Source: Dehalococcoidia bacterium
Lineage (GTDB): Bacteria; Chloroflexota; Dehalococcoidia; SHYM01
Direction: 5' to 3'
DNA: 32,655 bases
Assembly: GCA_009692805.1 (NCBI GenBank)
Contig: SHYM01000007.1
Location: forward strand, 1 to 32,655
In this document: in pieces, positions 1 through 32,655 of the stretch
Numbering within the stretch: position 1 is the first letter of the stretch
Layout: every line of letters starts with the position of its first letter
Notes under the pieces: model-generated
The model's database searches: none
Told to the model about the DNA's origin: nothing
Seen by the model: only the letters and a program-made list of their open reading frames with translations
Made by a program: the position numbers and the translations under genes

Positions 1-2
1 TC

Positions 3-419
3 GTTATCCTCTATGCGCTGGGCCTGCTGGCCACCAACATCATCGGCCGCGCCATCATCCATAGAAGCGAACGGATACTGCTGAGGCTCCCCTTTATCAA
101 GGAGATATACGGCCCTGCCCGTCACACCATACAGGCCATGTCCCACGCCGGGCAAACCGCTTTCCGTCGCGTGGTGTTGGTGGAATACCCTAGCAAAGGC
201 ATCAAGAGCATGGGCTTTGCCACCGGCAGCTTCCGCGACCGCCAGGGCCAGGAGCTGACCATCGTTTATTTCCCGAGCACGCCGCTGCCCACCACGGGAT
301 TCATCGCCCTCTTCCCCCCGGCGGAGGTGGAGGACGCGGGCATCTCGGTGGACGCCGCCGTGCGGCTCTTCGTTTCGGGAGGGGTAGTGCCGTCCCAAGA
401 GCAGCCCGCGGCGTCGTAG
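3..419 (+). CDS. DUF502 family membrane protein, 3' part
   Basis: This is the C-terminal part of a DUF502-type integral membrane protein; the reading frame is open from position 3 and the start lies left of the window. The visible protein begins in a hydrophobic segment (VILYALGLLATNIIG), followed by the ER(I/L)L..P...IYG..R pattern and a soluble domain with VVLVEYP and GFATG. That order (membrane helix, then the E-P-Y motif, then the V-EYP strand) is what I know of DUF502 proteins; their biochemical function is not established. An internal ATG at 138 exists but would cut off the conserved upstream residues, so it is not the start. The gene ends 26 nt before the next gene on the same strand. 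Confidence 0.8.
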   Translation, partial: VILYALGLLATNIIGRAIIHRSERILLRLPFIKEIYGPARHTIQAMSHAGQTAFRRVVLVEYPSKGIKSMGFATGSFRDRQGQELTIVYFPSTPLPTTGFIALFPPAEVEDAGISVDAAVRLFVSGGVVPSQEQPAAS

Positions 420-445
420 CCGTCCCAGGTAAGGGGGAGGCAGAC

Positions 446-1501
446 ATGGAGTTCGGTTTCTTTATCCCTGCCCGCATCGACAGCGCCGAGGTCGTGGTGG
501 CGGGCGAGGCGGCGGGCTTCACCCACGCCTGGCTCTATGACTCGCCGCTGCTCTACGCCGACGTGTACGTCGCCCTGGCGCTATGCGCCCAGCGCACCTC
601 GCGTATCATGCTGGGCCCGGGGGTTACCGTCCCCAGCCTGCGCATGCCCCCGGTGACGGCGGCGGCCATCGCCACCATCAACGCTTTGGCCCCAGGCCGC
701 ACCGTGTTGGGCCTGGGCACGGGGAACACGGCGAGGCGGACGATGGATCTGCCGCGGGTGACCTGGGATGAGACAGCCGAGGAGATGCGGGCGCTGAATT
801 CCCTGCTTAGGGGGCGGGACGCCACCTTCGCGGTAAACAGCCAGCGCGGCCATGCCCGCTTGATCCATCAGCAGGAGGGCTTCATCAAATTGGCGCCGCG
901 GGTGCCCATCTATCTCTCCGCCTTCGGGCCCAAGGGCCAGGAGCTGGCGGGGGAGCTGGCCGATGGTGTCTTCCTGCGGGGCGGCGTGAAGGCCATCCAG
1001 GGGGCGCTGCCCCACCTCGAACGGGGCGCGGCTCGGGCGGGCCGGCGGCTGCAAGACCTGGCCCTGGTGGCGATGTCCACCATCTACATACCCGAGGGTA
1101 ACGAGGGCCCCGACTCCGACTCCGTTCGCCGGACCCTGGTCCCGCTGCTGCTGGGCTCCCTCCGCTACCAGGCCTGGACGGTGCGGGACCTCTCCCAGCT
1201 CTCGCCCCCCTACGCCAAGGCCGTGGCCCAGTACGCGCGTCTGGCGGAGACGCTGCCGGGGACTCATGCCTGGCACCTGGATGCCTTCTGGGGGTATCTC
1301 TGGAACGCGGGCCCCGACCTGGCGGAGCTGGTGACGCCGGAGCTGATCGAGGCCTCGGGCGCGCTGATGACGGCGGAGCGGGCGCGCGCCTATGTGGAGG
1401 AGCTGAAAGGCATGGGTGTGCGGCAGTTGGCGCTGCAAGTGGCCGGGGACGTGCCGGGGTACCTGCAGCGCTTCGCCCGCCAGGTCATCGCGCGGGTATA
1501 G
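446..1501 (+). CDS. LLM-class (luciferase-like) F420-dependent oxidoreductase
   Basis: A 351-residue TIM-barrel protein of the bacterial luciferase-like superfamily, probably a cytoplasmic hydride-transfer enzyme using F420H2 (or FMN). It opens with MEFGFFIPA, has an early AGEAAGFTHAWLYDS segment, then TSRIMLGPGVTVPSLRMP and LGLGTGNTARRTM, all typical of F420-dependent members such as methylene-H4MPT-reductase-like enzymes. The ATG at 446 has a purine-rich ribosome site (GGGGGAGG) just upstream. The length matches the family. The substrate cannot be deduced. The F420 biosynthetic genes at 27811-32313 make F420 the likely cofactor, but that is an inference. Confidence 0.85.
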   Translation: MEFGFFIPARIDSAEVVVAGEAAGFTHAWLYDSPLLYADVYVALALCAQRTSRIMLGPGVTVPSLRMPPVTAAAIATINALAPGRTVLGLGTGNTARRTMDLPRVTWDETAEEMRALNSLLRGRDATFAVNSQRGHARLIHQQEGFIKLAPRVPIYLSAFGPKGQELAGELADGVFLRGGVKAIQGALPHLERGAARAGRRLQDLALVAMSTIYIPEGNEGPDSDSVRRTLVPLLLGSLRYQAWTVRDLSQLSPPYAKAVAQYARLAETLPGTHAWHLDAFWGYLWNAGPDLAELVTPELIEASGALMTAERARAYVEELKGMGVRQLALQVAGDVPGYLQRFARQVIARV

Positions 1502-1519
1502 AATGGCTGCGAGGGCTGG

Positions 1520-1577
1520 GGGGTGTACAAAAGTCTCTGGGCGGCGAGGCCCGCCCTGCGCCTTGGGGTGTACAAAA
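1520..1577 (+). repeat. Pair of 13-bp direct repeats ahead of the tRNA gene
   Basis: The 13-mer GGGGTGTACAAAA occurs at 1520-1532 and again at 1565-1577, 45 bp apart start to start, between the end of the oxidoreductase gene and the tRNA gene. Each copy contains the palindrome TGTACA. The spacing is close to four helical turns, so a protein-binding pair is conceivable. No function is shown by the sequence. Confidence 0.5.
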
Positions 1578-1635
1578 CTATCGGCGCGGCTACATCGGGC
1601 CGGAGTCCCAGATATCTGTTAGAATGGGTTTGCGA

Positions 1636-1712
<77 letters not shown>

Positions 1713-1792
1713 CCTCTCAATTTCCCGAATGGCCTGCACCTCGTAGCCTGGGTGTAGCGCGTCAGGCCACTCAGATAGACAGCAGCTAGTCA

Positions 1793-2028
1793 CTAAAACT
1801 GGCTTCTTAGCTGGCGCTCCGGGATATAACGGCAGGCTTGGCGAAAAATAGCATGCAGAGTGCCTACGTCCAACTCTGGATGATCCGGGATCGTGAGAGT
1901 CTGGTTCTCACCAGGGGTAAGGCGCTTCAGTTTGACGTGGCTGCCTCGGCGGGAGGAGAGATCTCGAAACCGAACTGGCGAAGGATGGCGATTACTTCAC
2001 TGCCTGACAGGCGACTAAGCCTCGGCAC
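1793..2028 (-). pseudogene. hicA: hicA-like toxin gene, frameshifted
   Basis: Reading from a GTG at 2028, overlapping the end of hicB, the protein starts MPRLSRLSGSEVIAILRQFGFE and hits a stop at 1927-1929. In another frame the rest of a HicA protein continues without interruption to a stop at 1793: RGSHVKLKRL, then LTIPDHPELDVGTL and IFRQACRYIPE. Together the halves give the whole HicA double-stranded-RNA-binding-like fold, including the GSH segment that carries the catalytic histidine of this mRNA-cleaving toxin. The span of 236 nt is one base short of (or two beyond) a multiple of three, so a one-base loss or two-base gain near 1940-1955 broke it. Unless it is a sequencing error or is frameshifted in translation, the toxin is dead while its antitoxin gene is intact. 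Confidence 0.8.
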
Positions 2029-2254
2029 TCGCCAACTCCAGCTCCATAGCGACAAAAATGGTGGGCGTAGGAGTCGTCAAGCCCAATTCCTCCGGCTTTT
2101 CGCCTTCAAGGTGCAATGCGACTGCTTCCTGAAGGTTGGCCAGGGTTTCATCAACAGTCTTGCCCTGAGTGACAACGGCAAGCTCCAGGCATTCGGCAAA
2201 GTAGAACTTTTCTCCCTTGCTCAGCCGGGCCATAACCGTACTCTTGGATCCCAT
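2015..2254 (-). CDS. hicB: HicB family antitoxin (short form)
   Basis: A 79-residue protein of the HicB antitoxin family. The N-terminal part shows the partial RNase-H-like fold pattern: an F-AECLELAVVTQGKT strand and turn, then a helix ETLANLQEAVALHLEG. Short HicB forms without a clear DNA-binding tail are common. It would neutralise the HicA mRNA-interferase encoded immediately downstream, whose start overlaps the hicB end by 14 nt. The order antitoxin first, toxin second is the less common one but is known for this subfamily. The ATG at 2254 is preceded by AGGGGAGGGG. Its partner is frameshifted (see 1793-2028), so this may be a relic or solitary antitoxin. Confidence 0.85.
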   Translation of the reverse strand: MGSKSTVMARLSKGEKFYFAECLELAVVTQGKTVDETLANLQEAVALHLEGEKPEELGLTTPTPTIFVAMELELASAEA

Positions 2255-2404
2255 GCCAACCCCTCCCCTGGCACCATCCCCAGTGCGTAATTCTACCTTA
2301 GTGGCTTGGAGCTTGTCACTCCGGAGTCGCCGAGAGACAGGGACTATTGTGTCCGCCCCAAAACAACCCTAGTATTTGCACACGCACTACCCAGGATGAA
2401 TAGC

Positions 2405-3157
2405 ATGCCCTCCGTTGATATCGTAGTCCCGGTCTATAACGAGGAGCAGGCGCTGGCCCTCTCCATTGGCCAGCTCCGGGCCTTCTGCTTGCGTAACCTG
2501 GACTACGAGTGGAGCATCGTCATCGCCGATAACGCCTCCACCGATGGCACCGGCCAGGTCGGCCGGGAGCTGGCGGGGGAGCTCCGGGACGTCCGCTACC
2601 TCTACCTGCCCCAGAAGGGGCGGGGCCGCGCGCTGAAAAAGGCCTGGCTGGAGAGCCCCGCCGACATCGTCTGCTACATGGACGTGGACCTGTCTACCCG
2701 CCTGGATGCGCTGCCGCGCCTGCTGGATGCCATCGCCAAGGGGGGCTGCGACCTGGCCTCGGGCTCGCGGGTGCTGCGGGGCTCGCGCACTGCCCGCTCG
2801 TTTAAGCGCGAGGTGATTTCGCGCGTGTACATTGCGCTCACCAAGGCGCTGTTCAGGAACCGCTTCAGCGACGCCCAGTGCGGCTTCAAGGGCGCCAGCC
2901 GGCGCACCGTCCAGGCCCTGCTGCCCCTGGTGAAGGACGACGCCTGGTTCTTCGACACCGAGCTCCTGCTCCTGGCGGAGATGGCCGGCTTCCGCGTCGT
3001 GGACATCCCGATTACCTGGGTGGACGACCCCACCAGCACCGTGAAGATCTGGCGGACGGCGTGGGAGGATATCAAAGGGCTCTGGCGCGTTCGCTTCCGC
3101 CCGCCTCCGGGGCTGAAGGAGGTGCGCCGCCGGCTGTCTAAGGGGGAGCTGACCTAG
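2405..3157 (+). CDS. Family 2 glycosyltransferase, dolichol/polyprenyl-phosphate type
   Basis: A GT-A fold glycosyltransferase of about 250 residues, resembling polyprenyl-phosphate mannose or glucose synthases. These load a sugar from a nucleotide donor onto a lipid phosphate at the cytoplasmic membrane face. Motifs in order are DIVVPVYNEE at the N-terminus, ADNASTDGT, the metal-binding MDVDLS around residue 93, QCGFKG, and a WVDD..STVKIWRTAWED segment near the C-terminus. No transmembrane helices follow, so it is the soluble DPM1-like form. I chose the ATG at 2405 because AGGA lies eight bases upstream. An in-frame ATG at 2396 is possible, whereas longer versions add unconserved sequence. 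The acceptor and sugar are unknown. Confidence 0.85.
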   Translation: MPSVDIVVPVYNEEQALALSIGQLRAFCLRNLDYEWSIVIADNASTDGTGQVGRELAGELRDVRYLYLPQKGRGRALKKAWLESPADIVCYMDVDLSTRLDALPRLLDAIAKGGCDLASGSRVLRGSRTARSFKREVISRVYIALTKALFRNRFSDAQCGFKGASRRTVQALLPLVKDDAWFFDTELLLLAEMAGFRVVDIPITWVDDPTSTVKIWRTAWEDIKGLWRVRFRPPPGLKEVRRRLSKGELT

Positions 3158-3180
3158 GCCGGCGAGAGGGTCGGCGCGGC

Positions 3181-3216
3181 TATAATGGCGGTGTATCCGG
3201 GCGGCTGCGGCCGCCC
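3181..3216 (+). promoter_or_regulatory. Possible asd promoter -10 box and 5' UTR hairpin
   Basis: A perfect TATAAT at 3181-3186 lies about 50 nt before the asd start, but no recognisable -35 hexamer sits 16-19 bp upstream. Between it and the ribosome site a 7-bp perfect stem (GGGCGGC at 3199-3205 with GCCGCCC at 3210-3216) could fold in the leader. No T-run follows, so it is not a terminator. Confidence 0.35.
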
Positions 3217-3235
3217 TTCGAGTTAGGAGGACCGC

Positions 3236-4318
3236 TTGAGACCCCTGAGAGTCGCCATCGTTGGGGCCACCGGCATCGCCGGCCAGCAGTTCGTGGCTTG
3301 CCTCCAAGAGCACCCCTGGTTCCAGCTGACGGCGCTGGCGGCCTCGGAGCGCTCGGCCGGCCGGAGCTACGAGCAAGCCCTCACGGACGCCTCCGGCGCT
3401 CGCCGCTGGTGGTGCGAGGAGGAGCCCTCCGCCGCGGTTCTCGCTCTGCCGGTGCAAGAAGCCACCAGGCTTGACCTGTATACAGTGGACCTGGTCTTCT
3501 CGGCGGTGGAGAGCGAGGCGGCCCGGGCGCTGGAGTCGGGGTACGCGCGGACCACCCCGGTGATCTCGACTGCTTCGGCCTTTCGCAACGAGCCCGACGT
3601 GCCCCTGGTTGTGCCGGGCGTCAACTTCGACCATCTGCCCCTCATCCAGGCCCAGCGTCGGCGGCGGGGCTGGAAGGGGTTCATCGTCCCCACGCCCAAC
3701 TGCACCGCTACCGGCCTCGCTGTTACTCTGAAGCCGTTGCACGATCGTTTCGGCGTCAGGCGGGTCTTCATGACCAGCATGCAGGGGATCTCCGGGGCGG
3801 GGCGCTCACCGGGCGTGATGGCCCTTGACATAATCGACAATATCATCCCCTTCATCCCCGGCGAAGAGGAGAAGGTGGAGCGCGAGACCAAGAAGGTCCT
3901 GGGGCAAGCCGGCGAGGGTGGGGTCGAGCCGGCGTCCTTCGCCGTGAGCTGCACCTGCACCCGGGCCCCGGTCCTGGAAGGCCATACCGAGGCGGTCTTC
4001 GTCTCCCTGGATCGCCCGGCGAGCCTGACGGAAGTCGGCGAGGCCTTCGAGGCCTTCGGCGCCGAGCTGGCCTCCCAGGGGCTCCCCAGCGCCCCCAAGC
4101 ACATGATCGTCGTCCACCGCGACCCGTTTCGCCCCCAGCCGCGCCTGGACAGGGATACCGAGGGCGGCATGGCGACCTCGGTGGGGCGGCTGCGCGAGGA
4201 CCGGGCGCTGGAAAACGGCATCAAGTACGTGCTCGTCTCCCACAACACTAAGATGGGTGCCGCCAAGGGGTGCGTCTTACTGGCCGAGCACCTGGTGAAG
4301 GCAGGCTACATCGGATAG
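3236..4318 (+). CDS. asd: Aspartate-semialdehyde dehydrogenase, archaeal/fungal type
   Basis: Predicted to reduce beta-aspartyl phosphate to aspartate semialdehyde with NADPH, the branch point to lysine/diaminopimelate, threonine and methionine. The N-terminal Rossmann motif is VAIVGATGIAGQQF. The catalytic cysteine is Cys156 in VPTPNCTATG. The C-terminal half has TSMQGISGAG and a closing SHNTKMGAAKG. The HNTKMGAA ending and the 360-residue length point to the archaeal/fungal clade rather than the E. coli type. Sulfolobus malonyl-CoA reductase belongs to the same clade, so that activity is the main alternative. Translation starts at a TTG (3236) placed 5 nt after AGGAGG; no better ATG exists. 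No other amino-acid gene is next to it. Confidence 0.88.
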   Translation: MRPLRVAIVGATGIAGQQFVACLQEHPWFQLTALAASERSAGRSYEQALTDASGARRWWCEEEPSAAVLALPVQEATRLDLYTVDLVFSAVESEAARALESGYARTTPVISTASAFRNEPDVPLVVPGVNFDHLPLIQAQRRRRGWKGFIVPTPNCTATGLAVTLKPLHDRFGVRRVFMTSMQGISGAGRSPGVMALDIIDNIIPFIPGEEEKVERETKKVLGQAGEGGVEPASFAVSCTCTRAPVLEGHTEAVFVSLDRPASLTEVGEAFEAFGAELASQGLPSAPKHMIVVHRDPFRPQPRLDRDTEGGMATSVGRLREDRALENGIKYVLVSHNTKMGAAKGCVLLAEHLVKAGYIG

Positions 4319-4466
4319 GGCGCCCTGAGTGCGGTCCTGGACCTGCCGCGGGGGTGTCTGGAGGGTAGGCCGCAACCTCTGCCGCGGCGTCGACGCCCGC
4401 CGTAGCATCACCATGGTGGTATCAAGCCACCCTGGCGATAGCTTGGCTTACCGAATCCTGAGCGAA

Positions 4467-4811
4467 CTAGGCCTTGAAGTCCAGGATGAGCTCGTTCATG
4501 GGAGGAGGCGGAACGGAGGGGTTCATGCCGTGGACTTCCACCAGGATCTTGTCCCGGAACCACTGGTCTGTGGGGTCCTTGGAAGTCATGAAGTGCTGAA
4601 AGACCTTGCCGATATCCTCGGCCTCCCAGTAGACCACGACGAAGTCGCCCATGGGCGTGGACTGGAGCCACGCGCGTTCCGTGGTCAGGCCGGCCTTCTT
4701 GCGGGAGGCTTTGAGGGCGTCCTTACGAGGCCCCGTCATCTCTTTCACGTAGTTCTTCCAGACTTGGGTCTTGCCTGCCTTGATAGGTTGTATGAACGCG
4801 TAGGTTGCCAT
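4467..4811 (-). CDS. Small conserved hypothetical protein (ferredoxin-like fold suspected)
   Basis: A 114-residue soluble protein that I do not recognise with certainty. It starts MATYAFIQPIKAGK and has a lysine-rich first helix. A central TPMGDFVVVYWEAEDIGK strand and helix then precedes a FRDKILVEVHGMNP strand. This beta-alpha-beta pattern resembles dimeric alpha/beta-barrel (DUF6176- or EthD-like) proteins. The ATG at 4811 is preceded by AAGGAG, so it is well supported as a gene. It stands alone, 148 nt from asd (convergent) and downstream of tilS on the same strand. Its function is unknown. Confidence 0.6.
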   Translation of the reverse strand: MATYAFIQPIKAGKTQVWKNYVKEMTGPRKDALKASRKKAGLTTERAWLQSTPMGDFVVVYWEAEDIGKVFQHFMTSKDPTDQWFRDKILVEVHGMNPSVPPPPMNELILDFKA

Positions 4812-4896
4812 ATCGCTGCTCCTTTTCGCAGTCTCGTGATGTTTTTGCAGGGCGCTGTCGCTGTTTGGGTATATTGCACCACATTACAGAGGCCTG

Positions 4897-6312
4897 CTAG
4901 TCTCTGACCAGCCGCAGTTCCAGCACCTCGCGCGTGGCTGAGGTGACCCGCGCCCAGTGAGCGATGCGGTAGCCTGCCACCCACGCGATGCCCGCCGACC
5001 CTGCCGCCAAGGGGATACGGTCCCGCCAGCGCCGGGGCGCCTTGGAGTCCACCAGAAAGTCCTGGAGCTTTTTCGCCTGATCCATACCCAGGGGTTGGAA
5101 GCGGTCGCCGGGCCGGCGGGAGCGCAGCGTGAGGGTAGAGCCCACGCGGGCTAAGTCGAGGCGGGCTGACCAGCGGTCCTCAGCAACCTCGCTGCCCGGG
5201 GGCCCCACGGCGGCGTGGCAACACCAGCCGCCCACTCGCGTTTCGCCCGGCACCGCCAGCGCCGTGGTCGAGGGGAGCGCGGGCAGGGTGCAGGGAAGCT
5301 CGTCCGCCCGGCCGATGAGGATGGTCGCGTAGTCCACGTAGGCGATGGCTCCCCCAGGGAGGTTGAGCTGGACACCAGCGCTGCCGGCGCTGGCGGCGGC
5401 GAGGGCCTCCACGTGGCGGGCTGTTACCTCGCCCTTGGTGGCGGCGACCAGGGCACGCTGGAGCACCCGGCCGCGGAGGGCCGGGGGGAGCGCCGCCAGC
5501 GCCCTCCGGTCCAGTTGTAGGCCCCAGGGGTGTTCCCGCGCCACGTGCGGGAAGGCCAGGGTGGTCTGTTCGTGGAGATAGTCGGCATCGGCCCGCAGCA
5601 GGGCGGCCGCCCGGACGATGGCCTCGGCAGCCCTGGGGTTCACCCGCGCCAGGGCGGGCAGGACAGCGTGGCGGACGACGTTGCGCCGGAAGAGCAAGCT
5701 TTCGTTGCTGGCGTCGCGCCGGGGCCGCAGGCGGCGCTGGCGGCAATAATCCTCCACCTCCGGGCGCGTCAGGGCAAGCAGCGGCCGTACGACGAAGAGC
5801 CCTGGCGCCTGCTCGGGGAAGGGCCAGGCGTCCAGGGGGCGCATGGCGGCCAGCCCCTCTAGTCCGGCGCCTCGGGCCAGGTGCAACAGGACGGTCTCGG
5901 CCTGGTCGTTGGCGGTGTGGCCCAGGGCCACCGCCGGGGCGCCGCAGTCGCGGGCAACGGCGGCCAGGAACTGGTAGCGCAGCCGGCGCGCCGCCTGCTC
6001 CAGCGTCTCGCCGCGCGCCCTCGCCCCGGCCACGTCGGCGCTGCCCACGGTGCAGGGGAGCCCCAAGCGGCCGGCGGCTTGCAGCACGTAGCGGGCATCG
6101 GCGGTCGCTTGCGCCCCGCGCAGCCGGTGGTTGAGGTGGGCCATATGGAGCTTGAGCCCCAGGCTGGGGCCCACGGTGGCGATGGAGTAGAGCAGGGCCA
6201 TGGAATCGGGCCCCCCGGAGGTGGCCACCACCAGGGGCGTAGCGCGCAGCCCCGCCGCAGCCAGACAGCGGCGGGTCACCTCCTCAAGCGGGAGCGCTCG
6301 GCGGCTTTTCAG
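4897..6312 (-). CDS. tilS: tRNA(Ile)-lysidine synthase
   Basis: The enzyme attaches lysine to C34 of tRNA-Ile(CAU) using ATP, allowing AUA decoding. The PP-loop ATP-binding motif SGGPDS appears about 32 residues from the start, followed by HLNHRLRG and ALGHTANDQAETVLLHLARG, which are family landmarks. The C-terminal tRNA-binding domain is recognised by RRPGDRFQPLGM and KKLQDFLVDSKAPR..RD..P. The start is unusual. No ATG exists between the upstream gene and the PP-loop. The best candidate is a CTG at 6312 that overlaps the stop of the phosphatase gene as CTGA, with GGGAG upstream. A GTG at 6279 is the alternative but has a poorly spaced ribosome site. From the CTG the protein is 471 residues, a normal length. 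It is the last gene of the minus-strand chain beginning at 10020. Confidence 0.9.
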   Translation of the reverse strand: MKSRRALPLEEVTRRCLAAAGLRATPLVVATSGGPDSMALLYSIATVGPSLGLKLHMAHLNHRLRGAQATADARYVLQAAGRLGLPCTVGSADVAGARARGETLEQAARRLRYQFLAAVARDCGAPAVALGHTANDQAETVLLHLARGAGLEGLAAMRPLDAWPFPEQAPGLFVVRPLLALTRPEVEDYCRQRRLRPRRDASNESLLFRRNVVRHAVLPALARVNPRAAEAIVRAAALLRADADYLHEQTTLAFPHVAREHPWGLQLDRRALAALPPALRGRVLQRALVAATKGEVTARHVEALAAASAGSAGVQLNLPGGAIAYVDYATILIGRADELPCTLPALPSTTALAVPGETRVGGWCCHAAVGPPGSEVAEDRWSARLDLARVGSTLTLRSRRPGDRFQPLGMDQAKKLQDFLVDSKAPRRWRDRIPLAAGSAGIAWVAGYRIAHWARVTSATREVLELRLVRD

Positions 6313-6926
6313 GGGGCACTCCCGGGTAGGTGGCAACGGTCGTTCATGCTGACCAGCACCGCCGCCCGCCCGCTCGGCAGCTCCAGGACGCTTTTCGCTC
6401 CTACCTTCTGCTTGAACCGCCGGAATCGTGCTAGGGGCACCCCCAGCGCCTGGCAGAGGATGACCAGAATGGCGAAGTTGTGGGTGACGGCTACCACGGT
6501 CGCCTGGGGGTGCCGCTGCGACATCGTCTGGACGGCATCCCACGCCCGTGCTTGCAGGCCCTGCAAAGACTCGCCCCCAGGCATAACAAGGGGTCCGGCG
6601 TCCTGGGCCCAGCGTTCCAGGAACTGCGGGTGGTCCTTCCGGAGCTGCTCGAAGGTCAGGCCGTCGAAGTCTCCCACGTCAAGCTCCAGCAGGCCCGGCT
6701 CCAGGACCGGCTCCAGCCTGAAGGCGGCGGCGATGGCCTGGGCTGTCTGGCGGGCGCGGGCGAGGGGGCTGGTGTAGACCGCTTGCACCTGCTCCGCCCG
6801 CAGGGAGTGGGCCAGCGCCTGGGCTTGGGCCAGGCCGGTGGGGGTGAGCGGGGGATCGCTGCGGCCCAGGACAATCCCGTCTTCGTTGAAGTGGGTGCTG
6901 CCGTGGCGGACCAGGATCAGGCGCAT
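6309..6926 (-). CDS. Histidine phosphatase family protein
   Basis: A 205-residue cytoplasmic phosphatase of the phosphoglycerate-mutase-like superfamily. The phosphohistidine motif is at the very N-terminus (MRLILVRHGST), Arg/Glu positions follow in YTSPLARARQTAQ and ELDVGDFDGL, and the second catalytic histidine lies in VAVTHNFAILV. The sequence suits a CobC/alpha-ribazole phosphatase or a broad-specificity phosphatase as well as a PhoE-like enzyme; without other cobalamin genes nearby I leave the substrate open. The ATG at 6926 begins 8 nt after the M48 gene, and its stop overlaps the tilS start, so co-translation is likely. Confidence 0.85.
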   Translation of the reverse strand: MRLILVRHGSTHFNEDGIVLGRSDPPLTPTGLAQAQALAHSLRAEQVQAVYTSPLARARQTAQAIAAAFRLEPVLEPGLLELDVGDFDGLTFEQLRKDHPQFLERWAQDAGPLVMPGGESLQGLQARAWDAVQTMSQRHPQATVVAVTHNFAILVILCQALGVPLARFRRFKQKVGAKSVLELPSGRAAVLVSMNDRCHLPGSAP

Positions 6927-6934
6927 GGCGTCTC

Positions 6935-8095
6935 TCAGGCGGGGCCCGGGGCCGCCAGCTGACGCTGACCCTCGGCCACCCGGCGGTAGTAGGGAGGATG
7001 GTCCCAGAACAGCAGCTCGGCCCAACGCGGCGGGCGCGCCTCGCTCAGGTTCTGGTCGTGGAGGCGGGCCAGCATGCTGATGAAGGCGCGGGGCTCGCCG
7101 GTGCAACGCAGGGCGAAGCGGTCGGCGGCGGCCTCCACCCAGCGGTTGTAGCCCTTCTCGAGGGGGCTCAGCAACAGGCCCAGCCCTCCCGATAGCAGGG
7201 CGAGGACGGGCAGTCCTGCGGGGTCATCCAGGCCCTCCAACCCCAGGGGCTTGGCTACCCCACGCCAGGCCGGGTGGAGCAGCCCCAGGCTCGCCAGGGC
7301 CAGGGCGCCCTGGAAAGCGACTGAGCGCGGGATGTCTCCCCGCAGGTGATGGCCCAGCTCGTGAGCCATCACGGCCTCGATCTCCTCCATGGTGTAGCGG
7401 TCCAAGAGGGTGTCGCCCAGGACGATGCGCCGGGTACGGCCCAGCCCCATGACCGCGGCATTGGTGGCGGTGGTCCTGGCCCCGAGATGAATGACATAGA
7501 CTCCGCCGGCCGGCATGCCCAGCCGCTCCGCCAGGTCCAGCAAACGGCGGCGCACCGCGCCCTCGGGCAAGGGCGTCATGCGAAAGAACAGGGGCATTAG
7601 CAAAACGGGCGACAGAACGGTTAGCAGAACGCTGGCGCCGAAGAGCAGGGCCGCGACCATGAGCCACCAGTAGTTGGGGAAGGCGCCCAGGGCCCAGTAG
7701 GTGAAGGCGACGACCCCCAGCCCCAGCGGCCCTGCCACCGCCGCGGCCTTGGCCCGCTGGGCCAGCCAGCCCCGCAGGGGCTGCACGGACAGCTTGAAGC
7801 GCCGGGGTAAGAGATGGCCCCGGTACCAATCAAAAGGTACGGTGGCCAGGGCGTAGGCCCCTCCCAGGGCGAGCGCCGCTACGACCGCCACCGCCGGCGT
7901 GGGCCCAGGGGTGGCTTCGGCCACCGCGCGCCCTCCCCCGGCCAGCCACCAGGCCAGGGCAGCGCCGGCGCCTGTCAGCAGCTCCAGCAGGTAGGCGCGT
8001 CGCTGTAGCCGCCCATAGCGCTGCGCCGCCGCCTGGCGCTCCGGATCAGGGCCCGGCGGCAGCTCCGGCGTGCCGGCGATGACGGTCTCAGCCAT
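6935..8095 (-). CDS. M48 family zinc metalloprotease (Ste24-like), membrane-bound
   Basis: A 386-residue integral membrane protease. The zinc motif HELGH is at residues 245-249, and the third ligand is probably the Glu in WVEAAADRFALR about 80 residues later. About four hydrophobic segments precede the catalytic domain (around residues 36-52, 66-84, 120-140 and 143-170). The stretch TNAAVMGLGRTRRIVLGDTLL matches the Ste24/CAAX-protease branch better than HtpX. Such enzymes cleave membrane or lipidated proteins; the bacterial substrates are mostly unknown. The start overlaps the DUF2344 gene end by 8 nt, indicating one transcription unit. Confidence 0.88.
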   Translation of the reverse strand: MAETVIAGTPELPPGPDPERQAAAQRYGRLQRRAYLLELLTGAGAALAWWLAGGGRAVAEATPGPTPAVAVVAALALGGAYALATVPFDWYRGHLLPRRFKLSVQPLRGWLAQRAKAAAVAGPLGLGVVAFTYWALGAFPNYWWLMVAALLFGASVLLTVLSPVLLMPLFFRMTPLPEGAVRRRLLDLAERLGMPAGGVYVIHLGARTTATNAAVMGLGRTRRIVLGDTLLDRYTMEEIEAVMAHELGHHLRGDIPRSVAFQGALALASLGLLHPAWRGVAKPLGLEGLDDPAGLPVLALLSGGLGLLLSPLEKGYNRWVEAAADRFALRCTGEPRAFISMLARLHDQNLSEARPPRWAELLFWDHPPYYRRVAEGQRQLAAPGPA

Positions 8096-8771
8096 GGCCG
8101 TCCTGCCCCTGGCCAGGCGCGGGGGTCTCCAGGATGAGCTGTCGCCGGTGAATGGAAAGGGGAGGCCCTGGAAAGCCTAAAGCGGCCGTCACCTGCTCCG
8201 CCCGGCCCGCGCCCCGGTTGTCGTGGCGCAGGCGCATACCCAGGGTCCAGCGGCCTTCCTGCCCGTCTTCCACCCAGATCGCGTCAACCAGCGGACGCAG
8301 GTCGTAGTGGCGCTGCACCTTGTCCCGCTGCTGTTGCCAGGGGAGGCTCTCCGCTCCCAGCAGGCCGGCGATGGCCGTCTGCGGCCCGGCAGGGGAGGGG
8401 TCGCTCCAGCACGCCACGACCTGGTATTCGGCGAACCGCACCAGTGACTGGAGGGAGGGTAGCTGCGGAGGGACGTCCCAGGCGTCGCTGACCTCCAGGC
8501 CCGGAGGTAGGGCGCGGTTGAGGGACTGGACGATGAGGGTGGGCGGGGCCACGGGCCGCTCCAGGACCGCGTCCATGAGCTCGCACTCGCTGGTCACGCC
8601 CACGGGGAGGGGGGCGGCCATGGAGAGGCGGGGATGGGGCGAGAAGCCGGCGGAGTAGGCCAGGGGCAGCCCGCTGCGCCGGAAGGCCCGCTCCCAGAGC
8701 CGGAACAGGTCCAGGTGGCCCAGGTACTTGAGCTGTTCCCCGCGGCGGAAGCGCAGCCGCACCCGCTGCAT
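8088..8771 (-). CDS. TIGR03936/DUF2344 radical-SAM-associated protein
   Basis: A 227-residue protein starting RVRLRFRRGEQLKYLGHLD, with PLAYSAGFSPHPRLSMAAPLPVGV, the signature of the TIGR03936 (DUF2344) family. Its members are usually fused to, or encoded beside, a B12-binding radical SAM protein of the TIGR03960 family. No such gene is visible here; the neighbours are an HlyC-like protein and an M48 protease. Its role is not established. The ATG at 8771 comes one base after the stop of the upstream gene, so it is probably translationally coupled. Confidence 0.82.
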   Translation of the reverse strand: MQRVRLRFRRGEQLKYLGHLDLFRLWERAFRRSGLPLAYSAGFSPHPRLSMAAPLPVGVTSECELMDAVLERPVAPPTLIVQSLNRALPPGLEVSDAWDVPPQLPSLQSLVRFAEYQVVACWSDPSPAGPQTAIAGLLGAESLPWQQQRDKVQRHYDLRPLVDAIWVEDGQEGRWTLGMRLRHDNRGAGRAEQVTAALGFPGPPLSIHRRQLILETPAPGQGQDGHG

Positions 8772-8772
8772 C

Positions 8773-10020
8773 TCAGCGCGCCTGGACTACTAGTACCCGT
8801 GTGATCTTGACGCCCTTCATGTCCTTGACGACCAGGGCGTTCCCATCGTCCGTCCGGACGCGCTCGCCGGGGGTCGGGATGTGCCCCAGGCGGTCCAGGA
8901 TGAAGCCGGCGATGGTCTCATACTCCCCCTCGGGTAGGATGAGGGCGAGTTTCTCCCTGGCCTCGTCGAGGCGCAGGGAGGCGTCCACATCCAGGGTGTG
9001 CTGGTCCACCCGGACCACCTCCCTGGCGCCGGCCGCCTCGCTGACCCCCACCACCTCCTGGACGACGGTGTTGAGGGTGACCAGTCCAGCCGTCCCGCCG
9101 AACTCATCCACTACGAAAGCCAGGGGGATGCCCTTGCCCTGCATCTCAGCCAGCAGGTCGCCCACTGGCTTGGTTTCGGGCACGAAGTGGGGGGGCTGCA
9201 TCAGGAAGTCCAGCGCCGTATCTTCCTGGACCTGGTTCCGCGCCACCGCCAGGGTCACATCGCTCAGCGCCAGCACCCCCTTGATCTGGTCCACGCTCGT
9301 CCCCAGCACCGGGTAGCGAGTGTGGGGGGCCGTGGCGTAGATATGGAGGAACTCGCGGTAGGTGCACTCACTGGGCACCCATACCAACTCGGTGCGGGGA
9401 GTCATCACCTCCCCCACCCGGCGCTCTCCCAGCTCGAAGATATTGCTCACCATGGCGGCTTCGCTAGGCTCCACGGCGCCCGTTTCCTGGCTGGCCCCGA
9501 CCACGGCCTTGATCTCATCGGCGGTGAGCGGCCAGCGGGGCGCCCTGGGGTTGCCGAAGAGCCGGGTCACCACGGCGGCGAAGCGGGAGAAGCCGATCAC
9601 CAGGGGCGTGGCCGCCAGCACCAGCAGCTCGATGGGGCGGACATACAGGAGGCTCAAGGGCTCCGCGTAGCGCAGGGCGACGACCTTGGGGGTAATCTCT
9701 CCCACCACCAGGATGACAACGGTGCCCACCACGGTGGCGACCAGAACGGCCTCTCGCTTTTCCCCCAGGAGATTCACGGCGGCAATGGTGACTAGCGCCG
9801 CTATAGCCGTGTTCACCAGGTTGTTGCCGACTAGAATGGTGATGAGGAAGCGGTCGGGGTTGTCCAGCACCAGCTCCAGCCGCCGCGCCCGCTCATCGCC
9901 CTGGTTTGCCAGGTGGCGCAGCTTCGCCCGCTGCGTGTGCATCAGGGCGATCTCCGCGCTGGAGAAAAACGCCGAGGCTAGCAAACAGACCAGGACGGGC
10001 ACCCAGATCGATGCTGTCAC
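8773..10020 (-). CDS. CNNM/CBS-domain transporter-like protein (HlyC/CorC family)
   Basis: A 415-residue membrane protein. The N-terminal half is a DUF21/CNNM transmembrane domain with ASAFFSSAEIAL and a VGNNLVNTAIAAL helix. Two CBS domains follow (beginning near EVMTPRTELVWV and FVPETKPVGDLL), and the C-terminal CorC_HlyC domain begins around EVVGVSEAAGA and includes EYETIAGFILDRLGHIP. Members are linked to magnesium or cobalt export; haemolysin is a historical name. The start is GTG at 10020 with AAGGGGAG close upstream. It is the first gene of the minus-strand chain and has its own promoter at 10090-10119. Confidence 0.9.
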   Translation of the reverse strand: MTASIWVPVLVCLLASAFFSSAEIALMHTQRAKLRHLANQGDERARRLELVLDNPDRFLITILVGNNLVNTAIAALVTIAAVNLLGEKREAVLVATVVGTVVILVVGEITPKVVALRYAEPLSLLYVRPIELLVLAATPLVIGFSRFAAVVTRLFGNPRAPRWPLTADEIKAVVGASQETGAVEPSEAAMVSNIFELGERRVGEVMTPRTELVWVPSECTYREFLHIYATAPHTRYPVLGTSVDQIKGVLALSDVTLAVARNQVQEDTALDFLMQPPHFVPETKPVGDLLAEMQGKGIPLAFVVDEFGGTAGLVTLNTVVQEVVGVSEAAGAREVVRVDQHTLDVDASLRLDEAREKLALILPEGEYETIAGFILDRLGHIPTPGERVRTDDGNALVVKDMKGVKITRVLVVQAR

Positions 10021-10089
10021 CGCTCCCCTTTTGGCGTGGGCTCTGGGACATACCTAATAAGCCCTGGCGCTCTGCCGGGGCACGTCTAC

Positions 10090-10119
10090 ATCGTACCAGC
10101 CGCCAGGAAGCACCGTCAA
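10090..10119 (-). promoter_or_regulatory. Sigma70-type promoter for the HlyC/CorC-like gene chain
   Basis: On the minus strand TTGACG (10119-10114) is followed after 18 bp by TACGAT (10095-10090). It lies about 70 nt before the GTG at 10020, and no other promoter-like pair is visible in the leader. It diverges from the TPR gene promoter about 40 bp away. Confidence 0.6.
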
Positions 10120-10156
10120 ACCATTCCCGATTGCATCCTTGCGGAGGGGCGAGTTA

Positions 10157-10185
10157 TTGCATCAGGGGAGGCGCCTGCTTAGAAT
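10157..10185 (+). promoter_or_regulatory. Sigma70-type promoter for the TPR gene
   Basis: TTGCAT (10157-10162) and TAGAAT (10180-10185) are separated by exactly 17 bp and lie about 40 nt before the GTG start at 10227. Confidence 0.65.
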
Positions 10186-10226
10186 GGGATAGTCGTAGCC
10201 AGCCTGCTAGTGGGAAGGAGGCCCAG

Positions 10227-11078
10227 GTGGTCAGCTACCCCGTGGACGATGGCGCTCGCCTGCGCCGGGTGCGCACTCAGCAGGCCATTAACTTGGCCAT
10301 GCAGAGTCGGTGGGAGGAGGCTGTGGAGGCCAACAAGAGCATCCTGGAGCTCTTCCCCACCGATGTGGATGCCCTGAATCGCCTTGGTCGCGCCCTGACC
10401 GAGCTAGGGAGCTACGCGGAGGCTCGGGAGGCCTACACCCAGGCCTCCAAGCTGGACCCCAATAACACCATCGCCAAGAAGAACCTCGCCCGCTTGGCCC
10501 CCCTCAAGGTGAGCGGTGGGAAGCGGCGCGAGGAGGGGAGCAAGGTAGACCCGCATATTTTCATAGAGGAGACCGGCAAGACCGGCCTGACTCTCTTGCA
10601 CCGCCAGGGCGCCCGGGACATCCTGGCCAGCCTGGCCCCGGGGAATCCGATCCGGCTGGAGATCGAGGGGCGGACCCTGGCGGCCTACGACCGCCGCGGC
10701 GGCTATCTCGGGACAGTGGAGGCCAAGCTCGGCCTGCGCTTAATCAAGCTGATGGAGGCGGGCAACCGCTACACCGCCGCGGTGGCGGGGTTGACGGACA
10801 AAAGTGTTCGCATGCTTATCAAGGAGACGTACCAGGACCCCCGCAACGTGGGTCGGCTCTCCTTCCCCACCAAGGGAGCCTCCGATTTCCGCTCCTACAT
10901 AAAGGCTGGGTCCCTCCCCCGCGAGTCCCAGGGCGAGGACCTAGGTGAGGACGGAGAGCCTCAGGCATGGGAGGACGAGCCCGAGAGCGTAGCTGAGGAC
11001 ATGCACGTTTTTAGCCCCGAAGCAGGAGAGGGAGACGAGTCGTTGTTGGAGGAAGAGGAGAACGCCCGCGAAGGGTAG
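10227..11078 (+). CDS. Tetratricopeptide-repeat protein with acidic C-terminal tail
   Basis: A 283-residue cytoplasmic protein. Residues about 16-83 form two TPR units (INLAMQSRWEEAVEANKSIL and ALNRLGRALTELGSYAEA). A central alpha/beta domain of unknown type (about 110-225) contains GRTLAAYDRRGGYLGTVEAKLGLRLIKLM, which resembles a HIRAN-like strand and helix arrangement, though I am not certain. The last 50 residues are rich in Glu and Asp and look disordered. The GTG at 10227 has GGAAGGAG six bases upstream, and the promoter at 10157-10185 rules out longer starts. TPRs suggest a protein-binding scaffold; no specific role can be assigned. Confidence 0.8.
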   Translation: MVSYPVDDGARLRRVRTQQAINLAMQSRWEEAVEANKSILELFPTDVDALNRLGRALTELGSYAEAREAYTQASKLDPNNTIAKKNLARLAPLKVSGGKRREEGSKVDPHIFIEETGKTGLTLLHRQGARDILASLAPGNPIRLEIEGRTLAAYDRRGGYLGTVEAKLGLRLIKLMEAGNRYTAAVAGLTDKSVRMLIKETYQDPRNVGRLSFPTKGASDFRSYIKAGSLPRESQGEDLGEDGEPQAWEDEPESVAEDMHVFSPEAGEGDESLLEEEENAREG

Positions 11079-11129
11079 CCAGGCCCCACGGCCGGCCCCA
11101 CTGGCATTGACCCTTGGGCAAGGAGAGGT

Positions 11130-11324
11130 TTGATGGTCCCCCCCCAGTCTCGTAGCGGCCTGGTCGCCACACCGGCGATCGCGGCGGTAGGGCTGGTGAA
11201 GCGCTGCCGCGATGGGCAGGGCTTGCTCCTGGAGCGGCTCCCCCCGATCAGGCGCATGCACCAGCGCTCCGCCGTCCTGGAGGACGTTTTCTTGCGGCTC
11301 ACGGGCCGTGGGCTGCAGGACTAG
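11130..11324 (+). pseudogene. Remnant of an ABC transporter ATPase C-terminus
   Basis: A 64-codon frame with a good ribosome site (AAGGAGAGG) before ATG 11133, or the preceding TTG at 11130. Its end, LEDVFLRLTGRGLQD, is the characteristic C-terminus of DrrA-like (ABC-2 type) ATPases, where a (S/T)LEDVFL.LTGR motif closes the protein. The Walker A, signature and Walker B motifs are all missing, so this is a fragment rather than a transporter gene. No permease gene is next to it. It could still be expressed as a short peptide of unknown use. Confidence 0.55.
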
Positions 11325-11326
11325 GG

Positions 11327-11770
11327 GTGACTGTGTTCGTCGACGGTGTCGTCCACGTCGCCGCGCCTAGGGCGTCGGTCTGGAGGCTATTCTCTGACGT
11401 GGGACGCTGGCCCCACTGGAACCCCACGGTCCTGGCCACGGCGGCGCTCCAGGGCGAGCCCTGGGCACCCGGCTTCCGCTTCCGCCAGACCGTGGCGATT
11501 GGGAAACTCAAGCTCAGCTTCCGGCCTCGCGTCACGGCCGCGGACCCTGGGACCTTCGTCACCTGGGAGGGGCGAGGCTGGGGCGTCACCGGCGTCCACA
11601 GTTGGTACTTCGAGGATGAGGCCGCGGGCACGCGGGTCACCACTATGGAGGAGCTACAGGGCCCCGGCTTGGTGCTCATGCGCCTCTCCGTGAAGCCAGC
11701 GGCTCTGCGGGCAATGTTCCAGGGGGGCCTCCAGGCGCTCAAGCGCGCCGCCGAGGGGCGGGGCGGCTGA
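11327..11770 (+). CDS. SRPBCC (START/polyketide-cyclase-like) family protein
   Basis: A 147-residue helix-grip-fold protein. The N-terminal strand and helix VHVAAPRASVWRLFSDVGRWPHWNP is diagnostic. It continues with strands around FRFRQTVAI, TFVTWEGRGWGV and GTRVTTMEE, and ends in the long C-terminal helix. SRPBCC proteins bind hydrophobic ligands or act as cyclases or aromatases; nothing here fixes the ligand. The start is GTG at 11327, two bases after the stop of the ABC-ATPase remnant. Confidence 0.8.
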   Translation: MTVFVDGVVHVAAPRASVWRLFSDVGRWPHWNPTVLATAALQGEPWAPGFRFRQTVAIGKLKLSFRPRVTAADPGTFVTWEGRGWGVTGVHSWYFEDEAAGTRVTTMEELQGPGLVLMRLSVKPAALRAMFQGGLQALKRAAEGRGG

Positions 11771-11921
11771 TACTGGACTAAGGCCCGCGCCGCCGCTGTC
11801 ACGGACTCGCTGGGGCGGAGTCTGCCACGCTGCTCCCGGCGCGCCCTGCGCGTCTGGCAGCGCAACCGGGATGTCTACCTCAAACTGTGGCCAGTGGAGA
11901 TAGCGTCTCACTCTCACCCTT

Positions 11922-11944
11922 CCCTCTCCCTTCAAGGGAGAGGG
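11922..11944 (+). terminator. Perfect hairpin, probable terminator
   Basis: CCCTCTCCCTT and AAGGGAGAGGG form an 11-bp perfect inverted repeat around a single base and are followed by TTTT. The gap from the SRPBCC stop is 150 nt. The arm sequence is the same as the first hairpin of the dispersed element at 30384, so it may be a partial copy used as a terminator. Confidence 0.5.
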
Positions 11945-11975
11945 TTTTGAAAGGACATGCTAGCGTCGGCAGATT

Positions 11976-12004
11976 TTGACGGAGTTCAAAAACTATGCTA
12001 TGCT
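11976..12004 (+). promoter_or_regulatory. Sigma70-type promoter for the C26 hydrolase gene
   Basis: TTGACG (11976-11981) and TATGCT (11999-12004) are exactly 17 bp apart. Transcription would begin near 12011, which excludes the longer TTG start at 11976 and supports the ATG at 12027. Confidence 0.65.
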
Positions 12005-12026
12005 GGCGCCACTTTGCGGTAGGTCC

Positions 12027-12767
12027 ATGACAGGTCTAATCAGCGCCACAGTTGGTCCGGCCATCGCGGTGACCTGCTCGCTCCGGGCGCGCCAGCGTTT
12101 TTGCGCAGGCGGGGCCCGCGAGCTGCGGCGCTACACCGAGTGCCTGGAGCGCGCCGGCGCCCGGCCGGTCCTGGTGGCTCCTGGCCAGGAGGCCACCGCG
12201 CTCTCCTACTGCCACGGCTTGCTGCTGCCCGGCGGGGTGGATATCCACCCCGCCGCCTACGGGGAACCGCTGGCTGGCGCTGAGGCTACTGACGAGGCCC
12301 TGGACGCGCTGGAGTTGGCGCTGGTGAGGGAGGCCCGGGAGCGCCGCTGGCCGGTGCTAGGTATCTGCCGTGGGATGCAGCTCTTAAACGTGGCCTTCGG
12401 CGGCTCCCTGGAGCAGCATGTGGAGGGCCATCGGCGGGGGGAGGGCGCGACCTCGGCGCGCCACACCATCGAGGTGGGGGCGGGGAGCAGTCTGGAGCGG
12501 CTCCTGGGCCTGCGAGGCGCTATATCCGTGAACAGCCGCCACCACCAAGTCGTCACGCTGGAGCGGCTGGCGCCGGGGCTGCGGTGCGCCGCCCGCTCCG
12601 CCACGGGGTCGCCTATCGTGGAGGCTGTTGAGGGCCTCGACGACGGCTGGCTCTTCGGGGTCCAGTGCCACCCCGAGCGGGCCGACGAGGTCCCGGGCGA
12701 GTTCTCGCGGCTCTTCCAGGCCCTGGTGCGGGCGGCTGGGACGCCGGTGGCTAATAGGCTGGGATAG
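12027..12767 (+). CDS. Gamma-glutamyl-gamma-aminobutyrate hydrolase-like (peptidase C26)
   Basis: A 246-residue class I glutamine-amidotransferase-fold hydrolase. After AIAVTCSL the glycine turn [16 protein letters not shown] is present, then the nucleophile elbow with the catalytic Cys in [11 protein letters not shown]. The histidine lies in [10 protein letters not shown] and FGVQCHPE, the latter supplying the His-Glu pair. The closest functional model is PuuD, which frees GABA from gamma-Glu-GABA in putrescine degradation, but no other puu genes are nearby. It ends 11 nt before gyrA, so the two may be co-transcribed. Confidence 0.85.
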
Positions 12768-12778
12768 AGGAGCAAGCC

Positions 12779-15316
12779 TTGGTAGAGGAGCAGGCTAACA
12801 ACACCGGCGGCAACGATAGCGGCGCCGGCCGGGTGCGCCAGGTGCACGTCGAAGACGAGATGCGCACCTCCTACCTGGACTACGCCATGAGCGTCATCGT
12901 GGCCCGCGCCCTGCCCGATGTCAGAGACGGCCTAAAGCCCGTCCAGAGGCGCGTCCTCTACGCCATGAACGACCTGGGCATGGGGCCCAACTCGGCTTAT
13001 AAGAAATGCGCCCGCATAGTGGGCGAGGTCTTGGGCAAGTACCACCCCCACGGCGACTCATCCGTCTACGATACCTTGGTGCGCCTGGCCCAGGACTTCT
13101 CCATGCGCTACCCCCTGGTGGACGGCCAGGGCAACTTCGGCTCGGTGGACAACGACCCGGCGGCGGCGATGCGTTACACCGAGGCGCGCCTAACCAGGTT
13201 GGCCACGGAGCTCCTGGCCGATATCGACCGCAACACCGTCGACTTCACCCCCAACTTCGATGGCTCCCTCCAGGAGCCGGTGGTACTGCCCTCGCGGGTC
13301 CCCAACCTGCTCGTCAACGGCAGCTCAGGCATCGCCGTGGGTATGGCCACCAACATCCCGCCGCATAACCTCGTCGAGGTGTGCAGCGCGGTCAGCGCCG
13401 TTATCCGGAACCCGGACGCCACCACCGAGGACCTGCTGCAAATAGTCAAGGGGCCCGACTTCCCCACCCGCGGCCAGATCATGGGGCGGGAGGGCATCCG
13501 CCAGGCTTACGCCACCGGCCGTGGCCGCGTCGTTGTCCGCGCCCGCGCTCAGACGGAGGAGGATAGCCGGGGCCGCCAGCGGATCCTGGTCACCGAGCTG
13601 CCGTACATGGTAAACAAGGCCGCCCTGGTGGAAAAGATCGCTGAGCTCATCAAAGACCACCGAGTGGACGGCATCGCCGAGCTGCGCGACGAGTCGGACC
13701 GCCAGGGCATGCGGATCCTTTTGGAGCTGAAGCCGGGGGCCCAGCCGCTGAAGATACTCAATGCCCTCTACAAGTACACGGCGATGCAATCAGCCTTCTA
13801 TGTCAACATGCTGGCCCTGGTCAACGGCCAGCCTCAGACCCTGGGCCTCAAGCAGCTGCTCCAGAACTTCATCGAATTTCGCCGCCAGGTGGTCCGCCGC
13901 CGGGCCGAGTTTGACCTGGGGAAGGCCCAGGACCGGTCCCACATACTGGAGGGGCTGCTGAAGGCCCTGGATAATCTGGACGCCGTGATCCAGACCATTC
14001 GCCAGGCCGCCGACGCCGACGCCGCCAAGGCTGCCCTGGTCGCCCGCTTCACCCTTTCAGATGTCCAGGCCCAGGCGATCTTGGACATGCAGTTGCGGCG
14101 GCTCGCCGCCCTGGAGCGCCAGAAGATCATAGATGAGGCTCAGCAGGTGCGCGAGACCATCGCCAGCCTCGAGGCGCTCCTCGCTGATCCGCAGAAGGTA
14201 GATGCGGTCATCATCGCCGATTGCGAGGAGCTGAAGGACCGCTACGGCGAGAAGCGCCGCACCACCATAGCCGCCCAGGAGGCGGAGGAGTTCTCCATCG
14301 AGGACCTGGTCCCTCACGGGAGCACAGCGGTCATCGTCAGCCAGCGGGGCTACGTCAAGCGCCTCCCCGTGGACATCTGGCGGAGCCAGCGCCGCACCAG
14401 CAGGGGCAAGGCTGGCATCACCACCGTGGAGCAGGACGCCGCCGAGCAGCTGGTGGTGTGCGATACCCACGACAGCATCCTATTCTTCACCAATCGTGGC
14501 AAGGCCTTCCATTTGAAGTGCTGGGACTTGCCCTCCGATGTCTCCCGGACGGCCAAGGGCATCCCCGTCCAGAACCTCATCCAGAAGGATGCGACCGATA
14601 AGATGACCGCCATGGTGTCCGTCCGCGACTTCTCCCAGCAGGACGGGTACCTCATCATGGTCACCCACAAGGGCGAGGTGAAGAAGACCAGCCTCGAGCA
14701 CTTCGCCAACGTGCGCGCCAACGGCATCATCGCCATGGACCTGCCGCCCGCGGACGAGCTGGTCTCGGTGCGGCTCGCCAACCCCGGCGATGAAGTGATG
14801 ATGGTGACTCGCAAGGGCCAGGGTTTCCGCTTCCCTGAGGGGGAGCTCAGGCTGGCCTCCCGCACCAGCGGCGGCGTCCGCGGCATTCGGCTGGAGCAGG
14901 GCGACTATGTGGTGGCCATGGAGATAGCCAAGCCCGAGGCTTACCTCCTGACCGTGGGCAGCAAGGGCCTGGGCAAGCTTACGCCGGTGAAGAGCTACCC
15001 CATCCACCACCGTGGCACCGGCGGCGTGATCGCCATGAAGATCACCGAGCGCACCGGCCCCATAGCCACCGCCAGGGTCGTCTACAAGGGCGATGAGGTC
15101 ATGATCATCTCCCGCAGCGGGGTCATGAAGCGCACCTCCACGGAGGAGCTGCGCTCCTTGGGCCGGGCCTCCCAGGGTGTCCAGATGATCAACCTGGACG
15201 ACGGCGACGAGGTTGCCTCCATCGCCAGCGTCGAGGCCCCTACGGAGATCGCGCCGGAAGAGGAGCCCTCCGCACCGGCCCCCAAGAAGCCGGGCAAGAA
15301 AGAGACCAAGCCCTAA
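12779..15316 (+). CDS. gyrA: DNA gyrase subunit A
   Basis: An 845-residue type IIA topoisomerase subunit that cuts and rejoins DNA with GyrB. The N-terminal domain has [33 protein letters not shown] and the catalytic tyrosine Tyr133 in MRYTEARL. Ser94 and Asp98, which correspond to E. coli Ser83 and Asp87, are both intact, the quinolone-sensitive state. A six-bladed C-terminal beta-pinwheel follows, with repeats such as [16 protein letters not shown] and [10 protein letters not shown]. The GyrA box at residues 537-546 reads [10 protein letters not shown] instead of the usual QRRGG(R/K)G. ParC is therefore a weaker alternative, but length and blade number fit GyrA. It starts at TTG 12779 with AGAGGAG upstream and ends in a Lys/Pro-rich tail. 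Confidence 0.92.
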
Positions 15317-15346
15317 GCCCAGCCCGACGACTAGAGGTTGCCTCGA

Positions 15347-15373
15347 AGCCCTCTCCGTTCAGTGGAGAGGGCT
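15347..15373 (+). terminator. Hairpin downstream of gyrA
   Basis: AGCCCTCTCC (15347-15356) pairs perfectly with GGAGAGGGCT (15364-15373) around a 7-nt loop, 30 nt after the gyrA stop. No T-run follows, so termination would be inefficient or need help. The arms resemble the first hairpin of the dispersed elements. Confidence 0.4.
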
Positions 15374-15396
15374 GGGGGGTCCTCTCCGGAGTTTAC

Positions 15397-15418
15397 CTTG
15401 AGCCTAGCCGAAGGGCCG
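15397..15418 (+). repeat. Degenerate copy of the CTGAGC..GTCGAAGGG palindromic repeat
   Basis: CTTGAGCCTAGCCGAAGGGC resembles the better conserved copy at 31375-31395 (CCTGAGCTTGTCGAAGGGCC), with a few substitutions and one indel. It lies in the gap between gyrA and the VOC gene. Confidence 0.45.
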
Positions 15419-15501
15419 GGGGTCGAAGGGGACTGGAGCAATGCTCGGACGGGCTGTGGGGTGGCGCCCCTGTGGCTCGCGCCTTTAAGATGAGGTGAAC
15501 A

Positions 15502-15936
15502 ATGCTGACAGCGTGGCACACCGGTCTCACCGTGAGCGACCTGGAGCGCTCCGTCGCCTTCTACCGCGACACCCTGGGGATGGCGGAGGTGCGCCGCGCC
15601 GACGTCTCCGGCGACGGCATCGCCCGCATGGTGGGGGTGCCGGGGGCGCATCTGAAAATCTGCACCCTGCGGCTGGCCGACGGCCACATCCTGGAGCTCA
15701 TCGAGTACGCCGCCAGGGGCCCGCACTCCGCTGCCGGGCTGGCGGCCAACAGCACTGGAGTGCCGCACTTCGCCTTCTACTGCGACGACGTGCAGCGCAC
15801 CTACGAGGAGCTGCGGGCCAAGGGGGTGGATTTCCTGGCCTCGCCCACAACGGTGGTGCCGGGCCGGCCTGGCGCCTGCTACTTCCGCGACCCCGATGGC
15901 ATCCTGCTGGAGCTGAACCAAAGAGCTCGGCAGTAG
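15502..15936 (+). CDS. VOC (glyoxalase/bleomycin resistance) family protein
   Basis: A 144-residue vicinal-oxygen-chelate protein made of two beta-alpha-beta-beta-beta modules. Likely metal ligands are His6 in AWHTGLTV, a Glu in HILELIEY, His in GVPHFAFYCDD and Glu in DGILLELNQ, so the metal site looks complete. Signature strings DLERSVAFYRDTLGM and YFRDPDGILLEL are typical of the family. It could be a glyoxalase, an epimerase of the methylmalonyl-CoA type or a dioxygenase. The ATG at 15502 has GAGGTG upstream. The gene stands alone and faces the CoA-transferase genes. Confidence 0.85.
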   Translation: MLTAWHTGLTVSDLERSVAFYRDTLGMAEVRRADVSGDGIARMVGVPGAHLKICTLRLADGHILELIEYAARGPHSAAGLAANSTGVPHFAFYCDDVQRTYEELRAKGVDFLASPTTVVPGRPGACYFRDPDGILLELNQRARQ

Positions 15937-15971
15937 GCCCGCCCTCGGCTAGTGTCCTAAGTTGTCAACCA

Positions 15972-16168
15972 GCCCTGCACCCAAAGCCCCGTTTTCTTCG
16001 GACTGGCTCTCCTGAGGATGCCCGCGACCATCCCCCTGGCCCCCTTCCTAACCAGGAAGGGGGTAGCATAAAGGGAGAAAAAGGGGGACACCCCCTTCGA
16101 CCCCCGGCAGAGGGGTCCTCCCCTCTGCACTCCCGCTGTTCCGGCGGGAGCCACTTTTGGTGCAAGGC
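15972..16168 (+). mobile_element. Dispersed hairpin element, copy A (MITE-like)
   Basis: This 197-bp intergenic element ends in inverted repeats: GCCCTGCACCCAAAG at the left and, on the opposite strand, GCCTTGCACCAAAAG at the right. The 7-mer TCAACCA occurs directly left (15965-15971) and again 4 bp beyond the right end (16173-16179), possibly a worn target duplication. Inside are three hairpins: CCCCCTTCCT/AGGAAGGGGG (16040-16063), GGGGG-aca-CCCCC (16083-16095) and GCAGAGGGG/CCCCTCTGC (16107-16128). It lies between two convergent genes and could end both transcripts. It has no coding capacity. Confidence 0.7.
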
Positions 16169-16196
16169 CGCCTCAACCAAGGAAAGGGGCGAGGAC

Positions 16197-17429
16197 CTAC
16201 TCTAGCGCGCCCTCGGCGATGAGCCCGGCGTACTCGTCGTCCAGCAGGCCCAGCAGCTCGCGGTAGACGTAGTCGTTGGCCTCGGCCCAGGTCGGCGCGG
16301 CGCGCTGTCGGGCGGGTGTCTTGTTGAGCCGCCAGGACGGGCCGTCGTAGGCGGACACGCCGATCTCCGGGTGCTCCAGGAAGCGGTAGTGGCCCCGGTG
16401 CTTCATCTGAGGATCCCGGTGAAGGTCGCGGGCGTTCTGCACCACGCCGGCGGGGACGCCTGCCCCCTGGAGCGCCTCCATTAGCGCGTATTCGTCCCAG
16501 GACGCCGTCCAGCCCGTCAGCAGCCGGTCCAGCTCCTCCTCGTGCTGCTTCCGAGCTTTCAGGGTGGCGAAGCGAGGCTCGCGGGCGGCCTCGGGGTGGC
16601 CCAGCACCTGGGCGCAGGCGCGCCACTCCTCGTCGCTGAAGCACGCGATGCTGATCCAGCGCTCGTCCACCGCCTGCCCTGACCACTCGCCCCGGCGACA
16701 GGGGTAGGCGCCGTGGGGAGCGGCCTGGGGATGGCGGTTGCCGTCGCGGGTCTGGACGTGGCCGTTGACGGCGTAGTCCAGGATCGCTGTCTCTAGCAGG
16801 TGGACTCCGGCCTCGTACTGGGAGAGGTCTATGTACTGGCCCTGGCCCGTGCGGCGGCGGTGGTCCAGGGCTGCCATGATGGCGATGCCCACGAAGTGGG
16901 GCCCGGTGAAGTCGGTGTAGGCGACGCCGGTTCCCACCGGTTCGCGGTCGGGCCAGCCCGTGAGGTGGTTGATGCCGGCGAGGGCCTGCAGGTTGTTGCC
17001 GTAGCCCTGGAAGAAGGCGTGGGGGCCCGTGCCGCCCTGCAGGGGCAGGCTAATCTGTATGATGTCGGGCTTCACCTGGGCCAGGGCGTCGTGGGTGATG
17101 CCCCATTTCTTCATCGCCCGGGGGGTAAAGTTGTCGGAGACCACATCGGCGATGCGGACCAGCCGCAGGAACATCTCCCGGCCCTCGGTGTGGTTCATGT
17201 CCAGGGAGATCAAGCGCTTGCTGGAGTTGAAGTTGGCGTAGTAGCCGGAGCGCTCGAAGCCGGCGACGCCATCCTTGTTGGGAGGGACGCCCCGCAGCCA
17301 GTCCGGCTTGTACATGGACTCGATGCGGATAACCTCGGCGCCGTGGTCGGCCATCAGCTTGGTGGCGATGGGCCCCGCGGCGCCCCAGGTGAAATCGATG
17401 ATCCTTATGCCTTCCAGGGCTCCAGGCAT
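16197..17429 (-). CDS. CaiB/BaiF (family III) CoA-transferase, subunit without catalytic Asp
   Basis: A 410-residue formyl-CoA-transferase-family protein beginning LEGIRIIDFTWGAAGPIATKLMADHGAEVIRIE, the usual N-terminal Rossmann-like segment. In family III enzymes an Asp near residue 150-170 forms the CoA anhydride. Here the aligned position is Gly144 in QGYGNNLQALAG, so this subunit probably cannot act alone. The adjacent gene at 17441-18754 keeps that Asp. Heteromeric pairs of this kind are known, for example benzylsuccinate CoA-transferase BbsEF. The ATG at 17429 has AGGAG eight bases upstream; a GTG nine bases earlier is also possible. It lies 11 nt after its partner gene. Confidence 0.85.
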   Translation of the reverse strand: MPGALEGIRIIDFTWGAAGPIATKLMADHGAEVIRIESMYKPDWLRGVPPNKDGVAGFERSGYYANFNSSKRLISLDMNHTEGREMFLRLVRIADVVSDNFTPRAMKKWGITHDALAQVKPDIIQISLPLQGGTGPHAFFQGYGNNLQALAGINHLTGWPDREPVGTGVAYTDFTGPHFVGIAIMAALDHRRRTGQGQYIDLSQYEAGVHLLETAILDYAVNGHVQTRDGNRHPQAAPHGAYPCRRGEWSGQAVDERWISIACFSDEEWRACAQVLGHPEAAREPRFATLKARKQHEEELDRLLTGWTASWDEYALMEALQGAGVPAGVVQNARDLHRDPQMKHRGHYRFLEHPEIGVSAYDGPSWRLNKTPARQRAAPTWAEANDYVYRELLGLLDDEYAGLIAEGALE

Positions 17430-17440
17430 GGCATGCACTC

Positions 17441-18754
17441 CTAAGGGGCGCGTCCTGCCCCTCCGCCCCTGCGCGTGGTCTTGCCAGCCCTCTGGCCGGG
17501 GGCCGCTGGCCCTCGGGAACCACCAGCGCGACGTGTTGCGGAAGTCTTGCCTGGCAGCGTCCCCAGCACCGACTGTGTGTCCTCCCCCAGTGTTGGGGCG
17601 CGCCGCCGGAGCGCCCAGGGGGAGGCGCTGAACCTGTAAGGGGCTCCGGGGTAAGTCAGGCTCTCCCCCAGCTCGGGGTGCTCTACCTGGACGAAGAACC
17701 CCCTGCCCTGGAACTGGACGCTCTCCATCAGGTCGCGGGAGCTGTTGGCTGGGCAGACGAAGACCCGCCTGGCCTGGGCCTGCCGATATAACTCCTGGGT
17801 GGGGAAGCGCTTGATGAAGGGCCGCAGCAGCTCCTGGATATGGGCCGACTCCTCGGGCAAGAGGCGCTGGCCCAACCCCCGCTGGTGGAAATTGTAGTAC
17901 TGGTCGCTCTTGAGGTCGCCGGCCATGCCGTAGGAGTCCATCCAGTCCACCAGCGGCTTCCAGCCCACCTTGGCCTGGGCGCTGCAGGAGACGTAGCCAT
18001 CGGCGGTCTGGTAGACGAGGGGCATCTTGCCGTCGCCGAAATCGCGGTAGCCGCCCACCCGCCTCAGAACCACTTTCAGCAAGTCCCAGGTCTGCTGGGC
18101 GGTATCCAGGGTGACGGCGACGGCCTCCTGCATGGAGACGTCCACCCACTGGCCCTCGCCGGTGCGCCCGCGGTGCCACAGCGCCATCAGCGCCCCGAAG
18201 GCCGCCTGCGCTCCCGCATTGGCGTAAGCCTGGGAGGCGCCCACGCGCACCGGCGGCCGGTCCTCGTCGCCGCACAGCCACTGGAGACCCCCCATGGCTA
18301 CCCCTACCAGGTCCGTGGCGCGGTGCTGGGCGTAGGGGCCCGTCTGCCCGAAGGGCGTGATGGACACGTAGATGAGCCCGGGACTGCGGGCGCTAGCCTC
18401 CTCGTAGCCCAAGCCCAGAGACGCTAGGCGCCCGGGCGGGGAGCTCTCGAACAGGAAGTCGGAGTGCTCCGCGAGGTCCAGCGCGAGCTCGCGCCCGGCA
18501 GGGGTGGCGATATCCAGGACGACGCTGCTCTTGTTGGTCTGGAGGGTGAACCAGGCCAGGCTTTTCTCGGGGTTGGGTTGGCCGTGATAGAACGGCCCAC
18601 GCTCCCGCAGCGGATGGCCGCCCGGAGGCTCCACCACGATGACCTCGGCGCCCAGGTCGGCCAGGAGCTTGGTCGCCATGGCGCCCATCTCGTCGGTGAG
18701 GTCCAGCACCCGGTAGCCGGCCAGGGGGCCGGGGCGGGTCTCCCGCTCGCGCAT
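17441..18754 (-). CDS. CaiB/BaiF (family III) CoA-transferase, catalytic-Asp subunit
   Basis: A 437-residue family III CoA-transferase. The N-terminus LAGYRVLDLTDEMGAMATKLLADLGAEVIVVEPP is typical, as is SITPFGQTGPYA before the putative catalytic Asp148 in RATDLVGVAMGG. WVDVSMQEAVA follows. The protein ends in an Arg/Gly-rich tail of about 35 residues that looks disordered. With the next gene it likely forms a heteromeric transferase moving CoA between carboxylic acids; the substrates are unknown. The ATG at 18754 has GGAGGA upstream. The crotonase at 19004-19828 lies upstream on the same strand but is separated by mobile element copy B, so one operon is possible but interrupted. Confidence 0.86.
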   Translation of the reverse strand: MRERETRPGPLAGYRVLDLTDEMGAMATKLLADLGAEVIVVEPPGGHPLRERGPFYHGQPNPEKSLAWFTLQTNKSSVVLDIATPAGRELALDLAEHSDFLFESSPPGRLASLGLGYEEASARSPGLIYVSITPFGQTGPYAQHRATDLVGVAMGGLQWLCGDEDRPPVRVGASQAYANAGAQAAFGALMALWHRGRTGEGQWVDVSMQEAVAVTLDTAQQTWDLLKVVLRRVGGYRDFGDGKMPLVYQTADGYVSCSAQAKVGWKPLVDWMDSYGMAGDLKSDQYYNFHQRGLGQRLLPEESAHIQELLRPFIKRFPTQELYRQAQARRVFVCPANSSRDLMESVQFQGRGFFVQVEHPELGESLTYPGAPYRFSASPWALRRRAPTLGEDTQSVLGTLPGKTSATRRAGGSRGPAAPGQRAGKTTRRGGGAGRAP

Positions 18755-18787
18755 CTAGGGTTCCTCCGGGCCGTGCTGCCTAACGGC

Positions 18788-19002
18788 GGCTTTGCACAAA
18801 ATGCCGCATTTTCCCGACCAGGCTCTCTCTATGAGTAAGCCCTCGACCACCCCCCCCGGCCCCCTTCCTGGCCAGGACGGGGGTAGCATAAAAGGGAGAG
18901 AAAGGCCCCCCCCTTTGAGCCCCGGCAGATCTCGAGCATCGGGACTCTGCACTCCCTCAATTGCGGCAGGCGGGCCGGCAGGATGCCCTTTTTGTGCAAG
19001 CT
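18788..19002 (+). mobile_element. Dispersed hairpin element, copy B, with TIRs and 9-bp target duplication
   Basis: A 215-bp element with near-identical termini: GGCTTTGCACAAAATG at the left and, on the opposite strand, AGCTTGCACAAAAAGG at the right. It is flanked by a perfect 9-bp direct repeat CCTAACGGC at 18779-18787 and 19003-19011, the mark of transposition. The right copy includes the stop codon of the crotonase gene, so insertion occurred at its 3' end without changing the protein. The inner hairpins are CCTGGCCAGG with C5/G5 flanks (18860-18883), AAAGG/CCTTT (18901-18916) and GCAG..CTGC enclosing TCTCGA/TCGGGA (18925-18950). There is no gene inside. Confidence 0.75.
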
Positions 19003-19003
19003 C

Positions 19004-19828
19004 CTAACGGCCCTTGAACTGGGGCTCTCGCTTCTCGACGAAGGATTTTGCTCCTTCCACATGGTCCTCAGTCTGGAGCAGCAGGCTCTGGGCGGTGCCC
19101 TGCCACTCCAGGAAGCGCTCGATGTCCAGCCCCATGGCGCGCCGGATGCCTTGCTTCGACATCATCTGGCCCAGGGGGGCGGCCGCCGCCAGCTTGCGGG
19201 CCATCTCCAGGGTATGGGCCAGGAGCTCCTCGTGGGGCACCACGTAGTTGACCAGGCCGCTGCGCAGTGCCTCCTGGGCGTCGATGATGTCGCCCGTGAG
19301 GACCAGCTCATAGGCCTTGCCCAAGCCCACCAGCCGCTGGAGGATGACCATGGCCCCGGCGTCGCCCATCAGGCCACGCTTCACGAACAGCTCTCCGAAG
19401 CGGGCCTTGTCGGAGGCGATACGGATGTCGCAGAAGAGGGCGATGTCCATGCCGTAGCCCACCGCTGCGCCGTTGACGGCGGCTATGGTGGGCTTGTCCA
19501 TGAACATGATGCGGTCCACGCCGGAGCGGCCCTTGCCGGCCAGGCTGTGCAGGCGGGCCTGCGTCCGCTCCCGCTTCTTCTCCTCGGCCTTGGACGCTTC
19601 CGCCAGGAAGATGTCCTGGACATCGTCGCCCGAGCAGAACCCGCGGCCGGCGCCGGTCAGGACAACAACGCGCACTCCGGGGTCTGCCTCGGCCTCGTCC
19701 AGGGCCCGATTCATCTCCTGGTAGGTCTGGTGGCGGCCGGCGTTCATGCGGTGGGGGCGGTTGATGGTTACGGTGGCGATGCCGCCCCGCTTTTCGTACA
19801 GAATATCCTCGAAGCTGTGCTCAGCCAC
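19004..19828 (-). CDS. Enoyl-CoA hydratase/isomerase (crotonase) family protein
   Basis: A 274-residue crotonase-fold protein acting on a CoA thioester. The oxyanion-hole segments are GRGFCSGDD (61-69) and AVNGAAVGYG. Of the two catalytic glutamates of classical hydratases, the first is Asp128 (GYGMDIAL) and the second position is Phe148 (FGELF). Asp156 in LMGDAGAM matches an Asp used by dienoyl-CoA isomerase. It is therefore more likely an isomerase or another crotonase activity than a plain hydratase. The GTG start at 19828 follows GGGAGGTG. Its neighbours are the CoA-transferase pair, consistent with degradation of an unknown organic acid as a CoA thioester. Confidence 0.85.
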   Translation of the reverse strand: MAEHSFEDILYEKRGGIATVTINRPHRMNAGRHQTYQEMNRALDEAEADPGVRVVVLTGAGRGFCSGDDVQDIFLAEASKAEEKKRERTQARLHSLAGKGRSGVDRIMFMDKPTIAAVNGAAVGYGMDIALFCDIRIASDKARFGELFVKRGLMGDAGAMVILQRLVGLGKAYELVLTGDIIDAQEALRSGLVNYVVPHEELLAHTLEMARKLAAAAPLGQMMSKQGIRRAMGLDIERFLEWQGTAQSLLLQTEDHVEGAKSFVEKREPQFKGR

Positions 19829-19868
19829 GGCTCACCTCCCGCGATTCTGGCGCCGATGATATCACAGC

Positions 19869-20282
19869 TTAGGCGGGGCGCTCCCAGGCGATGGTGCGGC
19901 TGGGGGTGAGGGTGATGACGACGCGCTGCTGGGTGGCCAGCATGCGGTCCACCCGGCGCTCGGCCTGGGCGCGGTCGGGCGTCCCCTTCATGAGGATCCG
20001 CACCATGGGCTCGCGGATGCCCTGGTCGCTCACCACGGCCCGCCCCTCCAGGGAGACCCAGCGGCCAAGCGCGGGGTCGGCCACGTGCAAGGTCGCCAGG
20101 GGGGTGCGGAGCAGGTTCCGGTGCTTCGCCGTGGGCTTGGTAGTGGTGAGCAGGGCGCTCTTGCCGTCCCACAGGAACGCCATGGGCGACAGATGAGGGT
20201 GCCCGCTGGGCTGCAGGGTGGCGATCGTGGCGAAACGCTGGGTGCGCAGGAAGTCGTCCACCCAGGGCAGGTCCTTAGGCAT
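19869..20282 (-). CDS. PPOX-class (pyridoxamine-5'-phosphate-oxidase-like) protein, probably F420-binding
   Basis: A 137-residue split-barrel flavin/F420-binding protein. It starts with a short helix (LPWVDDFLRTQRFATIATL), followed by the strand pattern GHPHLSPMAFLWDGKSALLTTTKPTAKHRNLLRTP and the later HVADPALGRWVSLEGRAVV. This arrangement is that of the F420-dependent PPOX branch (TIGR03618-like) common in actinobacteria and Chloroflexota. Such enzymes reduce biliverdin, fatty acids or other unsaturated compounds, or just bind F420. The substrate is unknown. The F420 pathway genes at 27811-32313 support F420 use. Confidence 0.78.
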   Translation of the reverse strand: MPKDLPWVDDFLRTQRFATIATLQPSGHPHLSPMAFLWDGKSALLTTTKPTAKHRNLLRTPLATLHVADPALGRWVSLEGRAVVSDQGIREPMVRILMKGTPDRAQAERRVDRMLATQQRVVITLTPSRTIAWERPA

Positions 20283-20326
20283 GAGGGCGGCTTCTTTCCC
20301 CGGCGCTCCCGCGCCAGCACTAGTGG

Positions 20327-21523
20327 CTATCCCAGGCTGAAGAGGACCAGGACGCCAGTGTAGTTGTGCACCAGGTTGCGGCCCGCTAGGGGGGCGAGCT
20401 CCGCGTTGCCGAAGAACCCCACCACCGGCACATCGCCCAGGGCCTGGTTGATGGCCTCGATGTCGTGGTTCGGCTCGCCGTATAGGCCCGCGCCGCGGCC
20501 GAGGCAGTTGAAGTAAAGGCCAAAGGTCGGGGGACGATCGCGGGTGACCTCGGCCAGTTTGGCCAGGGTCATCTCCAGGTCTTCTCCCGCCGACTGGGCA
20601 TCCCGCAGGTGGAGTTGGAAGGTCTGGCCTGGCCTCACCATTTCACCCACGGTCACGGCGCCGGAGCGCTCGTCGGCCCCGATGATGCTGCGTATCAGGA
20701 AGTCGCCCCGGCCGTGGAAGTCGCGCCGCTCGTCGATAACCAGCCCCGCGAAGAAGGAGCCCCGCGCTCGGTGCAGGGTCTCGGGGTCGAGGGACTCCAC
20801 AGTCGCCCGCATCACCTCGAGGGCCGGGCGCCCCGCGATTTTGAGTATCACGTTGGACTGCGCGTCGGTGATAATGTAGGGCTGGCCAATAGGGGCGCAG
20901 CCCTGGGCGACGCCGATGGCGATGGTGAGGTCGCCCCCCATCAGCGCCCCGGCCACCCCCCGGCTGGAGAGGGTGTAGTTGCTCCACTGGAAGGTCTGGG
21001 GGGAGCCCGGCTCACCGGCGGCGGCCCCGCCGACGATGGGCAGCCCCTTGAACTCTTCGCCCAGGCGCTGTACCAGCTCCCCCGGGCGCAGGTTGAAGAT
21101 GTCGGGGAGCGCCATGAGCGCGGCGCCTTCCTGGGCCCGGGAGCCCAGGTCAGCGGCGATGCAGCGCGCCAGGTCTTCGCCGACGGCCGTGGGGCGGGCC
21201 AGGTAGGGGAGCACCGACACGGAGTCGGCGTCGAGGGCCATGACCGCGACAGCAGGGCCCCCCTCCAGCTCGCCCGCGGAGGTAAGCACCCCCATGCCGG
21301 TGCACCCCACCAGGGTGCGGGCGCTCGCCGTCGCCCGGGCCGCCCCCAACAGGTCGGGGAGCGCGCGTCCGTAGTGGGTGGTGGCGAAGAGCAGCAAGTG
21401 CTCCGCCTGGGAGAGGCCGGCGGCATCCAGGGCCATGCGCACGGCGGCGTGCCCCGCCGCCTCCGCGTCCGCGGCGGTGGAGTGCCCGACTCCTACGGCG
21501 TTGAGGATTCCCCGCGTGGCCAC
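20327..21523 (-). CDS. FIST domain protein
   Basis: A protein of 398 residues with an N-terminal FIST domain (AVGVGHSTAADAEAAGHAAVRMALD, then LLLFATTHYG and TLVGCTGMGVLTSAGELEGG) and a C-terminal FIST_C part with LYFNCLGRGAGLYG and VVGFFGNAELAP. FIST domains are thought to be small-ligand sensors, often tied to signalling proteins. Here it stands alone without a transmitter domain. I chose the GTG at 21523 because the decayed duplicate at 23175-23311 has an ATG at exactly this codon; a TTG 24 nt upstream is also possible. A ribosome site is not evident. Confidence 0.85.
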   Translation of the reverse strand: MATRGILNAVGVGHSTAADAEAAGHAAVRMALDAAGLSQAEHLLLFATTHYGRALPDLLGAARATASARTLVGCTGMGVLTSAGELEGGPAVAVMALDADSVSVLPYLARPTAVGEDLARCIAADLGSRAQEGAALMALPDIFNLRPGELVQRLGEEFKGLPIVGGAAAGEPGSPQTFQWSNYTLSSRGVAGALMGGDLTIAIGVAQGCAPIGQPYIITDAQSNVILKIAGRPALEVMRATVESLDPETLHRARGSFFAGLVIDERRDFHGRGDFLIRSIIGADERSGAVTVGEMVRPGQTFQLHLRDAQSAGEDLEMTLAKLAEVTRDRPPTFGLYFNCLGRGAGLYGEPNHDIEAINQALGDVPVVGFFGNAELAPLAGRNLVHNYTGVLVLFSLG

Positions 21524-21666
21524 GGGTCTATGATACCAAAACGACAAGGCCCCACTGGGCAGTTCGCCGCGCGTGGTCGCGGGCGAGGCCGAGGTATTTC
21601 GGACTGGGCATGCCCAGGGGGAGACTGAGGGTTAGAAGCCTGAGGGGCGTTAGCGTCAGCGCTGGC

Positions 21667-23161
21667 TCAAAAAACAACCCCTGAGTCCCTGAGCGGAGCG
21701 GCCTGGCCCCCCTTCGCCACCCGCTGGTGTACCCGATCCCTGCTGTAGTCCAGCTTCCACGCGACTACGGCCGGATCTACCAGCATGACCACGTACCCAC
21801 CCACCGCGCCCGCGCCGAAAGCCGGCGTAAAAACGCGCATCGGGCGGCCGATGACCCCTTCTCTCACGGCGTCATAAATGGCAATGGGGATACTGGCGGC
21901 CGAGGTGTTCCCGACACGTTCGATGTTGAAGTAGAGGCGCTCGGGCGAGATGCCAGCCGCCTGCGCGAGGCTCAGCACCATGGTCTTGTTGGCCCGGTGG
22001 GGAATTATAAGATCGACGGCGTCCAGCAGGGACCCTGGCCCGCCCTGGGGGTGCGGAAGCGCGCGGAGATCGCCGATCATCTGGTTTAGGTAGCGCTCCA
22101 CCAGGTTTCGCACCTCGGGGCCGTAGACGGTGACGTTGTTGTCGAAGTCCGGGTTGGGCCAGATGATGGAGTCCACCTCGGCTAGGGGTCCGCTGGCGTA
22201 GGTCTGGGACACCTCGATGTCGGGCCCCGCGTCCCGGGGGGCGGGACCGATGACCATCGCGGCGGCCGCATCGCCGAAGATCATGCGCGAGGTCCGCACC
22301 GTGCCGATCTTGTCCGAGAACTTCTCGCCGCAGACCACCAGAATCGGGCGCTCGACCTCCTGGAGCAGACGCACCGCCTCGCTGAGCCCGTACGGCATGC
22401 CGGCGCAGGCAGCGACGATGTCGCAGGAGGTATGGGTCTGGAATATCCCGAGGTGGCTCGACAGCCAGGTGGCTACGGAGGGAATGATCTTGGTGGCCGT
22501 GCAGGAGCAGAAGAGCACCGCCCCGATCTCCTCCGGCCGCCCATCGCCTGCCGCAGGAGGGCCTCGAGCTGAGGCACCGCGTGCGCGCACTCGATGATGT
22601 CGTCGTAGCTGTAGCCCGGGTAGTCCGGATCGTACGCCACGAGATGGTGGACGAGGTTCCGGGGGTCGGCCAGGGCCTCTGCTACCGTCGTCTTGATCGC
22701 CGCTAGCTCCGCCCCGGCGCCTGGCTTGTTCTGGAACACGTTCAGCAGGATGCTAAAGACCTTATCCTCGGTGCCCGCATCCCAGGTCGCCGGGAGCCTC
22801 TGGTACTCTGCCTCGATCGCCACCGCGAGCTCCGCCCCTTGCCAGGTCTTGAATAGGGGCAGGAAGACGTCGTCGCGGTGGCGGGGCAGGTCCCCCCAGC
22901 GCGTGGGGTGCTTGTCGTACATCGTGGTCGCATACCGAGTCACCCAAAAGAGGTTGAGGGCCAGGTCTCGTAGCGGCCCTTGTAGCCCCGCGACTCCACC
23001 CGCTTGGCGATGTCCCCTTCCGACGGGGCCTTCTCCTCAAAATCGCGCTTGATGGCTGAGTCGAACTGCTTCAGCGTCCCAAAGACCGAGAAGTCGAGCT
23101 CCGGGAGAAAGTTGGCGGGGAAGACGATACGACCCTGGCGGTTTACCACGAAGGGTTTCAT
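21667..23161 (-). pseudogene. Ketoacyl-ACP-synthase-III-like gene with N-terminal extension, broken
   Basis: Three consecutive reading-frame pieces look like one decayed gene. Piece 1 (23161-22940) starts MKPFVVNRQGRIVFPANF after AGGAGGG and runs to GYKGRYE before going out of frame. Piece 2 continues as LRDLALNLFW, VTRYATTMYDKH and on to LEALLRQAMG (about 22960-22535). Piece 3 (about 22550-21667) is a KAS III/HMG-CoA-synthase-like domain, entering abruptly at RPEEIGAVLFCSC. It keeps the catalytic Cys in VAACAGMPYG, His in IPHRAN and Asn in RVGNTSAASIP. The normal first 60-80 residues of the thiolase fold are missing at the join. This suggests a frameshift near 22955 plus an internal deletion near 22545. 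Piece 3 could still be translated from the GTG at 22590. Confidence 0.65.
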
Positions 23162-23174
23162 AGCTTCCCTCCTC

Positions 23175-23311
23175 CTAGCTCCAGGCGAAGCGGGCGGCAT
23201 CCAGGGCCCGGCGCGCCGCCGGCGCGCCAACTGCCTCCGCGTCCGCCGCGGCGGAGTGCCCGGCTCCTACAGCCCCGATCCTACAGCAGTGGGGATTCCC
23301 CGCGTGACCAT
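23175..23311 (-). pseudogene. Decayed duplicate of the FIST gene 5' end
   Basis: From an ATG at 23311 the sequence reads VTRGIPTAVG, then after a shift AGHSAAADAEAVGAPAARRALDAA, clearly matching the intact FIST protein start VATRGILNAVGVGHSTAADAEAAGHAAVRMALDAA. The homology also covers the upstream TGGTATCAT. A 14-bp tandem duplication (TCCTACAGC at 23265 and again at 23279) causes the frameshift. The match stops after about 35 codons, next to the ribosome site of the broken KAS gene. Confidence 0.75.
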
Positions 23312-23385
23312 GTGTTTATGATACCAGAAGGGCAAATCCCGACATCAAGACCGCGTTCCAGCAGGCCTGTTCCCGTAGATGGGTG

Positions 23386-24408
23386 CTAGGGCCAGCGCAG
23401 CTGGCCGTTGCGGTATATGCGCTTCAGCACGTCGTCGGCGTAGACGCGCCGCAGCTCCACCGGCTTGGCGACGGCGCCGTACTGTACCAAGAGATCGTGG
23501 AGCTCCTGCCACTGCTGGCGGGTCATCCAGCCCAGGCCGTTGCGGCGGGTGAGGTCGGTCACGGCATTTTGCTTCTCCGTGTCCAACATGAAGCGCATGT
23601 GCTCCCGGTCCTCCCGGGGCGCGTACTTCATGACGATGTCCAGGGCCTCCTCCTCGTGCTCCAGGGCGTAGGCCAGGCCATGGAGGGCAGCCTTCACGAA
23701 GCGGTCCACGGTGGCGGTCTGCTGGTCCAGGATGTCCCGGTGTGTGATATAGGCCACCCCCAGGGTCGGGACGCCGTAGTCGGCGGCCTGGAACACCCGC
23801 ACCGGGAAGCCGAGCTTGCGGAGGATGGCGGGCTCATTGGAGACGAAGACCTGGTAGACGTCTACCTTTCCTTCGGCGAGGATGCGGGGGTCGAAGCCCA
23901 CCGGCACCTCCTGGACGCGGGCGCGGTCCACGCCGACCGCCTTCAGCATCGCCAGGTAGTCGGGCGGCACTAGCACCTTGTAGCCCACCCGCTTGCCCTC
24001 CCAGTCCTTGGGGGACTGGATGCCCGAGCCCTCCAGCACCGCGAAGCCGCGGTCACCCCGCTGGCCGAAGAGGGCGACGGCGACGAAGGGCGCGTCGGAC
24101 GCCGCCACCTGCTGGATGACATCTTCGGCCGGGGCGGTGGTGAATTGGATCTGCTGGCCCGCCAGCAGGCGGTAGTGCTCTCCCTGGCCGGCTGAGTGGC
24201 GGATATCCACCGCCAGTCCCTGCTCCCGGAAAAAGCCCTTTTCCTGGGCCACGTAGGCGGCCACGAAGGGCAGGTTTGCCTGCGCCTTGAAGCCCGCCAT
24301 GAACACCACCTTCTGCTCCGTCGAGGCGGGCCCGCCGGCGACGCAGGCGACCCCCAGCAGCATGGCCGCCAGGGACGTGGTGATAAGGGCTAGCAGGCCA
24401 CGACTCAT
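23386..24408 (-). CDS. ABC transporter substrate-binding lipoprotein (NMT1/SsuA/THI5-like)
   Basis: A 340-residue periplasmic-type solute-binding protein anchored as a lipoprotein: MSRGLLALITTSLAAMLLGVAC has a hydrophobic signal and a lipobox ending in Cys22. The mature part has NLPFVAAYVAQEKGFFREQGLAVDI, the hallmark of the NMT1/THI5/SsuA family, which binds sulfonates, nitrate, pyrimidines or other small organics. It continues with KDWEGKRVGYKV and WMTRQQWQELHDLLVQYG. No permease or ATPase gene adjoins it; the only ABC ATPase of this type in view is the truncated one at 32403. It has its own promoter (24531-24559) and a long structured leader, so it is probably regulated individually. Confidence 0.88.
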   Translation of the reverse strand: MSRGLLALITTSLAAMLLGVACVAGGPASTEQKVVFMAGFKAQANLPFVAAYVAQEKGFFREQGLAVDIRHSAGQGEHYRLLAGQQIQFTTAPAEDVIQQVAASDAPFVAVALFGQRGDRGFAVLEGSGIQSPKDWEGKRVGYKVLVPPDYLAMLKAVGVDRARVQEVPVGFDPRILAEGKVDVYQVFVSNEPAILRKLGFPVRVFQAADYGVPTLGVAYITHRDILDQQTATVDRFVKAALHGLAYALEHEEEALDIVMKYAPREDREHMRFMLDTEKQNAVTDLTRRNGLGWMTRQQWQELHDLLVQYGAVAKPVELRRVYADDVLKRIYRNGQLRWP

Positions 24409-24524
24409 GAGTGACCTCCTCGTGCGCGGGCTTCAGGCAAAAGCAATGGCCCCGACTGACCTACTGCCAGCGGGGCCATGAGCAACAGGCTGGCGCCTGA
24501 AGCATCGTGTTGCTACTGTGATTT
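24409..24524 (-). promoter_or_regulatory. Structured 5' leader RNA, candidate riboswitch or attenuator
   Basis: The leader of about 115 nt before the solute-binding protein gene can form a 9-bp stem GCTTCAGGC/GCCTGAAGC (24503-24495 with 24438-24430) enclosing another perfect 9-bp stem ATGGCCCCG/CGGGGCCAT (24479-24471 with 24454-24446). A third 7-bp stem AGCAACA/TGTTGCT (24514-24508 with 24487-24481) has the first arm of the outer stem in its loop, so the two are either alternative or pseudoknotted. I do not see the TPP, FMN, SAM or cobalamin consensus. The ribosome site GAGGAGG follows about 10 nt after the last structured part. Confidence 0.5.
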
Positions 24525-24530
24525 GACCGG

Positions 24531-24559
24531 ATTATAGCTGGGCCTGGCCGCAGGGGCAA
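24531..24559 (-). promoter_or_regulatory. Sigma70-type promoter of the solute-binding protein gene
   Basis: On the minus strand TTGCCC (24559-24554) and a perfect TATAAT (24536-24531) are exactly 17 bp apart. Transcription would begin near 24524. Confidence 0.65.
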
Positions 24560-24585
24560 GCCGTGCCGGGACGGGGCCGGGCAAG

Positions 24586-25092
24586 CTACTGGCGTTTACC
24601 ATCCTGGGTGCGGATGTCGTAGGTCTGCGCTTTGCCCAGCATCTCGTCTATGTGCATCTGGTCGTGGCGGTACATAGACTTTACGCACTGCTTCACCGTC
24701 AGGGTGCCAAAGGCGGTGCCGTGGATGGGCCGCTCCATCTCCCCGTCCCCCGTCTCGGCGATGAACTCCAGAGTCTTGACGCGCTGGTCGTGGAGCTGCT
24801 GGCTTAGCTCGGCCAGGGTCATCTGAACAGCCTCGTCGAAGAGGGGCACGCGACCCAGCGTGCCCCCGAGGCGGAGGTCGGGGTTGTCCTCATCCCGCGC
24901 TCGCCGGGCCCAGACCTGGATATAGGAGTGCTCGGCCCCGCACAGGTGCTTGAGCATCCCCTTGCGGGTCCTATCTCCCTCCTTCGCGCGCTTGGTGAAC
25001 CAGGCGTCGTCGTGGTCGTGCACGATCGCCAGCAACGCCTCCCGGTGCTGCGCCAGCTTGGCGACCATATCCCGCCGCTCCTGGGGTGTCAT
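24586..25092 (-). CDS. DinB family protein
   Basis: A 168-residue four-helix-bundle protein of the DinB/YfiT metalloenzyme family. The likely metal ligands are a histidine in GMLKHLCGAEHSYIQVW and the pair in MYRHDQMHIDEM near the C-terminus, the normal His triad layout. Many members are mycothiol- or bacillithiol-dependent transferases; others have no known reaction, and the name does not imply a DNA-damage role. The ATG at 25092 has AAGGAGG eight bases upstream. It lies upstream of the promoter of the solute-binding protein gene and appears to be a separate unit. Confidence 0.85.
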   Translation of the reverse strand: MTPQERRDMVAKLAQHREALLAIVHDHDDAWFTKRAKEGDRTRKGMLKHLCGAEHSYIQVWARRARDEDNPDLRLGGTLGRVPLFDEAVQMTLAELSQQLHDQRVKTLEFIAETGDGEMERPIHGTAFGTLTVKQCVKSMYRHDQMHIDEMLGKAQTYDIRTQDGKRQ

Positions 25093-25139
25093 GGGTTTAC
25101 CTCCTTCGCTCTAGCGCGCGGCCCGAGCCGCCCCCCAGC

Positions 25140-26354
25140 CTAACCTTCCGCGGCGCCACCGCCCACTCTCGACCAGAAAGCCAGGCTCCCCTCACCGACG
25201 ACGCTGGCGGAGGCCTCGCTCGTGACGTCCGCGACCAAGATCCGGCTCTGCGGCTCGCCGCTGCCATAATGGGCGTGGCCGTTCAGGTTCAGCCGGCCGC
25301 TGTACACCAGCTTGGTGCTGTCGGGGGACCAGAGCTGGTGAGAGTGGGCATACTGGTCAAAGAACGCGTACAGGGTCAGCATGTCCTGGGATGGGAAGTG
25401 GCTAGCCAGACGCCGCTGCCGCCGCTCTCGCAGGTCCAGGACAACCCAGGAGTAGAGGCCCTCGGTGGCGTTGGGCATGACGTAGGCCAGACGACGACCG
25501 TCAGGCGACCAGAAGAAGGCCAGGAGCTCGTCCTCCGTCAACGACACCGCTCGCCCGCCCTTGACCTCCAGCAGGCGCAGCCCGCCGTAAGAGGGCCCCT
25601 CTGGGTTTGTCAGGGTGGCTAAGGCTATGGTCGTGCCCGCGGGCGACCACAAGAACGCAGCGGGAGCGTCCAGCTCTGCCTCGATCCGTACCTCCTTCCC
25701 CGAGGGGTCAGCGGTGAGCAGGTTGAGCTTGTTCTCCTCTGGCTGCTCGGTGAAAGCGATACGCGTACCGTCGGGCGACCAAGCGGGCGTGCGGAATCCC
25801 ACGGCGCCCCCTGCGACGGCGCTGACCTTCATCCCATCGGACAGGTCCACCATCAGGAGCTGGCTGCCGGGGTGCAGCAACAGCCGCAAGCCGTCGGGAG
25901 ACCAGGCCGGGAACAGCGGCGCGCCCGCTATCACCGGCACCGTTTGCCCGGAGTCCGCGTCGGCGATAAAGAGCGTCAGGCCCTCCGCACCTGGGGCCAC
26001 CACGGCAAGATGGCGACAATCGGGAGACCAGGACAGATAGTGGGGAACGTTGGGGGCTATCACCGGCGGCACCCCTGGGGGGTTCCGGTAGAGCGCCGCC
26101 GGGGTGCCGCCCTGGGCCCCAACCACGTAAGTGGTAGCCGAGAGTCTATCCTTGTCCTCTACAGCGCCCTCGACAGCGATGGAGGAGAAGGCGATGCGCC
26201 TCCCGTCGGGCGACCAGGCGGGCCAGTAGTGGCTCAGCATGGGCTGTCCCTGCTCGTCCCGCTGGGCGGCCGCTAGCCGCCGCGGTCCGGAGCCGGCGGG
26301 CTCCATGGTCCACAGGCTCCTGCCACTATCGATGAAGGCTATAGTGTCCGCCAC
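25140..26354 (-). CDS. TolB-like WD40/PD40 beta-propeller protein
   Basis: A 404-residue propeller with seven recognisable PD40 signatures in order: AWSPDGRRIAFSS, SWSPDCRHLAVV, AWSPDGLRLLL, AWSPDGTRIAF, LWSPAGTTIAL, FWSPDGRRLAYV and LWSPDSTKLVY. That is enough for a full closed ring. From the GTG at 26354 the protein begins MADTIAFIDSGRSLW directly in the first blade, so no signal peptide is visible, unlike periplasmic TolB. Its location (cytoplasm, or export by another path) is uncertain. The ribosome site is weak. It follows the metalloprotease lipoprotein gene by 80 nt. Confidence 0.82.
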   Translation of the reverse strand: MADTIAFIDSGRSLWTMEPAGSGPRRLAAAQRDEQGQPMLSHYWPAWSPDGRRIAFSSIAVEGAVEDKDRLSATTYVVGAQGGTPAALYRNPPGVPPVIAPNVPHYLSWSPDCRHLAVVAPGAEGLTLFIADADSGQTVPVIAGAPLFPAWSPDGLRLLLHPGSQLLMVDLSDGMKVSAVAGGAVGFRTPAWSPDGTRIAFTEQPEENKLNLLTADPSGKEVRIEAELDAPAAFLWSPAGTTIALATLTNPEGPSYGGLRLLEVKGGRAVSLTEDELLAFFWSPDGRRLAYVMPNATEGLYSWVVLDLRERRQRRLASHFPSQDMLTLYAFFDQYAHSHQLWSPDSTKLVYSGRLNLNGHAHYGSGEPQSRILVADVTSEASASVVGEGSLAFWSRVGGGAAEG

Positions 26355-26434
26355 AACTACCCCGCCGCGGCAACCGTATGCCGACCCTCATCTTAACGGG
26401 AGACGGCCCGGCCTGACAATCGGGCGAACCGGAC

Positions 26435-27793
26435 TTAGAAGCCCGCGAATAGGGGCAGCAGGGACGATAGCAGCGGAGCATCGGTGGCGCGCAGGAGGAG
26501 CACTTGCGTGCCCCGGAGGCCCAGGAAGACCTGGCCAGCGGACGAGGACCACTGCGCGCGCGCGCCCGAAAGTGGGCCCGGGCCGGCTCCGCCAGGGCGC
26601 CTGCTGCTGGGGCCGCCCTCGGCCTCGGCAAAGGCAGAGTAGGCGGCGAAGAACTCCTGAGCGTCGTACTCCGAGTCCCAGTCTGTCAGGAGAAGGAACG
26701 CCTCCTGGCCAGCGCCAGCGCTCCACACCTCGTAGCGGTCGCCGCCCCAGCCGGCGGCGGCCGCCGTGGCGGTGGCGTCGTCCAGGCGACGGCCAAGGTA
26801 GCGGGAGAGGTAGAACTCCCCCAGTGTATCTGAGTCGAGCCGCCGCCAAGCGCCGCTGCCCAGCGCGACCGCCGGGTCGGGCAGCGCCACCTCCTTGGGC
26901 TTCTCGTCGAGTATGTACTTCTGGGGATGCAAGACCTGCTCGGTGCTGGCGGGCGGGCGGCTGTAGAGCTGGTCCACTGTCCCCCAGCCCCCGCCGCGGA
27001 AGATGGAGGCCACAAAAGAGTTTCCCACCTGGTAGGGGAAGAACAGGGCTTCCCTGACCACGGCGGGGGCGCCCTCGAATACCGGCGACGGGGTGCGCGC
27101 GGCCTCGCGGAAGAACTCCGCTTGCTCCTCGCGACTCAGGGCGGCCGTCATGTACTGCGACTGGAGCAGGACGGCATCGCCCTCCACGAGGGCGCTCAGG
27201 GCCAAGGAGGCGTCCTTCTGGCGCTTCACCCCTTTGATGAGGCTGTTGATGTCGAAGTGCTGCTGCTGGAGGGCGTGGGCCAGCTCGTGGGCGAAGGTTA
27301 TCTTGTCCACCGGCGCGAAGCGGGCGCCCCGCTGGACGACCACCAGCCGTTGCTCCTCGGTGTCGTAGAACCCCAGGACCTGCTCGGTGTAGAGGGCCAG
27401 GATCAGCTGGGAGTAATCGGCGGAGCGGTCCAGCAAGCCCAGCGCCTTGTACAGCGCCTCCTCCCGCGCCATGATCTCCCGGTTCTCAGGCTTGTTGAAG
27501 TCCCGCTCCAGTTCCCGGCGCAGCTCCGCCTCGTCCACGAAGAACCTGGGGACGGGGCCGGTGAAGTCGCGGCCCCGCAGACGCGGGACATGCCCCTCGA
27601 TCTCCGCCAGGGCCGCTTCCAGTCCCGACGCGCCGGGAGCCGCGGGCGACGGCGAGGGGCTGACGGTAGGAGTGGGTAGCGCTGCCGCGGTCGCTGTGGG
27701 GGTGGGAATCGGGATGCGAGTTGGAGTGCGCCGGCCCAGGCAACCCGCGCCCAGGAGTGCCACGGCCAGGAGTATTAGGAGCGGTGCGCGCAT
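26435..27793 (-). CDS. Putative lipoprotein zinc metalloprotease (HExxH)
   Basis: A 452-residue exported protein. The signal is MRAPLLILLAVALLGAGC, giving lipidated Cys18, followed by a Pro/Thr/Ser-rich linker of about 35 residues. The protease motif HELAH is at residues 169-173 (KITFAHELAHALQQQHF), with a plausible third ligand Glu in ALVEGDAVLLQ about 35 residues later. This layout fits a gluzincin-like cell-surface peptidase, but I do not recognise a named family. The ATG at 27793 starts 17 nt after cofE, so it may be read through from the F420 genes. An upstream start would overlap cofE and remove the signal from the N-terminus. Confidence 0.8.
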   Translation of the reverse strand: MRAPLLILLAVALLGAGCLGRRTPTRIPIPTPTATAAALPTPTVSPSPSPAAPGASGLEAALAEIEGHVPRLRGRDFTGPVPRFFVDEAELRRELERDFNKPENREIMAREEALYKALGLLDRSADYSQLILALYTEQVLGFYDTEEQRLVVVQRGARFAPVDKITFAHELAHALQQQHFDINSLIKGVKRQKDASLALSALVEGDAVLLQSQYMTAALSREEQAEFFREAARTPSPVFEGAPAVVREALFFPYQVGNSFVASIFRGGGWGTVDQLYSRPPASTEQVLHPQKYILDEKPKEVALPDPAVALGSGAWRRLDSDTLGEFYLSRYLGRRLDDATATAAAAGWGGDRYEVWSAGAGQEAFLLLTDWDSEYDAQEFFAAYSAFAEAEGGPSSRRPGGAGPGPLSGARAQWSSSAGQVFLGLRGTQVLLLRATDAPLLSSLLPLFAGF

Positions 27794-27810
27794 CGTTAAT
27801 CGCTCTCCGC

Positions 27811-28569
27811 TCAATACCGGAACAGGTCGTCCTGGGGAGGGCGCACCAGGCGTCGCGCGGTGCCATCGACGCGCTGATAAGCATAGCCGCGCACTACCCC
27901 CGCTGGCACTCGCGCCAGCTTCCCCATGACCAGGTTGGCGGCGCTGCACAGCTCGTCGGCCACGGCTACCACCGTCGCTTTGAGCTGCTTGCCGGCGGTG
28001 TCGGATTCGCCCCGCAGGTCCAGCACCGCCTCCATGCCGGCCACCCCGATGGCCACGTCGACGAGGCCGTCGCGCCAGGGGCGGCCGAAGGTGTCAGAGA
28101 TGATCACCGCCAGGTCAGCGCCCAGCGCGCGGCGCAGCCCCTCGCGGATGCCGCGGGCAGAGGCGTCGGGGTCCACCGGCAAGAGCGTCACCATGTGCTC
28201 GCCGGGCACGTTGGAGGCGTCCACCCCGGCGTTGGCGCAGACAAACCCGTGACGGGTCTCGGCGATGATGACCCCGCGGCCGCTGTCCATCCGCACGATG
28301 CGGGCGCTCTCCCGCAGCACCACCTCCACCTGGCGTGGGTCCTTCTGGCCGCTCTCCGCGATGTGGCGGGCCAGGGGCGAGGGCTCCACCGTGCGCAGGT
28401 CAACCGTGCGCCCCTCGGCCTTGGACACGATCTTCTGAGTGACGACGAGGATGTCGCCGTCGCGCAGGGCGACCTGGGCGCTGCGGGCGGCCGCGGCGAT
28501 GAGGGCCGCCACGTCGTCGCCGGCCTTGACCTCGGGCAGGCCTGGGATGGGTATGATCTCGATCGTCAC
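27811..28569 (-). CDS. cofE: Coenzyme F420-0:L-glutamate ligase
   Basis: A 252-residue enzyme that adds L-glutamate to F420-0 with GTP and a divalent metal, building the gamma-linked tail. Family landmarks are IPIPGLPEVKAGDDV, GDILVVTQKIVSKAEGR, VVLRESARIVR, HGFVCANAGVDASNV and VIISDTFGRPWRDGLVDVAIG. It is the single-domain form like archaeal CofE; the nitroreductase-like C-terminal domain of mycobacterial FbiB is absent. The start is GTG at 28569 with GGGGGAG upstream. The F420 reductase gene ends 29 nt before it, so they are co-transcribed. Confidence 0.93.
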   Translation of the reverse strand: MTIEIIPIPGLPEVKAGDDVAALIAAAARSAQVALRDGDILVVTQKIVSKAEGRTVDLRTVEPSPLARHIAESGQKDPRQVEVVLRESARIVRMDSGRGVIIAETRHGFVCANAGVDASNVPGEHMVTLLPVDPDASARGIREGLRRALGADLAVIISDTFGRPWRDGLVDVAIGVAGMEAVLDLRGESDTAGKQLKATVVAVADELCSAANLVMGKLARVPAGVVRGYAYQRVDGTARRLVRPPQDDLFRY

Positions 28570-28598
28570 TTACTTGCGCTCCCCCTGACGTCGCTGTC

Positions 28599-29246
28599 TC
28601 AAATCCCCGTCAGCTTGATGCCGGCCTGAACCTTATACGTGCGGTTGATGTTCAGGATCAGCGCCGTCAGCTCCTCCACGTAGCGGGCGTTGACCAGGGG
28701 CCCGCCGTCTATCCCCCGCACGCCCTTGAGGCGCCCGGCCAGCGCCATCACCCGCCTGCGCGCCTCCGGGTCGTCGCCGACTACGATGACATCGCTCCCC
28801 AGATCCTCATCCACCCTCATGAGCTTCTGGGCGCTGAGGTTGTGGAAGGCGCCGGTCACGAGCGCCTGGGGCAGCAGCGCCTGCGCCTGCTGGGTGGCGG
28901 AGCCCTCCGCGACGGATAGGGCGCGGGCGCGGCCCTTCTCGAAGGCCAGGGGCACCACCGTGTCCACCACCAGCTTGGCGCCGATGGCCTCGCGCAACGC
29001 TAGCAAGATGTCGCGCTGCCCCTCGAAGGGGACGGTGATAAAGACGACCTCGCCCTGGCGGGCGGCGTCCGGGTTCTCGGCGCCGCTGACGCGGGCGGTG
29101 GGCACCAGCGCCACGATCTTGGCGGCGGCCTCCTGAGCGCGCTCGGCGCTGCGGGAGCCGATGATGACCTCCTCGCCGGCGGCGGCGAAGCGCACGGCGA
29201 GGCCCAGACCCTCAGGCCCGGTGCCGCCGATGAACGCGAGCTTCAT
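28599..29246 (-). CDS. npdG: NADPH-dependent F420 reductase
   Basis: A 215-residue Rossmann protein, MKLAFIGGTGPEGLGLAVRFAAAGEEVIIGSRSAERA, that exchanges hydride between NADP(H) and F420. The GSRS loop after the second strand binds the 2'-phosphate of NADPH. Later segments VVFITVPFEGQ, KLVVDTVVPL and VTGAFHNLSA line the F420 site in known Fno/NpdG enzymes. It would supply F420H2 to the oxidoreductases in this window. The ATG at 29246 follows GAGGA. A hairpin element (copy C) separates it from the oxidoreductase gene that ends downstream in the map at 29426. Confidence 0.92.
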   Translation of the reverse strand: MKLAFIGGTGPEGLGLAVRFAAAGEEVIIGSRSAERAQEAAAKIVALVPTARVSGAENPDAARQGEVVFITVPFEGQRDILLALREAIGAKLVVDTVVPLAFEKGRARALSVAEGSATQQAQALLPQALVTGAFHNLSAQKLMRVDEDLGSDVIVVGDDPEARRRVMALAGRLKGVRGIDGGPLVNARYVEELTALILNINRTYKVQAGIKLTGI

Positions 29247-29261
29247 GCTTTCCTCACCCCC

Positions 29262-29365
29262 TCAAGTCCCCCCCCTCCCGTTTGCGGGAGAGGGGGAGGA
29301 AAAGTTAGACTAGGGGACACCCCTAGTACCCCGGCAGTCCCGACACGTCGGGACTGCACCCTCCT
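29262..29365 (+). repeat. Dispersed hairpin element, copy C
   Basis: About 104 bp between the F420 reductase and oxidoreductase genes, in the same orientation as the other copies. Hairpin 1 is C5-CTCCCG/CGGGAG-a-G5 (about 29269-29297). Hairpin 2 is CTAGGGG-aca-CCCCTAG. Hairpin 3 is GCAGTCCCGAC/GTCGGGACTGC (29334-29357). It is nearly identical to copy D from GAAAAGTTAGAC onwards. I find no clear terminal inverted repeats. Confidence 0.7.
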
Positions 29366-29425
29366 CGTTATCCCACGCTCAGAAGCTCTCCAGCGCTCAC
29401 TCTAACGCGCCCATCGAGATTGTGC

Positions 29426-30364
29426 TCACTTCTTGAACAGCGGCATGACCTCTTGGGCGAAGAGGGAGAAGGCGTCGTAGTCGTAGGGGGCGCCGGTGGA
29501 GAACAGGAAGTGGCTGACGCCGCGCTCCGCCCAGGCATGGACCTGCTCGGCGACCTCCTGGGGAGAGCCGTAGAACATGCGCTCCCGGAGCTGGTCGGGC
29601 GGGAAGCCGCGGTTGCGGGCGATGGCGTCGGCACGCCCGGCCAGGACCTTGGCGTCGCCGATGACCAGGGCGCCGGCCAGGGAGCGCTCCACGGTGGCGG
29701 GGTCGCGGCGCTCCGTCTGGCAGTGTCGCTCCAGGGCGTCCAGCTTGCGCCGGTAGTCAACCCAGGGCATCAGGAAGGTGTTCCAGCCGTCCGCCTGCCG
29801 CGCCACGACCCGCAGCGTGAGCTGCTCCCCCTGGCCGCCGACCCAGATGGGCGGGCGAGGCTTCTGCACCGGTTTGGGCTCGGCCAGGGCCTCCTTCAAC
29901 TGGTAGTACTTCCCCTGGAAGGTGGGCGCGTGCTCCGTCCAGAGCAGCTTGATCACCTGGATCGCCTCGTCCAGCATGCGGATGCGCTGGCCCGTGGTGT
30001 AAAAGGGGACGCCGTAAGCCTCGTGTTCCTTTTGGTACCAGCCAGCGCCGATGCCGAACTCCAGCCGCCCGCCGGTGACGATGTCCACGGTGGTGGCCAT
30101 GTTAGCCAGCACCGCCGGATGGCGGTAGGTGTTGCCCGCCACCAGGGTACCCACCCGCAAGCGCGTCGTCTGGATAGCCAGGGCGGATAGCAGCGTCCAG
30201 CCCTCCAGGCAGGGCCCCTCCACGTCGCCGCGGATGGGGATGAAGTGGTCGAAGACCCAGGCCGAGTCATACCCCAGGCGGTCCACGTGCTGCCAGAGCT
30301 TCAGCATCTCCTGGTAGGGCACGTGCTGCTGGGCGGTCTGGATGCCGAACTTGATAGTATTCAT
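29426..30364 (-). CDS. LLM-class F420-dependent oxidoreductase
   Basis: A 312-residue luciferase-like TIM-barrel protein. Landmarks are the N-terminal FGIQTAQQHVPYQEML, GYDSAWVFDHFIP, the RLRVGTLVAGNTYRHPAVLANMATTVDIVTGGRLEFGIGAGW segment that contains the isoalloxazine-binding bulge, and the late PPIWVGGQGEQLTLRVVARQADGWN. These are typical of F420-dependent members (TIGR03560-like). Its place among cofD, cofC, npdG and cofE makes F420 dependence highly likely. The substrate is unknown. The ATG at 30364 follows GAGAGGG. It is flanked on both sides by dispersed hairpin elements. Confidence 0.9.
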   Translation of the reverse strand: MNTIKFGIQTAQQHVPYQEMLKLWQHVDRLGYDSAWVFDHFIPIRGDVEGPCLEGWTLLSALAIQTTRLRVGTLVAGNTYRHPAVLANMATTVDIVTGGRLEFGIGAGWYQKEHEAYGVPFYTTGQRIRMLDEAIQVIKLLWTEHAPTFQGKYYQLKEALAEPKPVQKPRPPIWVGGQGEQLTLRVVARQADGWNTFLMPWVDYRRKLDALERHCQTERRDPATVERSLAGALVIGDAKVLAGRADAIARNRGFPPDQLRERMFYGSPQEVAEQVHAWAERGVSHFLFSTGAPYDYDAFSLFAQEVMPLFKK

Positions 30365-30383
30365 GGCACCCTCTCCCCCTCAT

Positions 30384-30480
30384 GTCCCCCTCTCCCTTGC
30401 CAAAGGGAGAGGGGGAGGGAAAGTTAGACTAGGGGACACCCCTAGTACCCCAGCAGTCCCGACGGCTCGGGACTGCACCC
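30384..30480 (+). repeat. Dispersed hairpin element, copy D
   Basis: Hairpin 1 is a 13-bp perfect stem CCCCCTCTCCCTT/AAGGGAGAGGGGG (30386-30415). Hairpin 2 is CTAGGGG-aca-CCCCTAG (30429-30445). Hairpin 3 is GCAGTCCCGA/TCGGGACTGC (30453-30476). It sits just upstream of the F420 oxidoreductase gene, 70 bp from copy E. The 306-nt gap between cofC and the oxidoreductase holds only copies D and E. Confidence 0.7.
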
Positions 30481-30547
30481 TCCGGTTTGCGGGCGTTGCG
30501 CCCGGAGACTCATGACTCTATTCTTGACACCTTTAGCTCACCCCCTG

Positions 30548-30645
30548 TGTCCCCCTACTCCGATGGGTGGGAGAGGGGGAAGAAAAGTTAGACTAGGGGA
30601 CACCCCCTTCGACCCCCGGCAGAGGGGTTTCCCCTCTGCACTCCT
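30548..30645 (+). repeat. Dispersed hairpin element, copy E
   Basis: The first stem is imperfect (CCCCCT...AGGGGG). The second is GGGG-aca-CCCC and the third is GCAGAGGGG/CCCCTCTGC (30619-30639), the same stem as in copy A. The stretch GAAAAGTTAGACTAGGGGAC is shared with copy C, and the part after GACACCCCCTTCGAC is shared with copy A, so this copy links the two subtypes. Confidence 0.7.
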
Positions 30646-30670
30646 GCTTCGCACCACAGAAACGTCCTTT

Positions 30671-31357
30671 CTAGTTCGGGCGCGCGCTCCCGGTGGTTTG
30701 GTAACCGGCGAGCCGCTGGGGCAGGCCCAGGCGCTCCAACTCCTTGAAGCAGACCTTGGCGTGCGACACTAGGGCCAGCAGCCGGGCCAGGTCCTCCGGC
30801 GTGTCCACATCCAGCTCCAAGGACGGGCAGGCAACGACCTGGAAGGGCACCCCCCGCCGCCCCGCCTCTTCGCGGTGCAGGCGGAGGCTGTCGGGTCCGA
30901 AGTGACAGGAGATGACGTCGGGAGGGCTCAGCAGGAGACCATTGGTGCCGCCGTCGTGAGCGGGCGCCGCGATGACACAGGGCCCCCGCGCCTGCGCCTT
31001 CAGCAGCGACCGGATGTCCTCAGCGCTCACCAGCGGGGCATCGCCGGGAACCACAAGCACCGAGTCGGCGCCGCGCTGCACTGCTTGCTGGGCGGCATAC
31101 TCCACCGCGGCGCTCTCGCTGGCGGCCTCCGGCGGCTCCGTGAGGACCTCGGCCCCCAAGCCTAGGCCCAAACCCTGGGCCGAAGGGTCGCGGCTGACCA
31201 CCACCACCAAGTCTAGCTCCTTGATCATGAGCAGGGTGAGCAGGACATCCTCCAGCATGGCCTGGGCCAGGGAGCTGCGCTCGTCCTCGGAAAGCAGGGG
31301 GCTGAGGCGGGCCTTGGCGGTGGCGAACTCCTTGACCGGGACCAGGGCCACGGTCAT
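30671..31357 (-). CDS. cofC: 2-phospho-L-lactate guanylyltransferase (CofC/FbiD)
   Basis: A 228-residue nucleotidyltransferase that joins GTP to 2-phospho-L-lactate, or to phosphoenolpyruvate in many bacteria, giving the activated precursor used by CofD. Motifs are the N-terminal VPVKEFATAKARLSPLLSE, VLVVPGDAPLVS with the metal-binding Asp, and APAHDGGTNGLLLSPP, the CofC signature. SLELDVDTPEDLARL closes the fold. The ATG overlaps the cofD stop as ATGA, indicating coupled translation. The C-terminal 25 residues are longer than usual. The phospho-acid substrate cannot be told from the sequence alone. Confidence 0.93.
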   Translation of the reverse strand: MTVALVPVKEFATAKARLSPLLSEDERSSLAQAMLEDVLLTLLMIKELDLVVVVSRDPSAQGLGLGLGAEVLTEPPEAASESAAVEYAAQQAVQRGADSVLVVPGDAPLVSAEDIRSLLKAQARGPCVIAAPAHDGGTNGLLLSPPDVISCHFGPDSLRLHREEAGRRGVPFQVVACPSLELDVDTPEDLARLLALVSHAKVCFKELERLGLPQRLAGYQTTGSARPN

Positions 31358-32313
31358 CGCGACCCCACGCTCGTCCTGAGCTTGTCGAAGGGCCGCAGGG
31401 CGTCCAGGGCGGCGTGGGCGAGGGCGACCTTCTCCGCCAGGCCGCGCATCACGGTGTTGGTGACGGCGGCGCGCATCCCCAGGGCCGTCACGGCGTGGGC
31501 GAGGTCGCGGTCCGCCTCGTCCAGGATCAGGGTTGCCGCCAGGTCGCGATACAAGCGGGACACCTGGAGGGCGCTGACCTCCATCCCCAGCTCCCCCAGC
31601 ATCTTGGCCAGGGGCCCCTTGAGGGCCTGCCCAGCGACGATGGGGCTGATGGCGACGGTTCGGGCGCGCGCCTCCCGCAGGGCGTCGCGGATGCCCGGCA
31701 CCGCCAGGATGGGGCCGATGCTGATGAGGGGGTTGCTGGGGGCGATGACGATCCCTTCCGCAGCCCGGATGGCTTGCAGCACTCCGGGAGCGGGCCGGGC
31801 GCTCTCGGCGCCCTCGAAGCGTACGCCGCTGATCGCATCCTGGGCGCCGCGGTGGACGAGATACTCCTGGAACGCCAGCTCCCCCTGGGCGGTCTGCAGC
31901 CTGGTCTCCACCCTCTCGTCGCTCATGGGCAGGACGCGCACCTTGACCCCCAGCGCCTGGGCGAGGCTGCTGGTCGCCGCGGACAGGGAATGGCGCTGCT
32001 CCAGCAGCGCGGTGCGGTGGATATGGGTGGCCAGGTCGCGGTCGCCCAGGTTGAACCAGGTCTGGCGGCCCAGGCGTCCCAGGGCTTGCAGGCAGTGGAA
32101 GGTGTCCTCCCGCAGTCCCCAGCCTCGCTCCTCGTCCACCAGGCCGGCCAGGGTGTAGAGGACGATGTCCACGTCGGGCGAAACGTGGAGCCCGTGAAAG
32201 AGCGTATCGTCCCCCGTGTTGGAGACAACGACGATCTCTTCCTGGGGGACGACCTCGATGAGGCCGCTCAGGAAGCGGGCGGCGCCGACGCCACCGGCTA
32301 GCACAACGATCAT
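31354..32313 (-). CDS. cofD: 2-phospho-L-lactate transferase (CofD)
   Basis: A 319-residue enzyme that transfers the phospho-lactyl (or phosphoenolpyruvyl) group to the deazaflavin Fo, yielding F420-0 or its dehydro form. It starts MIVVLAGGVGAARFLSGL, followed by VVSNTGDDTLFHGLHVSPDVD and YTLAGLVDEERGWGL. NLGDRDLATHIHRT and APSNPLISIGPILAVPG are further CofD landmarks. The ATG at 32313 starts at the conserved strand; a longer frame adds unconserved residues. The C-terminus ends PFDKLRTSVGSR, which is encoded by a dispersed palindromic repeat (31375-31395). The Fo synthase genes (cofG/cofH) are not in this window. Confidence 0.94.
   Translation of the reverse strand: MIVVLAGGVGAARFLSGLIEVVPQEEIVVVSNTGDDTLFHGLHVSPDVDIVLYTLAGLVDEERGWGLREDTFHCLQALGRLGRQTWFNLGDRDLATHIHRTALLEQRHSLSAATSSLAQALGVKVRVLPMSDERVETRLQTAQGELAFQEYLVHRGAQDAISGVRFEGAESARPAPGVLQAIRAAEGIVIAPSNPLISIGPILAVPGIRDALREARARTVAISPIVAGQALKGPLAKMLGELGMEVSALQVSRLYRDLAATLILDEADRDLAHAVTALGMRAAVTNTVMRGLAEKVALAHAALDALRPFDKLRTSVGSR
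31375..31395 (+). repeat. CCTGAGCTTGTCGAAGGG palindromic repeat inside the cofD 3' end
   Basis: CCTGAGCTTGTCGAAGGGCC is read on the minus strand as PFDKLR at the C-terminus of CofD. I know this sequence as a dispersed, mostly intergenic repeat in many unrelated GC-rich bacterial genomes. A degenerate copy lies at 15397-15418. Here it has been absorbed into a coding region as a tail. Confidence 0.6.
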
Positions 32314-32340
32314 ACAGGGCCTCGACGCCGTGGGCGTTGC

Positions 32341-32369
32341 TTCCCAGGAGGCTAGCACCGCATTAGAAT
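32341..32369 (+). promoter_or_regulatory. Possible promoter of the ABC ATPase gene
   Basis: TTCCCA (32341-32346) and TAGAAT (32364-32369) are 17 bp apart. The -35 match is only four of six. Transcription would begin about 27 nt before the ATG at 32403. It lies in the divergent gap between cofD and the ATPase gene. Confidence 0.4.
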
Positions 32370-32402
32370 ACGGCCACCAGCGTACGGCGCTGCCAATATA
32401 GC

Positions 32403-32655
32403 ATGGCCCTATTAGCCTCACAACGAGCTAGCATCGGGTGCCCCCTGGACGTTCGCGGACTGGGGGTGGTCTATGAAACCCGGGACGGCCCCCTGGCCGC
32501 CTTGCAGGACGTTGCCTTCTCAGCGGCGCCAGGGGAGTTCGTCGCCATCCTGGGACCCAGCGGCTGCGGCAAGTCCACCCTGCTGCGGGTCCTGGGCGGG
32601 CTATTGCCGCCCACGGCGGGCAGCGTGACCCTGGCTGGCGGTAGCCCGGGAGAGG
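32403..32655 (+). CDS. ABC transporter ATP-binding protein, 5' part
   Basis: The first 84 codons of an ABC ATPase, cut by the window edge. After [20 protein letters not shown] comes the A-loop/Walker A region [20 protein letters not shown], then [12 protein letters not shown]. This wording is typical of the nitrate/sulfonate/taurine (SsuB/TauB-like) importers, the same class as the solute-binding lipoprotein at 23386. The link is only suggestive because the two genes are about 8 kb apart. The start at 32403 has no clear ribosome site. The Walker B and signature motifs lie beyond the window. Confidence 0.85.

Follow-up and report, generated by a model that had tools for sequence, protein, structure and literature searches.

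The five copies and their genes

The window, a stretch of 32,655 nucleotides that is contig C73 of a 1.35-Mb Dehalococcoidia genome (71% complete), carries five copies of an intergenic repeat, named A to E here. All five lie on the + strand, where a sequence-only reading of the window had placed them in one orientation, and the frame it had described for them (hairpin 1, a spacer, a short hairpin 2 and hairpin 3) is seen in every copy. That reading had treated the hairpin clusters as the units; the frame stands, and what it missed is that A and B are whole units of about 200 bp with terminal inverted repeats. The features are as follows.

15972..16169, + strand: copy A, a MITE-like full unit with GCCCTGCACCCAAAG as its left and CTTTTGGTGCAAGGCC as its right terminal repeat
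16040..16063, + strand: copy A hairpin 1, CCCCCTTCCTAACCAGGAAGGGGG, with CCCCCTGG just before it
16081..16097, + strand: copy A hairpin 2, AAGGGGGACACCCCCTT
16107..16128, + strand: copy A hairpin 3, GCAGAGGGGTCCTCCCCTCTGC
18779..18787, no strand: left 9-bp target duplication of copy B, CCTAACGGC
18788..19002, + strand: copy B, a full MITE, terminal repeats GGCTTTGCACAAAATGCC ... TTTTTGTGCAAGCT
18860..18883, + strand: copy B hairpin 1
18901..18916, + strand: copy B hairpin 2, AAAGG..CCTTT, its loop now all C
18925..18950, + strand: copy B hairpin 3, GCAGATCTCGAGCATCGGGACTCTGC, a TCCCGA-type module
19003..19011, no strand: right 9-bp target duplication of copy B, CCTAACGGC, overlapping the stop-codon end of an enoyl-CoA hydratase gene (19004-19828, - strand)
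29262..29365, + strand: copy C, a core whose terminal repeats are not clear
29309-29327, + strand: copy C hairpin 2, ACTAGGGGACACCCCTAGT
29334-29357, + strand: copy C hairpin 3
30384..30484, + strand: copy D, a core without clear ends
30386-30416, + strand: copy D hairpin 1, with CCCTCTCCCCCT upstream giving a mirror-type intrastrand triplex motif (class from PMC4666352; fit judged by eye)
30428-30446, + strand: copy D hairpin 2
30453-30476, + strand: copy D hairpin 3
30548..30645, + strand: copy E, a core without clear ends
30551-30579, + strand: copy E hairpin 1
about 30596-30606, + strand: copy E hairpin 2
30619-30639, + strand: copy E hairpin 3

Hairpins 2 and 3 are matched by our covariance model at 16074-16134, 18885-18956, 29303-29363, 30422-30482 and 30586-30645.

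Around copies C, D and E the genes cofE, npdG, a TIGR03560-family F420-dependent LLM oxidoreductase, cofC and cofD are all on the minus strand, and the three copies sit between npdG, the LLM oxidoreductase and cofC, so that the core is antisense to the F420 genes, as in most tandem rows. The earlier suggestion that these copies break up the F420 gene row finds no support in the comparison: the cofD-cofC coupling is intact, 29 cofC loci examined in other members of the class all lack a nearby copy and a detectable LLM gene beside cofC, and in the empty-site comparison for D and E the cofC-LLM pair is kept in no sampled relative. These loci thus give no evidence that an ancestral row was disrupted.

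Copy number and anatomy of the core

The pattern CCCCNGCAGN{4,30}CTGCA has 93 matches in the genome and one in the reversed control, and the covariance model (R1, built on hairpins 2 and 3) has 139 matches in the whole genome at E<=0.01. Of 294 genomes sampled from the class, 91 have matches to it, bearing out the expectation of further copies both here and in relatives. Where collections name their genomes, the core is carried mostly by Chloroflexota, Dehalococcoidia and SAR202 MAGs; phage sequences gave no match to the core, and plasmids gave two partial ones, to hairpin 3 only. The copies are short, non-coding, dispersed in large numbers and intergenic, the first three being properties by which MITEs are recognized.

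Read together, the copies give the order C-rich module, spacer (A-rich in many genomes, not in all), hairpin 2, CCCCC, hairpin 3 and CTCCC. Hairpin 2 is typically GGGGGACACCCCC with a few more pairs, and hairpin 3 consists of GCAG, a variable stem and CTGC; the GCAG and CTGC flanks, taken at first for motifs of their own, are the base of stem 3. The C-rich module at position 1 is either a triplex-type hairpin or a four-CCC tract, the complement of which is a G-quadruplex motif, and a CCCACCCACCCGCCC/GGGCGGGTGGGTGGG module can stand in place of the triplex-type hairpin 1. In other genomes, within 75 nt on the upstream side of hairpin 2, a C-run-plus-hairpin of the triplex type is present in 90 of 155 copies, a four-CCC tract in 30 and neither in 35, as counted by regular expression and not by the published ITxF algorithm, the corresponding frequencies at random positions being 1.8% and 0.1%.

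The hairpins of the core are modular. In this genome stem 3 has three interchangeable forms (AGGG..CCCT, ATCCCGAGCATCGGGA or GTCCCGACACGTCGGGA) and hairpin 2 has two, a GACAC-type, which combines with all three stem 3 forms, and a TCCCGA-type, which combines with two. Positions 2 and 3 both take a separate TCCCGA...TCGGGA palindrome, which is itself dispersed as a separate repeat: it occurs 83 times in the genome (twice in the control), lies outside core or model matches at 24 of the 50 places listed, and in one element of another genome (L313) is nested within another palindrome of the same type.

Ends and partner transposases

Among 18 testable copies with GGCTTTGCAC-type ends (form GGCTTTGCACNAAAAG), 9-bp target duplications stand in one register, exact in four and with one mismatch in three, as compared to no exact case and 2.3% with one mismatch when the flanks are paired by swapping; copy B combines such terminal repeats with an exact CCTAACGGC on both sides. 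Terminal inverted repeats are present in A, in B and, with both GGCTTTGCAC-type ends, in 17 of the 89 copies examined here, and are not seen in C to E. Since 42 of the 89 have neither end, many copies are truncated or move otherwise. A general inverted-repeat scan round all copies gave a signal barely above the reversed-flank null; by this measure the majority of copies in other genomes are without clear ends.

The same core lies between other ends too, namely CTAGTGTCCTGAG in this genome and CTAGCAGGCTGCTGAAAA, CTATCTCAAAAC and GCCTATCCAACAAC in other genomes. One element ending in CTAGCAGG.TGCTGAAAAA has a gene for a transposase of the IS5 family (NF033581, E=2.9e-71), and CTAGCAGGNTGCTGAAAAA is the end common to this element and to core-bearing MITEs (L308, L313, L315, L316 and L320, of which L315, on contig C30, is a CTAGCAGG-type MITE with the core in this genome). 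Elements ending in CTAGCAGGNTGCTGAAAAA also exist without the core (L306 and L310) or, in L314, with the core reduced to a CCATCCCCC remnant. The core is therefore not needed for recognition of the ends, and behaves as a cargo common to different vehicles. An autonomous IS was matched to the CTAGCAGG type in this way; for the GGCTTTGCAC type of the window none was found, the candidate partners DDE_Tnp_1, Mutator and ISL3 giving no match in this 71% complete genome.

Conservation of pairing

Covariation was measured as the number of alignment cells in which both sides of a pair had changed. In the seed alignment, which was made without reference to structure, 93% of cells are paired and there are 67 double-sided changes against 21 in shuffled alignments and at most 26 in slid registers. 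The copies of this genome have 163 against 60 shuffled, and those of other genomes 197 against 50, in two alignments fitted to the model and hence somewhat favourable to pairing. In all three alignments the covariation score lies above all 500 shuffles and every slid register. The claim that pairing is kept while the letters change is therefore borne out within this genome and outside it, neither chance-level covariation nor a lack of further copies having been found.

Change of stems within this genome is largely by replacement of blocks, that is, of one stem 3 form by another, and not by gradual drift; gradual compensation of single pairs is seen within stem 2 and between genomes. The most conserved pair, the first of stem 3, is G-C in most copies but turned round to C-G in some genomes (GGCAG..CTGCA to GCCAG..CTGGA in L282, L284, L285, L289, L296, L298, L300 and L302). 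The further step from conserved pairing to the statement that structure is selected is less secure, since template-switch repair of palindromes can also produce covariation (PMC8794818).

Interpretation

The dispersal of the copies, the repeats at element ends, the duplications of 9 bp, the IS5-family element with matching ends, the exchange of modules and the covariation together make it probable that the copies are a superfamily of MITEs with a structured core cassette, moved in trans and kept paired, at least in part, on the level of DNA. Non-autonomous MITEs would share one structured core, and IS transposases would act on them in trans through the element ends, the IS5-family enzyme moving the CTAGCAGGNTGCTGAAAAA type and a putative other enzyme, with a 9-bp target duplication, the GGCTTTGCAC type of the window. 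Pairing could then be kept because extruded palindromes undergo template-switch repair, or because other small palindromes are exchanged for those of the core; copies would survive chiefly at sites where little damage results, as a rule in antisense orientation to neighbouring tandem genes; and the reverse strand, if transcribed, would be read as an array of RNA hairpins at 3′ ends. Any function of the core is inferred. Against the MITE reading stand the many copies with neither GGCTTTGCAC-type end, the lack of a DDE_Tnp_1, Mutator or ISL3 match in the 71% complete genome, and the need, for one core under different ends, of a step of capture or exchange, which was not seen.

As is generally so for structured RNAs, selection for RNA on one strand would be expected to leave far more G.U pairs than A.C mismatches on the selected strand. 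In other genomes G.T and A.C mismatches stand at 35:38 and in this genome at 40:59, the latter partly reflecting misaligned stem 3 modules. Being equally frequent, they indicate no preference for G.U on either strand, and strand-specific selection for RNA is therefore not shown by them; their equality could, on the other hand, reflect neutral decay of dead copies and not the process that makes the covariation. Template switching is a published route to the making and maintenance of stems, for the short ones of which its authors consider the evidence of maintenance circumstantial (PMC8794818), and in our family pairing may be upheld, at least in part, by processes acting on the DNA.

It is possible, though we doubt it, that the repeat is instead an RNA 3′-end element (a terminator, attenuator or stabiliser) spread on MITEs, with stem covariation caused by selection on the RNA. 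Genes would then enter from the hairpin 3 side, and the RNA would consist of hairpin 3, a GGGGGTGTCCCCC hairpin, a T-rich tract in some genomes, and either a G4 or a hairpin rich in G. Among tandem genes the core is antisense in 74 cases and sense in 38 (p=0.0009), a bias pooled from many genomes, each a small sample, the gene calls coming from a codon model that was trained separately for each genome; and of 192 cases, 115 have a gene 3′ end facing hairpin 3. The Rfam family RF02937 (Clostridiales-2) matches the reverse strand only, always at hairpin 3, in 11 copies from several genomes, among them copy E (30653-30602, 33.5 bits). Intrinsic terminators have a GC hairpin with a U tract directly after it; terminator-like matches on the minus strand occur in copies B and C only, by a weak consensus scan that is at chance level in the C-E region, and on the reverse strand T after hairpin 2 is above background in several genomes. 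However, T is not enriched there in G281, G178 and G024 among the genomes checked, the G.U excess is absent, the bias in orientation is just 2:1, and the Clostridiales-2 scores of 22-34 bits (best 34.0) are far under the gathering cut-off of 58.6, at which Rfam finds only tRNA. Gaps with copies in the window's own genome are convergent in 30 cases and divergent in 11, the ratio for the remaining gaps being 12:20 (Fisher p=0.004); this enrichment is absent in the other genomes and so is not general.

Orientation bias and Clostridiales-2 matches point independently to the reverse strand as that of the RNA, if there is any, and together they point to a strand-specific role which a purely DNA-level account does not predict, whilst the bias would also be produced by selection against harmful orientations. 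A more speculative and rather unlikely extension is that the cassette itself is selected, hence its presence on MITEs of unrelated transposases: it would be a mobile, orientation-dependent 3′-end RNA element related to Clostridiales-2, with the C-rich module maybe a triplex hairpin or a G-quadruplex, and stems evolving by palindrome exchange.

The sequence-only reading had offered transposition as folded DNA as one option, and small palindromes, high copy number and intergenic placement might suggest that the element moves as a folded single strand in the style of IS200/IS605 or REP/RAYT. We consider this very improbable: elements of those groups are marked by an HUH (Y1) transposase and transpose without terminal inverted repeats or target duplications, and here the terminal inverted repeats, the 9-bp duplications (exact in copy B), the IS5-family DDE transposase on the matching IS and the same-ended elements without the core all argue against it, the repeats with duplications and the DDE enzyme being classical signs of double-strand transposition. 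Accidental pairing, by shared ancestry and GC-rich low complexity, hardly deserves credence, for although runs of G and C pair easily and our shuffles ignore the relatedness of copies, slid registers score 0.01-0.17 as opposed to 0.26-0.29 in the true register (own and other genomes), and at outer pairs of stem 2 each of the four Watson-Crick types is well represented (AU 41, CG 30, GC 22 and UA 12 for one such pair in other genomes).

Covariation is usually taken as proof of selection on RNA, and here, in a natural family of hundreds of copies, it is strong with the strand signature of G.U absent, so that the family offers a test of whether template switching or palindrome exchange alone can keep stems paired. 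In addition, the work would annotate a repeat found at about one site per 10 kb here and in about a third of the sampled genomes of the class; such a repeat can interfere with assembly, with the calling of genes and with the search for new RNAs.

Likeness to known systems

The kind of element, a miniature transposon, is known; the family, with its exchangeable hairpins and class-wide spread, appears undescribed, our search, which covered part of the literature, having found no account of it and a 2024 review of MITEs making no mention of Chloroflexota (PMC10969869). Bacterial MITEs such as pneumococcal BOX and RUP (PMC3049150; review PMC10969869) are likewise short, non-coding and dispersed, with stem-loops, terminal inverted repeats, target duplications, mobilisation in trans by IS and, in BOX, a modular interior. 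Unlike them, the present family is GC-rich, has documented covariation of pairs and exchangeable palindromes, and has one core that recurs throughout a bacterial class in MITEs whose ends differ.

Hairpin 1, together with the run of C upstream of it, appears to fit the class of the TM_ECO/PIT triplex motifs (PMC4666352), in which three blocks in succession can form C.G.G triads; by eye, the reverse strand of copy D has one stem rich in C, one rich in G and a third block in mirror arrangement. TM_ECO are intergenic, without a link to mobile elements and without further hairpins (PMC4666352), whereas here the triplex-type motif is one module of a MITE and replaceable by a CCCACCCACCCGCCC tract. 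RF02937 Clostridiales-2 resembles the reverse strand of hairpin 3 with its flanks (GGGxGUGCAGGGG..CCCCUGCCG...GUCGAAGGG), but about 30 positions of its model are missing here, and our sequences are MITE-borne, belong to another phylum and score below its cut-off. Finally, REP/BIME sequences (PMC3733652, PMC2817692) are also many-copy mosaics of small intergenic palindromes, from which our family differs in having terminal repeats with target duplications and, for one of its types, an IS5-family partner.

Copy A and other repeats in the window

15948-15971: CTAGTGTCCTAAGTTGT, directly left of copy A
15972-16169, + strand: copy A, a full MITE-like unit with the hairpin core
21410-21555 and 23184-23343: a pair of direct repeats, some 70-90 nt long and diverged to 76-78% identity, lying upstream of two genes on the minus strand

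The left neighbour of copy A resembles the end of this genome's second MITE type, CTAGTGTCCTGAG; copy A may be nested within, or adjoin, a remnant of that type. The two direct repeats are unrelated to the hairpin-core MITE family.

Across this genome, the loop of hairpin 1 holds a CCTTCGGCAGGCTCAGGGCAGGCTC insert in five of 89 core copies examined (L007, L011, L022, L137 and L140), the insert being another dispersed repeat sited within the palindrome. A further repeat family of the genome (L016, L017) has the layout of the core in different letters, its parts running in the order GGGAGAGGGGG hairpin, spacer, GGGGGGACACCCCCC, GCCAGGAGGGcttgGCCCTCCTGG and CTCC.

Outside Chloroflexota, the alphaproteobacterium Siccirubricoccus has many copies of CCCCCGGCAGAGGG..CCCTCTGCACTCCC (L163, L176, L189, L199, L202 and L207, among others), preceded by GGGGGCTCCGCCCCC and often with a stop codon a few bases upstream; the array in Candidatus Onthenecus (L171, L193) resembles that of Siccirubricoccus.
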